A stretch of DNA of 53,511 nucleotides from Caldifarciminota bacterium (GTDB taxonomy: Bacteria > Hydrothermota > Hydrothermia > LBFQ01). Location of the stretch: contig WGAN01000131.1 of the NCBI GenBank assembly GCA_015494805.1, positions 1-53,511 on the forward strand, in the 5' to 3' direction. How positions within the stretch are numbered: position 1 is the stretch's first letter; each line of letters begins with the position of its first letter. Shown here in pieces: positions 1 through 53,511 of the stretch. A model generated the notes under the pieces. That model saw only the letters and a list, made by a program, of their open reading frames with translations, did not search any database and had not been told where the DNA came from. The position numbers were made by a program, and so were the translations under genes.

Positions 1-151
1 CCATATGCAAGTCCTTACCGGAGGGGTAGGGAAACATCTCAAGGACGTAGTACTTGCGTCTGGGCGGCTCCGGGGCCTTGTAGAGCTTCCTCTCCTCCCA
101 GAATCTCTGCCACTTCTCCTCTATCCTGCGGGGGTTGTACTCTCTCTCCAT
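1..151 (-). CDS. leuS: Leucyl-tRNA synthetase, N-terminal fragment (gene runs off the left edge)
   Basis: The minus strand from 151 reads [20 protein letters not shown] and then [17 protein letters not shown] before the window ends. This is the class I synthetase N-terminus, with FPYPSG leading into the HIGH-type ATP-binding motif (HMGH), which is cut at HM. Only about 50 of the roughly 800 residues expected are present. LeuS charges tRNA-Leu in the cytoplasm. The ATG lies 9 bases after a TAAAAT box, so the mRNA is probably leaderless. It is divergent from the methyltransferase gene to the right. Confidence 0.93.
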
Positions 152-160
152 CAGGTGGGG

Positions 161-166
161 ATTTTA
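161..166 (-). promoter_or_regulatory. -10 box of leuS
   Basis: ATTTTA on the plus strand reads TAAAAT on the minus strand and ends 9 bases before the leuS ATG, leaving no room for a ribosome binding site. Confidence 0.6.
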
Positions 167-212
167 ACGGGGCGAAGGGGGAGGGTTGAGGTCGGCGACG
201 TATTTCCCCCTA

Positions 213-218
213 TATAAT
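213..218 (+). promoter_or_regulatory. -10 box of the defence operon
   Basis: A perfect TATAAT ends 9 bases before the ATG at 228. No Shine-Dalgarno sequence can fit, so transcription probably starts at or next to the start codon. Confidence 0.7.
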
Positions 219-227
219 ACCCGTCGT

Positions 228-2273
228 ATGCACGGATGGGTTGAGCTGCTCTGGGATGGGAAGAGGGAAAGGAGATTTACGAGGGATAGCGTTGATAGGA
301 ACTATGGGAAGGTAAGAGAGGTTAAGAGGATTCCCTTACCTTTTCAAAAGATAGAGCTTCTCGGTATAGACAAAAAACGCTCAACCCGTAGGAACCTGTT
401 TCCTATCTTCCCCGAAGAGGAGTGGCCGAAGAACTATCCGAAGAACTGGAAGAACCTTTTGATATGGGGAGACAACAAGCTGGCTATATCTTCACTCTTG
501 CAGGGTATCAGTATAAACGGTGATAAGCTCAACCTGCGGGGGAAGATAAAGCTCATTTATATTGACCCTCCCTTTGCAACCGGTGCTGATTTTTCCTTTA
601 AAGTACCTATGCCGGAAAGCTGGAAGAGATTTATACCGAAGAACGAAATCGTAAAGAACCCATCAATTGTGGAGGAGCTCGCCTATAGGGATATGTGGGG
701 AGGGAGAACTCCGGAGGAGAGGATAGCGTCCTACCTCACCTATATGTACGAGAGGCTCGTTTTGATGAAGGAGCTGTTGGCGAATGACGGGTCTATCTAC
801 GTGCATTTGGACTACAGGATGGTGCATTATGTGAAGTTGATGATGGATGAGATTTTTGGGAGGGAGAATTTTAGGAATGAGATTGTGTGGTGTTATGGAG
901 GCGGAGGACAGCCAAAAGAGGATTTTCCACGGAAACATGATGTAATCCTAAGATATTCAAAAACTAAGGAAGTTACATTTAACAAAGATGAACCTTTACT
1001 ACGAAAACCTTATAAAGAAAGTACACAACAGGTAGGGATTCATAGTACATATGCTAAAGTATATGGAGATATTAAGATTGATTTAGAAAAAGGGCAATTC
1101 ATTACAGATTGGTGGGACGACATAGAAGTAGTGACTGGTTGGAACCCAGAAAAAATAAATTACCCCACCCAAAAACCCGAAAAACTCCTTGAACGCATCA
1201 TCCTTGCATCCTCAAACGAAGGGGATATAGTGGCAGACTTCTTCTGTGGCTCTGGCACCTTAGCGGCGGTTGCGGAGAAATTGGGAAGGCGTTGGGTATG
1301 TGTGGATATGTCAAAGTATGCCGTTCACGTAACGAGAAAGAGACTCCTTGATATAGCCCGCTCAAAGGCCCTTGGCATAAAGGTTGAGGACGAGCGGAAA
1401 AGACCCAGATACGATAAACCACCGAGACCCTTCTACCTCATTACCATAGCCAACTATATGACCGATAAGATGCAAAATCGCTCCGAGGTTATAAACCTCA
1501 TCCTGAACCTCTACGGGGCTGAAAGGATGAAACAGCCCTTCAAATACCTGCACGGTTTGAAGCGGAAAGATAAGGAAATAATCCACGTTGGACAGGCGAA
1601 CTTCCCTGTCACGCCCGCCGAGATTTACGAGGTTATTAAGGAGTTTAAAGAAACTCCGTTCTACAGGGAGGGATGGACGCTTGTAATACTCGGCTGGGAT
1701 TGGGCGCCGGACACCTTTGAGAGGGCCAAGGACATCTGGGAGATGCAAGAGGTTAAGTTAAGACTACTGCACATTCCTCCCATCTCAAAACTTGAGGAGG
1801 TGATGAAGAAGTACAAACTTGACCTATCAAAACTCGTTAGCTTTGAACTCGCCTTTGACGAGGAAGTAAGGAAGCATCTACGGTTCGTTGAACCGGGATA
1901 CGTGTGGCTTGCCGTTAGGGAGGACGGGCTGAAGGTTGAGCTTGAAATAAAGGATTTCTGGGTCAGGTTTCCCCACGGCTACGAGGACCTTGAGGAGGAG
2001 ATAAGAAAGAGGATAGAGGAGGCCAAGACGGACGCCACCAAGAGGAAGTACTTCCTCCCTCTCATAAATTACTGGGCAGTAGACTGGAACTACGATGGGA
2101 CGGTGTTTAAGCACGACTTCGTCAGTTTTGATAGGAAACCCGGTGAGGGTAAGGTAGAAGTGAAGGCTAAGCACACGTATAGCGAACCGGGGACTTATAG
2201 GGTAGTGGTCAAGATAACGGATATTTTTGGAGGGGAGACATCAAAGGAGGTAATCGTTAATGTAAGGGGGTAA
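228..2273 (+). CDS. Type III-like adenine-specific DNA methyltransferase (Mod subunit)
   Basis: Encodes 681 aa. It carries the catalytic motif IV DPPF at about residues 113-116 (context YIDPPFATG). Motif I, ADFFCGSGT, follows at about 333-341. IV before I is the beta-class order seen in type III Mod enzymes. YPTQKPEKLLERI just before motif I is also typical. The expected activity is N6-adenine methylation with SAM. The last 45 or so residues resemble a PKD-like beta-sandwich (HTYSEPGTYRVVVKITD). Bases about 938-1165, between the two motifs, are markedly AT-richer than the rest and probably form the target-recognition region. The frame stays open upstream to a TTG at 186, but that would precede the TATAAT, so the ATG at 228 was chosen. 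The Res gene starts 3 bases downstream. Confidence 0.88.
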   Translation: MHGWVELLWDGKRERRFTRDSVDRNYGKVREVKRIPLPFQKIELLGIDKKRSTRRNLFPIFPEEEWPKNYPKNWKNLLIWGDNKLAISSLLQGISINGDKLNLRGKIKLIYIDPPFATGADFSFKVPMPESWKRFIPKNEIVKNPSIVEELAYRDMWGGRTPEERIASYLTYMYERLVLMKELLANDGSIYVHLDYRMVHYVKLMMDEIFGRENFRNEIVWCYGGGGQPKEDFPRKHDVILRYSKTKEVTFNKDEPLLRKPYKESTQQVGIHSTYAKVYGDIKIDLEKGQFITDWWDDIEVVTGWNPEKINYPTQKPEKLLERIILASSNEGDIVADFFCGSGTLAAVAEKLGRRWVCVDMSKYAVHVTRKRLLDIARSKALGIKVEDERKRPRYDKPPRPFYLITIANYMTDKMQNRSEVINLILNLYGAERMKQPFKYLHGLKRKDKEIIHVGQANFPVTPAEIYEVIKEFKETPFYREGWTLVILGWDWAPDTFERAKDIWEMQEVKLRLLHIPPISKLEEVMKKYKLDLSKLVSFELAFDEEVRKHLRFVEPGYVWLAVREDGLKVELEIKDFWVRFPHGYEDLEEEIRKRIEEAKTDATKRKYFLPLINYWAVDWNYDGTVFKHDFVSFDRKPGEGKVEVKAKHTYSEPGTYRVVVKITDIFGGETSKEVIVNVRG

Positions 2274-2276
2274 AAT

Positions 2277-5087
2277 ATGCCGAGGAAAAGGAAGAGCAGT
2301 TTTCCTACAATTGAGGTCGAAAAACCCCCTGCAGACATAACCTTTATACCTCCCCATTCAATCCTTGAGCCTTACCCGAAATGGATCAGAATAGATGAGA
2401 ATTTCCTTGATTTAGTTGAAAGACGGTTCAAAAAATACATCCTTGATGGGGTAGCGTGGGCGAACAGTCAGAGGAAGAAGGGAAACCCTTACGCCCGATA
2501 CCCTTCCGAGGCCGTTTGTGTTAATAATCTCAGATTGAAGGTAAAGGAGTGGAGGGAGAAAGGCTATCCGGATGTCTCGGATACGACGAGGTACTTACTG
2601 GACTTCTGGTTTGAGCGTCCAAGGGATAAAGTATTCTGGTTCTCTCAAAGAGAAGCAGTTGAGACCCTTATTTACCTTTACGAAGTGGAGGAAATAACTA
2701 AGGTTAGCGACTTAGTGAAAAAATTCGGAGCTTTTGAGGTCGGTAATTACGATAAATACGACATATATCCGAGATATGCCTTTAGGATGGCCACAGGCTC
2801 AGGTAAGACCCTGACTATGGCCCTTTTGAGTGTATGGTCGTTTTTTAACTATCTTTACGAGGACGTAGATAGGTACGCGAGGTTCTTCCTGTTCGTCGCT
2901 CCCAACCTCATAGTGTATGACAGGTTGAGAAGGGACCTTGAGGATCTCTCAATTTACCGAGGGTTTCATCTCATACCGGAGGAGTGGGAAAAAGATTTTA
3001 AACTGCGGGTTATAACGAGGGACACCTTCTCGGACGCCGATAGATTCCCACCTCCGGATGATGAAGGGGTGATATTCGTGAGCAACATCCATCAGATAGG
3101 ATTTAGAAAGAAAAGTAGGAGGAAGGAAGACGTTATAGCTACACTGTTTGACTTACCCGATCCGGGAAACGATCCCTACAAGGCTACGTCAATCAAACTG
3201 TGGGAGATACTAAAAAACTACCCGAATCTGATGATACTCAAAGATGAGGCCCATCACATCCATAGAGAGGAGAGCAGCTGGCAAAACTACCTATGGGATC
3301 TGCACAAAGAGCTAGAGGAAAGCCATTCAAAGGGTATATTTATGGAACTTGATTTCAGCGCTACCCCGAAGGATGAGGATGGGGCTTTGTTCCCTTGGAT
3401 AATCGTTGATTTTTCCCTAAGGGAGGCAATTCAAACGGGAATAGTGAAGTATCCTGCCAAAGTGCTGGTACATAACGCCCCGGCGATAAAGAGGGGATTC
3501 TCCTTAGAAGACCTCATGCCCTACATAAACGCCGCCCTTGATAGATGGAGGAAACATAAAAAGAAGTTGAAAGAGCTGGGTAAAAAGTCCGTTCTTTTCA
3601 TAATGGCGGATGATATATCAACCGCAGAGGCCATATACGAAAGACTACTTAAAGAACCCGACATAAACCCCTCCAATATGATGCTAATACATTCAGAGCT
3701 TGACAACTGGAAGGCCAAGCTCAAGAAGAGAGGGAAGGAAATAGTTTCAAAGATAGAAATTGATGGTGAGGAGAGGAAGATAGATAAAGAGTTGGCCCTA
3801 ACGCTGGTAAGGGACCTTGACCGTCCCGACAATCCCATTGAGGTAATATCAAGCGTTATGATGTTGAACGAGGGGTGGGATGTAAGGTCCGTGACGGTTA
3901 TACTCGGTCTTAGGTCTTACGCCTCAAAGAGGGAGGTCCTCCCCGAACAGGTGATAGGTAGGGGACTTAGGAAGCTCTTCCCGAACGAGGGTGTAGATGT
4001 TGATAATTGGGTGAATATTTTGGAGGTGGTGGGACCTCCCAACCTACTGAAGATCCTTGATAATCTTGAGCAGATTGAGGGCTTCAAGATACCTGTAGCT
4101 CCGGATAAATTCTTCGTATCCTTTGGCCCGCGGATAGATGCAAGCGATGAGATGAAGTTTGAAATACCGATTTACGAGGCTATGTCCTTCAACGAGAGTA
4201 TAAATTTAAAAGATATAATAGATACCGCCTTCTCCCAGCTCCCATCCCGCACCTTCAAATACGACGAGATTGAAGCGTTCCGTAAGAGATACGAGTACGA
4301 AGTTGTTGATATGAAGGACAGGGTCTTGGACAAAGGGGAGATTGAAACCTACCTCTACGATGTTCCTGCTGTGCGTCTGGTAAAATTGGCAAAGGATTTA
4401 CAGAACGAAATACCACTTCCCAACTCCTTCCACCTGCTTTTAGAATACCTTGAGAGGTACATAACCGAGAGGTTATTTGACTCCCCCGTGGAGCTTGACG
4501 ATGGAGTTTTGAGGTTTCTATCGGCTAAGGGATGGTATCCGCAGGTCAAGAAGGCCATCTTAGATGCCTTCAAAAACATCCTTAAAAACCCCATGTTCTC
4601 AGATGAAGTTGAATTAAAGGAAGTGAGGGGTATAGACGACCTTGAGAGTTTCCCTTGGAACAAGGACTTTATGGACTCGGATAAGAGCTTACTCGTCAGG
4701 ATAGCCTACGAGGATGACGAGCAGATAAAAGTGCCATCCTCTCCTGTGGATAACGATATGGAGGCAGACTTCGTAAATTTCTTGACAAAAGCCGAAGATG
4801 TCGTCTCCTTTATAAAGAACGTTCCCCATATTGTAGGCCTTAAGATAGATTACTATGATTCAAGGGAAAGGAAGTGGAGGAGGTTCTATCCAGATTTCAT
4901 CGTTAAGACGAAGGATGGGATGTATATCGTTGAAACTAAAGGGAGGGAGGAGATTCAAGTACCCGATAAGAACCTCGCCGCCCAAAAGTGGTGCAACATC
5001 ATCAACAGTAAAAGCGGTCAGAGGTGGAAGTATCTCTACTTGAGGGAGGGGGATTGGGTGGGAAAAAGCAGGCTTGACAGAGTATGA
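2277..5087 (+). CDS. Type III-like restriction subunit: DEAH helicase with C-terminal PD-(D/E)XK nuclease
   Basis: Encodes 936 aa. Walker A (ATGSGKT) is at about residue 170, a DEAH box (LKDEAHHIH) at about 320, a FSATP motif III at about 360 and motif VI (QVIGRGLRK) at about 557, which together make an SF2 motor. The C-terminus has a PD-(D/E)XK-type endonuclease signature: PDFIVKTKDG at about 871 and ETKG at about 885. This is the architecture of type III Res proteins. It would partner Mod, cleaving DNA that lacks the Mod mark. It follows mod by 3 bases and overlaps the next gene by 4 bases (ATGA), so the three genes are probably cotranscribed. Confidence 0.88.
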   Translation: MPRKRKSSFPTIEVEKPPADITFIPPHSILEPYPKWIRIDENFLDLVERRFKKYILDGVAWANSQRKKGNPYARYPSEAVCVNNLRLKVKEWREKGYPDVSDTTRYLLDFWFERPRDKVFWFSQREAVETLIYLYEVEEITKVSDLVKKFGAFEVGNYDKYDIYPRYAFRMATGSGKTLTMALLSVWSFFNYLYEDVDRYARFFLFVAPNLIVYDRLRRDLEDLSIYRGFHLIPEEWEKDFKLRVITRDTFSDADRFPPPDDEGVIFVSNIHQIGFRKKSRRKEDVIATLFDLPDPGNDPYKATSIKLWEILKNYPNLMILKDEAHHIHREESSWQNYLWDLHKELEESHSKGIFMELDFSATPKDEDGALFPWIIVDFSLREAIQTGIVKYPAKVLVHNAPAIKRGFSLEDLMPYINAALDRWRKHKKKLKELGKKSVLFIMADDISTAEAIYERLLKEPDINPSNMMLIHSELDNWKAKLKKRGKEIVSKIEIDGEERKIDKELALTLVRDLDRPDNPIEVISSVMMLNEGWDVRSVTVILGLRSYASKREVLPEQVIGRGLRKLFPNEGVDVDNWVNILEVVGPPNLLKILDNLEQIEGFKIPVAPDKFFVSFGPRIDASDEMKFEIPIYEAMSFNESINLKDIIDTAFSQLPSRTFKYDEIEAFRKRYEYEVVDMKDRVLDKGEIETYLYDVPAVRLVKLAKDLQNEIPLPNSFHLLLEYLERYITERLFDSPVELDDGVLRFLSAKGWYPQVKKAILDAFKNILKNPMFSDEVELKEVRGIDDLESFPWNKDFMDSDKSLLVRIAYEDDEQIKVPSSPVDNDMEADFVNFLTKAEDVVSFIKNVPHIVGLKIDYYDSRERKWRRFYPDFIVKTKDGMYIVETKGREEIQVPDKNLAAQKWCNIINSKSGQRWKYLYLREGDWVGKSRLDRV

Positions 5088-5231
5088 AAATCACCCTCTT
5101 GGCCAAGCTCAAATTTGACCTCCGGGACCCCGACGAAGCCCACTTCGCTGGCCATGAACTGGCCGCAATTCTAAACAGCGACGTAAAACCTGTCAGGACC
5201 ATCCCCTTCCTCTTCAGGGAACACCCCTTCA
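5084..5231 (+). repeat. 148-bp direct repeat, copy 1 (5' end of the second methyltransferase gene)
   Basis: By eye, 146 of 148 bases match 8738-8885. Both differences are C here and T in copy 2. The match begins at the start codon (one T earlier at most) and stops abruptly after base 5231. Confidence 0.95.
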
Positions 5232-6880
5232 ACAAGTTAAACGAGGTTGCAGTACGCATAATCACCCGGAACCTTTACCTCGGAGAGGTACAGGGATATC
5301 TGGCGAAGGTTAAAAACGTTAGGACCGATAAACTTATATACGGACCGGCATTTTTTAGGGAAATATACCTTATAGTTGAAACTTCTAAGAGTGAAGAGGA
5401 GTTAAAGCGGGAGCTATCCCTAACTAACGAAAATCTGTTTCAGATTCTTACCGCGAATGATGGGATATTCGTGGTAAGGTTATTTCCCATCCAGACCTTA
5501 TTTGAGTACGCAGCTGACGTTAAGAAACTACCCTACGTTGCCATTACTCCGAAGGGGACGAAGAACTTGGATGAATACCTTTCTGAAAAGGAAAAGGGCA
5601 TAGAGAGGGGATTGGAGGAACTTATACATCATTTGAGGAACAACCATTTCCGCGCCCCCCATCTCGGTCTGGGTAAGAGACACATAGGGGATTTCGTAGA
5701 TTGGGCATCAACCGACCTGCGCAAACCCTTTCTTCACTACCTCCACAAGTACAAGGGCAAGGGGGATCCGAGAATATCAAGGGCCTTGATAAACCTTCTC
5801 AAGGTGGATGAGGGCGCTACTGTTCTGGACCCCTTTGCAGGGTCCGGTGCCTTTATAGCGGATGCTCCTACTATGGGATTGAACGCCGTAGGGGTTGAGA
5901 TCCTAAGGATAGGAAAGCTCATATCCGAAGTTAAGGGAGATTTGAACTACGATATACAGAGATTAAGGGGGGAGATAGTAAAACTTTTCAGTGGCCGCTA
6001 CAGGGAACGGGATATGTTTTCCGGGGATATTTCCGGTGAGATAAGAAGGATTAGGGAAAATCTACTGAAGCAAATAGGAAACAGTAAGATAGTTTCAAAC
6101 ATTATACCACATCTTAAAAAGATCGCCTATCTGAAAAACGAAATAGAAAATATCAAATATGAGAAAGCAAAAAAGTTCCTCCTCCTGATGTTAAGTCAGA
6201 AGATCATAGAGTTCTCCGAGAAGAAAAGGGGCAACGATTTTACGACTTCATTCCGCAACTACGTTGAAGATAGGTATCTAACCCTGTATGCTACCCTGAA
6301 GCTGGCCGAAAAGTTGGGAATAAACCTTAATAGTGGAAAGATAAGGATAGTAAAGGCCGATTCCACAAGTATGCATTTTTTGGAGGATGGATCCATAGAC
6401 GGAATACTGACATCACCCCCTTACTTTGATGCCCTGGACTATATCGGAAACAACAAGGTTTCAATAGTTATTCTTGGCTTTGATGAGGATTTGAAATTCG
6501 GAGCTACCAAAGAGTACTATTCAAAATTTGACAAGTATGACCTGAAACTACCCGAATCTAGTGAAGATCTGATAACTTTACTAAAAAAATCCCGAAGGTC
6601 ATCCAAGGCAAACGTTGTCAGGAACTATCTGAAGATGATGAAACTGTCGTTTAGGGAGTGTTTTAGAGTCTTAAAACCCGGAAAATATTACGTCATGGTT
6701 GTCAGTAAATACCATCGCTGGATTATAAACGGTGAGGAGAGGAGAATTGAAACGTCGCGGATTCTATCGGAGCTGGGCGTATCGGAGGGTTTCAAACTCG
6801 TGGATGTGATCCAGCACGGGCTTTCAAAGGCGGATAAGGGGAAGATCAACGTAGAAGATATATTGATTTTCCAGAAGTGA
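5084..6880 (+). CDS. Second DNA methyltransferase-like protein with TRM11-like layout
   Basis: Encodes 598 aa. The SAM-binding motif DPFAGSGAF is at about 248 and the catalytic motif TSPPYFDALDY at about 442. (T/S)PPY is typical of N4-cytosine or N6-adenine DNA methyltransferases. The roughly 190 residues between the motifs are Lys/Glu-rich and may carry target recognition. The N-terminal 240 residues look like the accessory domain of TRM11/COG1041-type enzymes (FAGHELAAIL segment), so an RNA substrate cannot be excluded. The start overlaps the Res stop by 4 bases. Its first 148 bp recur almost perfectly at 8738-8885. Methyltransferase: high confidence; substrate: uncertain. Confidence 0.78.
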   Translation: MKITLLAKLKFDLRDPDEAHFAGHELAAILNSDVKPVRTIPFLFREHPFNKLNEVAVRIITRNLYLGEVQGYLAKVKNVRTDKLIYGPAFFREIYLIVETSKSEEELKRELSLTNENLFQILTANDGIFVVRLFPIQTLFEYAADVKKLPYVAITPKGTKNLDEYLSEKEKGIERGLEELIHHLRNNHFRAPHLGLGKRHIGDFVDWASTDLRKPFLHYLHKYKGKGDPRISRALINLLKVDEGATVLDPFAGSGAFIADAPTMGLNAVGVEILRIGKLISEVKGDLNYDIQRLRGEIVKLFSGRYRERDMFSGDISGEIRRIRENLLKQIGNSKIVSNIIPHLKKIAYLKNEIENIKYEKAKKFLLLMLSQKIIEFSEKKRGNDFTTSFRNYVEDRYLTLYATLKLAEKLGINLNSGKIRIVKADSTSMHFLEDGSIDGILTSPPYFDALDYIGNNKVSIVILGFDEDLKFGATKEYYSKFDKYDLKLPESSEDLITLLKKSRRSSKANVVRNYLKMMKLSFRECFRVLKPGKYYVMVVSKYHRWIINGEERRIETSRILSELGVSEGFKLVDVIQHGLSKADKGKINVEDILIFQK

Positions 6881-6903
6881 CCTTTAAATCTTGATGCCGC
6901 CCG

Positions 6904-6909
6904 TATAAT
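6904..6909 (+). promoter_or_regulatory. -10 box of the ATPase/TOPRIM pair
   Basis: TATAAT lies 5 bases before a GTG at 6915 and 11 bases before an ATG at 6921. The 5-base spacing matches other leaderless genes here, such as purC and galT. The pair therefore has its own promoter inside the island. Confidence 0.6.
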
Positions 6910-6914
6910 GGGCG

Positions 6915-8195
6915 GTGAGGATGGCTATAAAGAGGATAGAAGTAAGGAACTTTAAGAGTTTTAAGGATTTGAGAGTTGACCTTGGGAGATTCAACGTCTT
7001 AATTGGTGCAAATGCCTCCGGCAAGTCAAATTTTGTGAGTATTTTTAGGTTTTTGAGGGATATAGTAAAGCATGGATTGGAAAATGCCATATCCCTACAA
7101 GGTGGAGTGGAATATATCAGGAATATTAAAATAGAACACAAAGAGAATTTGCGCATAAAAGTTATTTTTGGTGAAAAATATAAAACACTTCCTCAAAAAA
7201 CTAAAATAGGTATAATTAGTACTGAATTGATAGAAACTGTTTATGAATTTTCATTAAGATTTTATAAAAGAAAAAGAGGGGCAGGTTTTAGGATAGAAAA
7301 AGATGTTTTAACTCATAAAATTAGATTTTTAAAAATGGAAGAAAAGATCAAAGACACACGAACTTTAGGATTTAAAGAGATTGGCAAAGGGGAGATAATC
7401 ATTTATCACAACGGAAATAAAATAATAGTCAATTTTAATAAGTATCCTGATATACCTGTAAATAGAGATGAATTATTCTTTGTAGCTGTAGAGAAGTTGC
7501 CGGAGCTAACTCTACTTATAGAGGCACCTATACTCATATTGCCTCCGATAAGACCTGTAAAGGGTTCGTTTATTTTAAATAATATAGCACTATATGATTT
7601 CGATCCTAAATTACCTAAAAAGGCTCATCCTATCACAGGAAAAGCTGAATTGGAGGAAGATGGTAGCAATCTATCCATAGTTCTCAAAAACATTTTATCA
7701 AGGAAAGAGGAAAGAGAAAAACTGTTTAATCTCATAAAAGATCTCCTTCCATTCGTAGAGAACCTTGACGTTGAGAAGTTTGCAGACAAATCCATTCTAT
7801 TCAAGCTGAAAGAGTCCTACTCAAGAAAAAAGTATATTCCTGCATCTTTAATCTCCGATGGTACAATAAACATAACCGCGCTTATTGTAGCTCTGTTCTT
7901 TGAGAGGAAACCGTTTGTTATTATTGAAGAGCCTGAACGGAACATTCATCCACATCTGATTTCCAGAGTGGTTGAAATGATGAAGGACGCTTCCAGACAT
8001 AAGCAGATTTTGGTCACCACACACAACCCGGAGTTCGTCAAACATGCCGGCCTGGAAAATCTCTTGCTTATCTCCCGTAATAGGGAAGGATTTTCGGAAA
8101 TTTCACGCCCTGCAAAGAGGGAAGAGGTTAAAATATTTTTAGAGAACGATATAGGTATTGATGAGCTTTATGTGCAGAACTTACTGGAGGTTTGA
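6915..8195 (+). CDS. AAA/ABC-type ATPase of a defence ATPase-nuclease pair
   Basis: Encodes 426 aa. The N-terminus IKRIEVRNFKSFKDLRV and the Walker A GANASGKSN at about residue 30 are typical of SMC/RecF-like AAA_15/AAA_21 ATPases. The C-terminal half has the signature-like SDGT at about 314, Walker B (FVIIEEPE) at about 333 and the H-loop TTHNPEF at about 368. Such ATPases pair with TOPRIM or DUF4276/DUF4435 proteins in OLD-, PARIS- and RloAB-like defence modules, and the next gene fits this. The central part (bases about 7140-7740) is much AT-richer than either end. Start: GTG 6915 by promoter spacing, or ATG 6921. Confidence 0.8.
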   Translation: MRMAIKRIEVRNFKSFKDLRVDLGRFNVLIGANASGKSNFVSIFRFLRDIVKHGLENAISLQGGVEYIRNIKIEHKENLRIKVIFGEKYKTLPQKTKIGIISTELIETVYEFSLRFYKRKRGAGFRIEKDVLTHKIRFLKMEEKIKDTRTLGFKEIGKGEIIIYHNGNKIIVNFNKYPDIPVNRDELFFVAVEKLPELTLLIEAPILILPPIRPVKGSFILNNIALYDFDPKLPKKAHPITGKAELEEDGSNLSIVLKNILSRKEEREKLFNLIKDLLPFVENLDVEKFADKSILFKLKESYSRKKYIPASLISDGTINITALIVALFFERKPFVIIEEPERNIHPHLISRVVEMMKDASRHKQILVTTHNPEFVKHAGLENLLLISRNREGFSEISRPAKREEVKIFLENDIGIDELYVQNLLEV

Positions 8196-8198
8196 GGT

Positions 8199-8735
8199 AT
8201 GGCCTCGTACAGACGGTTGTTCATATTCGTTGAAGGGAACGATGATGAGAGGTTTATCAGGTACGTAATAGAACCGGAGTTTATGAAAAAATACGATTAC
8301 GTCAGAATCATAAAGTACGCACAGGAAAAGAAGGACAAACTGTGCAATTTGATAAAATCAATCAAAAGTATGGGAGCAGACTATCTCTTCTTTGCCGACA
8401 TCAACGATGCGCCGTGCATTACTGGTAAAAAATCAAAGATTATTAAAAGTTGCAAAGAAATCAGCCCGAATAGGGTATTGATCGTAATAAGGGAGATAGA
8501 GGGCTGGTATCTGGCGGGATTGAGTGATGAGGACTGTATAAAGCTCAAAATTAAATGTTTTTCAAATACAGACAATATCACAAAGGAGGAATTTAATAAG
8601 TTAATTCCCAAGAAATTCTCTTATTCTCGTATAAACTTTCTGATAGAAATTTTAAATCACTTTTCTATAGACGAGGCGAGACGCAAAAATAGATCTTTTG
8701 AGTATTTTTATAATAAATATCTTAAGCAATGGTAA
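8199..8735 (+). CDS. Small TOPRIM-like partner of the AAA ATPase
   Basis: Encodes 178 aa. The N-terminus LFIFVEGNDDERF has the TOPRIM glutamate (VEG), FADIND at about residues 66-71 supplies a D-x-D-like motif, and REIEGWYLAGL at about 98 resembles the REhEAWLLAD segment of DUF4276-type proteins. In related pairs the TOPRIM protein is the nuclease effector and the ATPase the sensor. The gene starts 3 bases after the ATPase stop, behind a GGAGG. It is short for AriB of PARIS (about 300 aa), so a DUF4276/RloB-like role is a better guess. Function is inferred from motif and context only. Confidence 0.62.
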   Translation: MASYRRLFIFVEGNDDERFIRYVIEPEFMKKYDYVRIIKYAQEKKDKLCNLIKSIKSMGADYLFFADINDAPCITGKKSKIIKSCKEISPNRVLIVIREIEGWYLAGLSDEDCIKLKIKCFSNTDNITKEEFNKLIPKKFSYSRINFLIEILNHFSIDEARRKNRSFEYFYNKYLKQW

Positions 8736-8737
8736 AT

Positions 8738-8885
8738 ATGAAAATCACCCTCTTGGCTAAGCTCAAATTTGACCTCCGGGACCCCGACGAAGCCCACTTC
8801 GCTGGCCATGAACTGGCCGCAATTCTAAACAGCGATGTAAAACCTGTCAGGACCATCCCCTTCCTCTTCAGGGAACACCCCTTCA
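8738..8885 (+). repeat. 148-bp direct repeat, copy 2
   Basis: Partner of 5084-5231, offset by 3654 bases in the same orientation. Recombination between the copies would remove most of the second methyltransferase gene and the whole ATPase-TOPRIM pair. Confidence 0.95.
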
Positions 8886-8920
8886 GGTATTTGGTGGATA
8901 GAGTGGTACAGTCCTCGTGA
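8738..8920 (+). pseudogene. Truncated copy of the second methyltransferase gene (N-terminal stub)
   Basis: Codes for the same first 49 residues as the gene at 5084 (MKITLLAKLKFDLRD, then FAGHELAAIL) and continues for 11 unrelated residues to a TGA. It begins 2 bases after the TOPRIM stop, so it sits as the last gene of that operon. It lacks the SAM and catalytic motifs, so it is either a dead remnant or a tiny protein carrying only the start of the N-terminal domain. The 2 silent differences in 148 bp point to recent duplication or ongoing gene conversion. Confidence 0.75.
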
Positions 8921-9444
8921 ACGTTAGTGCGGGATTTTGTATCGTAGTACCAATTGCACTTCCCGAAGCTCAGTTTGAGAGGGCGTTGGTGTAGAGTTCT
9001 CCAAATCGTAAGGACGGGCTGCCCTCTATACCGCTTAAAATTTGTGATTGAGTTTAAAACAGTTTTGGTTATAATTTTAAATTAAAACGATGGTAGATGG
9101 AGTATTATTTTTCAGTATAATACTAATAATATATAAAAATGACAGAATACACAATTTTGGCACGAATCTACCGGAAATCCTACAGATGCACTTTTAAATT
9201 ATTAAACTTTTTTAAAGTACATCTTAAAAATTTTTCTTATATAATTTTTTCGTTAATTCTTAAAAATGATTAGCATAGCGGATTTTCTTTAAAATTTACA
9301 ATAGCAACTTAAATAAATTAATACCCAAACTTCATAAAACTGCCAGTTGTACCTCATGATTTTTGAAATCCCATTTCAAGGTTCTGGGGGACGGATCCCC
9401 ACCCCCTCAATGCATCACCCTACCCCTCCGAAAACAACAGGGGG
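8921..9444 (+). other. Gene-free, partly very AT-rich gap at the island's right edge
   Basis: No convincing gene on either strand. The first 110 bases have mixed composition and could be eroded coding sequence. About 9040-9330 is strongly AT-rich with many TTAAA/TTTTAA words. It separates the defence island from glyA and probably marks its boundary. No tRNA or inverted terminal repeats were seen. Confidence 0.5.
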
Positions 9445-9450
9445 TAAAAT
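9445..9450 (+). promoter_or_regulatory. -10 box of glyA
   Basis: TAAAAT followed by 7 bases and the ATG at 9458. It supports the internal start rather than the 37-codon upstream extension. Confidence 0.6.
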
Positions 9451-9457
9451 ACCTTCT

Positions 9458-10738
9458 ATGTTCTTTGATGAACTGTACAACACCGACCCCGAAATCTACG
9501 GGGCCATATACAAGGAGGCCGTCCGCCAGCACGAGGGCCTTGAGCTGATAGCCTCCGAGAACTTCGTATCCCTCGCCGTCCTCACCGCCATGGGCAGCGT
9601 AATGACGAACAAGTACGCCGAAGGGTACCCCGGAAAGAGGTACTACGGAGGGTGCGAGTTCGTGGACGTGGCCGAAGAGCTGGCGAGGGAGAGGGCGAAG
9701 AGGCTCTTCAACGTCAAGCACGCCAACGTCCAGCCCCACAGCGGGACACAGGCCAACATGGCCGTGTACTTCGCCGTACTGAAGCCCTGCGACACCATCC
9801 TCGCCATGAGACTGGACCACGGAGGCCACCTCTCCCACGGCTCGCCCGTGAACTTCGCCGGGAAGCTCTACAAGGTCCAGTACTACGGTGTGAATCCCGA
9901 AACCGGACGCATAGACTACGACCTTGTGCGCTCTCTGGCCAAGAAGTACAGACCCCAGATAATCGTCACCGGATACTCCGCCTACCCCCGTGAGATAGAC
10001 TTCAAGGCCTTCAGGGAGATAGCTAACGAGGTCGGGGCCTACCTTATGGCCGACATAGCCCACATAGCCGGACTGGTCGCCGCAGGCGTCCATCCCTCCC
10101 CCGTCCCCTACGCCCACTTTATAACCACGACCACCCACAAGACCCTCCGGGGTCCGAGGGGTGCCATGATAATGACGGACGACCCCGAACTCGGTAAGCT
10201 GGTGGACAAGAGCGTCTTCCCCGGAATGCAGGGCGGCCCCCTGATGCACGTCATAGCAGCCAAGGCCGTGGCCTTCAAGGAGGCCCTCCAGCCCTCCTTC
10301 AAGGAGTACGCCAATCAGATAGTAAAGAACGCCAAGGCTCTGGCCGAGAGCCTTATGGAGAACGGTCTCAAGCTCGTCTCCGGCGGTACGGACAACCACC
10401 TGATGTTGGTAGACTTGAGGGACCTCGGCATCTCCGGTAAGAAGGCCGAGAGACTCCTCGGCGAGGTGGGGATAACCGTAAATAAGAACACCATACCGGA
10501 CGACCCCCTCCCCCCGACGCGGGCCAGCGGCATAAGGATAGGCACCCCCGCCCTCACCACCCGCGGTATGAAGGAGGGGGAGATGAGGGAGATAGGCCGG
10601 ATAATAGCAGAGGTCCTGAAATCTCCGGAGGACGAGGGGGTGAAGGAGAGGGCGAGGAGGAAGGTCAGGGAGCTTACGGAGGCCTTCCCCCTCTACGAGA
10701 GGTACAGGAGGGAGATGGAGAAGTTCCTAAAGGGTTGA
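9458..10738 (+). CDS. glyA: Serine hydroxymethyltransferase
   Basis: Encodes 426 aa, normal for the family. The protein starts [17 protein letters not shown] and has [10 protein letters not shown] near the N-terminus, the YPGKRYYGG loop, DIAHIAGLV before the active site, and [13 protein letters not shown], whose Lys binds PLP. It interconverts serine and glycine, feeding one-carbon units to tetrahydrofolate. The frame is open 37 codons upstream, but that stretch (Pro/Thr/Gly-rich) does not look like SHMT and precedes the TAAAAT box. Monocistronic by position. High GC compared with the island to its left. Confidence 0.96.
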
Positions 10739-10756
10739 AGTAGTCGCTTTGTCCCT

Positions 10757-10777
10757 CCTGCGGCAGCAGGGTATAAT
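10757..10777 (+). promoter_or_regulatory. Hairpin next to a TATAAT downstream of glyA
   Basis: CCTGC, a 4-base loop and GCAGG (10757-10770) abut a TATAAT at 10772-10777, which is followed by GGAGGAGG. It could be the glyA terminator hairpin (without a T-run), an operator, or a second promoter for the next gene. Confidence 0.35.
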
Positions 10778-10796
10778 GGAGGAGGTGGTGCGACCT

Positions 10797-10802
10797 TAGA
10801 AT
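10797..10802 (+). promoter_or_regulatory. -10 box of the secreted propeller-like protein gene
   Basis: TAGAAT followed by 7 bases and the ATG at 10810. Confidence 0.55.
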
Positions 10803-10809
10803 TCGGTCT

Positions 10810-12489
10810 ATGTTTTTGGCGGTGATTGGGTACTTCTCAACCTTCATATACCGATACGGAGCGTCGGGGATAGAGACGCCCTACACCGTAGTGAGGATGT
10901 GGAACGGCTACGTTATGTTCGGACAGACCAACTCCTTCTCCTCCGGGGGATTAGGGGACGGGGACTTCTTTCTGTTGAAGACCGACACCCTCGGCCGGAT
11001 AGTTTGGCAGAAGGTCTACGGGAGGAGGATAGGGTCGGCGACCCGCAGGGAGGATCACGCCACGTGGATGATAAGGACCTCCGACGGCGGCTTCCTGATG
11101 GTGGGATACACAGGCCTTATGCCCTACCCTTCCGACACCCACCACCTGTTCGTAATCAAGACCGACGCTTGGGGGAACGTACAGTGGGCCAAGAGGATAG
11201 GGGCCAGCCCCACCCACGCGTACGAGACGGACAAGGTTTGGGACGTAATGGAGGATGGGGGGTACATCCTCGTAGGCCAGACCGATGCCACCCGGAGCGA
11301 TCCCGCCGTACCTGGGGACTTTGACGCCATAGTCCTCAAGCTCGCCTCCGACGGCAGCAGCATACTCTGGCAGAGGAGGATAGGGAGGTTCAAGTTCGGT
11401 ACGGACACCGTTCTCGCCCAGCTCCTCTTTGACGCAGAGAGGGACCCTTCCGGAAACTACATCATCGTAGGGAGGGTGGAGGACAGCCTGCGGAACTACA
11501 CGTCGGGGGACCCGGAGGACTGGGACATATACGCCATAAAGATGACCTCCTCTGGAGACACGGTATGGACCCGTCGCTACAGGGGGCAACCCTCCTACTA
11601 CTTCGTTTCGGGGAGCCGCGAGAGCGCCATAGGGGTAACCGTCCTACCCTCCGGAAACTTCATCATCGGGGGGTACTCCAACGCATGGGAGTCTCCGGCC
11701 AACGACCCCTCCTACCGGGACATCCTGATAATGAAGGTCAGGGGGAGCGATGGCGCCGTCCTGTGGGCCAGGCGGGTGGTCTCCAACGGCACCCTTGACC
11801 GCGTCAGGAACCTCCACTACTCCGACGGGTACGTCTACGTGGCCGCCGAGATGGACGGGGACGCCGTCCTTATAAAGATGGACACCTCCGGGAACCTCGT
11901 ATGGGCGCGGGAGTACTCCACCTCCGGGTACGACGTGGGTAGGTACGCTATCCCATCAACCGTAAACGGGGACGAACACGTCGTCTTCCTCCTCTCCTCC
12001 GGCGGGGACGTGGTCCTGGCGCAGTTGGACTCCGCCGGTAGGTACCTCCGCCCGTCCATATGCGGGAACGTAATGGACGTATCCCTGACCCTCCAGAGCG
12101 TATCCATCTACGCCTTCCCCACGAGGGACAGCCTCTACACCCTCAACTTCTCCGTAAGGGACGCCTACGTATCTACCGGGAGCGGCCTAGCGGCCGACAC
12201 CATATGCCCCCTCGGTGGGGACTACGACCTCCTCGTCGGCGAAGGGGACGTATGTTCCAAGGCGGTCGTAAGGGGGACGTACGGCGGTGGCCTAACTATA
12301 AAGGTAGCCCAACCCGGCTCCTACACCCTACGGGTGTTTGACCCCTCCGGTAGGCTTGTAGAAACGTGGAAGGGGTACCTCGGCGTCGGGACCCACACCT
12401 TGGCCCTCCCCTTGAGTAGGGGCATAAAGCTCATAGAAGTGAGGAGGGGAAAGGAGCGGGTAGGGATCTTCAAGGTGGTGGTCAGGTAG
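10810..12489 (+). CDS. Secreted beta-propeller-like protein with C-terminal sorting/anchoring domain
   Basis: Encodes 559 aa. A short hydrophobic N-terminus (MFLAVIGYFSTFIY) looks like a signal peptide. About eight blade-like repeats follow, with motifs such as DGDFFLLKTDTLGRIVWQK, GGFLMVGYTG and GNIVWARE-type strands, as in delta-60/SBBP repeats that form extracellular propellers. The last 75 or so residues (YTLRVFDPSGRLVETW, then GIKLIEVRRGKERVG) match the beta-sandwich seen at the C-terminus of type IX-secreted or FlgD-like proteins. Substrate or ligand is not evident. Confidence 0.7.
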   Translation: MFLAVIGYFSTFIYRYGASGIETPYTVVRMWNGYVMFGQTNSFSSGGLGDGDFFLLKTDTLGRIVWQKVYGRRIGSATRREDHATWMIRTSDGGFLMVGYTGLMPYPSDTHHLFVIKTDAWGNVQWAKRIGASPTHAYETDKVWDVMEDGGYILVGQTDATRSDPAVPGDFDAIVLKLASDGSSILWQRRIGRFKFGTDTVLAQLLFDAERDPSGNYIIVGRVEDSLRNYTSGDPEDWDIYAIKMTSSGDTVWTRRYRGQPSYYFVSGSRESAIGVTVLPSGNFIIGGYSNAWESPANDPSYRDILIMKVRGSDGAVLWARRVVSNGTLDRVRNLHYSDGYVYVAAEMDGDAVLIKMDTSGNLVWAREYSTSGYDVGRYAIPSTVNGDEHVVFLLSSGGDVVLAQLDSAGRYLRPSICGNVMDVSLTLQSVSIYAFPTRDSLYTLNFSVRDAYVSTGSGLAADTICPLGGDYDLLVGEGDVCSKAVVRGTYGGGLTIKVAQPGSYTLRVFDPSGRLVETWKGYLGVGTHTLALPLSRGIKLIEVRRGKERVGIFKVVVR

Positions 12490-12506
12490 CCCATTCCCTA
12501 CCCCAG

Positions 12507-12512
12507 TATAAT
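12507..12512 (+). promoter_or_regulatory. -10 box of purC
   Basis: TATAAT followed by 5 bases and the ATG at 12518, the tightest spacing class in the window. Confidence 0.7.
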
Positions 12513-12517
12513 AGCGT

Positions 12518-13216
12518 ATGCGTCTCCTCTACGAGGGCAAGTCCAAGCGAATATACGAGGCGGAAGGGGACCTCGTCTTCGTTGAGTTCAAGGACGACGT
12601 AACCGCCTTCAACGGCCAGAAGAGGGCCGCCCCTCCGGGTAAGGGGGAGATAACCGCCCGCATCTCCAACCTCCTGTTTGAGTACCTGAAGGGCAAGGGG
12701 ATACCGACCCACTACGTCAGGGCCGGGGAGCGGGGTTTCTACGCCAAGAAAGTGCGCATCCTCCCCGTTGAGGTCGTAGTGCGGAACGTGGCCACGGGTA
12801 GCATAGTGAAACGGCTCGGTCTGGAGAAGGGTAAGAAACTGTCCCCTCCCCTCGTTGAGTACTTCTACAAGAACGACGACCTCGGCGACCCCTTGGTGTG
12901 CGAAGGCCACGCCATATACTTCGGATGGGCGACGGAGGAGGAGCTGAAGCGTATGAAGGACCTCTCCCTGAAGGCAACCGCCCTCCTGACGGATCTCTTC
13001 TCAAGGGCCGGCCTCCGCCTCATAGACATAAAGTACGAGTTCGGGTACGACAGCGATAGGAACCTCCTCCTTGCCGACGAGATAAGCCCGGACACCTCCA
13101 GGATATGGGACGATGAGGGGAGGTCCTACGACAAGGACGTTTTCCGGAAGGACCTGGGGGACCTGGTGAAGGCCTACGGGGAGGTGTACCGGAGGCTGAA
13201 GGGGGTACTCGGTTAG
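12518..13216 (+). CDS. purC: Phosphoribosylaminoimidazole-succinocarboxamide synthase (SAICAR synthetase)
   Basis: Encodes 232 aa, typical length. The N-terminus LLYEGKSKRIYEAEGD is the ATP-binding start of the family. KDDVTAFNGQK follows, then EVVVRNVATGSIVKRLG, and DEISPDTSRIWD near the C-terminus. It condenses CAIR with aspartate in purine synthesis. The TATAAT abuts the start. The next gene has its own -10 box, and no other pur gene is in the window. Confidence 0.96.
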   Translation: MRLLYEGKSKRIYEAEGDLVFVEFKDDVTAFNGQKRAAPPGKGEITARISNLLFEYLKGKGIPTHYVRAGERGFYAKKVRILPVEVVVRNVATGSIVKRLGLEKGKKLSPPLVEYFYKNDDLGDPLVCEGHAIYFGWATEEELKRMKDLSLKATALLTDLFSRAGLRLIDIKYEFGYDSDRNLLLADEISPDTSRIWDDEGRSYDKDVFRKDLGDLVKAYGEVYRRLKGVLG

Positions 13217-13228
13217 GTGTCCTCCGTC

Positions 13229-13234
13229 TATAAC
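13229..13234 (+). promoter_or_regulatory. -10 box of the enoyl-CoA hydratase gene
   Basis: TATAAC followed by 10 bases and the ATG at 13245. Confidence 0.5.
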
Positions 13235-13244
13235 ATTCACCCCT

Positions 13245-14027
13245 ATGGAGACCGTCAAGTACTCCGTAAGCGACGGTGTTGGGAGGCTGGTACTCAACAG
13301 GCCCCACAGGGGGAACGCCTTCAACCGGCAGATGCTCTCCGAGCTGCGCACACTGCTGCGGGAAATCTCCGAGGATGAGAGCCTCCGGGTCCTGGTAATA
13401 ACGGGGGAGGGGAAGCACTTCTGCGCAGGTGGGGACCTGAACTGGATGCGGGAGATGGGTAAGGCCCCCTACGAGGAGAACTACGAGGACGCACTCGCCC
13501 TCTACGACACCTACCACGCCTTGGAGAACGTCCCCGTCCCCGTCCTCTCGCTGGTGAAGGGGGCCGTGAGGGGTGGGGGTATGGGGATAGTGGCCGTAAG
13601 CGACGTAGTCGTGGCGGCCGAAGGTTCCACCTTCTCCTTCTCCGAGGTTAAGCTGGGGATAGTGCCATCGGTGGTCTCCTCCTTCGCCCTCCGGAGGATA
13701 GGCTTCGCCGCCGCCCGCAGGCTCTTCCTGACGGGGGAGGTCTTCGGGCCGGAGATGGCCAAGGAGATAGGGCTGGTGGACGAGGTGGTGCCGCCTGAAA
13801 AGTTGGAGGAGGCGGGGGAAAGGTTCGTCGCGGAGTTCCTGAAGAACGGGCCAAAGGCCGTAAGGAGGACGAAGGAGCTCCTAAGGCTCTACCGCCCCTT
13901 CTACGGGGAGCCTTTCCGCCACATCACCGCCCACCTCCTCGCTATGACCAGGGCGGGGGAGGAGGCCCAGGAGGGAATAGAGGCCTTCCTCAACAAGCGG
14001 GAGCCTTCCTGGAGGAAAAACGGATAA
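13245..14027 (+). CDS. Enoyl-CoA hydratase/isomerase family protein
   Basis: Encodes 260 aa, typical crotonase-fold length. HFCAGGDLNWM at about 64-74 and AVRGGGMGIV at about 106-115 form the two backbone-NH oxyanion-hole segments that hold the CoA thioester. FSFSEVKLGIVPS carries a Glu at a usual catalytic position. It probably hydrates a 2-enoyl-CoA; methylglutaconyl-CoA-like substrates are possible but cannot be assigned. No other beta-oxidation gene is nearby. It converges on the lipoprotein gene at its right. Confidence 0.87.
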   Translation: METVKYSVSDGVGRLVLNRPHRGNAFNRQMLSELRTLLREISEDESLRVLVITGEGKHFCAGGDLNWMREMGKAPYEENYEDALALYDTYHALENVPVPVLSLVKGAVRGGGMGIVAVSDVVVAAEGSTFSFSEVKLGIVPSVVSSFALRRIGFAAARRLFLTGEVFGPEMAKEIGLVDEVVPPEKLEEAGERFVAEFLKNGPKAVRRTKELLRLYRPFYGEPFRHITAHLLAMTRAGEEAQEGIEAFLNKREPSWRKNG

Positions 14028-14050
14028 AAAAGGGGGGACCGTGTCCCCCC
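14026..14050 (-). terminator. Rho-independent terminator of the lipoprotein gene at 14073
   Basis: GGGGGGAC / GTCCCCCC with a 3-base loop (14032-14050). On the minus strand it is followed by six T (A-run 14026-14031), just after the minus-strand stop. It overlaps the last codons of the convergent hydratase gene, and may slow plus-strand transcription too. Confidence 0.85.
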
Positions 14051-14072
14051 GTTAGCCCCGTTGAGGTCGCGA

Positions 14073-14900
14073 CTATATACCTTCCACGTCCTCAAAGGAC
14101 TTGGTGGTGGCCTCCCCGTCTATGTCTATGGAGGCCTTACCCGACGAGATCCTGCCGTCGGAACCTACCGTGGCGTTGCCCTCGGTGCTTACCTTGGCGG
14201 TGAAGTCGCCGTCCGTGTGGCTCCCGTCGACTCCACTCCTCTGGACGGATGAGACGGAAGCCTTCAGGTACAGGTTGATAGAGCCTGACTTGGGCGTCAG
14301 AAGGGAGCCGCTCTCGCTGGTGGAGAAGGACACCTTCACCGTGTCCAAGGAGGCTTTGAAGTTGATACCACCGCTACCCTTGCTCTTCTGGTAATCTATT
14401 CCCGAATTGACGAGCAACGCGCTCCCGTTGTCGTACCATCCGCTCCCGTCCCCCTTGGGGGTAAAGGTCATGTTCAGGGAGATGTCCCCCACGTCTATGG
14501 AGAAGGTACTCTCGTCGTTCAAAAGCACCTTCCCCCCACCCGGCGAGGAGTCGTCCCCGTCCTCTATCGTAAAGTCCCCGCTTACGTTGTAGGAGATGGA
14601 GACGTCCCCCTCGGTTATGTCTCCGCTGCAGGCGGTTACGTCTATGGACATAGCAGGGAAACCGTCCCCATCGTTGTCCATTATGGCAGACGTATCCACC
14701 CCGCATGTGGCGAGTACCCTCTTATCCCGCAGGAGATAGGAGGGGAGGAACCAGGTGTTGTTGTATCCGCTACCGATGGAGCTTTTGGTGACGACCAGCA
14801 TAGTCTTGTACGGCTCCTCCGGTAGTCCCTTCTTGCAGGATGCCAACGCCACGGTGCCGACGATGGCGAGAGCAGAGAAAACGAAACCTTTCCCTTTCAT
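14073..14900 (-). CDS. Lipoprotein of unknown function
   Basis: Encodes 275 aa starting MKGKGFVFSALAIVG and with lipobox LASC, so Cys near residue 23 would be acylated. The mature part is Gly/Ser/Asp-rich and strand-forming (DNDGDGFPAMSID, then ISYNVSGDFTIEDGDD), with several acidic loops that could bind Ca2+. The ATG at 14900 lies 9 bases after a TATAAT. An upstream ATG at 14981 would put AT-rich promoter sequence inside the protein. Followed by a strong terminator. Family not recognised. Confidence 0.75.
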   Translation of the reverse strand: MKGKGFVFSALAIVGTVALASCKKGLPEEPYKTMLVVTKSSIGSGYNNTWFLPSYLLRDKRVLATCGVDTSAIMDNDGDGFPAMSIDVTACSGDITEGDVSISYNVSGDFTIEDGDDSSPGGGKVLLNDESTFSIDVGDISLNMTFTPKGDGSGWYDNGSALLVNSGIDYQKSKGSGGINFKASLDTVKVSFSTSESGSLLTPKSGSINLYLKASVSSVQRSGVDGSHTDGDFTAKVSTEGNATVGSDGRISSGKASIDIDGEATTKSFEDVEGI

Positions 14901-14909
14901 GAGGCTGGC

Positions 14910-14915
14910 ATTATA
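14910..14915 (-). promoter_or_regulatory. -10 box of the lipoprotein gene
   Basis: ATTATA on the plus strand is TATAAT on the minus strand, 9 bases before the ATG at 14900. Confidence 0.65.
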
Positions 14916-15258
14916 CAGTTGGGAAAATTTTACAATTTTTTGTAAGATTTCGTATTTTTTGTTATTTTTATAAATCACCACCGAGAATTACACAAAATAT
15001 TGAACGTAATTGTAAAATTGCCCGTGAATCAAGATTTATAATTGGGTGATACTGGTCCCGTTATCCTACAAACTTAGGTCTGAAAGTTTTTTCGCTATAC
15101 CCATAAAATCTGGAAGTTTGTTGAACGCCATTTGAAAATATCCCAATATAGCGCATAAAAAATGACGAAAATTTCAATTTTACACCGAACGGATCCCAAG
15201 CCCCCAACTGTTAGACCCCCGCCTTACCGGATACCAAATCCGGCTCACCTTACGGCGG
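14916..15258. other. AT-rich intergenic region between divergent genes
   Basis: About 340 bases with no credible ORF. The left part (14925-15180) is AT-rich with T- and A-runs; the last 70 bases are mixed. It probably holds upstream promoter elements for both flanking genes. No RNA gene was recognised. Confidence 0.5.
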
Positions 15259-15264
15259 TAGAAT
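15259..15264 (+). promoter_or_regulatory. -10 box of the pyrimidine-nucleoside phosphorylase operon
   Basis: TAGAAT followed by 6 bases and the GTG at 15271. Confidence 0.6.
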
Positions 15265-15270
15265 TCGGGC

Positions 15271-16569
15271 GTGAATGTCCTTGAGGTAATAAGGAAGAAA
15301 CGAGACGGTTTGAGCCTAAGCGAGGAGGAGATACGGTTCGTGGTGGATGGCTACACGGATGGGAGTATCCCCGACTACCAGATGGCCGCCTTCCTCATGG
15401 CCGCCTTTATAAGGGGGATGGACGAGGCCGAGACCCTGTCCCTAACCCGCGCTATGATAGAGAGCGGTAAGCCCATAACCTGGGAGACGGACGCCCCAAG
15501 GGTGGATAAGCACTCAACGGGAGGTGTGGGGGACAAGGTCAGCATACCCCTCGCTCCCCTCGTGGCCGTCTACGGCGTACGGGTGCCTATGATTTCGGGT
15601 AGGGCGCTCGGCCATACGGGGGGAACCTTGGACAAGCTGGAGAGCATACCGGGGTACCGTACCGCCTTGAGCATACCGGAGTTCAAACGGATAGTGGAGG
15701 AGGTGGGGGCCTCCATAATCGGGCAGACGGAGGAGTTGGCCCCGGCCGACAGGAAGATATACGCCCTTAGAGATGCGACGGCTACGGTTGAGAGCATCCC
15801 CCTCATATCCGCCTCCATAATGTCCAAGAAGCTCTCCGAGGGTCTGACCGGCCTCGTCCTTGACGTCAAGACCGGCAGCGGGGCCTTTATGGAAAGGTAC
15901 GGGGACGCCAAGAGGCTGGCGGAGACGATGGTTAGCATAGGGAAGGGGTACGGCGTCAGGACGGTCGCCCTCATCACCAACATGGACGTCCCCCTCGGCT
16001 GGGCCGCTGGCAACGCCTGCGAGATATGCGAGAGCGTTCAACTCCTGAAGGGCCACGGCCCCGAAGACCTCAAGGAGATAGTCATCACCCTCGGCGGATG
16101 GATGCTCAAGCTCGGCGGGAAGGTGGATAGCCCCGACGTCGGTAAGGAGCTGATAGAGGAGGCCATAAGGGACGGTAGGGGCCTGAAGAAGTTCAGGGAG
16201 ATGGTGGAGGCCCACGGCGGGGACTACGAGGCCATAGAGAGGGAGGACTTCATCCGGACGGAGTACGAGGCCATAGTGAAGGCGGAGGGGGACGGATACA
16301 TAACGGCGATGAACACGAAGGAGATAGGCTGGGCGGCCGTACTCCTTGGGGCAGGTCGGCTGAAGAAGGAGGACAGGATAGACCACAAGGTGTGCATCTT
16401 CACCCTGAAGAAGACCGGCGACCGGGTCCGGAAGGGGGACACCGTCTTTCGGGTATTCGCCAACGATGAGGGGAGGTTGGAAGAGGCCTTGAACCGCCTT
16501 AGGGTTGCCTTCACCGTAGGGAGCGAGAGGGTGGAGAGGGGACCCCTCGTCTACGAGGTCGTGGAATGA
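15271..16569 (+). CDS. pdp: Pyrimidine-nucleoside (thymidine) phosphorylase
   Basis: Encodes 432 aa from a GTG. The family signature KHSTGGVGDKVSI is at about 80, followed by SGRALGHTGGTLDKLE and DVKTGSGAFM. It splits thymidine/uridine with phosphate into base and (deoxy)ribose-1-phosphate, for nucleoside salvage. The first residues (MNVLEVIRKKRDG) match the family N-terminus, and the GTG stands 6 bases after a TAGAAT. It overlaps the next lipoprotein gene by 4 bases. Confidence 0.94.
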   Translation: MNVLEVIRKKRDGLSLSEEEIRFVVDGYTDGSIPDYQMAAFLMAAFIRGMDEAETLSLTRAMIESGKPITWETDAPRVDKHSTGGVGDKVSIPLAPLVAVYGVRVPMISGRALGHTGGTLDKLESIPGYRTALSIPEFKRIVEEVGASIIGQTEELAPADRKIYALRDATATVESIPLISASIMSKKLSEGLTGLVLDVKTGSGAFMERYGDAKRLAETMVSIGKGYGVRTVALITNMDVPLGWAAGNACEICESVQLLKGHGPEDLKEIVITLGGWMLKLGGKVDSPDVGKELIEEAIRDGRGLKKFREMVEAHGGDYEAIEREDFIRTEYEAIVKAEGDGYITAMNTKEIGWAAVLLGAGRLKKEDRIDHKVCIFTLKKTGDRVRKGDTVFRVFANDEGRLEEALNRLRVAFTVGSERVERGPLVYEVVE

Positions 16570-17393
16570 GAAGGCTGGGCCTGGGTCTGCTAACCTTGGG
16601 CGTCCTGCTCGGATGTAGGTACAGGTTCAGTCCGGGGATATACGTCCCCCTCCAGGTGGGAACGCTCTACCGCTACACATCCCGCTTCGTCCTGACCGGC
16701 AAGTACGAGAGTCCCCGTGGTAAGTACTACACGCCCGACACCCTCCACATAGTGGCCGACACGTCCTACGGTGGCTACGAGGCCCGGAAGGTGTACGTCC
16801 GTAAGACCTACGAGTGCCAGAAGGGGCAGGTGTGCAACCCTACCAACCCCCTCCCCACGTGCTACTGCGTGGCCGACACCTTCATCTATTACCTCAAGGA
16901 GGATACCCTAGTGATGGTGGCGGAGCCTCTAAGGTTCCTTCCCCCACGCTTTAGGGTGATCTTGGAGGGGAGGCCACACTTCGTTAGTATAACGACGGAC
17001 AGCGGCAGGGTTCCCCTGCCCCTTTTCTACACCCTCGCCGGACCCGGAGACTCGTGGGATATGGCCCGAGGGGAGGCCACCATAAAGGTCTATCCCGTTG
17101 GCTACGACACCGTTCCCGACTCGGTGGACACCTACGACGTGTCCTTCCGCATCAGGGCCGAGGTTGAGGGCTTTGAGGATACCGAAACCTCCTACGGCCA
17201 CTTCAATATGTGTGCCAAGGTGAGGTACGACCTCTACCTATCCGGGGGTATCCCCGACGTCACCCTCCACGCTATGGATATGTGGTGGTGCGACGGTGTT
17301 GGTCAGGTCAAGTACGTATATACCCCGGAGGCCGCCTCCTACAAGGATTCCACCCTCACCTACCTTGAGTTGAGCATCGTTGAGGGTAAGTGA
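16566..17393 (+). CDS. Lipoprotein of unknown function
   Basis: Encodes 275 aa. The N-terminus MRRLGLGLLTLGVLLGC is a lipoprotein signal with lipobox LLGC. The mature part is Tyr- and Val-rich, with the short Cys cluster CQKGQVCNP...CYC and strands up to the C-terminal SIVEGK. It overlaps the phosphorylase stop by 4 bases, so it is probably cotranscribed with it, though no functional link is evident. Its stop abuts the stop of the convergent glycosyltransferase gene. Confidence 0.72.
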   Translation: MRRLGLGLLTLGVLLGCRYRFSPGIYVPLQVGTLYRYTSRFVLTGKYESPRGKYYTPDTLHIVADTSYGGYEARKVYVRKTYECQKGQVCNPTNPLPTCYCVADTFIYYLKEDTLVMVAEPLRFLPPRFRVILEGRPHFVSITTDSGRVPLPLFYTLAGPGDSWDMARGEATIKVYPVGYDTVPDSVDTYDVSFRIRAEVEGFEDTETSYGHFNMCAKVRYDLYLSGGIPDVTLHAMDMWWCDGVGQVKYVYTPEAASYKDSTLTYLELSIVEGK

Positions 17394-18407
17394 TCAGAGG
17401 GGGAGGAGGGACTGGGCGACCACCGACGCCCTGTGGTCCCACGTGGGGAAGCCCTCCGCCGATACCTTCGCCGCCTCTCCCATCGTCTCCCGGAGGACGG
17501 GGTCAGTGGCGAGCCTCACGGTGTAATGGGCAAACTCTTCTACGTTGAAGTTGGAGGCGATGAAACCGTTCCACCCGCTCCTGATTATCTCGTCCGTGGA
17601 GTGTGCCTTAAAGGCCACGACGGGTACGCCGAGGGCGAGGGACTCCACGACGACGGCCGTCTTGTTGCCGTAGAGGTAGGGGGCGAGGACGAAATCCACC
17701 GCCGAGTAGAAGAGGTTCATCCTCTCGTAGGGCAGGGGGTCCAAGACGAATACCCTGTCCGGTGCCTCCTCCCTCATCTTCAGGACGGTAGGGAGAAGGG
17801 GGCCGTAGCCTATTACGGCGAGGCGGTAGGTACCCCTTGAGAGGCGGAGGATCTCCGGCAGGAGATGCGCTCCCTTGAGTTTGTTCAGGGCGCCGGCGAA
17901 ACCTCCGATGGGGCCGTTGAGGGGTAGTCCGAGTTGGCGTCTGGCCTCCAAGCGATCTATCCTGTCCCACGGGGGTTTGGGGACGGGTAGCAGTAGGTAG
18001 GGGCGGCCGTACCTCTGGGCTACGATTTCCCCCTTTGAGCCGTCGTCCGTTATGAGGTAGAGGTCGGCTCCACCCTTGAACGCCCTATCTACGGCCCTGT
18101 ACCTCCACCTGTGGAGGGGCTTAAAGACCTTCCTAAGTGGGAAGTACTCAAAGACTCCGTATATCGCCACCACCAACCGCTTTGCCCCGCTCCTCCTGTA
18201 GGCTTCCCTCGCTTTAGGGTAGGCCTTCTCCGACTGGGCAAACACTACGTCGTACTCACCTTTGGGGATGCCATCGTCGGGGGAGAGGACGTCGTACTCA
18301 AAGAAACCCTCCAACCTCCTTTTTAAAAACCTCACCTCCGGAAAACGTTTGCCCTCCCCCCTCCAATCCTCCGGCCAGGGGGTTACGACGAGGAGGCGGT
18401 GGCTCAT
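17394..18407 (-). CDS. Glycosyltransferase, GT4 (GT-B fold) type
   Basis: Encodes 337 aa. The C-terminal half has GGFAGALNKLKGAHLLPEIL, ALGVPVVAFKAHSTDEII and SGWNGFI, the donor-binding region of GT-B/GT4 enzymes with the usual Glu just before (VVVESLALGVP). The N-terminal acceptor half starts LLVVTPWPEDW. It should transfer a sugar from a nucleotide donor to a cell-surface glycan or lipid at the inner membrane face. Its start overlaps the stop of the small membrane protein gene upstream by 4 bases. Confidence 0.86.
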   Translation of the reverse strand: MSHRLLVVTPWPEDWRGEGKRFPEVRFLKRRLEGFFEYDVLSPDDGIPKGEYDVVFAQSEKAYPKAREAYRRSGAKRLVVAIYGVFEYFPLRKVFKPLHRWRYRAVDRAFKGGADLYLITDDGSKGEIVAQRYGRPYLLLPVPKPPWDRIDRLEARRQLGLPLNGPIGGFAGALNKLKGAHLLPEILRLSRGTYRLAVIGYGPLLPTVLKMREEAPDRVFVLDPLPYERMNLFYSAVDFVLAPYLYGNKTAVVVESLALGVPVVAFKAHSTDEIIRSGWNGFIASNFNVEEFAHYTVRLATDPVLRETMGEAAKVSAEGFPTWDHRASVVAQSLLPL

Positions 18408-18796
18408 TGTTGCTGGAGGGAGAAGAGGACGGCGAGCAGCCCCCCGACCACGGCCAGACCGCAGCCGCTTATGGCCACCAAGGTCTCCCCCACCCTTGAC
18501 TTTACGTCCCCGCTCCTGTCCAACTCTTTGAGGACGAGTTTCTCAAAGTACTCCGGGGTGTTCCGCGGGAGCTTTATGGCCTTAGGGGTCCTGTACCACA
18601 CCTTGTAGCCCGACGGGGTCACGACGTACCAGCGGCTGTGGTAAAGAATATATACCCCCGTGGAGTCTCTGTACATCTTCACATCGTAGTAATCGCCCTT
18701 GCTCTCCTTGTAGATCTTCTTCGCTACCCTCTTGGCCAAACTCTGCCAGTAAGCCGTGTCAGCGGGAGAAACACTCAAAAAGAGGAGGGTCAGCAT
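18404..18796 (-). CDS. Small membrane-anchored protein of unknown function
   Basis: Encodes 130 aa from the ATG at 18796, starting MLTLLFLSVSPADTAYWQS, a short signal-like segment. The C-terminus has one transmembrane helix (VAISGCGLAVVGGLLAVLF). The middle is Lys/Tyr-rich (YYDVKMYRDSTGVYILYHS). The frame is open 72 codons further upstream, but that stretch lies behind the TATAAT and antisense to the SPFH gene. It leads a two-gene operon with the glycosyltransferase. Family not recognised. Confidence 0.62.
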   Translation of the reverse strand: MLTLLFLSVSPADTAYWQSLAKRVAKKIYKESKGDYYDVKMYRDSTGVYILYHSRWYVVTPSGYKVWYRTPKAIKLPRNTPEYFEKLVLKELDRSGDVKSRVGETLVAISGCGLAVVGGLLAVLFSLQQQ

Positions 18797-18806
18797 ACGA
18801 GGACGT

Positions 18807-18812
18807 ATTATA
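18807..18812 (-). promoter_or_regulatory. -10 box of the small membrane protein/glycosyltransferase operon
   Basis: TATAAT on the minus strand, 10 bases before the ATG at 18796. It faces away from the SPFH promoter 26 bases to the right. Confidence 0.65.
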
Positions 18813-18815
18813 GGG

Positions 18816-18844
18816 TTGAGAGGGGCCGTATAGGACCGTATAAT
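18816..18844 (+). promoter_or_regulatory. Promoter of the SPFH/K+ channel operon
   Basis: TTGAGA (18816-18821), a 17-base spacer and TATAAT (18839-18844), then 10 bases to the ATG at 18855. It is the clearest -35/-10 pair in the window and overlaps the upstream region of the divergent promoter. Confidence 0.7.
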
Positions 18845-18854
18845 AGAACGCTCT

Positions 18855-19676
18855 ATGCGTAAGATTCCGAGCATATCGCTCCTAAGCGTCGCCCTCCTTT
18901 CCTGCGCCCAGATAGAGTCTGGAGAGGTGGGGGTCAGGAGTACCTTCGGGGTGATAGACGAGCGGGAGCTTCCCCCCGGAGTGCATCCCTTCGTACCCGG
19001 AGTACAGAGCATCTACGTCGTACCCGTCTACGACCTTACGTTGGACTTCGTATCCGAGGAGTCGGCCGAGAGGGGTCTGGACCCGATAGAGGCCCTGTCC
19101 AAGGACGGCCTGCCAGTGATAATAGAGGCGACGGTACGGTACGCCCTCGTACCTGATCAGGTGGCCGAGCTTATGATAGACTACGGCCGCCCTCTCCCCA
19201 CGACGGTGGAGAGGAAGCTCGTGGTGCCGACGGTTAGGTCGGAGATCAGGGACGCCGTCGCCCAGTACAAGACGAGCGAGATCTACAGTATGAGGCAGGA
19301 CTTCTCCCGCCTCCTCAAGGAGGCCCTCATAAACGCCCTGAAGAGGGAGAGCCGAATAGTGGTTAGGGACGTCTACGTCCGGAAGGTGAAGTTCCCGGAG
19401 AAGTTCTTAGAGGCCATAGAGAAGAAGCAGATAGCCCAACAGGAGGCCGAGAGGATGAAGTACGTCCTTGAGAAGGAGAAACTGGAGGCCGAGAGGAAGA
19501 GGATAGAGGCTCAGGGTATAGCCGAGGCCCAACAGATCATAGCCCGACAACTGACGAACCGGTACCTGACGTGGAAGTACCTTGAGGTGCTGAAAGACTT
19601 CGCCCGGAGCAAGAACCATACCGTAATCGTGGCGCCGTACGACCAGAAGCTAACACCCCTACTGAACGTCAGGTGA
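18855..19676 (+). CDS. SPFH/prohibitin-family lipoprotein
   Basis: Encodes 273 aa. The signal ends in lipobox LLSC, so this band-7 protein would be lipid-anchored, where most prohibitins use a transmembrane helix. GEVGVRSTFGVIDERELPPG to YALV is the SPFH domain (residues about 20-190). EAIEKKQIAQQEAERMKYVLEKE onwards is the expected charged coiled coil (about 190-240). SPFH proteins form membrane rings that organise other proteins. The stop overlaps the K+ channel start, suggesting they act together. Confidence 0.82.
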   Translation: MRKIPSISLLSVALLSCAQIESGEVGVRSTFGVIDERELPPGVHPFVPGVQSIYVVPVYDLTLDFVSEESAERGLDPIEALSKDGLPVIIEATVRYALVPDQVAELMIDYGRPLPTTVERKLVVPTVRSEIRDAVAQYKTSEIYSMRQDFSRLLKEALINALKRESRIVVRDVYVRKVKFPEKFLEAIEKKQIAQQEAERMKYVLEKEKLEAERKRIEAQGIAEAQQIIARQLTNRYLTWKYLEVLKDFARSKNHTVIVAPYDQKLTPLLNVR

Positions 19677-20644
19677 TGGGGAAGGCAAGTAAGGTACTCT
19701 ATCCGATCGCCCTGATGGTCATAGTGGTGGCCGTAGGGACGTTGGGGTACGTCCTGATAGAGGATATGAGGCCCTTTGAGGCCTTCTATATGACGGTCAT
19801 AACCATCTCAACCGTAGGTTTCGGCGAGGTCAAACCCTTGAGCGACGTCGGTAGGGCTTGGACCATCCTGGTGATACTGTTCGGCTGGGGTACTATCAGC
19901 GTCCTCATCACCCGCATCTTTGGGGCGGTGGTAGAGAGGGAGTTCCTGCAAATTTTCCGTATGAGGAGGATCAGGATGAGGAGAATGAAGGAGCATTTCA
20001 TAGTGTGTGGCTTCGGTAGGATGGGCAGGAAGGCGGCCGAGTTCCTCGCCAAGAGCGGAAGGGACTTCGTCGTCATAGACGTCAAGGGGGATAGGGTACA
20101 GGCGGCCCTGGAGATGGGCTACAACGCCATAGAGGGGGATGCGACGGAGGAGGAGACCTTGAAGAGGGCAGGGGTAGATAGGGCGAAGGGACTGGCAGCC
20201 CTTTTGGACTCGGATCACGCCAACCTGTACGTCGTCCTGAACGCCAAGAGCCTGAACCCCCGGCTCTTCGTGGTGGCTACGGCCCTAACGGAGAAGGGAG
20301 GGAGGTTGATAAGGAAGGCGGGGGCCGACAGGGTCATCCTCCCCTTTGAGTGGGCGGGGATGCGCATAGGACGCTTTTTAGTGCAGCCCGTGGTGAGCGA
20401 ATTCTTGGACGTCTATCAGATGCGGATAGAGGAGATAGTCCTGCGGGAAGGTTCCCCCTTCGTAGGCAGGAGCCTCAAGGACCTGTCCCTCTCCCGTAGG
20501 TACGGCGTCTACGTCATCGCCATAGTCAGGGGGGACGAGGTCATCCTCCCACCGGATCCCGACCTCCCCTTGAAGGAGGGGGACGTCCTCCTCGTCATAG
20601 GCAAGACCGAGAACCTGAAGGAGGTGGAGGGACTGGCCGCATAA
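19676..20644 (+). CDS. Two-helix potassium channel with RCK (TrkA-N/TrkA-C) domains
   Basis: Encodes 322 aa. The order is TM1 (YPIALMVIVVAVGTLGYVLI), pore helix, selectivity filter TVGFGE at about residue 47, TM2, then a cytoplasmic TrkA-N domain with GFGRMGRKAAEFL and a TrkA-C domain (about 235-322). This is the MthK-type layout, a ligand-gated K+ channel. The ATG at 19676 shares a base with the SPFH stop; a GTG one codon earlier is also possible. A bidirectional terminator follows. Confidence 0.92.
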   Translation: MGKASKVLYPIALMVIVVAVGTLGYVLIEDMRPFEAFYMTVITISTVGFGEVKPLSDVGRAWTILVILFGWGTISVLITRIFGAVVEREFLQIFRMRRIRMRRMKEHFIVCGFGRMGRKAAEFLAKSGRDFVVIDVKGDRVQAALEMGYNAIEGDATEEETLKRAGVDRAKGLAALLDSDHANLYVVLNAKSLNPRLFVVATALTEKGGRLIRKAGADRVILPFEWAGMRIGRFLVQPVVSEFLDVYQMRIEEIVLREGSPFVGRSLKDLSLSRRYGVYVIAIVRGDEVILPPDPDLPLKEGDVLLVIGKTENLKEVEGLAA

Positions 20645-20670
20645 AAAAGGGGGGGGCTTCGCCCCCCCTT
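20643..20670. terminator. Bidirectional rho-independent terminator
   Basis: Seven to eight G, a CTTCG-type loop and seven C (20649-20668). A6 lies on the left, giving T6 for the minus strand, and TT on the right. It serves the convergent K+ channel operon and the secreted-protein gene at 20688. The minus-strand direction has the better T-run. Confidence 0.85.
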
Positions 20671-20687
20671 AACCGCCGGGAGGTGCG

Positions 20688-22601
20688 TTATCTGACGATG
20701 AGCCTACCTATCTCCTCGCCGTTTCGGACGAAGTACACGCCCCTCGGCAGGCTAACCTTCCGGCTGCCCTTACCCTTTATCTCAACCACCTCGTACAACC
20801 TACCGCTCGCATCGTAGACCTTTAGGAGCTTGGGCGACCCTACGTTCCACTGGATCAGGAGGCCACCGGCTACGGCCACAACCCTTAGATAGTGCCTCTC
20901 GCCGGGCTTCTCTTCGGTGGCGGTACCCACGTTTATGGGGAAGCGGGAGAGGAAGCTGAAGGTTATGCGATCCCGCCCGTCATGGGCCTCCACCTTGACG
21001 TAGAGGGTGTCGCCGGAGGGGACGGAGGAGATGGTGAAGTAAGCCGTGGAGTCGGCGGCGATGCTGTCAGCCGAAACCGTGGTGTATCCGGAGGTCGTAT
21101 CCGTGGAGTAATGGAGGGTAAGGGTACCGAGGCTGTCAAAGTCGTATATCTTAGCCGTAACGACAGCGAGGGAGCCAGCCACGGGAGGGTTGGGAGTTAT
21201 GGAGACGTTCTCCACGTAGGGGGAGAAGTCGTTTATGTACCTCGGATAGAGCTGGTAGGTGGTGTTCCACTGACCGAGAACGCCCCAGACCTCAAGGACG
21301 CCGTCGGGGGCAGGGTTCCCGTCCACGTTAGTAGCACCGGCCACCCTAAGGACCCCCGTACCGCTGCCGTCCTGTATGTCGTAGTTGGTGTTGGAGGCGA
21401 AGGTTCCCGGATAGGATACCCACGTAAAGCCCCTTATGGCTACCAACATACCCTCGTAGGTCTCACCCATATCGGCGACGTTTATATACGCTGGCATAGG
21501 GGTAGCCCCGCTGTCTACCACCTCAAAGGCATCGGGGGAGATCTCCAGAAGGTTCCTGTACTCCGTTAGCTCTCCCCTGACGTACAGGACGTAGCCCGTA
21601 TCCACGGCTCCACTCATAGAGGAGCTGTAGATCACTATGCCGCTACTGACACCTCCCACCGGGGCGGTCGTGTCCTCGGTATATACGGCGCTTCCTATCT
21701 TACCTACGACGGTGACCTTCGTCTGGACGGTGTCGCCGACGGTCAGTCCCCTCACCTCGTACACCCTAAGGAAGCCGGCGATGTAGTATCCTACGGGCGT
21801 AACCGTCGTGTCTCCGGCGTCATCCACAGCAGCAGCGATGTAATACACCTTGCCGTAGCTCCCACGGGCGGGTATATCGGCCGTGAAGGTGTCCCCGGAG
21901 GTAGGGGTGGCAGACACTACGTTGAAGGTGGAGCCGTCAAAGGAGTACGCTACCCATGCCCCAACGATGGAGCCGTCGGGGTCGTTAGCGGTGAAGGAGA
22001 CCGTAACGGAGGTGTTGGTATCGGGGAACAGGGGAGACAGCCCGACGAGGTTGACGTCCGGCGGGACGTTCCCCAAGGGGGTACCCAAAACCGTTACGGA
22101 GTCAATGAGAAAGTACCTGTTCTGGGAAATGGTGAGCGTATCGTGGTCCACGAACTTCCAGCGGAAAATCACCGTATCCGGGCCAGACAGGAAGGAGAGG
22201 GGTAGGGCGATCCTTACGGGGGTATTGACGACCGCGCTGGCGCTGTCTAAGCTCCAAAGGTTGCTCCAAGTCGTCCCTCCGTCTACGGAGTAGTCAAGGT
22301 AGATGGTATCTTCGGAGGATGGGAAGGGGGGCTGGGTTCCGGGGAACTTGTAGTAGAAGATGAGGCTGTCAAGGGAGGCGAAGGAAACGGAAGGTGTGGA
22401 TAGGGTTGCCGTTCCGGTATCCCGGTAAGACCTCTTACCGGTTATTATGCCGGCCGATGCGGAACCGAATATGACCCCGCTGGTCCTCCTCTGCCACCTG
22501 ATGTAGTAGTTGGTGTAGGTGGTATCCCACCCTACGGGCGGGAAAGCCGTGCTTTCAAAATCCTCGTAGAGGAGCGTCGTTGCTACTACAAACGACAACA
22601 T
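20688..22601 (-). CDS. Large secreted multidomain protein with C-terminal sorting domain
   Basis: Encodes 637 aa. A short signal-like N-terminus (MLSFVVATTLLYEDFES) leads into a lectin/MAM-like jelly roll (about 10-175). Ig/fibronectin-like strands follow (about 180-275), then an OB-like segment around VQTKVTVVGKIGSAVYT (about 290-450), more Ig-like strands, and a C-terminal domain with LLKVYDASGRLYEVVEI and LPRGVYFVRNG. The last is the type A sorting-domain consensus of type IX-secreted proteins. No secretion genes are in the window. Probable cell-surface or extracellular role. Confidence 0.72.
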   Translation of the reverse strand: MLSFVVATTLLYEDFESTAFPPVGWDTTYTNYYIRWQRRTSGVIFGSASAGIITGKRSYRDTGTATLSTPSVSFASLDSLIFYYKFPGTQPPFPSSEDTIYLDYSVDGGTTWSNLWSLDSASAVVNTPVRIALPLSFLSGPDTVIFRWKFVDHDTLTISQNRYFLIDSVTVLGTPLGNVPPDVNLVGLSPLFPDTNTSVTVSFTANDPDGSIVGAWVAYSFDGSTFNVVSATPTSGDTFTADIPARGSYGKVYYIAAAVDDAGDTTVTPVGYYIAGFLRVYEVRGLTVGDTVQTKVTVVGKIGSAVYTEDTTAPVGGVSSGIVIYSSSMSGAVDTGYVLYVRGELTEYRNLLEISPDAFEVVDSGATPMPAYINVADMGETYEGMLVAIRGFTWVSYPGTFASNTNYDIQDGSGTGVLRVAGATNVDGNPAPDGVLEVWGVLGQWNTTYQLYPRYINDFSPYVENVSITPNPPVAGSLAVVTAKIYDFDSLGTLTLHYSTDTTSGYTTVSADSIAADSTAYFTISSVPSGDTLYVKVEAHDGRDRITFSFLSRFPINVGTATEEKPGERHYLRVVAVAGGLLIQWNVGSPKLLKVYDASGRLYEVVEIKGKGSRKVSLPRGVYFVRNGEEIGRLIVR

Positions 22602-22609
22602 AACCCCAC

Positions 22610-22615
22610 ATTATA
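22610..22615 (-). promoter_or_regulatory. -10 box of the secreted-protein gene
   Basis: TATAAT on the minus strand, 8 bases before the ATG at 22601, back to back with the RNA promoter at 22638. Confidence 0.65.
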
Positions 22616-22637
22616 AGGATGCTCGTTTCTTCCCCCT

Positions 22638-22643
22638 TATAAT
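22638..22643 (+). promoter_or_regulatory. -10 box of the candidate structured RNA
   Basis: A perfect TATAAT pointing toward the GC-rich RNA and CRISPR array. Expected transcription start is about 22649-22651. Confidence 0.6.
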
Positions 22644-22649
22644 GCCGGG

Positions 22650-22860
22650 TGAAGGAGGTATTAGAGGCCGAGCAAGTAGCGTAGCGAAGGGAGGCCGTAA
22701 GCCCGTCCCCGGGAGAGAGACAGAGGAGGCAGGGGAGGGGCAGGGAGCCGCCGGGGAGGTGTGCCTACAGCGGGTGGCCGCCTAAGAGCGGCCTATGGGA
22801 GGGACCGGCCCCAGTCTCGGCTGGGGGCTGTGAGGCACGCGGCGGCAGAGTTTTGGTGTA
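22650..22860 (+). ncRNA. Candidate structured RNA upstream of the CRISPR array (family unknown)
   Basis: About 210 bases, very GC- and purine-rich, without a credible long ORF and behind its own TATAAT. Helices found by eye: GGC/GCC (22693-22695 with 22701-22703); a closing helix GCCGCC/GGCGGC (22747-22752 with 22841-22846) plus GTGCC/GGCAC (22761-22765 with 22834-22838); inside it two hairpins, GGCCGC/GCGGCC (22776-22781 with 22788-22793) and CCCCAG/CTGGGG (22809-22814 with 22821-22826). That makes a three-way junction, followed by TTTT. It lacks the conserved sequences of RNase P, SRP RNA and tmRNA. An 11-codon GTG ORF (22649-22684) also starts 5 bases after the TATAAT. Ends are approximate. 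Confidence 0.5.
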
Positions 22861-22979
22861 TCAACTCGCGGGACGGGCTTATAAATTCACAAATTTTTAG
22901 AGATGCAAGACCGGAGGTTCAGCAAAAATCGGGGGAAATGGCGGGGTATAAGTTTGAAAATTATTTATCCGAAGCAACG
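22861..22979 (+). promoter_or_regulatory. CRISPR leader
   Basis: AT-richer segment directly before the first repeat, on the side with perfect repeats. It contains TATAAA (22880-22885) and TATAAG (22947-22952) as possible -10 boxes for pre-crRNA. No anti-repeat was seen. Confidence 0.6.
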
Positions 22980-25001
22980 GTCCGAAATCTACCTTGTGGA
23001 ATTTGAACATACCTATTTCTGGTCAAACTTTAAAATTAACGTAGATATAGTCCGAAATCTACCTTGTGGAATTTGAACATACCTCCACTTATTTTACCTC
23101 CCCTACGGCGTGCGGGTCCGAAATCTACCTTGTGGAATTTGAACAGGTTGTGGCGGTAGAGTGGAATCCTGTTATTGCCGCCTGTCCGAAATCTACCTTG
23201 TGGAATTTGAACATACATACTCAATATAGGTTCCCGTGGAACCGGAGGGGTCCGAAATCTACCTTGTGGAATTTGAACCTGGTTCGCTGAGTACTACAGG
23301 GAGGACATACGCCGCGTCCGAAATCTACCTTGTGGAATTTGAACGGAGTATCTACCGGTATAGAGGCTTGGGTGCTCTTGGGTCCGAAATCTACCTTGTG
23401 GAATTTGAACATGCTGTTCTCCCACACGATAGCGGTGCCGGGGATCGGGTCCGAAATCTACCTTGTGGAATTTGAACAAATTCTGTTGCAGAATTATAGA
23501 ATCCTCCATATACCGCGTCCGAAATCTACCTTGTGGAATTTGAACTCGGGATGCGGCCACCCATCCCCCCCTCTCCTCGTCCGTCCGAAATCTACCTTGT
23601 GGAATTTGAACTCAAGTGGTATCTGGGCCTGATCACCCGGCTAAAGGTCCGAAATCTACCTTGTGGAATTTGAACTCAAGTGGTATCTGGGCCTGATCAC
23701 CCGGCTAAAGGTCCGAAATCTACCTTGTGGAATTTGAACCACATCTGGACGAATACACGAAGCGCTTCATTCTTCTGTCCGAAATCTACCTTGTGGAATT
23801 TGAACTGTGGCGGATCGGTGGCACGATTGCCACCCCGCCAATGGTCCGAAATCTACCTTGTGGAATTTGAACCCCCCTCGTCGGATACCTTATAGATGCG
23901 GCCATACTCCCAGTCCGAAATCTACCTTGTGGAATTTGAACAGCTTGAACCCCTCTGATATAGTCCACCTTGATGTACCGTCCGAAATCTACCTTGTGGA
24001 ATTTGAACAATCTCTACCGCCATCGTATTTACACCCTCCAGTATCCGTCCGAAATCTACCTTGTGGAATTTGAACCTTTGATTGGGGGAAGGGTAGATGG
24101 TATGCTCCCGGTCCGAAATCTACCTTGTGGAATTTGAACTCAGGACGTTTTGAAGGGCTGTTTCGTCTATTTCGGCGTCCGAAATCTACCTTGTGGAATT
24201 TGAACCCAGATAAGTCAAGAGGTTACCGATTCCCGTATAACCTGTCCGAAATCTACCTTGTGGAATTTGAACGATATTCGGCTATCAAGGGCCATACCTC
24301 CGGGCGGGCGGTCCGAAATCTACCTTGTGGAATTTGAACGTATCTTGAGCGTCCTGTCAGACCAGCCGGACCTATTGTCCGAAATCTACCTTGTGGAATT
24401 TGAACCGCAGGAATTACGACTTAGGCTTCAAGTTGATTTACTGTCCGAAATCTACCTTGTGGAATTTGAACGGGGGCTTAATGCCCCCTGGGTTTTGTTT
24501 ACGCCTATAGGTCCGAAATCTACCTTGTGGAATTTGAACTTGGTAATTACTTCACTTTAGGCATTGTCTTTGGATTGTCCGAAATCTACCTTGTGGAATT
24601 TGAACATTGTGGGAGCATATCATATGTTAAATATGGCAAAAGGTCCGAAATCTACCTTGTGGAATTTGAACGCAACGTAGAAATGTGCGGTGCGGGTGGT
24701 CATCACGCGGTCCGAAATCTACCTTGTGGAATTTGAACAAGTACTACGAAATTACTAAAAAGACTGAATATCGCCGTCCGAAATCTACCTTGTGGAATTT
24801 GAACCGGACCACCGGGGCGTGGTATAGACAGAGGGGGCGGAGGTCCGAAATCTACCTTGTGGAATTTGAACCATCTTTGAAAAGGCTGGTCTCCCTGAAC
24901 CCCGCCTCGTCCGAAATCTACCTTGTGGAATTTGAACCAAACTTTATACTACGTACCGGTTTTGTGATAAAGGTCCGAAATCTACCTTGTGGAATTTGAA
25001 C
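22980..25001 (+). CRISPR. CRISPR array: 31 perfect 29-bp repeats, 30 spacers
   Basis: The repeat starts GTCCGAAATC, has TACCTTGTGG in the middle and ends AATTTGAAC. All 31 copies read identical by eye. Spacers are about 34-41 bases. The 3' end ATTTGAAC resembles the 8-base crRNA 5' handle of type I-B/III systems, and the repeat resembles the 29-base repeats of thermophiles such as Aquifex. With degenerate repeats at the right end, the leader is on the left and transcription is rightward. No cas gene lies within the window. Short ORFs reading SEIYLVEFE or FKFHKVDFG are translations of the repeat, not genes. Confidence 0.98.
23612..23710 (+). repeat. Duplicated spacer-repeat unit inside the CRISPR array
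   Basis: The 35-base spacers at 23612-23646 and 23676-23710 are identical, both starting TCAAGTGGTATC and ending CCGGCTAAAG. A whole spacer-repeat unit was therefore duplicated (or the same spacer was acquired twice). Confidence 0.95.
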
Positions 25002-25035
25002 AATACAGTGTTCAAGATCTCCGCCCCCTCATTCG

Positions 25036-25198
25036 GTCTCGAATCTACTTTGTTGAACCTGAACACGTACCCGTACTTCACATTCACGTTGAAAAAGGCG
25101 GATCCAACTTGTTGGAATTTGAACGGATAAGTGGAGACTTGGAGAATAAAATTTGTCAGCTTTAAATCTGCTTTAAATCTGCTTTGCAGAATTTTGAC
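25036..25198 (+). repeat. Three decayed CRISPR repeats at the trailer end
   Basis: 25036-25064 keeps GAATCTAC and GAAC with scattered changes. 25096-25124 keeps the 3' third (GGAATTTGAAC). 25170-25198 keeps AAATCT, CTTTG and GAATTTTGAC. Decay rises away from the leader, as expected for the old end of an array. The last copy overlaps the 3' end of surE. A short tandem TTTAAATCTGC lies at about 25161-25182. Confidence 0.8.
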
Positions 25199-25919
25199 TA
25201 AGATTTGAACTGGAAGCATTTTTTAGATACTTCCAGTCCGTCAGATCCAAACTCAACGGAGACACGGATACGTACAGGTTCAGGACCGCCCAGACGTCCG
25301 ACCCCTCCTTTACCGTGAAGATAGGCTTTCCGCCTATGGTGTAGGTGCCGTCCCCGTTTCTCCTCACTGGCCTTTCGTAGGTGCGGTTCCCCAGATACGT
25401 CCATACCCTACCCCGAAGGACACCGTAGGGAACCGAAGGGAAGTTGACGGAGAGGAGACGGAAGTCCCTCCGGCCTGCGAACTCCGACAGTATATCCCTC
25501 GCCACCTTCTCCGCCGTATCCCAGTGCATCTCCTCCTTCCTCTCCATAGAAAGGGCTATGGCGGGGATACCGTAAAGGGCGCCCTCGCGGGCGGCGGATA
25601 CCGTCCCAGAGTAGAAGACGTCCTCGGCGAGGTTGTAGCCGGCGTTTATGCCCGATAGGATGAGATCCGGCCACTTGGGTAGAAGCTCAAAGAGGGCTAT
25701 GAGGACGGAATCCACGGGAGAACCTTCAACGGCGTAGGCTCGGCTCCCCACCTTCCTAACGCGGATGTTCCTCCGCATCGTTAGGCTGTGGCTGGCGGCG
25801 CTCATCTCCTCCACAGGGGCCACTACCCAAACCTCCCCGAAGTCGGAGGCAACTTCTGCCAGGACCTTTATGCCGGGGGCTTCTATCCCGTCATCGTTGG
25901 TCACGAGTATTACGGGCAA
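25173..25919 (-). CDS. surE: 5'-nucleotidase SurE
   Basis: Encodes 248 aa from a TTG start. The N-terminal ILVTNDDGIEAPG holds the metal-binding Asp pair, followed by APVEEMSAASHSLT and ILSGINAGYN, all diagnostic of SurE survival-protein phosphatases, which dephosphorylate nucleoside 5'-monophosphates. The TTG stands 6 bases after a TAAAAT. The last residues (about QNSAKQI) are encoded by the complement of a decayed CRISPR repeat, so the natural stop was probably lost and the protein extended. Transcription runs toward the array. Confidence 0.92.
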   Translation of the reverse strand: MPVILVTNDDGIEAPGIKVLAEVASDFGEVWVVAPVEEMSAASHSLTMRRNIRVRKVGSRAYAVEGSPVDSVLIALFELLPKWPDLILSGINAGYNLAEDVFYSGTVSAAREGALYGIPAIALSMERKEEMHWDTAEKVARDILSEFAGRRDFRLLSVNFPSVPYGVLRGRVWTYLGNRTYERPVRRNGDGTYTIGGKPIFTVKEGSDVWAVLNLYVSVSPLSLDLTDWKYLKNASSSNLSQNSAKQI

Positions 25920-25925
25920 GCGGCT

Positions 25926-25931
25926 ATTTTA
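25926..25931 (-). promoter_or_regulatory. -10 box of surE
   Basis: TAAAAT on the minus strand, 6 bases before the TTG start. It supports a leaderless mRNA with a TTG codon. Confidence 0.55.
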
Positions 25932-25950
25932 AGCCGGTCCCTTTCCACCC

Positions 25951-25956
25951 TATAAT
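25951..25956 (+). promoter_or_regulatory. -10 box of the phosphodiesterase/helicase operon
   Basis: TATAAT followed by 10 bases and the ATG at 25967; divergent from surE. Confidence 0.65.
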
Positions 25957-25966
25957 CCACCGCTCT

Positions 25967-26491
25967 ATGAAGATAGGCGTTGTATCTGACTCACACGACA
26001 ACCTCAAGGGCCTGAAGTGGGCATTTAGGAGGATGAGAGAGATGGGTATAGACAAGGTGCTGCACCTTGGAGACATAATAAGCCCCTTCGTACCCCTACG
26101 CATCCGGGATATGTACGACGGAGACCTCTGGGCCATAACCGGCAACAACGACGGAGACCTCGTCAGGCTTGAGGCCAACTTCAAGAAGGTGGGTTTCCAC
26201 ATATTCACGGAGGAGCAGGCTTTCATCACGTTGGGAGATAGGAACATAGTCCTGATGCACGAGCCGAGGCTGTTGGACGAACTGGCCTCATCGGGGGAGT
26301 TTGACCTCGTCCTCTACGGCCACACCCACGAGCGGAACGTAAAGAGGGTCAGGGACGCCCTGATAATAAACCCAGGCGAGCTTTACGGGTACATAAGCGG
26401 GAAGGTGTCCTTCGCCGTAATAGACCTGGACTCTTTGGAGGTTGATTTCCACGAAGCGGAGGTCTCGGAAGTTGAGCGTATTGCTCTCTAA
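25967..26491 (+). CDS. YfcE/MJ0936-type phosphodiesterase
   Basis: Encodes 174 aa, typical for the family. Metallophosphoesterase motifs appear in order: VVSDSHDN (DxH), HLGDII (GD), TGNNDGD (GNxD in place of GNCD), LMHEPRLLDEL and YGHTHERN (GHTH). It should hydrolyse phosphodiesters with two metal ions; the natural substrate is unknown. The helicase gene starts within its last 20 bases, so the two are translationally coupled. Confidence 0.9.
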   Translation: MKIGVVSDSHDNLKGLKWAFRRMREMGIDKVLHLGDIISPFVPLRIRDMYDGDLWAITGNNDGDLVRLEANFKKVGFHIFTEEQAFITLGDRNIVLMHEPRLLDELASSGEFDLVLYGHTHERNVKRVRDALIINPGELYGYISGKVSFAVIDLDSLEVDFHEAEVSEVERIAL

Positions 26492-28487
26492 GGAGATAGA
26501 CCCCCTGAATCTGGCCCAGAGAGAGGCCGTTTTGGCCCCCATAGACCGGCCGATTATGGTGATAGCAGGGGCCGGTTCCGGGAAGACCCGCGTCCTCACC
26601 CTTAGGGTGGCCTACCTCGTCCGGGAGATAGGCATACCCGAAAACCGGATCCTTGCCGTTACCTTCACCAACAAGGCCACGGACGAGATGAGGGAGAGGC
26701 TCTCCCGTTTCGTCAACGTTAAGAGGCTCAACATCGGCACCTTCCACTCCATCGCCCTGCGGATTATCAGGGAGGAGACGGGGGACAGGGTGGTGTACGA
26801 CGACGAGGATTCAAGGGCCTTGATAAAGGAGATTGTTGAGCGGGCCAACCTTTCCGTATCCCCCAAGGCCTTAAGGCTGGCCATAACCCGGTACAAGAAC
26901 ACGGGGAAGGTGCCAAACAACATCAAGGAGGACGTATTTTCCTCCGCATACGAGGAGTACCAGAGGAGGTTGAGGGAGGCCAACGCCCTTGATTTTGACG
27001 ATATACTCATAGAGGCCGTGAGGCTCCTTGAGGACGAGGAGGTCAGGCGGAAGTACTCCCACCGCTTCTTCTACGTACTCGTGGACGAGTATCAGGATAC
27101 CAACCCCCTCCAGCACCGTATGATAAAGCTCATAGCAGGGGAGCCGGAGCATCGCCGGGTCTTCGTCGTGGGGGACGAGGACCAGTCCATCTACGCCTTC
27201 CGAGGGGCGGACTTCACCATCTTCCTGAACTTTGAGAGGGACTTCCCCAACGCCCGCCTGATAAAGCTTGAGACCAACTACAGGTCCACCAACCAGATCC
27301 TCAAGTTGGCCAACCGCCTCATAAGCCACAACACCCAGAGGAGGGGTAAGGTCCTCCGCTCCCATTCGGGGGACGGCCCCCTGCCCGTATACCGCCACTT
27401 CTTCTCCGACCGCGAGGAGGCCGAATGGGTGGCCCGCACCATCAAGAAGCACTCCCCCGGCGATGTGATGGTACTCTACCGGGCCAACTACCTGTCCAAA
27501 CCCGTGGAGGACGCCCTGATAAAGCGGGGGATCCCATACACCGTAGTGGGAGACGTATCCTTCTACCAGAGGAGGGAGATAAAGGACCTCATCGCCTACC
27601 TCCGCCTGTCCGTCAACCCCCAGGACTTCGTCGCCCTTGACAGGGTCATTGGGACGGTGGAGGGGCTGGGTCCGAAGACGGCCACCACCTTAAAGGACCT
27701 CCTGGCCGAGATGCCGTTTACGGAGGTGGAGGAGGAGGACCTGAAGGAGAGGGGACTAAGGGGGAAGAGGCTCAAGACGGCCATGCGTCTCGTGAGCCTA
27801 CTGAAGGAGATAGAGGGGGAACATCCTCACAGGGCGTTGGTGAAGGTGATTGAGGGGATGGATTACCTTGAGTACCTCCGGAGGAAGTTCCCCGACACCT
27901 ACATAGACCGACGGGAGAACGTCTCACAGCTTCTGAACATGGCCACGGAGTACGAGGACACCTTGGAGTTCGTCAACCAGCTCTCCCTCCTAAGCTCCGT
28001 AGATACCAAGGAGAAGGGGAACGCGGTCGCCCTAATGACCGTACATGCCGCCAAGGGACTGGAGAGGGAGGTGGTCTTCGTGATCGGCCTTGAGGATGGG
28101 ACCTTTCCCCACTACCGGGCTATGGTTGAAGGGAACCTTGAGGAGGAGAGGAGACTCGCCTACGTCGCTATAACGAGGGCGAAGAGGTACCTCTACCTGT
28201 CCTCCGTTGAGGTAAGGGGATGGAAGGAGGACCTGGAGCCGAGCCAGTTCCTCTACGAGATGGGGGTCCTTGACGATAGGGGAAGGGTGATAATCGGAGA
28301 GGACAACGCGGAAGGTGAGAGGAGACGGGAGGGCCGCAGCGAACCCCTGAAGAAAGGGGACTACGTCGTCCACGACAAGTACGGCATAGGGAGGGTGTTG
28401 AGGGTGGATTTGGATACCGTAACCGTTATGTTCTCCGTAGGGAAGAAGACCTTCGTAAGGGAGAAGGCCAAGCTCCGCAAACTCTAA
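26472..28487 (+). CDS. UvrD/PcrA-type superfamily 1 DNA helicase
   Basis: Encodes 671 aa. Q-motif LNLAQREAV, Walker A AGAGSGKTR, TFTNKA (Ia), LVDEYQDTNPLQ (II), GDEDQSIYAFRGAD (III), TNYRST (IV) and VHAAKGLE plus YVAITRAK (V, VI) are all present. The C-terminal KKGDYVVHDKYGIGRV is the Tudor-like RNA-polymerase-binding domain of PcrA. It unwinds DNA 3'-5' in repair and transcription-coupled repair. The TTG at 26472 was chosen because GGAGGT ends 8 bases upstream; a TTG at 26481 is the alternative. It overlaps the phosphodiesterase gene. Confidence 0.94.
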   Translation: MSVLLSKEIDPLNLAQREAVLAPIDRPIMVIAGAGSGKTRVLTLRVAYLVREIGIPENRILAVTFTNKATDEMRERLSRFVNVKRLNIGTFHSIALRIIREETGDRVVYDDEDSRALIKEIVERANLSVSPKALRLAITRYKNTGKVPNNIKEDVFSSAYEEYQRRLREANALDFDDILIEAVRLLEDEEVRRKYSHRFFYVLVDEYQDTNPLQHRMIKLIAGEPEHRRVFVVGDEDQSIYAFRGADFTIFLNFERDFPNARLIKLETNYRSTNQILKLANRLISHNTQRRGKVLRSHSGDGPLPVYRHFFSDREEAEWVARTIKKHSPGDVMVLYRANYLSKPVEDALIKRGIPYTVVGDVSFYQRREIKDLIAYLRLSVNPQDFVALDRVIGTVEGLGPKTATTLKDLLAEMPFTEVEEEDLKERGLRGKRLKTAMRLVSLLKEIEGEHPHRALVKVIEGMDYLEYLRRKFPDTYIDRRENVSQLLNMATEYEDTLEFVNQLSLLSSVDTKEKGNAVALMTVHAAKGLEREVVFVIGLEDGTFPHYRAMVEGNLEEERRLAYVAITRAKRYLYLSSVEVRGWKEDLEPSQFLYEMGVLDDRGRVIIGEDNAEGERRREGRSEPLKKGDYVVHDKYGIGRVLRVDLDTVTVMFSVGKKTFVREKAKLRKL

Positions 28488-29422
28488 GCCCTCTTCCTGT
28501 CCATCAGCCATATGAAGAGGATGCCCGGAGAGGCGGCGAGGATGTTGGCGAAGTAGTACAGGATGGACATAGAGACCGCCCCCGCCTTCCCTACGGCGTA
28601 GGATAGGAGGTACATAAACCCCCCCTCCCGCAGACCCACACCGCCGATGGTCACGGGTAGCATAGTGATGAGATTCACGAGGGGTACATATACGACCGTC
28701 TTCAGAAACGGTGGCCGAAGGCCGAGACCCACCCCTATGAAGTACGCCCCCACCCCCAGAAGCCCCTGCATAACGAAGGAGATGGCGAAGCCCAGGAGGA
28801 CCTTTCCGGGGTTGTCCCTGTAGTGGTCAAAGGCCAGGAGGAAGCGGGCGAGCCTGTCCCCGAAACCCCAAAGGTGGAGCCTGTCTAAGAGCCGGGCCAC
28901 CGGGTGGCGGAGCCTCCGGCTTAGGATGACGATGGAGGCGAAGAAGGTCAGGACGAAGCCGGCGAAGATGAAGGGGGCGAGGGGTTGTAGGGGTTTGCTG
29001 CCAAGGAGGACGCCGAGGACGGCGATGGTGGTAAGGGCGAGGAAGCCAACCGTACGGTCTATGAAGACGGAGGCGAAACTCGTGGAGTGGGACTCAATCT
29101 CAACGCCGGCGTAGTACCCCCTTATGGCGTCCACACCGGCCCCCGCCGGCAGGAACATACCGTAGAAGAGAGCGCCCAGGGTTATGAATATGGCTTTGAA
29201 GGGGGAGATACGCTCCCTGTCCGGCAGGAAGATCCACCACCTGAAGCCCGATAGGGAGAGGCCAAGGAAGACGAAGAGGACGCCAAGGAGACCCCAGAGT
29301 ACGTTCATCTCGGATATTAGCCTGTAGACGGCTGCGACGTCCGTCGTACGGAAGACCCAGTACAGGGCGGCCACCGTCAGGAGGACTTTGAGCAGGTTGG
29401 TGAAGATCTTTCTACCCCTCAA
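28484..29422 (-). CDS. Flippase-like integral membrane protein (UPF0104/LPG_synthase_TM family)
   Basis: Encodes 312 aa with about seven or eight transmembrane helices. MLPVTIGGVGLREGGF near the C-terminus is the conserved loop of this family, as are the FLPAGAGVDAIRGYY segment at about 92-106 and DRTVGFLAL at about 122. Family members include lysylphosphatidylglycerol flippase domains and archaeal/bacterial glycolipid transporters. The start is TTG, 9 bases after a TATAAT. A second, diverged member is at 43043. Its 3' end overlaps the end of the helicase gene by 4 bases, convergent. Confidence 0.85.
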   Translation of the reverse strand: MRGRKIFTNLLKVLLTVAALYWVFRTTDVAAVYRLISEMNVLWGLLGVLFVFLGLSLSGFRWWIFLPDRERISPFKAIFITLGALFYGMFLPAGAGVDAIRGYYAGVEIESHSTSFASVFIDRTVGFLALTTIAVLGVLLGSKPLQPLAPFIFAGFVLTFFASIVILSRRLRHPVARLLDRLHLWGFGDRLARFLLAFDHYRDNPGKVLLGFAISFVMQGLLGVGAYFIGVGLGLRPPFLKTVVYVPLVNLITMLPVTIGGVGLREGGFMYLLSYAVGKAGAVSMSILYYFANILAASPGILFIWLMDRKRA

Positions 29423-29431
29423 CTGGCGGCA

Positions 29432-29437
29432 ATTATA
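29432..29437 (-). promoter_or_regulatory. -10 box of the flippase-like gene
   Basis: TATAAT on the minus strand, 9 bases before the TTG at 29422. Confidence 0.6.
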
Positions 29438-29671
29438 CGAGGGTACGGAACCTTTGAGGGTGATGTTCCCGTTTCCGTCAGATTCCCCTTTCCGTCGTTC
29501 ATTTCACTTACGACATATTTACCGTGTCGTTCAGTTTCAGCGTAACCTTTCCCAAATTCCCTTCGCATTCTTCACCTTTATAGCCGTCTATTCCACTTCC
29601 TCGCCACTTGCCAATCAAAGCCCTTATTCGCAAAGTTTCTGCACTACGACCACATCGGCGATGGACCACCG

Positions 29672-29677
29672 TATAAT
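29672..29677 (+). promoter_or_regulatory. -10 box of the DUF4388-like/roadblock gene
   Basis: TATAAT followed by 16 bases and the ATG at 29694. This is a longer gap than elsewhere, so this mRNA may have a leader of about 10 bases. The 230 bases to its left (29440-29670) contain nothing recognised. Confidence 0.5.
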
Positions 29678-29693
29678 ATCTGGCAAGTCTTTT

Positions 29694-30638
29694 ATGAATG
29701 GCAAATCGCTCCATCAAGCGGAAATCCTGGACGTTCTTTTGGATGCGGATGAAGGTACCTTCAAGGTCTCGGATGGAGACTGCGAACTCCTGTTGGAGGT
29801 AAAGGGTGGGTACGTCCGTAGGTTCTCCTTAAACGGGGACGATGTGATGGACCTTATGGATATGGTGGTTTTTATGGCCAGTATGCTGCGAAGGGATGGG
29901 GTAAAGGTGGAGGCCTTAGGTGGGGAGGTGAACGGGGACGACCCGTTGGTTCCCTTGGACCTCCTCCTGATACACGTATCAACCGTCATAGACGAGGTGG
30001 AGCATTTCCGTCCAGCATTGCCTCCACCCGATACCCTATTGAGAATTAAGGGAATACCTGAAGGGAGAGCAGACTTACCGTCTAACTTCATAAGGTACGT
30101 AGTGAGGAAGTTCGGGGCGGGGATGTGGGTACCCATCAAGAGGCTCTTCGTCCCCTCCCGATGCCTTGAGGAGGAACTCGTGAGGTACCTGGTGTTGCTG
30201 ATCTTACAAGAGATGCCGGAGCTGGTAGAGGTAATGCACTTTGACGAAAGAAAGAATAACATGCAAGGGAAACTGCACGAACTTCTCAAACGGTTGGTTG
30301 AGGAATCCCCCGACATAATCGGGGTGGTTGTGGCGACTATGGACGGCCTTCCCATATCCCACTACTCCACCTACACCTACGACCCCGAAATCCAAGCGGC
30401 CATATCTTCGGCCATAGTGGCACTCTCCGAGAGTTCCGTAAGGGACGCCGACTTGGGTGAGACTTCGGAGATCCTGATAGTGGCGGAGAAGGGTAAGGTA
30501 TTCCTCTATCCCCTCGGAGACCTCGTCTTGGGGGTACTGGCCGACAGGGACGCCAACACGGGTATGATATTCATGAAGGTACGTCGCGCCCTCAACGCCA
30601 TTCAGGAGGCCGCACTCAAGGAGATAGACATAGGATGA
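29694..30638 (+). CDS. DUF4388-like plus roadblock/LC7-domain regulator
   Basis: Encodes 314 aa. The N-terminal 100 residues (SLHQAEILDVLLDADEGTFK, then LEVKGGYVRRFSLNG) resemble DUF4388/PATAN modules of two-component and GTPase regulation. The C-terminal 110 residues (LLKRLVEESPDIIGVVVATM, then GLPISHYS...LIVAEKGKVFLYPLGD) are a roadblock/LC7 domain, the usual partner of MglA-type small GTPases. No GTPase gene is in the window. Upstream in-frame starts from 29388 lie before the TATAAT. Overlaps the next small gene by 4 bases. Confidence 0.7.
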   Translation: MNGKSLHQAEILDVLLDADEGTFKVSDGDCELLLEVKGGYVRRFSLNGDDVMDLMDMVVFMASMLRRDGVKVEALGGEVNGDDPLVPLDLLLIHVSTVIDEVEHFRPALPPPDTLLRIKGIPEGRADLPSNFIRYVVRKFGAGMWVPIKRLFVPSRCLEEELVRYLVLLILQEMPELVEVMHFDERKNNMQGKLHELLKRLVEESPDIIGVVVATMDGLPISHYSTYTYDPEIQAAISSAIVALSESSVRDADLGETSEILIVAEKGKVFLYPLGDLVLGVLADRDANTGMIFMKVRRALNAIQEAALKEIDIG

Positions 30639-30886
30639 CGGAGGGGAAAATGTCGGCGAAGGATCTTAGAGATAGACTCAACGACCTCGTAGGCCGGAAA
30701 CGCCGGAACGAGATATCCAGCCGGGATTACTACGCCGGACTCCTGGACCTGTTCTCCGACCTCGTGGCCAACCTCAAGGAGGAGCTGACCCAGAGCATAA
30801 GCGACGAGGACGTAAAGAAGCAGTCCTCCATCCTCCTTATCTCCCTAAAGCAGCAGATAGACCTCCTTGAGAAGAGAGGGGGGTAG
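30635..30886 (+). CDS. Small coiled-coil protein
   Basis: Encodes 83 aa, highly charged, predicted helical by eye (DLRDRLNDLVGRKRRNEIS, then VKKQSSILLISLKQQIDLLE). Its ATG overlaps the roadblock gene's stop (ATGA), so the two proteins are probably made together and may bind each other. A second in-frame ATG lies at 30650. Family not recognised. Confidence 0.68.
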   Translation: MTEGKMSAKDLRDRLNDLVGRKRRNEISSRDYYAGLLDLFSDLVANLKEELTQSISDEDVKKQSSILLISLKQQIDLLEKRGG

Positions 30887-30887
30887 C

Positions 30888-33083
30888 TTACCTCTTAGGC
30901 CAGATACCCGCCCTGTACTTCAGGCCTCCCTTGAGGGCGCCGAGGCCGTACATCTTCGCACTCTCGTTCAGCTCTATCCACGAGGGCATAGCCCTCACCG
31001 ACCTTACGGAGGAGGGGGTCAGGGAGTAGAGTAGTGAAACGAGGGAGGTATCCGCCACCTTATAGACGAGTATTGCCCTCTCGTAGGTCAGGGGTACGAC
31101 CTCCACCCGGTTGGGCTTTACGCGGGAGTAGGGATTTGAGAGGAAGGGGGGGAGCTTGGCCTTGGAGCCGATTATTACGAAGTTGAGGTTGCCCGTACGG
31201 ACGTAGGCCTCCTTCAGGGCGGTATCGGGGAGTACGGGGGCGCGGCCGTTGGCGTAGGACCACCACGCGTTGGCGTAGAAGACGGCGAGGTCCCTCGTCC
31301 AAGGCTCCGCCGTTGAATATACAAGGGCGAAGGGTCTCATAAGGACGTCCCTAAATATCATCGGCCTCCTGTAAACGTACCTCTTGAGTCTCCTCCACCT
31401 CCTGTACCTCACCAACACCTCCCCATCGTACTTGAGGGTGTCCCCGTCTATTATCACCTTCCCCCTGTATCCCGGTAGGACCAGGGCCTTGACGTTCTCC
31501 GTCCGGAGTATCACCTTACCCCTCTCTCTGCGGAGGACGAAGCCCGCCCTGTAGAACGGCTTTTCGGTCTCAAGGATCCTTACGCCGAAGGCGGAGTCGC
31601 TGACGGATAGGTCGTAGGTGTAGAAGTACCTCTCCTTCCTCTTGACCTTGAGGGAGTAGGCCCACTTCCAGAGGTCGGGGTCGTCAAGGGAGCCGTCCCA
31701 CCAGTGGCCCTTTTCCTCCCTCCATACCAGTTTGAAGGTAGCCCCAAGGCGGGAGAGGAGGTCGGAGGCGAGGCGGGCGTGGAAGGGGGGGACGTTGTCG
31801 TCCTTTCCTCCCTGTAGGATGACGACGGAGAGGTTGAGGAGGTTCATAAAGAGTTGGGTAGTACGGGCCTGCTGGTACAACCTCTCCTGAAGCTCCACGA
31901 AGGGCGTCTTACCGAAAAGCCTGTACCTCTGCAGGTGGGTGGGGATGTATAGGTCTATGGAGAGCCAGGCGGCAGCCGGCATACAGGCCTTCCAGATGGA
32001 GGGGTAGGAGGTGCATAGGTGCCACGTACCGTGTCCCCCCATTGAGGTACCCATCAGGAATATCCTCCTGCGGTCTATGTTGAAGTTCTTTAGGGCGTCC
32101 CCTAAAGCCTCAAGGGCATCCACCCTACCCCAGTCCTCCCAGTCAAACCCCCACCTCCTCCTGTTGGTGGGGCATACCACTATCTCCTTTCTACGGGCCT
32201 TGTGTCTCCTGCACCTGTTCTCGGCCTTGACCGCCGCCCCGTGCAGGCTCAAGACGAGGCCGTACCTCCTGCCCGGCCTGTACCCCTTGGGGAACTTTAC
32301 GGCGTAGTACTGGACGGAGGAGTCCACGGAGGAGAGGTGGGTCCTCTTGACGTACGGGGCGTCCCATCCCTTGACCGCTAACCGTATGATCTGCGGCTTA
32401 CCGTTGAAGAAGAGTTTAACATCTACGCTGTCCCCCCTCCGGGGGGCCTTTACGTATATCCTTACGGGTACCTTGAGGAAGGAGAGGGGTTCAAGGTGGT
32501 AGCGGCGGCCGTTCAGTTTGACGGATACCGGTTTTAGGGTCGGATTGGCCAGAGTTATACCGACGTAGCCGTCGTAGGCCTCCCCCCTGATGAGGTCGGG
32601 GAGGGTCAGGTCGCCGTAGTATATGAAGGGGGTATCGGGGGCCTTCCTAACCTCCAACTTGAAGGGTCTGACCCCTCCCAGGCCGCCGACGGCGAACTCC
32701 ACCGTATCCCTACCGCTCAACGGCACCAGCCCTTCGTAGTCTCCGTAGTAGTTCAAGGCGTACCTCTTCCCCTTCACCTTTAGGCTGCCGATATGCCTGC
32801 CCCTGACGAGGTACACCCCGGACGTCTCCACCTTTAGGACTCCCTTAACGTAGAAGAGGAGGCTAACACCGGCGAGGCCGTGTTCCTCGTTGAGCTGCTT
32901 AAGTACCAGCGTGTCCGTTTCTATGCGGAAGTACCCGTCCGTATCGGCGATGGCCACCCTCCACTTCAGGGGCCTGTGGCTCAACGGGGACCTGTACTCT
33001 ATCCCCTTCGGGTAGAGGTAATCAACGAACCCCTCCCTGACCCCAGCGAGGAAGGGGCCGAGGATGAGGACGGTATCTAACAT
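30888..33083 (-). CDS. Secreted alpha/beta hydrolase (prolyl-oligopeptidase/esterase-like)
   Basis: Encodes 731 aa. A short hydrophobic N-terminus (MLDTVLILGPFLAG) may be a signal. About 280 residues of beta-rich sequence precede a hydrolase domain: LVLSLHGAA (oxyanion), MGTSMGGHGTWHL with the nucleophile Ser at about 355, VVILQGGKDDNVPP with the acid Asp, and EKGHWWDG with the His, giving a full Ser-Asp-His triad. The last 200 residues resemble the end of secreted peptidase-like esterases. Probably cleaves peptides or sugar esters outside the cell. The start is 5 bases after a TAGAAT. Basic composition (many RR/KR) is notable. Confidence 0.75.
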   Translation of the reverse strand: MLDTVLILGPFLAGVREGFVDYLYPKGIEYRSPLSHRPLKWRVAIADTDGYFRIETDTLVLKQLNEEHGLAGVSLLFYVKGVLKVETSGVYLVRGRHIGSLKVKGKRYALNYYGDYEGLVPLSGRDTVEFAVGGLGGVRPFKLEVRKAPDTPFIYYGDLTLPDLIRGEAYDGYVGITLANPTLKPVSVKLNGRRYHLEPLSFLKVPVRIYVKAPRRGDSVDVKLFFNGKPQIIRLAVKGWDAPYVKRTHLSSVDSSVQYYAVKFPKGYRPGRRYGLVLSLHGAAVKAENRCRRHKARRKEIVVCPTNRRRWGFDWEDWGRVDALEALGDALKNFNIDRRRIFLMGTSMGGHGTWHLCTSYPSIWKACMPAAAWLSIDLYIPTHLQRYRLFGKTPFVELQERLYQQARTTQLFMNLLNLSVVILQGGKDDNVPPFHARLASDLLSRLGATFKLVWREEKGHWWDGSLDDPDLWKWAYSLKVKRKERYFYTYDLSVSDSAFGVRILETEKPFYRAGFVLRRERGKVILRTENVKALVLPGYRGKVIIDGDTLKYDGEVLVRYRRWRRLKRYVYRRPMIFRDVLMRPFALVYSTAEPWTRDLAVFYANAWWSYANGRAPVLPDTALKEAYVRTGNLNFVIIGSKAKLPPFLSNPYSRVKPNRVEVVPLTYERAILVYKVADTSLVSLLYSLTPSSVRSVRAMPSWIELNESAKMYGLGALKGGLKYRAGIWPKR

Positions 33084-33088
33084 CTGGA

Positions 33089-33094
33089 ATTCTA
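33089..33094 (-). promoter_or_regulatory. -10 box of the alpha/beta hydrolase gene
   Basis: TAGAAT on the minus strand, 5 bases before the ATG at 33083. Confidence 0.55.
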
Positions 33095-33132
33095 CGGTGG
33101 ATAAAGCCGTCCTTCCCTCCCCGTTTCGGGTC

Positions 33133-33138
33133 TATAAT
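33133..33138 (+). promoter_or_regulatory. -10 box of the seven-gene operon
   Basis: TATAAT followed by 10 bases and the ATG at 33149. This is probably the promoter for all genes to 38825, which overlap or lie within 3 bases of each other. Confidence 0.65.
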
Positions 33139-33148
33139 ACCGGCCAAT

Positions 33149-34285
33149 ATGAGGAAGCTACTTCTGGCGCTAGCATTAACCGTTCTTGGGTGCCAGCCTG
33201 CTGAAAGGGTCGTTAAGGTGGGTCTCCTTATACCCACGAACGCCTCTGGAGACATAGCCACCTACTCCAAGCAGGTGAAGGACGGTATCTACCTCGCCGC
33301 GAAGCAGAGGAACTTCCGCGTCAACAAGCACAGGGTGGAGTTCGTCCTCCCGGAGAAGTACGACGGTGACCCCGCCGACGCCCCCGCCGCCCTTGAGGAG
33401 CTGAAGAAGAAGGGGGCGAAGATCGTCATAGGTCCCATAACCAGTGGGGAGGCCCTTGCCATAAAGGATGCGGTCAATCGCCTCAAGCTACCCACCATCG
33501 TACCTACGGCGACGGCCAACGGTATAACGAAGGGGACGGACTGGATCTGGCGGATATGCGTCACCAACAAGCACATGGCCGTAGCGTCGGCTTATATGGG
33601 GCAGAGCTTCCTCGGTGTTAAGGAGGCCGTGGTCTTGGAGAAGAAGGGAGATACCTACTCGCAGGAGATAGGGGACTACTTCCAGAAATGGGCGGACAGG
33701 CACGGACTTAAGGTCGTAAACGTGGTGTCTTTGGGGAACGAAGGGGAGATTCCGGCGAAGGTTAAGGATATCCTCTCGTCCTTTACGGTCCCTCTGGAGA
33801 GTACGGCCGTTCTGGCCCCGTTCTACTACGATGTAGCCGCCAAGGTCATAAGGACCCTTAGGGATTCCGGATACACTGGCTACATCCTCGGAGCCGACGG
33901 GTGGGACGTCCCCGACCTCGTCAAGGCCGTTGGGAAACCGGCCGGTGAGAACTACTACGTGACGCACTTCAACCCCTACGACCCCCTGTCCTCGGAGTTC
34001 GCCGAAGCATACAAAAACGAGTACAACGAGGAGGCCTCCTCCTTCGCCGCTCTCGGATACGACGCCTTCCTCGTGGTGGCTGACATCGTAAGCCGGGCTA
34101 GGGCCACCCTAACGCCGGACGACATAAAGACGGCCGCCGCCAGCATAGACGTCAGGGGCGTCACGGGGAACATAGAGCTGTCCGACGAGACCAGGGACCC
34201 GGAGACCAAGAGCGTCGTAATGATGCGCTTCTCGGATATAGGCTTCCAGTTCGTAAGAAGGTTGGCGATATCGCCCACGCTATGA
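33149..34285 (+). CDS. LivK-type substrate-binding lipoprotein
   Basis: Encodes 378 aa. Lipoprotein signal MRKLLLALALTVLGC; the mature part starts VVKVGLLIPTNASGDIATYS. It is a type I periplasmic-binding fold of the branched-chain amino acid family (VIGPITSGEALAIKD, PTIVPTATAN). In that family it delivers ligands to an ABC permease, but no permease or ATPase gene follows, so it may work with a transporter encoded elsewhere or as a sensor. First gene of the operon; overlaps pyrC by 4 bases. Confidence 0.84.
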   Translation: MRKLLLALALTVLGCQPAERVVKVGLLIPTNASGDIATYSKQVKDGIYLAAKQRNFRVNKHRVEFVLPEKYDGDPADAPAALEELKKKGAKIVIGPITSGEALAIKDAVNRLKLPTIVPTATANGITKGTDWIWRICVTNKHMAVASAYMGQSFLGVKEAVVLEKKGDTYSQEIGDYFQKWADRHGLKVVNVVSLGNEGEIPAKVKDILSSFTVPLESTAVLAPFYYDVAAKVIRTLRDSGYTGYILGADGWDVPDLVKAVGKPAGENYYVTHFNPYDPLSSEFAEAYKNEYNEEASSFAALGYDAFLVVADIVSRARATLTPDDIKTAAASIDVRGVTGNIELSDETRDPETKSVVMMRFSDIGFQFVRRLAISPTL

Positions 34286-35529
34286 GGTACCTGCTCAAGG
34301 GGGGGCTTCTCTACGGGGAGTCCCCCGCCGACGTTCTTATAGAGGACGGCAGGATAGTGAAGGTGGGGGACGTATCGGAAGGGGCGGACGAGGTCATAGA
34401 CCTCAAAGGGGCTTACGTCCTACCCGCCCTCGTAGACCCCCACGTCCACGCGAGGGAACCGGGGCAGGAGTACAAGGAGGACCTGCATAGCGTTTCACAA
34501 GCGGCTGCCGTAGGGGGGTACGCCCATATAGCCGTAATGCCCAACACCTCCCCGCCCGTAGACCGACCAGAAGTTCTACGGGGCCTGAAGGCCAAGGCCG
34601 AAACCCTACCGGTACGGATGCACTTCGTGGCCGCCATAACGAAGGGGAGGGAGGGGAAGGAGCTGGTGGAGATGGGCCTGCTGAAGGAGGAGGGGGCGGT
34701 AGCCTTCTCGGACGACGGTAGTTGGGTCTCCAATCCGGCCGTTATGTTTAACGCCTTGCTCTACGCCTCCCACCTCGGCCTCCCCGTAATAACCCACGCG
34801 GAGGTGCCGGAACTGTCCAAGGGCTTCGCCCATTACGACCCTATCAACCTCAAGTACGGGATGAAGTTCCGAATGCCCCTCGCCGAGGAGTTGGCCGTCT
34901 ACCGGGACGTCCGTATGGCCGAGATAACGGGCGCCCACATCCACATCGCCCACGTTTCTGCTAAGGAGAGCCTTGAGGTGATAGGCACCTTCCGGGAGAG
35001 GGGGGTAAGGGTGACGGTTGAGGTCACCCCCCACCACCTACTATTCTCAACGGAGAAGATCCCCTTCTACGACCCGGTCTTCCGGGTGAATCCCCCCATA
35101 AGGTCCGAGGAGGACAGGAGGGCCTTGGTGGAGGCTCTGAAGGCGGGCTTCATAGACTTCGTAGCCACGGATCACGCCCCCCACGCCCCCTACGAGAAGG
35201 AGGCCCCATTAACGGACGCCCTACCCGGTATTGAGGGGTTGGAGACGGCCTTCTCCGCCCTATACACCCACTTGGTGGAGACGGGCGAGGTCTCCCTGAA
35301 GGACCTCGTCTCCCTTATGTCCGGGAGGCCGGCCCGGTTCTTAGGCGTGAGCGTAGCCATAGAGGAAGGCCGGGAGGCCAACCTCTTCGTCTTTGACCCT
35401 AAGGCCGAGTGGAGGGTAAAGGAGGAGGACCTCGCCTCCAAGAGCAGGAACAACCCCTTCTTGGGAGAGGTGCTGCGGGGAAGGGTCATCTTGACCTTCG
35501 CGAAGGGCAGTTTAGCACACAGGAGGTAG
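34282..35529 (+). CDS. pyrC: Dihydroorotase
   Basis: Encodes 415 aa, class I type. PALVDPHVHAREPGQEYKED contains the metal-binding HxH, VMPNTSPPVD follows, and FVATDHAPHAP carries the catalytic Asp. It makes dihydroorotate from carbamoyl aspartate in pyrimidine synthesis. The SQAAAVGG context fits the amidohydrolase fold. It sits between a binding lipoprotein and an outer-membrane protein with no other pyr gene nearby, so the operon is functionally mixed. Confidence 0.94.
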   Translation: MRYLLKGGLLYGESPADVLIEDGRIVKVGDVSEGADEVIDLKGAYVLPALVDPHVHAREPGQEYKEDLHSVSQAAAVGGYAHIAVMPNTSPPVDRPEVLRGLKAKAETLPVRMHFVAAITKGREGKELVEMGLLKEEGAVAFSDDGSWVSNPAVMFNALLYASHLGLPVITHAEVPELSKGFAHYDPINLKYGMKFRMPLAEELAVYRDVRMAEITGAHIHIAHVSAKESLEVIGTFRERGVRVTVEVTPHHLLFSTEKIPFYDPVFRVNPPIRSEEDRRALVEALKAGFIDFVATDHAPHAPYEKEAPLTDALPGIEGLETAFSALYTHLVETGEVSLKDLVSLMSGRPARFLGVSVAIEEGREANLFVFDPKAEWRVKEEDLASKSRNNPFLGEVLRGRVILTFAKGSLAHRR

Positions 35530-35532
35530 AAT

Positions 35533-36378
35533 ATGATAGGCTTAATGATAACAGCTTCTAACCTACCCCCGTGGATGACGGGGCCCAACGCCATATACGT
35601 TGGGATATACGGATACGGTTCCGCGGACTACGAGGAGAGGGTTATGACCATCTACAGCTTCAAGTCCAGCTACGTAACGAAGGGTCTCTCCTCGGCGTCT
35701 TCCCACTTCGGAGGTGGAGGGTTCGTAAGGTGGAACACGTGGGGCGTCAGCGCGGACTTCCAGGAGGGATACTTCTACGCGTGGAAACCCTCCTTCGCCG
35801 AGACCACCTACACCGATACCTCCTTCTTCCAGGACATAGCCGTCACCCTCGCCCACTACCGCAACCCCTACTCCTGGACCTACATCGGTTTCACGGTCGC
35901 CTCCCGCAGGTTTGCCTTCGGGTACGGCATACCGTTCCCCGATACCTCCAGCGGAGCCGTTAAGAACAGCGAGCCTCTGCCCGTCCCCAACTCCGACGTT
36001 CGCTACCTATCTATGGGTATATCCGGGAAGTTCTACCTGGAGCTGGAGAGCCTCTACTCCGAAGGCAGGGGGTTCCTCCCTTGGGCCGGAGGAAGGGTAG
36101 GTTGGGCGCAGGTGTCCTTTGAGTCCAGGGACCCTCTCGGCTACGCCTCCGGTACGGGCAACACCCTGTGCTTCTCCGCCTCCCTCGGCCTTGACTTCTA
36201 CGCCTCCCCGTGGTTGAGCTTCTTCGTAGAGAGCAGGTACTCTGCTATGAAGGCTAACATCCTCCTCGCCGGTCTCAACCCCGGATACAAGGAGCATTAC
36301 GACCAGGTCAGGGTGGGCTACAACAACGCGTCCATCAAGGCCGGCGTCAGGTTCACCTGGTACAAGGAGAGGTATTGA
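35533..36378 (+). CDS. Outer-membrane beta-barrel-like protein
   Basis: Encodes 281 aa. It shows alternating hydrophobic/polar strands with many Tyr, Phe, Trp and Gly (NAIYVGIYGYG, GGGFVRWNTWGVSADF, LSFFVESRY) and ends with strand VRFTWYKERY, typical of a barrel. The N-terminus has only a short signal-like stretch. It has an excellent ribosome-binding site, AGGAGG 6 bases before the ATG, so this internal gene is read by the classical route. Probably an export or adhesion component together with the SLBB protein downstream. Confidence 0.65.
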   Translation: MIGLMITASNLPPWMTGPNAIYVGIYGYGSADYEERVMTIYSFKSSYVTKGLSSASSHFGGGGFVRWNTWGVSADFQEGYFYAWKPSFAETTYTDTSFFQDIAVTLAHYRNPYSWTYIGFTVASRRFAFGYGIPFPDTSSGAVKNSEPLPVPNSDVRYLSMGISGKFYLELESLYSEGRGFLPWAGGRVGWAQVSFESRDPLGYASGTGNTLCFSASLGLDFYASPWLSFFVESRYSAMKANILLAGLNPGYKEHYDQVRVGYNNASIKAGVRFTWYKERY

Positions 36379-36917
36379 CGTACCTACTCCTCCTGACCTC
36401 CCTGAAGATAGAGCAGGGAGACGTCCTCCTCGTCGGGGTCTTTGGCACCAAGGAGTACAAGTTTGAGGTGGCCGTCCTAGATGACTGTACGGCTTTCTTC
36501 CCCCTCGTCGGAAACCTCAAGGTGTGCGGTATGACTCCGGACTCCCTCGCCGATACCCTCTCCGTCCTCCTGAAACCTTACTACTCCCTCCCCGTCGTCG
36601 TCTCCTTCAAGAACCTAAGGCCCAGCGGGGTGGTGGTTCTGGGGGAGGTTCGGAAACCGGGGACAGTTTCCTACGTCAAGGGGATGACCGTTGCCGACGC
36701 CATCACCCTCGCCGGGGCCTTGCCCTCCGCGGACCTGGACGGGGTCCTCCTAAACGGTAAGCGGATAAACCTACGGCTTGACAACCCGAGGGTCCATCCG
36801 GGGGACAGGATAGTCGTACCGAGGTCAAGGTGGGCCTCCCTCAAGGAGTTCCTACCCATAGCAATGAACGCCCTTAGCCTCGGCATACTCGTATATACCA
36901 CCTTCATAAAGAAATGA
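36375..36917 (+). CDS. Polysaccharide export protein (Poly_export/SLBB) with C-terminal helix
   Basis: Encodes 180 aa from a TTG overlapping the previous stop, with AAGGAG 8 bases upstream. IEQGDVLLVGVFGTKEYKFE to VVVSF is the Poly_export domain of Wza-type proteins (residues about 10-80). VVVLGEVRKPGTVSYVKGMT begins an SLBB domain (about 85-150). A C-terminal transmembrane helix (FLPIAMNALSLGILVYTTFI) would anchor it. It would form or support the outer-membrane exit for an exopolysaccharide, consistent with the barrel protein and epimerase of the operon. Confidence 0.78.
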   Translation: MTYLLLLTSLKIEQGDVLLVGVFGTKEYKFEVAVLDDCTAFFPLVGNLKVCGMTPDSLADTLSVLLKPYYSLPVVVSFKNLRPSGVVVLGEVRKPGTVSYVKGMTVADAITLAGALPSADLDGVLLNGKRINLRLDNPRVHPGDRIVVPRSRWASLKEFLPIAMNALSLGILVYTTFIKK

Positions 36918-37183
36918 GATACGTCCTCAACCCCAAGGCCGTCTTTCAGACGATGGAGGACAAGATGGTAGTCTGGGACCCGGAGAGCGGCCACACCCTC
37001 GTCCTGAACTACACCGGTTGGTACATCCTCTACCTGATAGACTCCGGAACGGACACCTACGAGGGGATAGTGGAGGCGGTGGCGAGGGAGTACGGGGTTC
37101 CCCAACGGGAGGTGGAGGGGGACGTAAGGGAGTTCCTGAAAGAGTTAGAGGAGGTAGGAGTGATATGGAAGGAAGAATCTTAG
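36914..37183 (+). CDS. PqqD-like protein (RRE-type peptide-binding domain)
   Basis: Encodes 89 aa. The LVLNYTGWYILYLIDSGTDTYEGIVEAVAREYGVP pattern, with NxxGxxIL then a helix starting with acidic residues, and VEGDVREFLKELEEVGVI at the end are characteristic of PqqD/RRE domains, which hold precursor peptides for modifying enzymes. No precursor or radical-SAM maturase lies beside it. Overlaps the SLBB gene by 4 bases and tpiA by 19. Confidence 0.72.
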   Translation: MRYVLNPKAVFQTMEDKMVVWDPESGHTLVLNYTGWYILYLIDSGTDTYEGIVEAVAREYGVPQREVEGDVREFLKELEEVGVIWKEES

Positions 37184-37863
37184 CAGCCAACTGGAAGATG
37201 AACCCTCCTACGAAGGAGGAGGCCTTGAAGCTCGCGGCGGAGATGGAGGGGCTTTTGGAGGGGCTACCCCTGACCAAGCTCCTCTTTCCCCCCTTCGTCT
37301 ATCTCCCCCTGCTGAAGCTTAGAGGCATAGAACTCGGCGCCCAGGACGTCTTCTACGAGGAGAAGGGGGCCTTCACAGGGGAGGTGTCCCCCTTAATGCT
37401 CAAGAGCGTAGGGGCGACCTGGGTGATAGTCGGACACTCCGAGAGGAGGAACGTCATAGGGGAGACGGACGAGATCGTAAGGAGGAAGGCGGAGGCCGCC
37501 CTCAAGGCCGGTCTGCGGGTTATATACTGCGTGGGTGAGAAGCTCCCCGACCGTGAGGCCGGTCGGCACCTTCAGGTGGTGGAGGAGCAGCTGTCCTACG
37601 TCCCCGTCTCCGAAAACGTTGTGGTGGCCTACGAGCCAGTGTGGGCGATAGGGACGGGCAGAAACGCCACGCCGGAGCAGATAGAGGAGATGCACGCCTT
37701 CATAAAGGCCAAGGTGGGCCTTAAGGTCCTCTATGGCGGGAGCGTGAAGGAGAGGAACGCCAGAGAGTTGGCCGCCGTACCCAACGTGGACGGCTTCCTG
37801 GTAGGTGGGGCGAGCCTTAGGCCGAGAGAGTTCCGGAAGATAGGGGAGGCCCTTGCGGAATGA
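37165..37863 (+). CDS. tpiA: Triosephosphate isomerase
   Basis: Encodes 232 aa, slightly short (usual about 250). LAANWKMNPP has the catalytic Lys, VIVGHSERR the His and AYEPVWAIGTGRNA the Glu, with YGGSV near the end. It interconverts DHAP and GAP in glycolysis. The ATG lies inside the last 19 bases of the PqqD-like gene, behind AGGAGGT (37149-37155). An upstream GTG at 37018 would lie in pqqD. Overlaps the epimerase gene by 4 bases. Confidence 0.95.
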   Translation: MEGRILAANWKMNPPTKEEALKLAAEMEGLLEGLPLTKLLFPPFVYLPLLKLRGIELGAQDVFYEEKGAFTGEVSPLMLKSVGATWVIVGHSERRNVIGETDEIVRRKAEAALKAGLRVIYCVGEKLPDREAGRHLQVVEEQLSYVPVSENVVVAYEPVWAIGTGRNATPEQIEEMHAFIKAKVGLKVLYGGSVKERNARELAAVPNVDGFLVGGASLRPREFRKIGEALAE

Positions 37864-38825
37864 GGGTCCTCGTTACGGGGGCCAGCGGGTTCATAGGCTC
37901 CCATCTCGTTGAGGAGTTGGTGGCGGAGGGGTTTGAAGTCCGGGTCTTCCTTAGGTACAACTCAACGGGCTACATAGGGAACCTGTCCCACCTCCCACCG
38001 GAGGTCCTGGAGAGGTTGGAGATGTACTGGGGGGACGTTAGGGACCTCACGTCGGTGGCGAGGGCCACGGAGGGGGTGGATGCCGTCCTCCACCTCGCCG
38101 CCCAGATCTCCGTTCCCTACTCCTTCCAGAACCCCATAGACTTCGCTATGAACAACGTCGTAGGTACGGCCAACGTCCTCAAGGCCTCCTTGGACGCCGG
38201 CGTCGGGAAGGTGATACACGTCTCAACGAGCGAGATATTCGGCGGTAGCGACACCCCCCTATCGGAGGACTCCCGTAGGCTCCCCCGCTCCCCCTACGCT
38301 GCCAGCAAAGTGGGGGCGGACGCTATGGTGAAGAGCTTCTACTACGCCTACGGCCTCAACACCCTCATAGTGCGGCCCTTCAACACCTACGGCCCCCGCC
38401 AGTCCCCCCGCGCCCTCATCCCTTGGATAATAGTTCAGGCCCTCAAAGGAGATACGGTCAGGCTCGGAAACCTGAAGCCGAGGAGGGACTTCACCTACGT
38501 GAAGGACACGGTCAGGGCGCTCATCCTCGCCCTCAAGAGGGAAACGGAGGGGGCGGACGAGATAAACCTCGGCACGGGCAGGAGCTTCTCCGTAAGGGAG
38601 GTGGTGGAGGTGGTGGCTAAGGTACTGGGGAAGGAGCTGAAGGTGATTCAGGATAGGAGCCTAGTCCGTCCCCAGCGTATGGAGGTCTTCAACCTCGTAT
38701 CGGACAACCGCAAGGCTAGGGAGGTGTTGGGCTGGAAGCCGCAGGTCTCCCTTGAGGAGGGCATAAGACGTACGGTGGAATACTTTACGGAGATGGGGGG
38801 GACTCACCGGAGGGGGTGGGTATGA
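37860..38825 (+). CDS. Nucleotide-sugar epimerase/dehydratase (extended SDR)
   Basis: Encodes 321 aa. VLVTGASGFIGSHLVEEL is the NAD-binding Rossmann motif. HLAAQISVPYS, VSTSEIFGG and SPYAASKVGADAM (YxxxK catalytic) follow, then RPFNTYGPRQSPRALIP. The last resembles GDP-mannose 4,6-dehydratase- and LegB-like enzymes. It would make a modified nucleotide sugar for surface glycans, consistent with the export genes in this operon. Its stop is adjacent to the stop of der on the other strand. Confidence 0.88.
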   Translation: MRVLVTGASGFIGSHLVEELVAEGFEVRVFLRYNSTGYIGNLSHLPPEVLERLEMYWGDVRDLTSVARATEGVDAVLHLAAQISVPYSFQNPIDFAMNNVVGTANVLKASLDAGVGKVIHVSTSEIFGGSDTPLSEDSRRLPRSPYAASKVGADAMVKSFYYAYGLNTLIVRPFNTYGPRQSPRALIPWIIVQALKGDTVRLGNLKPRRDFTYVKDTVRALILALKRETEGADEINLGTGRSFSVREVVEVVAKVLGKELKVIQDRSLVRPQRMEVFNLVSDNRKAREVLGWKPQVSLEEGIRRTVEYFTEMGGTHRRGWV

Positions 38826-40142
38826 CTACTGTACCTCCACGACGAACTTGATGGGGGCGGCGAAGAAGCCCCACCTCTCCCTTAGGGCGTTCTCTATGTA
38901 CCGGAGGTAGAAGTCCGGTATCTTCCCCTTGGCCTTTATCAGGAATGTGGGGGGTAGGTTCCTTATCTGGTAGAAGTCGTATATCTTGGCCGGCGGGAGG
39001 TTCCGGCGCATAAGCTCGTCTATAAGCCGGCGGGCGTCCCTCTTGGATATCCGCTTGAAGATGCCGGACCTGGCCCCCTTGAGGACGCTCCGGAGGTAGT
39101 CCATCCCCTCCCCCGTCAGGGCGGAGACCGGGACCTTGGGCGCCCACCATACGGACTTCAGCTCCTCCTCCACGTGGGCGAAGAACTCCTTCTTCTCCTT
39201 CTTCGTGAGGACGTCTATCTTGTTCAGGGCTATCACCAGCCCCCTACCCTCATCCACCACCATCTTCACTATCTTCTTGTCAAGGTGATGGACCCCCACC
39301 TCGGCATCTATCACGACCAAGCCCACCTCGGCGTAGCGCAGAGATCTCTTTGACCTGACATAGGCGTAGTAGGAGAGGTCGTCCTTGAACTTCCGGGTGA
39401 TTCCGGCCGTATCCACGACTATCATATCCTCCAGCTCAACGTCTACGGCGTCCCTCGTCGTCCCGGCCGTCGGCGACACTATGGCTATGGGCTTCCCAGC
39501 GAAGTAGTTTAAAATGGAGGATTTACCGGCGTTAGGGCGACCGAGTATGGCCACCCTCACCTTGTCCTTTTTGAAGTGCTTAACGGACTCCGGGGGTATG
39601 TCCTCAACTATGGCGTCAAGCAGGTCCCCGACCCCCCATCCGTGGGCGGCGGATATGGGGAATATCTCCTCAAATCCGAGTTTGTAGAACTCCTCCGGTG
39701 TGGCCACGGCCTTGCTCGTGGCGTCTATCTTGTTGACCACCACGAAGGCCCTCTTTCCGGCCCTCTTTATCATTCGGGCCAGCTCCTCGTCCAGGGGGAG
39801 GATCCCGCTCTTTACGTCCACCATCAGGAGGACGAGATCGGCCTCCCTTATGGCCTCCCGGACCCTGTCCCAGACGTAGTTGGCGAGCTTGTCGCCGGCG
39901 CCGGCGCCTCCGCTGTCGGCGAGGAGGAACATCCGGCCACCCCACTCCACGGGCTTGTATATCACGTCCCGCGTCGTGCCGGGTACGTCCGAGGTTATGG
40001 CGAGGGGCTTCCCGATGAGGCGGTTGAAGAGGGTGGATTTGCCAACGTTAGTCCTGCCGACGAGCAGGACCTTCTTCGGCTCTCTGGCGTAGCGGGGGTT
40101 CTCCCTCCTCCCCTCCCTTGTCTCCTCCTTCACGTCTTCCAT
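38826..40142 (-). CDS. der: Ribosome-associated GTPase Der (EngA)
   Basis: Encodes 438 aa. Two tandem G domains: G1 motifs GRTNVGKST (about 29) and GRPNAGKSS, and G4 motifs NKID in each. The first G3 reads DSGG where DTGG is usual; the second is DTAG. A KH-like C-terminal domain follows (IYDFYQIRNLPPTFLIKAKG). It helps assemble the 50S subunit. A basic extension of about 22 residues precedes the first G domain. The ATG is 9 bases after a TAAAAT. Confidence 0.95.
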   Translation of the reverse strand: MEDVKEETREGRRENPRYAREPKKVLLVGRTNVGKSTLFNRLIGKPLAITSDVPGTTRDVIYKPVEWGGRMFLLADSGGAGAGDKLANYVWDRVREAIREADLVLLMVDVKSGILPLDEELARMIKRAGKRAFVVVNKIDATSKAVATPEEFYKLGFEEIFPISAAHGWGVGDLLDAIVEDIPPESVKHFKKDKVRVAILGRPNAGKSSILNYFAGKPIAIVSPTAGTTRDAVDVELEDMIVVDTAGITRKFKDDLSYYAYVRSKRSLRYAEVGLVVIDAEVGVHHLDKKIVKMVVDEGRGLVIALNKIDVLTKKEKKEFFAHVEEELKSVWWAPKVPVSALTGEGMDYLRSVLKGARSGIFKRISKRDARRLIDELMRRNLPPAKIYDFYQIRNLPPTFLIKAKGKIPDFYLRYIENALRERWGFFAAPIKFVVEVQ

Positions 40143-40151
40143 AATCTATGG

Positions 40152-40157
40152 ATTTTA
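40152..40157 (-). promoter_or_regulatory. -10 box of der
   Basis: TAAAAT on the minus strand, 9 bases before the ATG at 40142, in the 26-base gap after the DUF192 gene. Confidence 0.55.
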
Positions 40158-40168
40158 AACCGGACGGC

Positions 40169-40531
40169 TCACTTACAGGGGAACCTTACGGTATCACCTA
40201 CCTTAACTCCGTGCCTCTTGAACCACCCACGGTTGACTTCAAGGGCGTACTGGACGGCGTACCGGGACACCACAGGCCTCTCGTTCAGTGGCTCCATATC
40301 GTAAATCTCCCTTATCACCCAGTCGCTCCCGATGTATGCTATGCTCAAGGGTACGTACGTGTTCTTCATCCAGAAGGAGAGCCTCTGCGGGTAGGGGAAG
40401 ACGAAGAGCATCCCCCTGTCTTCGGGCAGCTCCCGGCGGTACATGAGGCCAAGGGAACGCTCGTAGGGGTCGTCAGCCACCTCCACCCTCAAAGTCCCGG
40501 CCCCCACACATAGAGGCAAAAGGGAAACCAC
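40169..40531 (-). CDS. DUF192-family protein, probably exported
   Basis: Encodes 120 aa. LRVEVADDPYERSLGLMYRRELPEDRGMLFVF and SFWMKNTYVPLSIAYI are the hallmark segments of DUF192 (GLM, FWMKNT). The N-terminus MVSLLPLCVGAG looks like a short signal, as in exported members. Function of the family is not established. The GTG start lies 6 bases after a TAAAAT. Reads toward der, which has its own -10 box. Confidence 0.85.
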   Translation of the reverse strand: MVSLLPLCVGAGTLRVEVADDPYERSLGLMYRRELPEDRGMLFVFPYPQRLSFWMKNTYVPLSIAYIGSDWVIREIYDMEPLNERPVVSRYAVQYALEVNRGWFKRHGVKVGDTVRFPCK

Positions 40532-40537
40532 GGCCCT

Positions 40538-40543
40538 ATTTTA
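40538..40543 (-). promoter_or_regulatory. -10 box of the DUF192 gene
   Basis: TAAAAT on the minus strand, 6 bases before the GTG at 40531. Confidence 0.5.
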
Positions 40544-41323
40544 AGGGCGATACGTGGTAAGGAAGGACGCGTCTGTTGATCGCCGGTAGGATGATGGGTA
40601 TTCGGTGGATGATGCATTCCCCGATGGGCGTTGTCTCCCGTCCGGCCTTTGACGGAAGATGAACTCATTTTGGTATTCAAAGGATAGAGAGATTGGCAGC
40701 CCGGTATCTATGGGGTTGATGGAAACGTGAATCCCCACCGTAATGCTGGCCTTTGAATGCAAGCCATTTTAAAATTCTAAAGTTGTATTTTAAAAAACTT
40801 AAAATGCGTGTTTAAAAAAATTAAAAGTACTACTTTAAGATTTTGGAACCCTACAGATCTGAGGATTGGATGTCGTCTATTGTTTTCATTTGGAGACGTT
40901 GGTCACGGGGCATCATTCCATAAGCGTAATACACTCTCCCTTTAAGAAACCGCTAATCCCTATTCAAGGAACATAAAGTGTCATTTTCGCAAACTGAAAG
41001 GTTGCCTTTAAAATTCTAGAGTTTCCACTGATGAGGTGGTGATTACCCTGTAGTTCCATCAAACGGATAAGACCCTACCGTAGGACCACGTCCGAGTTAT
41101 CCGGTTCTCAATAGGGATTTGGCGTTTGGAACCAGGTTCCGGAAGGATTGAACGCTATGCTGTTCAAAACTTGTAGCGGGGCCTGAAGGGCGACCATCAG
41201 TTTTCGGTTAGAACGTACCTCTATCGGTGTAATACCAAAACGGCTTTCAAAAAGCTCTTGAGGATTTGAATACCTCAACTTAATCCCCATACGCCCTCTC
41301 CCCATCAAAGAGGCCCCCGAGAC
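40544..41323. other. 780-base gap without a convincing gene
   Basis: ORFs of 63-73 codons exist on the minus strand but lack good starts and family features. About 40765-40850 is very AT-rich with repeated TTAAAA words; the rest has lower GC than coding neighbours. A GGAACCAGGTTCC palindrome lies at about 41129-41141. This may be a decayed gene or a former insertion site. Confidence 0.45.
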
Positions 41324-41980
41324 CTAACGCTTTCCGTCCCCCTCCTCTATCATCCGCAAAATCCTGCGGAAGTAAGGGCGGAGTCGCCTCCTGTTCTCGT
41401 CCCAAACGGCCGTTAGGGTGTTCTGGAAGCTCCCGGTCAAAAACCTGTTCTCCCAGAAGACGTACCAGACGGCGGCATCCACGTAGTGCCTGTTCCTGAT
41501 GGAGTAGGTCATTCCGGCTATCCCTACGACGTTGGCTGCGAGGGTCTTTATCCCCTGCCAGGGCCTACCGGCGTATATGAGGCCCAAGCCCGGTATCAGG
41601 TTGATGAGGAGGGCCTTTCCGGGGTCAAGGAGGGGAGGTAGGAGTCGCCTTAGAGAATCGGCGAGGGGGTCGTCCAAGAATACGAGGGCGTAGGCGTTGT
41701 ACAGGACCACGTCCCTGTTCCCAAAGCAGACTGTGTCCTTCAGGATCTCACCCGCCCCCGTCAGGTAGAACTTGGCCATCATCAGGACGAGACGGTACCT
41801 CTTCGCCCTACATCCCCCCTCTTGGGAGAGGACGTTTATGGCCTTGAGGGTATCCCCCGAAAGGGCCAGAGCCTTGGCGTACAGGTAGGGGGAACCTACG
41901 CGCAAAGCCTCAACCTGGGCGGCCTCACCGTCCCCCACACCGAGTAGGGCCATAACGAGCAAAGTATCCCCTATTCCCAA
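41324..41980 (-). CDS. Membrane-associated protein of unknown function
   Basis: Encodes 218 aa from a TTG. MGIGDTLLVMALLGVG looks like a signal or first helix. The middle is helical and TPR-like (YLYAKALALSGDTLKAINVL). The C-terminal half has LLINLIPGLGLIYAGRPWQGIKTL followed by hydrophobic helices, a pattern common in small envelope proteins with a glycine-rich GLGxxYxG hairpin. A much longer ORF is open to 42337, but that part is antisense to the YtxH gene and lies upstream of the TAGAAT. Confidence 0.65.
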   Translation of the reverse strand: MGIGDTLLVMALLGVGDGEAAQVEALRVGSPYLYAKALALSGDTLKAINVLSQEGGCRAKRYRLVLMMAKFYLTGAGEILKDTVCFGNRDVVLYNAYALVFLDDPLADSLRRLLPPLLDPGKALLINLIPGLGLIYAGRPWQGIKTLAANVVGIAGMTYSIRNRHYVDAAVWYVFWENRFLTGSFQNTLTAVWDENRRRLRPYFRRILRMIEEGDGKR

Positions 41981-41987
41981 GTTTTCT

Positions 41988-41993
41988 ATTCTA
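41988..41993 (-). promoter_or_regulatory. -10 box of the gene at 41980
   Basis: TAGAAT on the minus strand, 7 bases before the TTG. Only 28 bases separate it from the divergent TAGAAT at 42022. Confidence 0.5.
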
Positions 41994-42021
41994 ACCTCGG
42001 AAGGTACCCGCGTTTCTGCCT

Positions 42022-42027
42022 TAGAAT
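42022..42027 (+). promoter_or_regulatory. -10 box of the YtxH-like gene
   Basis: TAGAAT followed by 8 bases and the ATG at 42036. Confidence 0.55.
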
Positions 42028-42035
42028 TTTCCCCT

Positions 42036-42329
42036 ATGGGAAGGAGAAGTGAAGATAGTCTGCTGTTTGTAATGGGACTCTTGACTGGAATGACGATAGG
42101 CGCCCTGGCTACCCTCCTGACCACCCCGTACACCGGTAGGGAGGTAAGGGGTAGGATAGCCAATCGGGGTAAGGAGGCGAGGGCGAGACTTAGGGAATTG
42201 AGAGCGCAACTGGAGAAGGAGTTCGCCGAGAAGTCGGGTAAGCTCAAGGGGGAGGCGGCGGAGAAGTTGGAGCTCCTCCGCAAGAAGGTGGACGAGGTCC
42301 TGGACAGGATAGAGGAGTACCTATCGTAG
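42036..42329 (+). CDS. YtxH-like membrane-anchored coiled-coil protein
   Basis: Encodes 97 aa. One N-terminal transmembrane helix with glycines (LLFVMGLLTGMTIGALATLL) is followed by TTPYTGREVRGRIANRGKEA, the (F/L)xxPxxGxExR hallmark of YtxH. A long charged coiled coil runs to the end. Family members are envelope stress-related proteins of unclear role. The phosphoesterase gene starts 10 bases downstream. Confidence 0.82.
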   Translation: MGRRSEDSLLFVMGLLTGMTIGALATLLTTPYTGREVRGRIANRGKEARARLRELRAQLEKEFAEKSGKLKGEAAEKLELLRKKVDEVLDRIEEYLS

Positions 42330-42339
42330 TGGTGCAAAG

Positions 42340-43071
42340 GTGAGGACGCTTCTACTCTCCGACATACACGCCAACTGGTGGGCGTTGGAGGCGGTCCTCG
42401 GCTTCCTCAAGAGGGAGGGGATAGGGTACGACCGCCTCGTCATCTTGGGGGACTACGTGGATTACGGCACCCGCCCCAACGAGGTAATAGAGTGGAGTAA
42501 GGAGAACTGCGACCTCTGTCTCCTTGGGAACCACGACGCCGCCCTTCTGGATCCGAGGGAGCGGGACTACTTCTCGGACCTGGCCTACACCTGCAGCGTA
42601 TGGACAGAGAAGGTCGTAAAACCGGAGAACAGAGAGTTCCTGAAGGGCCTTAGGCCCGCCCTCAAGGAGGGGGACGTCCTGTACGCCCATGCCGCCCCCG
42701 ATGACCCCCTGTGGAGGTACATCTTCACCGTTGATGATGCCTACAGGGCCTTCGGTGCCACGGGTGCGCGTATAATCTTCGTCGGCCATACTCACGTCCC
42801 CTCCTACTTCGCTCGCCACAGAACTACGGTGATGGGCGGGCAGGTCGTTAGCGACAGGATGGAGATGAGGCTCCTCCCCTCCGTTCGCTACATCATAAAC
42901 CCCGGAGCAGTCGGGCAGCCCCGCGATGGCCTTAGGGGGGCGTCCTTCGGTATATACGACGACGAGAAACCCTCATTTACCTGGTACAGGGTGGAGTACG
43001 ACCTAACCCCCCTGAAGGAGGACATAGAGAGGGTGGGCCTTCCTATGAGCCTCCTCTCCTACCACCTGTGA
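42340..43071 (+). CDS. Calcineurin-like metallophosphoesterase
   Basis: Encodes 243 aa from a GTG. LLLSDIHANWWALEAVL (DxH), LGDYVDYGTRPNEVI (GD), LLGNHDAAL (GNHD), YAHAAPDD and FVGHTHVPSYF (GHTH) are all present, so the two-metal active site is complete. The C-terminal NPGAVGQPRDG is typical of DUF2437/PrpE-like members. Substrate unknown. It lies behind the YtxH-like gene in one operon, and its 3' end overlaps the convergent flippase-like gene by 29 bases. Confidence 0.87.
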   Translation: MRTLLLSDIHANWWALEAVLGFLKREGIGYDRLVILGDYVDYGTRPNEVIEWSKENCDLCLLGNHDAALLDPRERDYFSDLAYTCSVWTEKVVKPENREFLKGLRPALKEGDVLYAHAAPDDPLWRYIFTVDDAYRAFGATGARIIFVGHTHVPSYFARHRTTVMGGQVVSDRMEMRLLPSVRYIINPGAVGQPRDGLRGASFGIYDDEKPSFTWYRVEYDLTPLKEDIERVGLPMSLLSYHL

Positions 43072-43885
43072 TTCCGGCCAGGACCCCCACGAGGAGGGTG
43101 AGCATATCCACGATCAGGATGGCGAGGCGGGTCAAGACGGCGAAGATGGAGGATTGGACGTTGTACCCCATAACGGTGGATATGATGGCCTCCCTTATGC
43201 CTAAGCCGGCCGGCGTGAGGGGGAGGACGTAGGAGGCTACGAAGGAGAAGGAATAGACGAAGGCGATCTCCGGATAACCCTTTCCCCAGCGTATGCTCTT
43301 GGAGACGAGGTAGGCGGCGTACCCGGAGGAGGCCCAGTAGAGGGTGGCCGTCAGGACGGCGAGGAGGACGAAGTCCCACCGCCTCGGATAGTGGCTAACC
43401 TTGGGGAACCACCTGCGCACTAACAGGATGGCGTACCTCCAAAGGAGGAGGGCGAGGACGAGGGCGACGGTTATGGTTATCTGGACGATGGGAAAGGTGG
43501 GCCTTACGAAGGAAAAGAGGGAGGCCCCTACCATAAGGACGAGATGCTCGTAGAACATAGCCGATACGACCACGGAGGCGGGGTAGGGGAGGAGGGAGGC
43601 CCTCCCGACGAACTGCCACACCTTCCCCGGTATGTACCTCCCTACAGCCGAAACGAACCACGAGTTGACGGCCTCCCTCGGTTTGAGGGGTACCCCGAAG
43701 GCCCTGCCAACGGAGAGCCAGACGACGGGGAGGAGGCCATAGGAGAGGAGGAGGACGAGGATGGAGAGGGAGAAGGTCAAAACGTCAAACCGTACCTCAC
43801 CTATCCTGCGGGCGTCCTTCAGCATCGGGTAGAGGGCAAAGAGGACGCCGAGGAGGGCGATGGACCACCGGAGGAACTTCTTCAA
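43043..43885 (-). CDS. Second flippase-like integral membrane protein (UPF0104-like)
   Basis: Encodes 280 aa with about seven transmembrane helices. The family loop reads VLPLTPAGLGIREAIIS here, equivalent to LPVTIGGVGLREGGF in the paralogue at 28484. YIPGKVWQFVGRASLL is the counterpart of the early conserved loop. It probably moves a lipid-linked substrate. TTG start, 6 bases after a TAGAAT. Divergent from galT, so the two promoters lie back to back. Confidence 0.8.
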   Translation of the reverse strand: MKKFLRWSIALLGVLFALYPMLKDARRIGEVRFDVLTFSLSILVLLLSYGLLPVVWLSVGRAFGVPLKPREAVNSWFVSAVGRYIPGKVWQFVGRASLLPYPASVVVSAMFYEHLVLMVGASLFSFVRPTFPIVQITITVALVLALLLWRYAILLVRRWFPKVSHYPRRWDFVLLAVLTATLYWASSGYAAYLVSKSIRWGKGYPEIAFVYSFSFVASYVLPLTPAGLGIREAIISTVMGYNVQSSIFAVLTRLAILIVDMLTLLVGVLAGITGGRRGGS

Positions 43886-43891
43886 GTGGTA

Positions 43892-43897
43892 ATTCTA
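43892..43897 (-). promoter_or_regulatory. -10 box of the second flippase-like gene
   Basis: TAGAAT on the minus strand, 6 bases before the TTG at 43885. Confidence 0.55.
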
Positions 43898-43927
43898 CCG
43901 CAGCCCCCTTAAGTGGCCCGACGCAGT

Positions 43928-43933
43928 TAGAAT
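43928..43933 (+). promoter_or_regulatory. -10 box of the galT operon
   Basis: TAGAAT followed by 5 bases and the GTG at 43939. Confidence 0.6.
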
Positions 43934-43938
43934 TCCCC

Positions 43939-44793
43939 GTGCCGGAGTTGAAGCGAGATCCCATAAGGGGTATATGGGTCTCCGTCGCCCCGGCGAGGAA
44001 GGGAAGGCCGCACGAGGGGAGGGATAGGGGGTTCGTGTGTCCCTTCTGTCCGGGGAACGAGGCCCTGACGCCGCCGGAGATTGAGAGGGTAGCGGAGGGG
44101 GAGGGATGGAGAGTCAGGGTGGTACCCAACAAGTACCCCATCCTCCCCACCCACGAGGTGATAATAGACTCGCCGGAGCATAACGCCGACCTCAACACCC
44201 TAACCGAAGGCCACCTCAACCTCCTCGTGGAAGTGTGGAGCCGCCGGATAAAGGCCCACAGGGACAGGAAGTACGTCCTCCTCTTCAGGAACTACGGCCA
44301 CGGGGCGGGGGCCTCCATAGTCCACCCCCACACCCAGCTGGTGGCCATGGACGTCGTCCCGGAGGTGGTGCTGAAGGAGGCCTCGGCCCTCACCGGTGAG
44401 GGATGTCTCCTGTGCGGGGGCTACGGCGTCAGGGTCCTTGAGTACGGTGGGTACGCCGTTACCGTCCCGGAGGTGCAGACCCTACCCTACGAGGTCTGGA
44501 TCCACCCGTTGAGGCACGAGAGGGAGTTCAACCCGCAACCGCCCTTCGGCAGGCTCCTCGCCTCGGTCGTGGGCGTCCTAAAGGGGGAGTTCGGGGTAAG
44601 GGACTACAACCTCGTCCTCCACCAGGCACCGAAGGGGTACGACTACCACTGGCACCTTGAGGTTCTACCGAGGATGGGGAGGTTCGCCGGGTTTGAGCTG
44701 GGGACGGGTATGAGGGTGATACATTACCCCCCGCAGGAGTTCGTGGGTAGGTTCGCCGGTATAATCGCCACCTATGTTAAAGGCCGTACTTGA
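43939..44793 (+). CDS. galT: Galactose-1-phosphate uridylyltransferase
   Basis: Encodes 284 aa from a GTG, shorter than enterobacterial GalT (about 350) as in thermophiles. CPFCPGNE binds Zn, VPNKYPIL follows, and SIVHPHTQLVAM has the catalytic HPH. CLLCGG gives the second Cys pair. HWHLEVLPR is near the end. It swaps UMP between UDP-glucose and galactose-1-phosphate (Leloir pathway), supplying nucleotide sugars. Its last 20 bases overlap dnaN. Confidence 0.92.
   Translation: MPELKRDPIRGIWVSVAPARKGRPHEGRDRGFVCPFCPGNEALTPPEIERVAEGEGWRVRVVPNKYPILPTHEVIIDSPEHNADLNTLTEGHLNLLVEVWSRRIKAHRDRKYVLLFRNYGHGAGASIVHPHTQLVAMDVVPEVVLKEASALTGEGCLLCGGYGVRVLEYGGYAVTVPEVQTLPYEVWIHPLRHEREFNPQPPFGRLLASVVGVLKGEFGVRDYNLVLHQAPKGYDYHWHLEVLPRMGRFAGFELGTGMRVIHYPPQEFVGRFAGIIATYVKGRT
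44760..44765 (+). promoter_or_regulatory. -10 box of dnaN inside the galT 3' end
   Basis: TATAAT followed by 8 bases and the ATG at 44774, all within galT coding sequence. It suggests dnaN also has its own leaderless transcript. Confidence 0.55.
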
Positions 44794-45862
44794 CAGGGAA
44801 ACGCTGGGGGACGTTCTAACGAGGGCGAGCAAACTCGTCTCCCGCCTCGGTAAGGGGGCGTTCCTCCAGCCGGGGGTCCTCCTTAGCGTTGAGGGGGAGA
44901 ACCTCGTCGTCTACGCCACGGATATGGACAACTGGGTGATCCAGAGGATGCCGATATACGAGGGGGAGGAGGGTAAGGCCTACGCCCCCGTCAAGGAGCT
45001 TATGAACGTCCTGAAGGGAGCCGACGGAGGCTCCGTCGTCCTTGAGAGGGAGGACAGCGTACTGACGGTGAAGATAGGGGAGGATGCCGTCTATAAGATG
45101 AACTTATACAACGAGGAGGAGTTCCCCGCCCTGCCGGACGTCAAGGTTGAGGAGGGGCTTATGGTGGATATGGAGGAACTCCTGAAGGGAATAGAGAAGG
45201 TGGGGTGGTGCGCCTCCAAGGACGACCCCCGCCCCTTCCTCACGGGCATATACCTCCACACGAGGGACGGTGAGCTGCGTTTCGTGGCATCGGACGGCTC
45301 CGTCCTCGGCTTCTACGCCCGCCCGGACTTCTCCGGGGACCTGGACGTCATACTGCCCGCCTACGTTCAGGGAATACTGAAGACCCTCCCCAAGAGCAAG
45401 GGCATAGTCTCCGTGAAGGACGGGGTCTTCCACGCCTCCATAGACGACGACCCCGTCAACGTCCTTGCCATAGTGAGGGGGATAGACGACACCTACGTGG
45501 ACTACGAGGGGATAGTGCCGACGGAGTTCGTCGCCGAGGTGGTGGTGGATACGGCCCTCCTCAAGAGGAAGATAGACCGGATGATGGCCCTCGCCCCCGA
45601 CACCTACGAGATAGACCTGGAGGTTAGCGAAGGCGAGATAACCCTCCGCACCGTATCCCCCAAGGGTGAGGGGGTGGAGAGGCTGAAGGCCGAGACGACG
45701 GGGGAGATAAAGGTGCGCCTCATAGGGAGCCATATAACCCGGATGCTCAAGTACATAGACGCCGACTCCGTAAGGCTCTCCTTCTCCGGGGACAGCACCC
45801 CCGTGAAGATCGGACCGACGACGGACGATAGGCACTTCTACCTAACCCTTCCCATAGCATGA
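44774..45862 (+). CDS. dnaN: DNA polymerase III beta subunit (sliding clamp)
   Basis: Encodes 362 aa, typical length. The three clamp domains can be followed: VLLSVEGENLVVYATDMDNW in domain 1, LTGIYLHTRDGELRFVASDG in domain 2, and the C-terminal [12 protein letters not shown], equivalent to the ending -YVVMPMRL that closes the ring in other clamps. It tethers the replicative polymerase to DNA. dnaA, recF and gyrB do not flank it, so this is not the usual origin cluster. Overlaps the transketolase gene by 4 bases. Confidence 0.9.
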   Translation: MLKAVLDRETLGDVLTRASKLVSRLGKGAFLQPGVLLSVEGENLVVYATDMDNWVIQRMPIYEGEEGKAYAPVKELMNVLKGADGGSVVLEREDSVLTVKIGEDAVYKMNLYNEEEFPALPDVKVEEGLMVDMEELLKGIEKVGWCASKDDPRPFLTGIYLHTRDGELRFVASDGSVLGFYARPDFSGDLDVILPAYVQGILKTLPKSKGIVSVKDGVFHASIDDDPVNVLAIVRGIDDTYVDYEGIVPTEFVAEVVVDTALLKRKIDRMMALAPDTYEIDLEVSEGEITLRTVSPKGEGVERLKAETTGEIKVRLIGSHITRMLKYIDADSVRLSFSGDSTPVKIGPTTDDRHFYLTLPIA

Positions 45863-46812
45863 AAAGGTACGAGATAAGGGAACTCGGACCCGCCAAGGCC
45901 ATAAGGGAGGCCTACGGGGACTTCCTCCTTGAGATAGGGGAGGACGAGAGGGTCGTCGTCATAGACTGCGACCTCGGCCACTCCACCAAGGCCGCCAAGT
46001 TCGCCGAGAGGTACCCCGAAAGGTACGTTGAGATAGGGATACAGGAGCAGAATATGATAGGCATGGCCGCCGGCCTCGCCGCCGTCGGGAAGATCCCCTT
46101 CACCTCCACCTTCGCCATCTTCGCCGTAGGGAGACCGTGGGAACAGATAAGGCTCTCCGTAGCGTACTCCAACTTCAACGTGAAGATAGTGGCCACCCAC
46201 GGGGGCATAGCCACGGGTGAGGACGGGGCATCCCACCAGATGACGGAGGACTTCGCCTTAATGGGGGCCATACCGGGGATGAAGGTACTCTCTCCCTCCG
46301 ACTACTACTCGGCGAAGAGCGTCCTAAGGGCCGCCTACGAGTACGAGGGGTACATCTACGTACGGCTGGTACGTCCCAAGACCCCCACGATCTACCCGGA
46401 GGCCTTCCCCTACTCCATCGGTGAGGCCCACCTCATAAAGGATGGGGAGGACGTCGCCGTCATATCCACGGGCGTCCCCGTCCACCACGCCCTGAAGGCC
46501 GCCCTTGAGTTGGAGGGGGAGGTGTCCGTCGCCGTCTACGACTTCTTGAGCGTAAAGCCCTTTGACGAAGAGGCCGTCCTTGACGCCGCCCGAAAGAGGT
46601 ACGGCATCCTGATAGTTGAGGACCACGTCTTCTGGGGAGGCCTCGGCATGGCCGTCTCCTCCTTCCTCGCCAGCCGGGGCATATCCGTTCCTGTGCGATT
46701 TATAAACTTAGGGGACCAGTTCGGCAGGTCCGGTAAGTACGCCGAGCTGTACAGGTACTACGGCCTTGACTCCGAGGGCATAAAGGCGAAGATAAGGGAG
46801 ATGGTAGGGTGA
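45859..46812 (+). CDS. Transketolase, C-terminal subunit
   Basis: Encodes 317 aa. [35 protein letters not shown] and [15 protein letters not shown] form the Pyr domain of split transketolases, with the Glu that activates ThDP in GIQEQ. The transketolase C domain follows (about 190-317). A partner N-terminal (PP) subunit, normally encoded just upstream, is missing; dnaN occupies that position. The N-half must be encoded elsewhere. Overlaps dnaN and lipA by 4 bases each. Confidence 0.88.
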
Positions 46813-47684
46813 GGCTAAAGCGGAAACCCGAATGGCTGAAGATAAGGCTCTCCGGCGGGGGGGGCTTCCCGGAGGTGAGGGGTACTCTAAGGGAGTACGG
46901 CCTCCACACCGTGTGCGAGGAGGCCAGATGCCCCAACCTCCACGAGTGCTGGTTCCACGGGACGGCCACCATAATGATATTGGGGGACGTATGTACGAGG
47001 GGGTGTCGCTTCTGCGCCGTAAAGACGGGGAACCCCGGCGGTAGGGTGGACCCCCTTGAGCCGGTGAGGGTGGCGGCGGCCGTGAGGCGACTCAACCTCC
47101 GGTACGTGGTCCTTACGATGGTGGACAGGGACGACCTCCCCGACGGTGGGGCCTCCCACGTGGCCGAGACCGTCCGCCGCATAAAGGAGGTGAAGCCGGA
47201 CGTTAAGGTGGAGGCGCTGGTGGGGGACTTTCAGGGGAAGGAGGAGGCCATAGAGGAGGTGGTACTCTCCCCCCTGGACGTCTTCGCCCACAACGTTGAG
47301 ACCGTCCGCCGCCTGACCCCATACGTCAGGGACCGGAGGGCCTCCTACGACCTATCCCTGAGGGTCCTGAGGTACGCCAAAGAGGTGCGTCCGGACGTCC
47401 TCACCAAGTCCAGCATAATGGTGGGGATGGGGGAGAGGAAGGAGGAGGTGGTGGAGACGATGAGGGACCTCCGGGAGGTGGGGGTGGATATAATCACCAT
47501 CGGGCAGTACCTCCAGCCCACGCCCCGTCACTACCCCGTCTATGAGTACGTAAGCCCCGAAGTCTTCGCCGAGTACAGGGAGATAGGCTACTCCCTCGGC
47601 TTCAAGGAGGTCTTCTCCGGGCCTCTGGTGAGGTCCTCCTACCGGGCAGACAGAGCCTTCGCCGGCGCCACCCGAAGGGTATGA
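46809..47684 (+). CDS. lipA: Lipoyl synthase
   Basis: Encodes 291 aa from a [15 protein letters not shown] is the C-x4-C-x5-C auxiliary cluster that donates sulfur. CTRGCRFC is the radical-SAM C-x3-C-x2-C motif. RSSYRAD near the end supplies the conserved Ser that ligates the auxiliary cluster. It inserts two sulfurs into octanoyl groups on lipoyl proteins. [12 protein letters not shown] is typical of LipA. It overlaps genes on both sides by 4 bases. Confidence 0.96.
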
Positions 47685-48094
47685 TATACGCCGCCCTCGT
47701 CCTCATAGTCGTCCTGAACGCCCTCTACTCAACGATAAAGGTACCCCTTGACTTCGCCTATCTGGGCTTCGTCCTGACGCGGGAGACCAACCGCCCCTTC
47801 GCTCTCGCCACCTACGTGGCCATAGGCCTGACCAGGGACGCCCTCTTCCTGAGTAAGCCCTGGTACTCCGCCCTCCTAATGACCGTCGGCGTCATCCTTA
47901 TAAACCGGGTGAGGCCCCACTGGGTAATCCTGACGGCCACCGTCCTCCTAATCTACGGCACAGACCTCCTACTCCGCCTGACGGTCTGGGGGGTGAGGGT
48001 GGACCTTCAGGAGGCCTTATATACGGCGGTGGGGGTCGCCTTAGTGTCCTTCGCGTACCACCGGGTGAAGGAGCGAGAGCTAACCATCGTATAG
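47681..48094 (+). CDS. Small integral membrane protein, MreD-like
   Basis: Encodes 137 aa with four or five transmembrane helices ([49 protein letters not shown]). Length, topology and [18 protein letters not shown] after a GLTRD motif resemble MreD of the rod-shape complex, but similarity cannot be proven by eye. Overlaps lipA by 4 bases; last gene of the galT operon. Confidence 0.55.
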
Positions 48095-48100
48095 CCGCCC

Positions 48101-48670
48101 CTACCCACCGGGGAAGACTACCCCCACGTGCAACCTCATGTAGAGGCGGAGGACGTTCCTCCGGGAGGCCACCTCGTATATCTCAAGGGAGCCGTTCGTG
48201 TCCTTTGCCCCGTACCATCTGGCGACGGGCAGATAGACGAGGCCCACCCGCGGGGAGAGGAAGAGGACCTTCCAGACGATGGGACGGGAGACCTCCGCCC
48301 TGAAACCGGGGTAGGCGTCCCGGAAGATCTGATGGTTGTACCCGCTCAACCGCGTGTCTCCTATGAAGAACGTCGGCTTCTCAAGGCTAAGGCCCGCAAG
48401 GACGTCGTAGTTCCTGATGGGCCGGCCTACCATAAGGCGAAACGACCTGACCCCTGACGTGGTGTTCAGAGATATTGACGAGGGGTCGTAGGGGAAGTAG
48501 GACCCTACAAACGACACGTAACCCAGCCATTCCGCAGATCTCAACCCTAAGAAGTACCCGTTGGAAACCTCCACGTAGGACGGGTAGGTGGAACCCCCGA
48601 AACCGGCTCTCTCCGACGCCCATCGGAGGAGATAGGCGCCGTCTATGCCCAAGCCGAGGAATACCGTCAT
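48101..48670 (-). CDS. Outer-membrane beta-barrel-like protein
   Basis: Encodes 189 aa from ATG 48670, which has AAGGAGGT 7 bases upstream (48678-48685), a strong ribosome-binding site. Strands rich in Tyr/Phe/Gly alternate with polar residues (YVSFVGSYFPYDP, VLFLSPRVGLVYLP), ending RLYMRLHVGVVFPGG. No clear signal peptide is seen (MTVFLGLGIDGAYLL). It resembles the protein encoded just upstream, so the two may be paralogues. Confidence 0.6.
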   Translation of the reverse strand: MTVFLGLGIDGAYLLRWASERAGFGGSTYPSYVEVSNGYFLGLRSAEWLGYVSFVGSYFPYDPSSISLNTTSGVRSFRLMVGRPIRNYDVLAGLSLEKPTFFIGDTRLSGYNHQIFRDAYPGFRAEVSRPIVWKVLFLSPRVGLVYLPVARWYGAKDTNGSLEIYEVASRRNVLRLYMRLHVGVVFPGG

Positions 48671-48712
48671 GGCCTTACCTCCTTGTGCAAAAATGTCGTC
48701 CACGTCATAGTC

Positions 48713-49234
48713 TCACCTGCCCAGGGCCAAACTTATGTAGGCCATCGCCCGGAGGACCCTAACCTCACCCTTCGGACTTATGGCCCCATCCACCTCCCTA
48801 TAGACCGATAGGGACGGGTAGTAGGCCATACCTACGGTCGGGGCAATAGAGAGTATGCGGTACCTCCAGACGTAGGACACGCCCGCCCTAAGGCCGAGAG
48901 ACACCCCCCGCAGGGAGGAGTTGAACCTATCTATCTCCCCATCCCTTACCCCCATAATCACCGGTTTGGCGAGACTCAAGGAGAGGAAGGGGGAGAGGTC
49001 CCCGAATTCCCGGTAGAGGGTGAGGTTGTAGAGGCGGTAGTAGTAGGAGGTGGTTAGGGCCTCCTCCGGTGCCGTTGCGTTCTCCCAGAGGTACATACCC
49101 CCGTAGGCGACGGCTACGGCGAACGTCCCCCGCCTTATGCCCACCTCTAAACCGAACTGGTGCGTCTTTTCCAGCCATGTCCAGCGGGGGAGATAAGTTG
49201 CCGGGCTAAAGTTAAGGGCTAAGAAGGGCATCAT
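48713..49234 (-). CDS. Outer-membrane beta-barrel-like protein
   Basis: Encodes 173 aa from ATG 49234, with GGAGGT 5 bases upstream. MMPFLALNFSPATYLPRW leads into strands FGLEVGIRRGTFAVAVAYGG and LSPFLSLSLAKPVIMGV, ending MAYISLALGR. The size and strand pattern match the following gene. It overlaps the lipoprotein gene upstream by 4 bases (ATGA), so the three genes form one operon. No secretion signal is obvious. Confidence 0.58.
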   Translation of the reverse strand: MMPFLALNFSPATYLPRWTWLEKTHQFGLEVGIRRGTFAVAVAYGGMYLWENATAPEEALTTSYYYRLYNLTLYREFGDLSPFLSLSLAKPVIMGVRDGEIDRFNSSLRGVSLGLRAGVSYVWRYRILSIAPTVGMAYYPSLSVYREVDGAISPKGEVRVLRAMAYISLALGR

Positions 49235-50376
49235 GCTCCACCTCCGAAGAGTATATAAAAATAGTAGTACATCTTGAAAAATCCTGATGCGTGTCCATCC
49301 TTCCATAGCGTGACACCCCAGACCCTTGGATCATTGGGGTTAGAAGTTCTATCCCAGAGCGACGGGATGTTAAAGTAAGACCGTGAACCCCAGAAATCGT
49401 CTCCGCCCCATTCCGGCTTAGGATAAGCGTGCGAATCTTCCTCCCACATTTCCACCTTGTAAACGGTACTCCAGGGATCCCCAGACGGTGCCCCTAAACC
49501 TCCGTCAGAGTATATGATATAATACCAATCACGCGGATGATAAACCGATACCCAAGAACTACCTGTAAAAGGATCATTTTCCCACCAGTAAGGTATTATT
49601 ACCAAGCTACGTAATCCATGGAGATATACCTTTATATAAATCTCCATAGGCCATGCCCACCATGATTCTGGATATCGACCATTCACAGCATTTACCTTAA
49701 AACCCATAAAGTACGGTATTCTTATAGTATCCCCTGGTTCCCAGCTTTCTAGTAAATAATCATAATTAGAATTACTCTCTGAAGGAGATAACTTTTTGGG
49801 TCTTATCGGCTCAAAGGAAAGAACTACAACCGGTACGTCGGGAGGCTCCCACGCGTCCAGAAGCACAGGCTCACCGTCCTTAAAAGCGACTATCTTTTCC
49901 ACGTCCATATCCTCCGCCAGAGGAGCGTAGGCGACGTATAGCGTGCTATTAGGATCCTTAAAGAACTGCTCCCTATGCTCTGGCCACGGGATGCTAACGT
50001 TGACCTTCTGGGCGTGTTTGTATGTAACTTTCAAGTTGAACGCACGCCCTATATCCATGAGAGATACAGCGTTGCTGACGTTAGGGGAGTTCCTAAACAG
50101 GGCGTAAAGTTTCTGGCGGTTATTCCTGTCATTAAGGAGGAGGGACAGCTTCCTCGCGTAATCGCGGAGGATAAGTTCATCTTGCGGTATGTTACCTACC
50201 TGACGCCCTTTAACCATCGGAACCACTGAAGATTCGTAGTTGTTAGCGAACCTGCAGGTAGTCATGGTAAAGACCGCTACGAAGAAGAAGACGAAGAAAG
50301 CGGAAGAAGATGGAAGAAGATGGAAGATCTCCTTCCACTCCGTGCCTTTTCTGAGAAGTGCCCTTATCTTCTTCAT
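49231..50376 (-). CDS. Lipoprotein of unknown function, AT-richer than neighbours
   Basis: Encodes 381 aa. FFVFFFVAVFTMTTC is a lipoprotein signal with Cys at about 41, after an unusually long charged N-region. The mature C-terminal 200 residues are Trp/Tyr/Gly/Pro-rich (YPESWWAWPMEIYIKVYLHG, WGGDDFWGSRSYF), suggesting a beta-rich extracellular domain. Base composition is clearly AT-richer than the GC-rich genes on both sides, hinting at transfer. First gene of a three-gene operon. Family not recognised. Confidence 0.68.
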   Translation of the reverse strand: MKKIRALLRKGTEWKEIFHLLPSSSAFFVFFFVAVFTMTTCRFANNYESSVVPMVKGRQVGNIPQDELILRDYARKLSLLLNDRNNRQKLYALFRNSPNVSNAVSLMDIGRAFNLKVTYKHAQKVNVSIPWPEHREQFFKDPNSTLYVAYAPLAEDMDVEKIVAFKDGEPVLLDAWEPPDVPVVVLSFEPIRPKKLSPSESNSNYDYLLESWEPGDTIRIPYFMGFKVNAVNGRYPESWWAWPMEIYIKVYLHGLRSLVIIPYWWENDPFTGSSWVSVYHPRDWYYIIYSDGGLGAPSGDPWSTVYKVEMWEEDSHAYPKPEWGGDDFWGSRSYFNIPSLWDRTSNPNDPRVWGVTLWKDGHASGFFKMYYYFYILFGGGA

Positions 50377-50384
50377 AGATCGAT

Positions 50385-50390
50385 ATTATA
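50385..50390 (-). promoter_or_regulatory. -10 box of the lipoprotein/barrel operon
   Basis: TATAAT on the minus strand, 8 bases before the ATG at 50376. To the right, about 50400-50520 is very AT-rich and gene-free. Confidence 0.65.
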
Positions 50391-50557
50391 AGGCCGAAAT
50401 GGAACTATGTGACGCACATATAAAGTTGATCAACACACAATTTTATTATTAAATTGGTAAATTGCATAATAATATGATTTTTATAAAATAAAATATTTGC
50501 AAATATTGAATAACTTCTACTAAGCCCCGGTAATCACCAGACCGCGCATAGCCGCCG

Positions 50558-50563
50558 TAGAAT
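50558..50563 (+). promoter_or_regulatory. -10 box of the BatA-like gene
   Basis: TAGAAT followed by 7 bases and the TTG at 50571. The GGGAGG in that gap would be too close for a ribosome-binding site. Confidence 0.5.
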
Positions 50564-50570
50564 AGGGAGG

Positions 50571-52064
50571 TTGCGGAAACTCCTGTACGTCCTCCGGTTT
50601 CTCTGGGTACTCCTCGCCCTCCTGCTCCTCGCGCACGTGGGCTTTAGGCTCCCCGGCAGACCGACCGTTCTGATAGACCGGTCCTTCAGCGCCCGCCTCG
50701 TCTTCGGCAAAGAACTGCTGGACACCCTCGCCGAACGGTTCCGTAGGGAGGGCTTCGCCGTCTCCTACTTCGGCTCGGACACCCTGACGGACATCTACGG
50801 CGCCCTGAAGGGGGCTAAACCCCCTGTACTGCTCGTCTCCGACGGCATGCACAACGCCGAGGGGGACCCCCTATCGGCCGCCTACGACAGGGAGGTAAAC
50901 GTCCTCCTCCTCACCCCCCGGTCCATCCCCGCAAAGATAACCGATGTGCGTATGCGGAACCCCGCCCCGATAGGTAAGGAGACCCCCCTGACCGTGGAGT
51001 TCTCCGCCCCCATCAACGATACGGTGGTACTCCTGTCCGGGGACAGGAGACAGGTATCCTACGCAACGGACAGGGCGACCTTCAGGGTGAGGGTGGATAG
51101 TAAGGAGAAGGAGGCTCGGATCCTAACCCGCAGCGACACCCTCTCCTTCCGGGTGTTCGGCAGAGAGGCCGGGGGGATCGGCATCCTCGTATGGACCCCT
51201 ACCCCAGTCGTCCGGTTCCTGCGGTGGTTCCTTACGGACGCCGCCTTGAGGTTGATGCGGGACACGGCGGAGGTTAAGGGGAGGTACGCCTTTACGGTCT
51301 TCGTGGACCCGCCCTTTGACACCTTATCCGTACGCAGACCCGCCCTGTACGTCCTCGGTCCGAGAAGTGGCTTCAGGGTGGCCCGAGGGACATTCTACGT
51401 CAGGGGGGACGTCCCGCCCATCCGTGAGATATATCTCCCGGACGTAAAGTGGGACAGGGTATACGAGAGGGTGGGGAACTTCCCCCTCATAGCCTCCAAG
51501 GGAAACGCCCTCTTCGTCCTCTCCCCGGACATCTGGAAGGTATGGCTGGCTGACCCCTCCTCCTACGATAGGTTTTTGGACTACCTCCGGGGCTTCGTCG
51601 TCAGGGACTACGAGGTCTTCGCGGATAAGCCCATATACGCCGTAGGTGAGATGCTCCGCATAAACGTCTATCCTCCCTTCCCCATGGCCGTCTCCGTAAA
51701 CGGCGGCAAACCCGTACGCATCTCCTCTCTCTACACCTACACCGAGAGGCTCAAGGCGGGGGATACCCTATTCACCGTGGATATATTCCGCAGGGGGGTG
51801 AGGGTGGCGTCCGAGACGGTGCGGATAAACCTTCGGGACGTACCGGCCGAGAAGGTCTATGTGGGGGTGGATACGGCCCTCCTCAAGAGTCTGGCGTCGG
51901 TTTCTGGTGGGGAGGTCTTCAGAGATGCGGGGGAGGCCATCAGGGTGATGCGGGAGAAGGGGGGAAGGAAGTTCAAACTCTCCTCTCTACTGCCCCTTTT
52001 CGTCCTCGTCGTCCTCCTCGCCTGGGTGGAGTGGTTCGTAAGGCGGGCGAGGGGGATGGTCTGA
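50571..52064 (+). CDS. BatA/VWA-associated membrane protein, two transmembrane helices
   Basis: Encodes 497 aa from a TTG. An N-terminal helix (FLWVLLALLLLAHVGF) is followed by TVLIDRSFSARLVFGKELLD, a VWA-like first strand as in proteins next to MoxR/BatA operons. Beta-rich domains follow, and a C-terminal helix (LSSLLPLFVLVVLLAWVEWF) precedes RRARG, a typical stop-transfer. Such proteins sit in the inner membrane with a large periplasmic domain. No MoxR or BatA gene is in the window. The dxr start is 14 bases beyond its stop. Confidence 0.6.
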   Translation: MRKLLYVLRFLWVLLALLLLAHVGFRLPGRPTVLIDRSFSARLVFGKELLDTLAERFRREGFAVSYFGSDTLTDIYGALKGAKPPVLLVSDGMHNAEGDPLSAAYDREVNVLLLTPRSIPAKITDVRMRNPAPIGKETPLTVEFSAPINDTVVLLSGDRRQVSYATDRATFRVRVDSKEKEARILTRSDTLSFRVFGREAGGIGILVWTPTPVVRFLRWFLTDAALRLMRDTAEVKGRYAFTVFVDPPFDTLSVRRPALYVLGPRSGFRVARGTFYVRGDVPPIREIYLPDVKWDRVYERVGNFPLIASKGNALFVLSPDIWKVWLADPSSYDRFLDYLRGFVVRDYEVFADKPIYAVGEMLRINVYPPFPMAVSVNGGKPVRISSLYTYTERLKAGDTLFTVDIFRRGVRVASETVRINLRDVPAEKVYVGVDTALLKSLASVSGGEVFRDAGEAIRVMREKGGRKFKLSSLLPLFVLVVLLAWVEWFVRRARGMV

Positions 52065-52066
52065 CT

Positions 52067-52072
52067 TAGAAT
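52067..52072 (+). promoter_or_regulatory. -10 box of dxr
   Basis: TAGAAT followed by 6 bases and the ATG at 52079, in the 14-base gap between genes. Confidence 0.5.
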
Positions 52073-52078
52073 AGCGTA

Positions 52079-53218
52079 ATGCGTAGGGTAGCCCTCTTCG
52101 GTGCCTCCGGCTCTATAGGGAGGCAAACCCTTGACGTCCTTAGGAGACTGAAGGACTTCCGGCTCGTGGGCGTCTCCGTCCACAACAACACGGAGGCGTT
52201 GGCCAGGATCTACGCGGAGTTCAAACCGAAGTACGTCGTAATAACGGGGGAGGCGAAGCCACCCGAAGGGGTGAAGGCCCTCTACGGCAGAGAAGGGTTG
52301 GTTGAGGTGGCATCGGCCGAGGACGTGGACGTGGTGGTTGTGGCCACGAACGGCATAATCGGCGTATTCCCCACGATGGAAGCCCTGAAGAGGGGGAAGA
52401 GGGTGGCCCTGGCCAACAAGGAGACCCTCGTGGCCTTCGGCCCCTTCGTCAAGGAGGTGGCCCACCTTGGCGAGCTGGTACCCATAGACTCCGAACACTC
52501 CTCCGCCTTCCAGCTGTTAAACGGTGTCAAGAGGGAGGAGGTTAAGAAGCTCATCCTCACGGCCTCCGGGGGACCCTTCAGGACGTGGCCGAAGGAGAAG
52601 ATTGCCAAGGCGAGGCCAGAGGACGCCCTGAAGCACCCGACCTGGAGGATGGGGGCCAAGATAACGATAGACTCCGCCACCCTTATGAACAAGGGACTGG
52701 AGGTGATAGAGGCGCACTTCCTGTTTGACTTGCCGGAGGAGAAGATAGACGTACGGATACATCCCCAGTCGGCCATCCACGCTATACTCCTTCTGAAGGA
52801 CAACAGCCTGAAGATGCACGTGAGCCGCCCGGATATGAGGATACCCATCCAGTACGCCCTGACCTATCCCGAAAGGGTAGAGATAGACATCCCCCCCTAC
52901 CTGCCCCCCGACACAGAGGACGTGGTTTTCACCCTTGAGATGCCGGATACGGGGCGTTTCCCCGCCCTGTCCCTCGCCTACTATGCCTTGAGGCTCGGAG
53001 GCACCTACCCGGCCGTTCTGAACGCCGCCAACGAGGTGGCAGTCTACGCCTTCCTTGACGGGAAGCTGCCCTTTTACGGCATAACGGACGTCGTTGAGTG
53101 GGTGTTAGAAGAGAACCCCTACAGAAAAGCAAAGACCTTTGACGAATACCTTGAGGCGGATCGGTGGGCGCGGAGGAGGGCGGAGGAGATTATCAGAACA
53201 TACCCAGACCTAAGATAA
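52079..53218 (+). CDS. dxr: 1-deoxy-D-xylulose 5-phosphate reductoisomerase
   Basis: Encodes 379 aa, typical length. LFGASGSIGRQTLDVL binds NADPH, ALANKETLVAFG follows, PIDSEHSSAFQLL has metal- and substrate-binding Asp/Glu, and TASGGPFRTWP and NKGLEVIEAHFLF complete the signature. It makes MEP from DXP in the non-mevalonate isoprenoid pathway. It has its own -10 box, so a separate transcript is likely. Confidence 0.96.
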   Translation: MRRVALFGASGSIGRQTLDVLRRLKDFRLVGVSVHNNTEALARIYAEFKPKYVVITGEAKPPEGVKALYGREGLVEVASAEDVDVVVVATNGIIGVFPTMEALKRGKRVALANKETLVAFGPFVKEVAHLGELVPIDSEHSSAFQLLNGVKREEVKKLILTASGGPFRTWPKEKIAKARPEDALKHPTWRMGAKITIDSATLMNKGLEVIEAHFLFDLPEEKIDVRIHPQSAIHAILLLKDNSLKMHVSRPDMRIPIQYALTYPERVEIDIPPYLPPDTEDVVFTLEMPDTGRFPALSLAYYALRLGGTYPAVLNAANEVAVYAFLDGKLPFYGITDVVEWVLEENPYRKAKTFDEYLEADRWARRRAEEIIRTYPDLR

Positions 53219-53350
53219 GGCGGAGGGCCCCACCGAGGACGGCTATCAGGGAAAGGATGAGGGTGGCCGTGGCCTGTCCCTTGTTATCCTAAGATAGATG
53301 CACTAAACAAAATCTGTCATATTTTCCACGTCCCGAATTCCCCCCGACCT

Positions 53351-53356
53351 TACAAT
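53351..53356 (+). promoter_or_regulatory. -10 box of the nitrilase-family gene
   Basis: TACAAT followed by 8 bases and the ATG at 53365. Confidence 0.45.
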
Positions 53357-53364
53357 CCCCTTCC

Positions 53365-53511
53365 ATGCTCATCCGCACGGCCGTCGTGCAGTTCAAACCC
53401 GCCCTCGCAAACGTAGATAGGAACCTTGAGAGGCACCGCCACTTCATCAAGGAGGCCTTAGAGGGTGGGGCGGACCTGATAGTCTTCCCGGAGTTGAGCC
53501 TGACGGGGTAC
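53365..53511 (+). CDS. Carbon-nitrogen hydrolase (nitrilase family), N-terminal fragment
   Basis: 49 codons are seen before the window ends: MLIRTAVVQFKPALANVDRN, then ADLIVFPELSLTGY. The Glu in FPELSLTGY is the first member of the Glu-Lys-Cys triad of nitrilase/amidase proteins; Lys and Cys would lie beyond the edge. Substrate cannot be told from this part. Confidence 0.88.
   Translation, partial: MLIRTAVVQFKPALANVDRNLERHRHFIKEALEGGADLIVFPELSLTGY

Follow-up and report, generated by a model that had tools for sequence, protein, structure and literature searches.

Type III restriction-modification systems of the EcoP15I kind are encoded by adjacent genes, mod first and res after it, whose products are a methyltransferase with its motifs in the beta order and a restriction subunit that joins an SF2 helicase to a C-terminal PD-(D/E)XK nuclease. 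Cleavage by such systems depends on ATP and on a complex of Mod with Res, and takes place between two unmodified sites in inverse orientation. Type II systems of the R.HinP1I type combine a methyltransferase with an endonuclease of family PF11463. A third arrangement, shared by HEC-01, the AriAB pair of PARIS and the MAD3-MAD4 pair of MADS, consists of a gene for an OLD-type ABC ATPase followed by a small TOPRIM gene. Such pairs often sit beside modification systems and have been described as backup effectors (PMC12839542).

Here we report the analysis of a defence locus in which members of these known kinds stand side by side. The window is the whole stretch of 53,511 nucleotides analysed, which is the entire contig C131 of a draft genome (G000; 1.88 Mb in 218 contigs, 85.9% complete). 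The locus is a real defence island and a real composite, as the original prediction had it, and its modules come apart in relatives; the idea of one combined system finds no support, and the locus is mostly ordinary in its parts. The explanation that we consider quite likely is that it consists of three modules of separate origin, namely Mod-Res, an orphan methyltransferase (MTase2) and an ATPase-TOPRIM pair, with a direct repeat that reflects a recent rearrangement of one block. Its features are as follows.

1..151, minus strand: N-terminal part of leuS (LeuRS; phmmer against PDB, E 8.5e-13), divergent left border
213..218, plus strand: TATAAT box of unit 1, 9 nt before the mod ATG; probable leaderless-type promoter, by positional enrichment over 43 genes
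228..2273, plus strand: mod, type III-like beta-class DNA methyltransferase with a PKD-like C-terminal end
2277..5087, plus strand: res, SF2 helicase with C-terminal PD-(D/E)XK nuclease
5083..5231, plus strand: repeat copy R1, covering codons 1-49 of MTase2
5084..6880, plus strand: MTase2, gamma-order amino-methyltransferase with a 190-aa N-terminal domain, probable orphan of an R.HinP1I-type system
6904..6909, plus strand: TATAAT box of unit 2, 11 nt before the ATPase ATG at 6921; probable leaderless-type promoter
6915..8195, plus strand: AAA_21/OLD-type ABC ATPase (ATG also at 6921), HEC-01A-, MAD3- and AriA-like
8199..8735, plus strand: small TOPRIM/DUF4276-like protein (weak Pfam DUF4276 match, 3.5e-4), partner of the ATPase
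8737..8885, plus strand: repeat copy R2, in which codons 1-49 of MTase2 recur, 147/149 identical
8738..8920, plus strand: truncated MTase2 copy, a 63-codon ORF, presumably non-functional
8886..9440, plus strand: AT-rich, non-coding right border ahead of glyA

Since the window is a whole contig with leuS to the left and glyA to the right, neither end of the island is missing. The coordinates agree with the predicted genes and spacings for all five members: res starts 3 bases after mod, and res and MTase2 share the four bases ATGA, the TGA stop of res lying within the start of MTase2. Inspection by eye found the catalytic motifs of all five proteins intact. Searches of the right border (8886-9440) by tblastn, and at the DNA level across the genus, returned nothing resembling MTase2 or any of the neighbour genes collected. 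A remnant of a lost endonuclease was sought in 8886-9457 with all collected ORFs (tblastn) and by the genus DNA search, and none was found. A 58-bp stretch there, 8921-8978, matches G000:C156:11641-11698 at 84% identity, near an apparent 5S rRNA gene. No clean empty site for the island was found, the sequence upstream of glyA varying among sister genomes.

The assignment of the first two genes to a type III-like Mod/Res pair was borne out by profile searches. Mod matches Pfam N6_N4_Mtase (1.2e-48, aa 107-369), PADLOC MTase_III (1.2e-86, aa 25-673) and the EcoP15I Mod structure 4zcf (2.3e-18), and its motif YIDPPF precedes FFCGSGT (FCGSGT), that is, motif IV comes before motif I as in the beta order. 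Res matches Pfam ResIII (2.9e-12, aa 165-365), a TnsA-like nuclease (2.6e-4, aa 856-906) and PADLOC REase_III (4.7e-18), with an NCBIfam BPTD_3080 match under the cut-off and no solved structure matched by sequence; the motifs GSGKT, DEAH, SATP and PDF..VETKG are intact, the last being kept in relatives. At about window positions 901-1200, inside mod and between the catalytic motifs, where the target-recognition region is expected, the GC profile drops sharply to 0.35-0.37, which would fit an exchange of that region.

To trace the modules in other genomes, their neighbourhoods were surveyed with one genome per species in one phylum (147 genomes), and GTDB contigs were scanned for MTase2 only. 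The 18 mod-res loci inspected among these 147 genomes include none (0/18) with MTase2, a HinP1I endonuclease or the ATPase-TOPRIM pair, some contigs stopping near res so that flanks are partly visible. The closest relative of the window mod-res is that of G026, with 73% identity in res. In many of the 18 loci, mod and res have additional genes between them or next to them. In G026 the two are separated by a gene for a protein of 633 aa (L093 11076-12977), whose C-terminus looks membrane-like and for which no Pfam match exceeds the cut-off; an MNT-HEPN toxin-antitoxin pair splits mod at the same place, about aa 382-394, in G048 and G095 (L096 1934-4497, L098 1485-4211); and the G145 locus carries an AbiE-like pair. 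A second predicted methyltransferase in a mod-res operon is not unique to the window: the distant loci of G143 and G048 have another gamma methyltransferase between mod and res, 24-25% identical to MTase2 and without its N-terminal domain, together with a BrxC/D-like ATPase. Gene order in those loci (L095 630-9409, L096 1934-11448) is Mod, gamma methyltransferase, accessory genes (in L096 including a Csa1/PD-(D/E)XK protein), BrxC/D-like ATPase and Res, a larger composite that could represent a recurring system of its own.

MTase2 carries DPFAGSG at aa 249-255 followed by TSPPY at aa 443-447 and matches Pfam N6_N4_Mtase and UPF0020; the prediction of an additional methyltransferase in the mod-res operon was right. 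TSPPY would be consistent with methylation at N4 of cytosine, the kind that a site lacking A would demand. Eight relatives of MTase2, 54-72% identical, were found in G033, G052, G107, G117 and G143 as well as three further drafts (L024, L025 and L026), and mod-res accompanies none of them. An R.HinP1I-family endonuclease (PF11463) is present with all seven whose upstream side is visible: it lies directly ahead of the methyltransferase in G033 and L025, is recognised by its C-terminal tail in L024, has a divergent form in G143, and in G052, G107 and G117 is separated from the methyltransferase by a GmrSD-like gene and a second small gene. The last arrangement is a four-gene operon (R.HinP1I, GmrSD_N-like, HEPN-like, MTase2; L028 9777-12342, L143 4572-8988, L144 4367-8767) that recurs in three genera; the Pfam HEPN match is found in G052 only, the corresponding genes of the others being its homologues.

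Because its relatives partner R.HinP1I-type endonucleases in seven of seven visible cases, MTase2 is most likely a DNA methyltransferase that did not evolve as a guard against the ATPase-TOPRIM nuclease, and the protective role suggested for it in the original prediction finds no support. By its neighbourhoods, MTase2 is best read as an orphan methyltransferase that stems from a type II system of the R.HinP1I type and has settled behind res. Searches for the PF11463 endonuclease, positive in 8 of the 147 genomes, gave no match in G000, a draft of 85.9% completeness; the lost-endonuclease reading is limited by this draft state, and the enzyme is possibly encoded elsewhere in the genome. A broken R.HinP1I-type endonuclease gene with an internal stop occurs in G009 (L145 4669-5231), which belongs to the same order as the window's genome. 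Viral contigs yielded no relatives of MTase2, and plasmids yielded matches to the methyltransferase core only, at 23-34%. GCGC avoidance was considered as a guide to specificity and proved uninformative, the counts being near expectation in endonuclease-bearing contigs. Other endonucleases of the HinP1I family in the phylum have a C5 methyltransferase partner in G061 and a short beta amino-methyltransferase in G135, and partner exchange in this family therefore seems common.

The ATPase matches the Pfam AAA_21/OLD-type models at 2.7e-30 and retains GANASGKS and EEPERN, and the TOPRIM protein retains EGNDDE and the D at 67. Seven relatives of the ATPase, 57-63% identical, were collected; a TOPRIM gene adjoins in all six whose locus no contig end interrupts (shortened to 119 aa in G077), and mod, res or MTase2 lies beside none of the seven. 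With its own promoter box in addition, the pair is a separate module, as had been anticipated.

TATAAT-like boxes (at least 5 of 6 positions) ending 1-12 nt ahead of the start codon were found for 8 and 15 of the 43 window genes in the first two 6-nt bins, counted outwards from that codon, whereas each bin further off holds 0-1. As this enrichment beside start codons is a genome-wide feature, the boxes at 213 and 6904 are probable promoters; the second is the predicted box ahead of the ATPase-TOPRIM pair, and it exceeds chance by these bin counts. By its promoter boxes, the locus is probably divided into a mod-res-MTase2 unit and an ATPase-TOPRIM unit. Many operon starts of the window have such a box at 1-12 nt from the start codon (for example 213, 6904, 12507, 18839, 25951, 33133 and 44760), and leaderless or near-leaderless transcripts appear to be common in this genome. 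GC content is 0.45-0.46 in mod-res, 0.35 in ATPase-TOPRIM and 0.60 in host genes.

A direct repeat of 149 bp (5083-5231 and 8737-8885) flanks the block formed by MTase2, the ATPase and the TOPRIM gene. Its copies have two differences, both synonymous, and share an exact stretch of 77 bp; identity begins at the ATG in both and stops after codon 49, and the second copy stands right after the TOPRIM gene. This repeat, missed in the original prediction, creates the truncated MTase2 copy at the end of the interval (8738-8920). Third codon positions of the repeat are C in 28/49 (57%) against 128/549 (23%) in the rest of MTase2 (Fisher p 1.6e-6), a count attained by no other 49-codon stretch in the island genes. 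Because this composition is host-like and unmatched by those other stretches, MTase2 probably begins with a patch that has come from elsewhere. A ratio of protein identities of 0.99 for the window and G033, against 1.17-1.46 for G033 with other close relatives, is no more than suggestive of a mosaic N-terminal part of MTase2. The repeat points to a recent rearrangement of the MTase2-ATPase-TOPRIM block, which recombination could remove.

As proposed from domains and motifs, the type III-like Mod-Res would mark host sites and cut unmodified DNA. MTase2 follows res directly, through a start/stop overlap like the one that it has elsewhere with its endonuclease, and most likely would still add a second methyl mark at the site of the lost endonuclease, none matching being known in G000. 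The ATPase and TOPRIM protein would form an independent two-gene module and most likely an abortive effector of the OLD-ABC/TOPRIM kind, acting when restriction fails. Recombination between the repeat copies would remove a block of 3,654 bp with MTase2, ATPase and TOPRIM, leaving mod-res.

The fold of MTase2 was predicted. An earlier model (pLDDT 59) gave no significant structural match, and the nearest solved folds to a ten-sequence model (pLDDT 71) are archaeal Trm11 tRNA m2G10 methyltransferases (Foldseek 4e-8 to 2e-6; TM up to 0.54 by target length). A sequence profile of MTase2 matches the same Trm11 proteins at 2.9e-10 over a 62-residue stretch, and none of the ten family members matches a THUMP domain. 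The predicted Trm11-like fold is unusual for a HinP1I-type partner and may be newer, a side result of possible novelty. More speculatively, and with the odds rather against it, MTase2 and its kin could be DNA methyltransferases derived from a Trm11-like tRNA-methyltransferase architecture to serve R.HinP1I endonucleases, one of which would have been captured here by a type III operon, with its 149-bp start segment duplicated, two kinds of methyl mark per operon and a block losable by recombination.

The three-module explanation has to be weighed against others that read the same arrangement differently. The overlap of res and MTase2 would couple their translation, and the type III operon may have gained MTase2 as a functional third member, supplying a second specificity on which Mod-Res or its regulation would depend; it follows res with no gap and has no promoter box of its own, and the G143 and G048 loci set another gamma methyltransferase between mod and res, with the BrxC/D-like ATPase. 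However, those enzymes lack the N-terminal domain and are not close kin of MTase2, the relatives of which serve a type II endonuclease, and no mod-res locus of the phylum has an MTase2 orthologue, so that we regard such recruitment as unlikely. Very unlikely, too, is the single modification-restriction-suicide system of the original prediction, with an extra mark that protects against the ATPase-TOPRIM nuclease. The five genes are adjacent on one strand, methyltransferase, ATPase and TOPRIM combinations occur in MADS and BREX-related (Hma) loci (PMC12839542), and PADLOC matches to mad2, mad3 and mad4 are found in the island. Yet none of the 18 mod-res, 8 MTase2 and 7 close ATPase loci (33 in total) shares genes between the modules, although G033 and G143 each carry two of the three on separate contigs; the ATPase-TOPRIM pair has no mod, res or MTase2 beside it in seven genomes and stands behind its own box here, and the MAD3 score of the ATPase is far under the cut-off (143.9 against 420 bits). 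The gene-order check thus found no co-occurrence in the loci searched, and the suggestion of a recurring, undescribed five-gene arrangement finds no support there.

The Trm11-like predicted fold and profile match lend some weight to the suggestion that MTase2 methylates RNA, as a Trm11-kind tRNA methyltransferase guarding RNA against the TOPRIM nuclease. An RNA substrate is possible but unlikely, because the relatives pair with a DNA endonuclease wherever the upstream side is visible; the TSPPY motif, the lack of THUMP matches and a model pLDDT of 71 only also speak against such a guard, which we judge highly improbable. The join at the repeat could also be an assembly error, so that MTase2, ATPase and TOPRIM would perhaps not truly lie between res and glyA: a 149-bp repeat with a 77-bp exact stretch in a draft of 218 contigs, and an upstream side of glyA that differs among sister genomes, are what such an error might leave. 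The copies differ at two sites and are separable by reads, though, glyA with its flanking sequence is typical of the genus, and this genome has a second occurrence of part of the right border; we judge such an error very unlikely.

The locus illustrates that what plausibly looks like a "new system" of five genes can be due to accidental neighbourhood, and that the neighbourhoods of relatives, not adjacency in one genome, settle such cases. The repeat-bounded block provides a concrete example of defence-module turnover. If the side finding on MTase2 is true, endonucleases of the HinP1I type have acquired partners from at least three unrelated kinds of methyltransferase, among them one whose fold resembles that of tRNA methyltransferases, a point of relevance to the assembly of restriction-modification pairs.

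Compared with known systems, the window Mod-Res resembles type III systems of the EcoP15I kind in motif order, domains and gene order, and differs by the PKD-like end of Mod and by the unrelated modules that come after it. MTase2 resembles R.HinP1I type II methyltransferases in that its relatives adjoin a PF11463 endonuclease, in some (G033, L025) with a start/stop overlap; in contrast, the window has MTase2 with the endonuclease missing, and MTase2 itself combines a long N-terminal domain with a Trm11-like predicted fold. In Hma (Helicase-MTase-ATPase, DUF499-centred, BREX-related) a backup effector pair likewise lies inside a modification-restriction locus, whereas the island has no DUF499/BrxC ATPase, and a type III Mod and Res supply its methyltransferase and helicase. 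The full mad set of MADS was not seen. PARIS pairs AriA (AAA_15) with AriB, a DUF4435 TOPRIM; the window TOPRIM weakly matches DUF4276, not DUF4435, and the AriB model at 2.9e-4 over a short part. By PADLOC, the ATPase matches HEC-01A at 2e-54 and the TOPRIM protein weakly resembles HEC-01B (8e-6 to 2e-5).

Follow-up and report, generated by a model that had tools for sequence, protein, structure and literature searches.

Transcription of the distal spacers of CRISPR arrays is understood in a few Gammaproteobacteria, where it proceeds via boxA. In this group, rrn antitermination protects CRISPR arrays, as stated in the part of PMC12691694 that cites Stringer et al. 2020, and in Legionella, where the effect was tested with a synthetic array, a boxA in the CRISPR leader raised the precursor about 10-fold (PMC7862264). 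The rRNA operons of E. coli carry nut-like boxB-boxA-boxC elements just after the rrn P2 promoter and again before the 23S gene, boxC being part of the leader-trailer helix (PMC10250234). The locus analysed here belongs to an unrelated lineage of hydrothermal type, which appears to have linked the leaders of its CRISPR arrays with those of its rRNA through a different motif, and to have added a folded RNA; it offers a testable case for rRNA-type antitermination of CRISPR arrays having evolved more than once.

By the window we mean the whole stretch of 53,511 nucleotides that was analysed. A first-pass annotation had placed in it a single structured RNA gene, at 22638-22860, between a secreted-protein gene and a CRISPR leader. 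This idea was right in kind but wrong in context: the segment occurs in many copies and forms the upstream portion of a type I-B CRISPR array leader, which extends over positions 22638-22979 of the + strand (about 340 nt). The features of the leader and its array are the following:

22630..22643, + strand: promoter motif TTCnCCCTTATAAT, with TATAAT at 22638-22643; the homology of all copies starts here.
22657..22697, + strand: rRNA-leader-like motif GTATNARAGGCCGAGYARGTAGSGWRGSGAAGGGAG (profile R3, 44.4 bits).
22699..22864, + strand: structured RNA domain, helix P1 plus the three-way junction P2-P5 (covariance models R1 and R2, pair counts).
22701-22710 with 22732-22741, + strand: helix P1, with one G.G and a purine-rich loop (22711-22731).
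22747-22752 with 22841-22846, + strand: helix P2, closing the junction (GCCGCC/GGCGGC).
22759-22771 with 22827-22840, + strand: helix P3, with a bulged G at 22832.
22776-22781 with 22788-22793, + strand: hairpin P4, with a 6-nt loop and GC/GU variation only.
22809-22814 with 22821-22826, + strand: hairpin P5, with a variable 6-nt loop and a nearly invariant stem.
22850..22865, + strand: single-stranded block GTTTTGGTGTATCAAC, conserved in all copies.
22866..22979, + strand: AT-richer, array-proximal part of the leader, conserved among copies up to the first repeat.
22980..25001, + strand: CRISPR array of the type I-B family, with 31 exact repeats GTCCGAAATCTACCTTGTGGAATTTGAAC followed by degenerate copies.

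Like the boxA-bearing CRISPR leaders (PMC12691694, PMC7862264), this one lies between a promoter and a long array, whose transcript of about 2 kb is untranslated, and shares a motif with the organism's own rRNA leaders; NusB and Rho are also present (NusB in 7 of 7 genomes and Rho in 6 of 7, the MAG of the window, 86% complete, giving no Rho match). It differs from them in carrying a further conserved folded domain of about 150 nt, and in its motif, a sequence rich in purines that coincides in part with the leader strand of the rRNA leader-trailer helices. No canonical boxA (TGCTCTTTNA-like) was found in the CRISPR leader at up to 2 mismatches, and since this defining element was looked for and not found, the leader was not assigned to the boxA family. 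The E. coli rrn leader (PMC10250234) has its elements at the same two places as the motif, directly behind the promoter and ahead of 23S, and its boxC takes part in a leader-trailer helix as the motif does; the differences are that no boxA was recognised here and that CRISPR leaders, too, contain the boxC-like strand, there without a trailer partner. Antitermination leaders that use an RNA hairpin, among them EAR, put and those with the LoaP dfn hairpin (PMC12691694), likewise have a folded RNA towards the 5' end of a long transcript, but here it has no Rfam match and its P5 loop is variable instead of a fixed UNCG. Finally, tracrRNA and CreTA-type RNAs are likewise non-coding RNAs at CRISPR loci, whereas the present element lies inside a type I-B leader and has neither anti-repeat nor pseudo-repeat. 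What is new here is an rRNA-leader-like unstructured motif between promoter and fold, within a new RNA family that has a defined position and a covariance model.

A DNA search of 100 relatives yielded at least 7 copies in the genome of the window and positives in 4 of the 5 other members of its genus, with none in other genera; a decayed copy in the fifth member, G003, was added later by covariance model. The count stands at 7 copies in the window's own genome and about 20 across six genomes of one WOR-3 genus, the named records being WOR-3 MAGs plus one labelled Thermotogota. No homologues were found with covariance model R2 in 141 further WOR-3 genomes, nor in the viral contigs, phages and plasmids that were searched. 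Once oriented and aligned, the copies showed a common start at TTCnCCCTTATAAT and unbroken homology down to the first CRISPR repeat, while their upstream flanks were unrelated except at orthologous sites. The upstream neighbours vary from copy to copy, and the secreted-protein gene is incidental. Twelve leaders were complete up to the array and the remaining ones were cut by contig ends, where leaders are frequently located; the array leader of the sister genus (G006) also breaks off at contig ends. In every copy uncut by a contig end, repeats came next, and the element was present in every array of the genus with a visible leader. Being multi-copy and always at arrays, it is not the housekeeping RNA of divergent form that had been considered, even though a short motif is shared with 16S and 23S leaders. 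The repeat was the same throughout, with small variations, except in L011 (G000:C185), where the same leader precedes an array with a different repeat, GTGGAATTTAAACGTCTCGTGCAATATGACG, so that leader and repeat family have recombined there. The GTTTTGGTGTATCAAC block showed one change each in L005 and L098, and one to three differing places in L007, L004 and the L003 group.

The type of the system was derived from the genes cas3-cas8b-cas11b-cas7b-cas5b-cas6b, encoded on the same contig as a G002 copy. In addition, cas4-cas1-cas2 directly adjoins copies in G002 and G005; no cas1 match was obtained in the window's own 86% complete MAG.

The perfect TATAAT reported in the first reading was confirmed, as was the GC-rich stretch with helices behind it. 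This hexamer was invariant in the 17 copies with a visible 5' end (17/17), and C occupied positions -6, -4, -3 and -2 in 14 of 14 independent loci, with no conserved -35 among the copies. Allowing at most one mismatch, TTCnCCCTTATAAT was found at 53 sites of the window's own genome, where the reversed control gave 2, and at 29-146 sites in each of six relatives, including positions upstream of 16S and 23S genes. The -10 context of the leader is a genome-wide promoter motif. The invariance of TATAAT, the over-representation of the motif and its presence before 16S and 23S make a transcript start just downstream of TATAAT likely. The promoter-like sequence TTCNCCCTTATAAT, in which a run of pyrimidines precedes the -10, was strongly over-represented in G000 and its relatives, and more so in the sister genus than in the own genus. 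In L009 and L016, an inverted repeat ATACCG...CGGTAT overlaps the promoter/start region (about 22641-22662 of the window) and is possibly an operator.

Folding of the single sequence by minimum free energy reproduced the same helices, although with an energy no better than expected from base composition (z -0.73; 49 of 200 shuffles as good). Both parts of the closing helix that had been proposed are present, the second, 22759-22765 with 22834-22840, being longer than described, since it continues to 22771/22827 past the bulged G; the two 6-bp hairpins with 6-nt loops were found as annotated (22776-22793 and 22809-22826), and a fifth helix, P1, had been missed. Ten close copies were used to build covariance model R1, which then recovered two copies outside its training set, the divergent one of G001 (55 bits) and the decayed one of G003 (32 bits). 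In P1 and P3 of G001 the sequences differ, yet 20 of 20 pairs are kept and 11 have both partners replaced, the P3 pairs being counted in the register given by the model alignment. When substitutions were drawn at random for the altered positions, none of 200,000 trials left all 20 pairs intact. P1 accounts for 10 of these pairs, 3 of them with both partners replaced, and P3 retains its one bulge on the 3' strand. In alignment A4, which was fitted to the structure and from whose main pair count the forced alignment of the decayed L030 was excluded, 98.5% of cells were paired, against 42-49% for slid structures, and 12 pairs showed changes on both sides, against 1.4 ± 1.0 in shuffles, none of 500 reaching 12. 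The proposal of a CRISPR-associated structured RNA with a three-way junction is supported, and the fold shows compensatory changes in homologues; most of these changes come from the single divergent lineage G001, covariation among the close copies alone being weak.

The helices did not contribute equally. In P3, 9 of 13 pairs were changed on both sides in A4, whereas P2 was invariant in the 12 of 12 A4 copies with letters there, an invariance that is no evidence of covariation. P4 is missing from the G001 copy, which makes it optional and the three-way junction not universal, and P5 is present in every copy, those decayed in G003 among them. One-sided departures from pairing were always G-U on the + strand (8 observations at 7 pair positions) and never A-C, which indicates an RNA of the + strand, read towards the array. 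Judged by its compensatory changes, the domain is a conserved folded RNA.

Known identities were sought in several ways. Rfam gave no matches for the whole window at gathering thresholds, only a chance 11-bit match outside the element at E 10 (E 8), and none for the element in L005, L007, L030 and L091, the families covered including RNase P, SRP, tmRNA, 6S RNA and riboswitches; no known housekeeping family was recognised, and no tRNA or tmRNA was found. A coding sequence was rejected because no single reading frame fits the copies: indels of 1 nt separate close ones, and the G001 copy lacks about 19 nt. The G-runs at 22734-22756 fit a G-quadruplex pattern in the window's copy; in L006, L015 and L005 these runs are interrupted, although P1 and P3 are retained. 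Neither an intrinsic terminator between fold and array nor a pseudo-repeat in the leader was detected, and the best local score for a tracrRNA-like anti-repeat, complementary to the CRISPR repeat, was 15, against 12.9 ± 1.9 for shuffles (167 of 1000 as good).

The motif between promoter and fold, of about 36 nt, is largely unpaired in the predicted fold, with a mean unpaired probability of 0.69-0.76 against 0.39-0.48 in the structured domain. In the G002 16S leader, the second rRNA promoter is directly followed by GTATGAAAGGCCGAGTAGGTAGGGAGGGAAGGGAG, a sequence that matches 22658-22693 of the window. Its score was 35 with L001 and 45 with L003, whereas shuffled sequences gave 20 ± 2.7 (0 of 500 as good), and the comparison of the G001 16S leader with the G001 CRISPR leader was matched by none of 1000 shuffles. 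Direct similarity between 23S and CRISPR leaders was modest (1-29 of 1000 shuffles as good). A strict motif pattern applied to eight genomes hit 16 places, namely 13 CRISPR and 3 rRNA leaders, with 0 for the reversed control. Profile R3, a sequence-only profile made from CRISPR and two 16S leaders without any 23S or G001 16S sequences, placed the 16S leaders (that of G001 included), the 23S leaders of four genomes and the complementary 23S trailers next behind the CRISPR copies; two 16S-leader remnants were also among the next best matches, and only two matches at E ≤0.06 had no rRNA or CRISPR location, G000:C144 (near a coding region) and G003:C108 (unchecked). Outside CRISPR leaders the motif is almost confined to the rRNA operons of this genus, where it stands on the 5' side of the leader-trailer stems of 16S and 23S. 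In 16S, leader and trailer form a 20-bp helix (duplex -50 kcal/mol) whose 5' strand is this motif; in 23S the motif lies immediately next to the mature 5' end. The 16S leader-trailer stem of the sister genus has a different sequence, and the window's own MAG (86% complete) gave no 16S match. Two rRNA promoter-leader segments followed by 16S-like fragments, L169 (G005:C63:15580) and L170 (G000:C166:2362), appear to be what is left of rRNA operons, with intact operons nearby.

On account of its position and of the motif shared with 16S and 23S, we read the element as a cis-acting, rrn-leader-like leader of the pre-crRNA that makes RNA polymerase processive through the array, an interpretation to which we give just under an even chance. 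Transcription would start just after TATAAT, and the upstream two thirds of 22638-22979 would encode the 5' part of the pre-crRNA. The nascent RNA would first expose the unpaired rRNA-type motif and then fold into P1 and the P2-P5 junction before continuing into the repeats; the leader would recruit Nus-type factors to RNA polymerase, and the untranslated array could then be transcribed to its end despite Rho. The folded domain may act as a second binding site, for a protein, or as a stable 5' cap that stabilises the precursor, a role that we infer from its conservation and place alone. Sequence comparison therefore suggests that an rRNA-type trick may be used to transcribe long CRISPR arrays to the end. 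The decayed G003 locus with one remaining repeat, from which TATAAT and P1 have gone, also speaks for this reading. This antitermination reading is weakened by the lack of a canonical boxA in the leader, by the different stem of the sister genus and the modest 23S-CRISPR similarity, and by the fact that P1-P5, for which no counterpart was found in rRNA leaders, shows covariation mostly in one lineage. That the system is a lineage-specific, boxA-free antitermination signal common to 16S, 23S and CRISPR, joined to a dedicated and new structured RNA domain that acts on the transcription of CRISPR arrays, is possible, and we propose it only tentatively.

The role of the motif in rRNA raises the question of processing. 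Its conservation there, as the 5' strand of the leader-trailer helix, may serve processing, and the leader could accordingly act in cis on processing or stability, with the motif as an RNase III-type (leader-strand) handle and the fold either protecting the 5' end of the precursor or giving rise, once freed by Cas6, to a stable leader RNA. The GC-rich, stable fold and the location of the 23S motif next to the mature end fit this proposal, as does the pairing of the G001 CRISPR motif with the G002 16S trailer (-41 kcal/mol). However, no partner strand for the CRISPR motif was found in the window within 3 mismatches, which leaves it without a double-stranded substrate in cis, and the motif is predicted mostly unpaired; we consider this explanation unlikely, while giving it some weight. 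A separate trans-acting small RNA inside the leader, regulating cas genes or other targets, would have its own promoter, a fold and many copies per genome, all of which are observed here. It is nevertheless rather improbable, as there is no terminator-like site between fold and array, the array is always next, type I-B needs no accessory RNA, and the leader has no repeat-like or anti-repeat stretch that would make it tracrRNA-like or CreA-like.

Two further explanations dispense with an RNA function. The inverted repeats could be cruciforms or protein sites of a DNA element for spacer acquisition, served by a Cas1-Cas2-Cas4 common to all arrays; such shared use keeps leaders alike between arrays in general, and cas2-cas4-cas1 lies directly beside two copies. 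Against it, a cruciform would have no preference for G-U on the + strand over A-C, the conserved fold is 130-280 bp away from the integration site, the -10 at the outer end is invariant, and a motif is held in common with rRNA leaders; we regard it as improbable. The alternative of chance inverted repeats in GC-rich leader DNA, homogenised by gene conversion, draws on the non-significant energy of the single sequence and on the near identity of the close copies with their weak covariation; it is disfavoured already by the fully paired G001 copy with its 11 double changes, to which the poor pairing of slid structures adds, and appears very improbable.

Some minor observations concern the arrays themselves. 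In the window, two successive repeat-spacer units at 23583-23710 are identical, with the spacer TCAAGTGGTATCTGGGCCTGATCACCCGGCTAAAG present twice. Genome G003 contains two decayed loci, L030 (G003:C48) and L098 (G003:C147), consisting of a leader and a single repeat with no array, and L030 has lost both TATAAT and P1. In addition, the repeat of L030 has its TTTGAAC end about 15 nt upstream of a TATAAT that belongs to a downstream tRNA gene, at the place of a -35.
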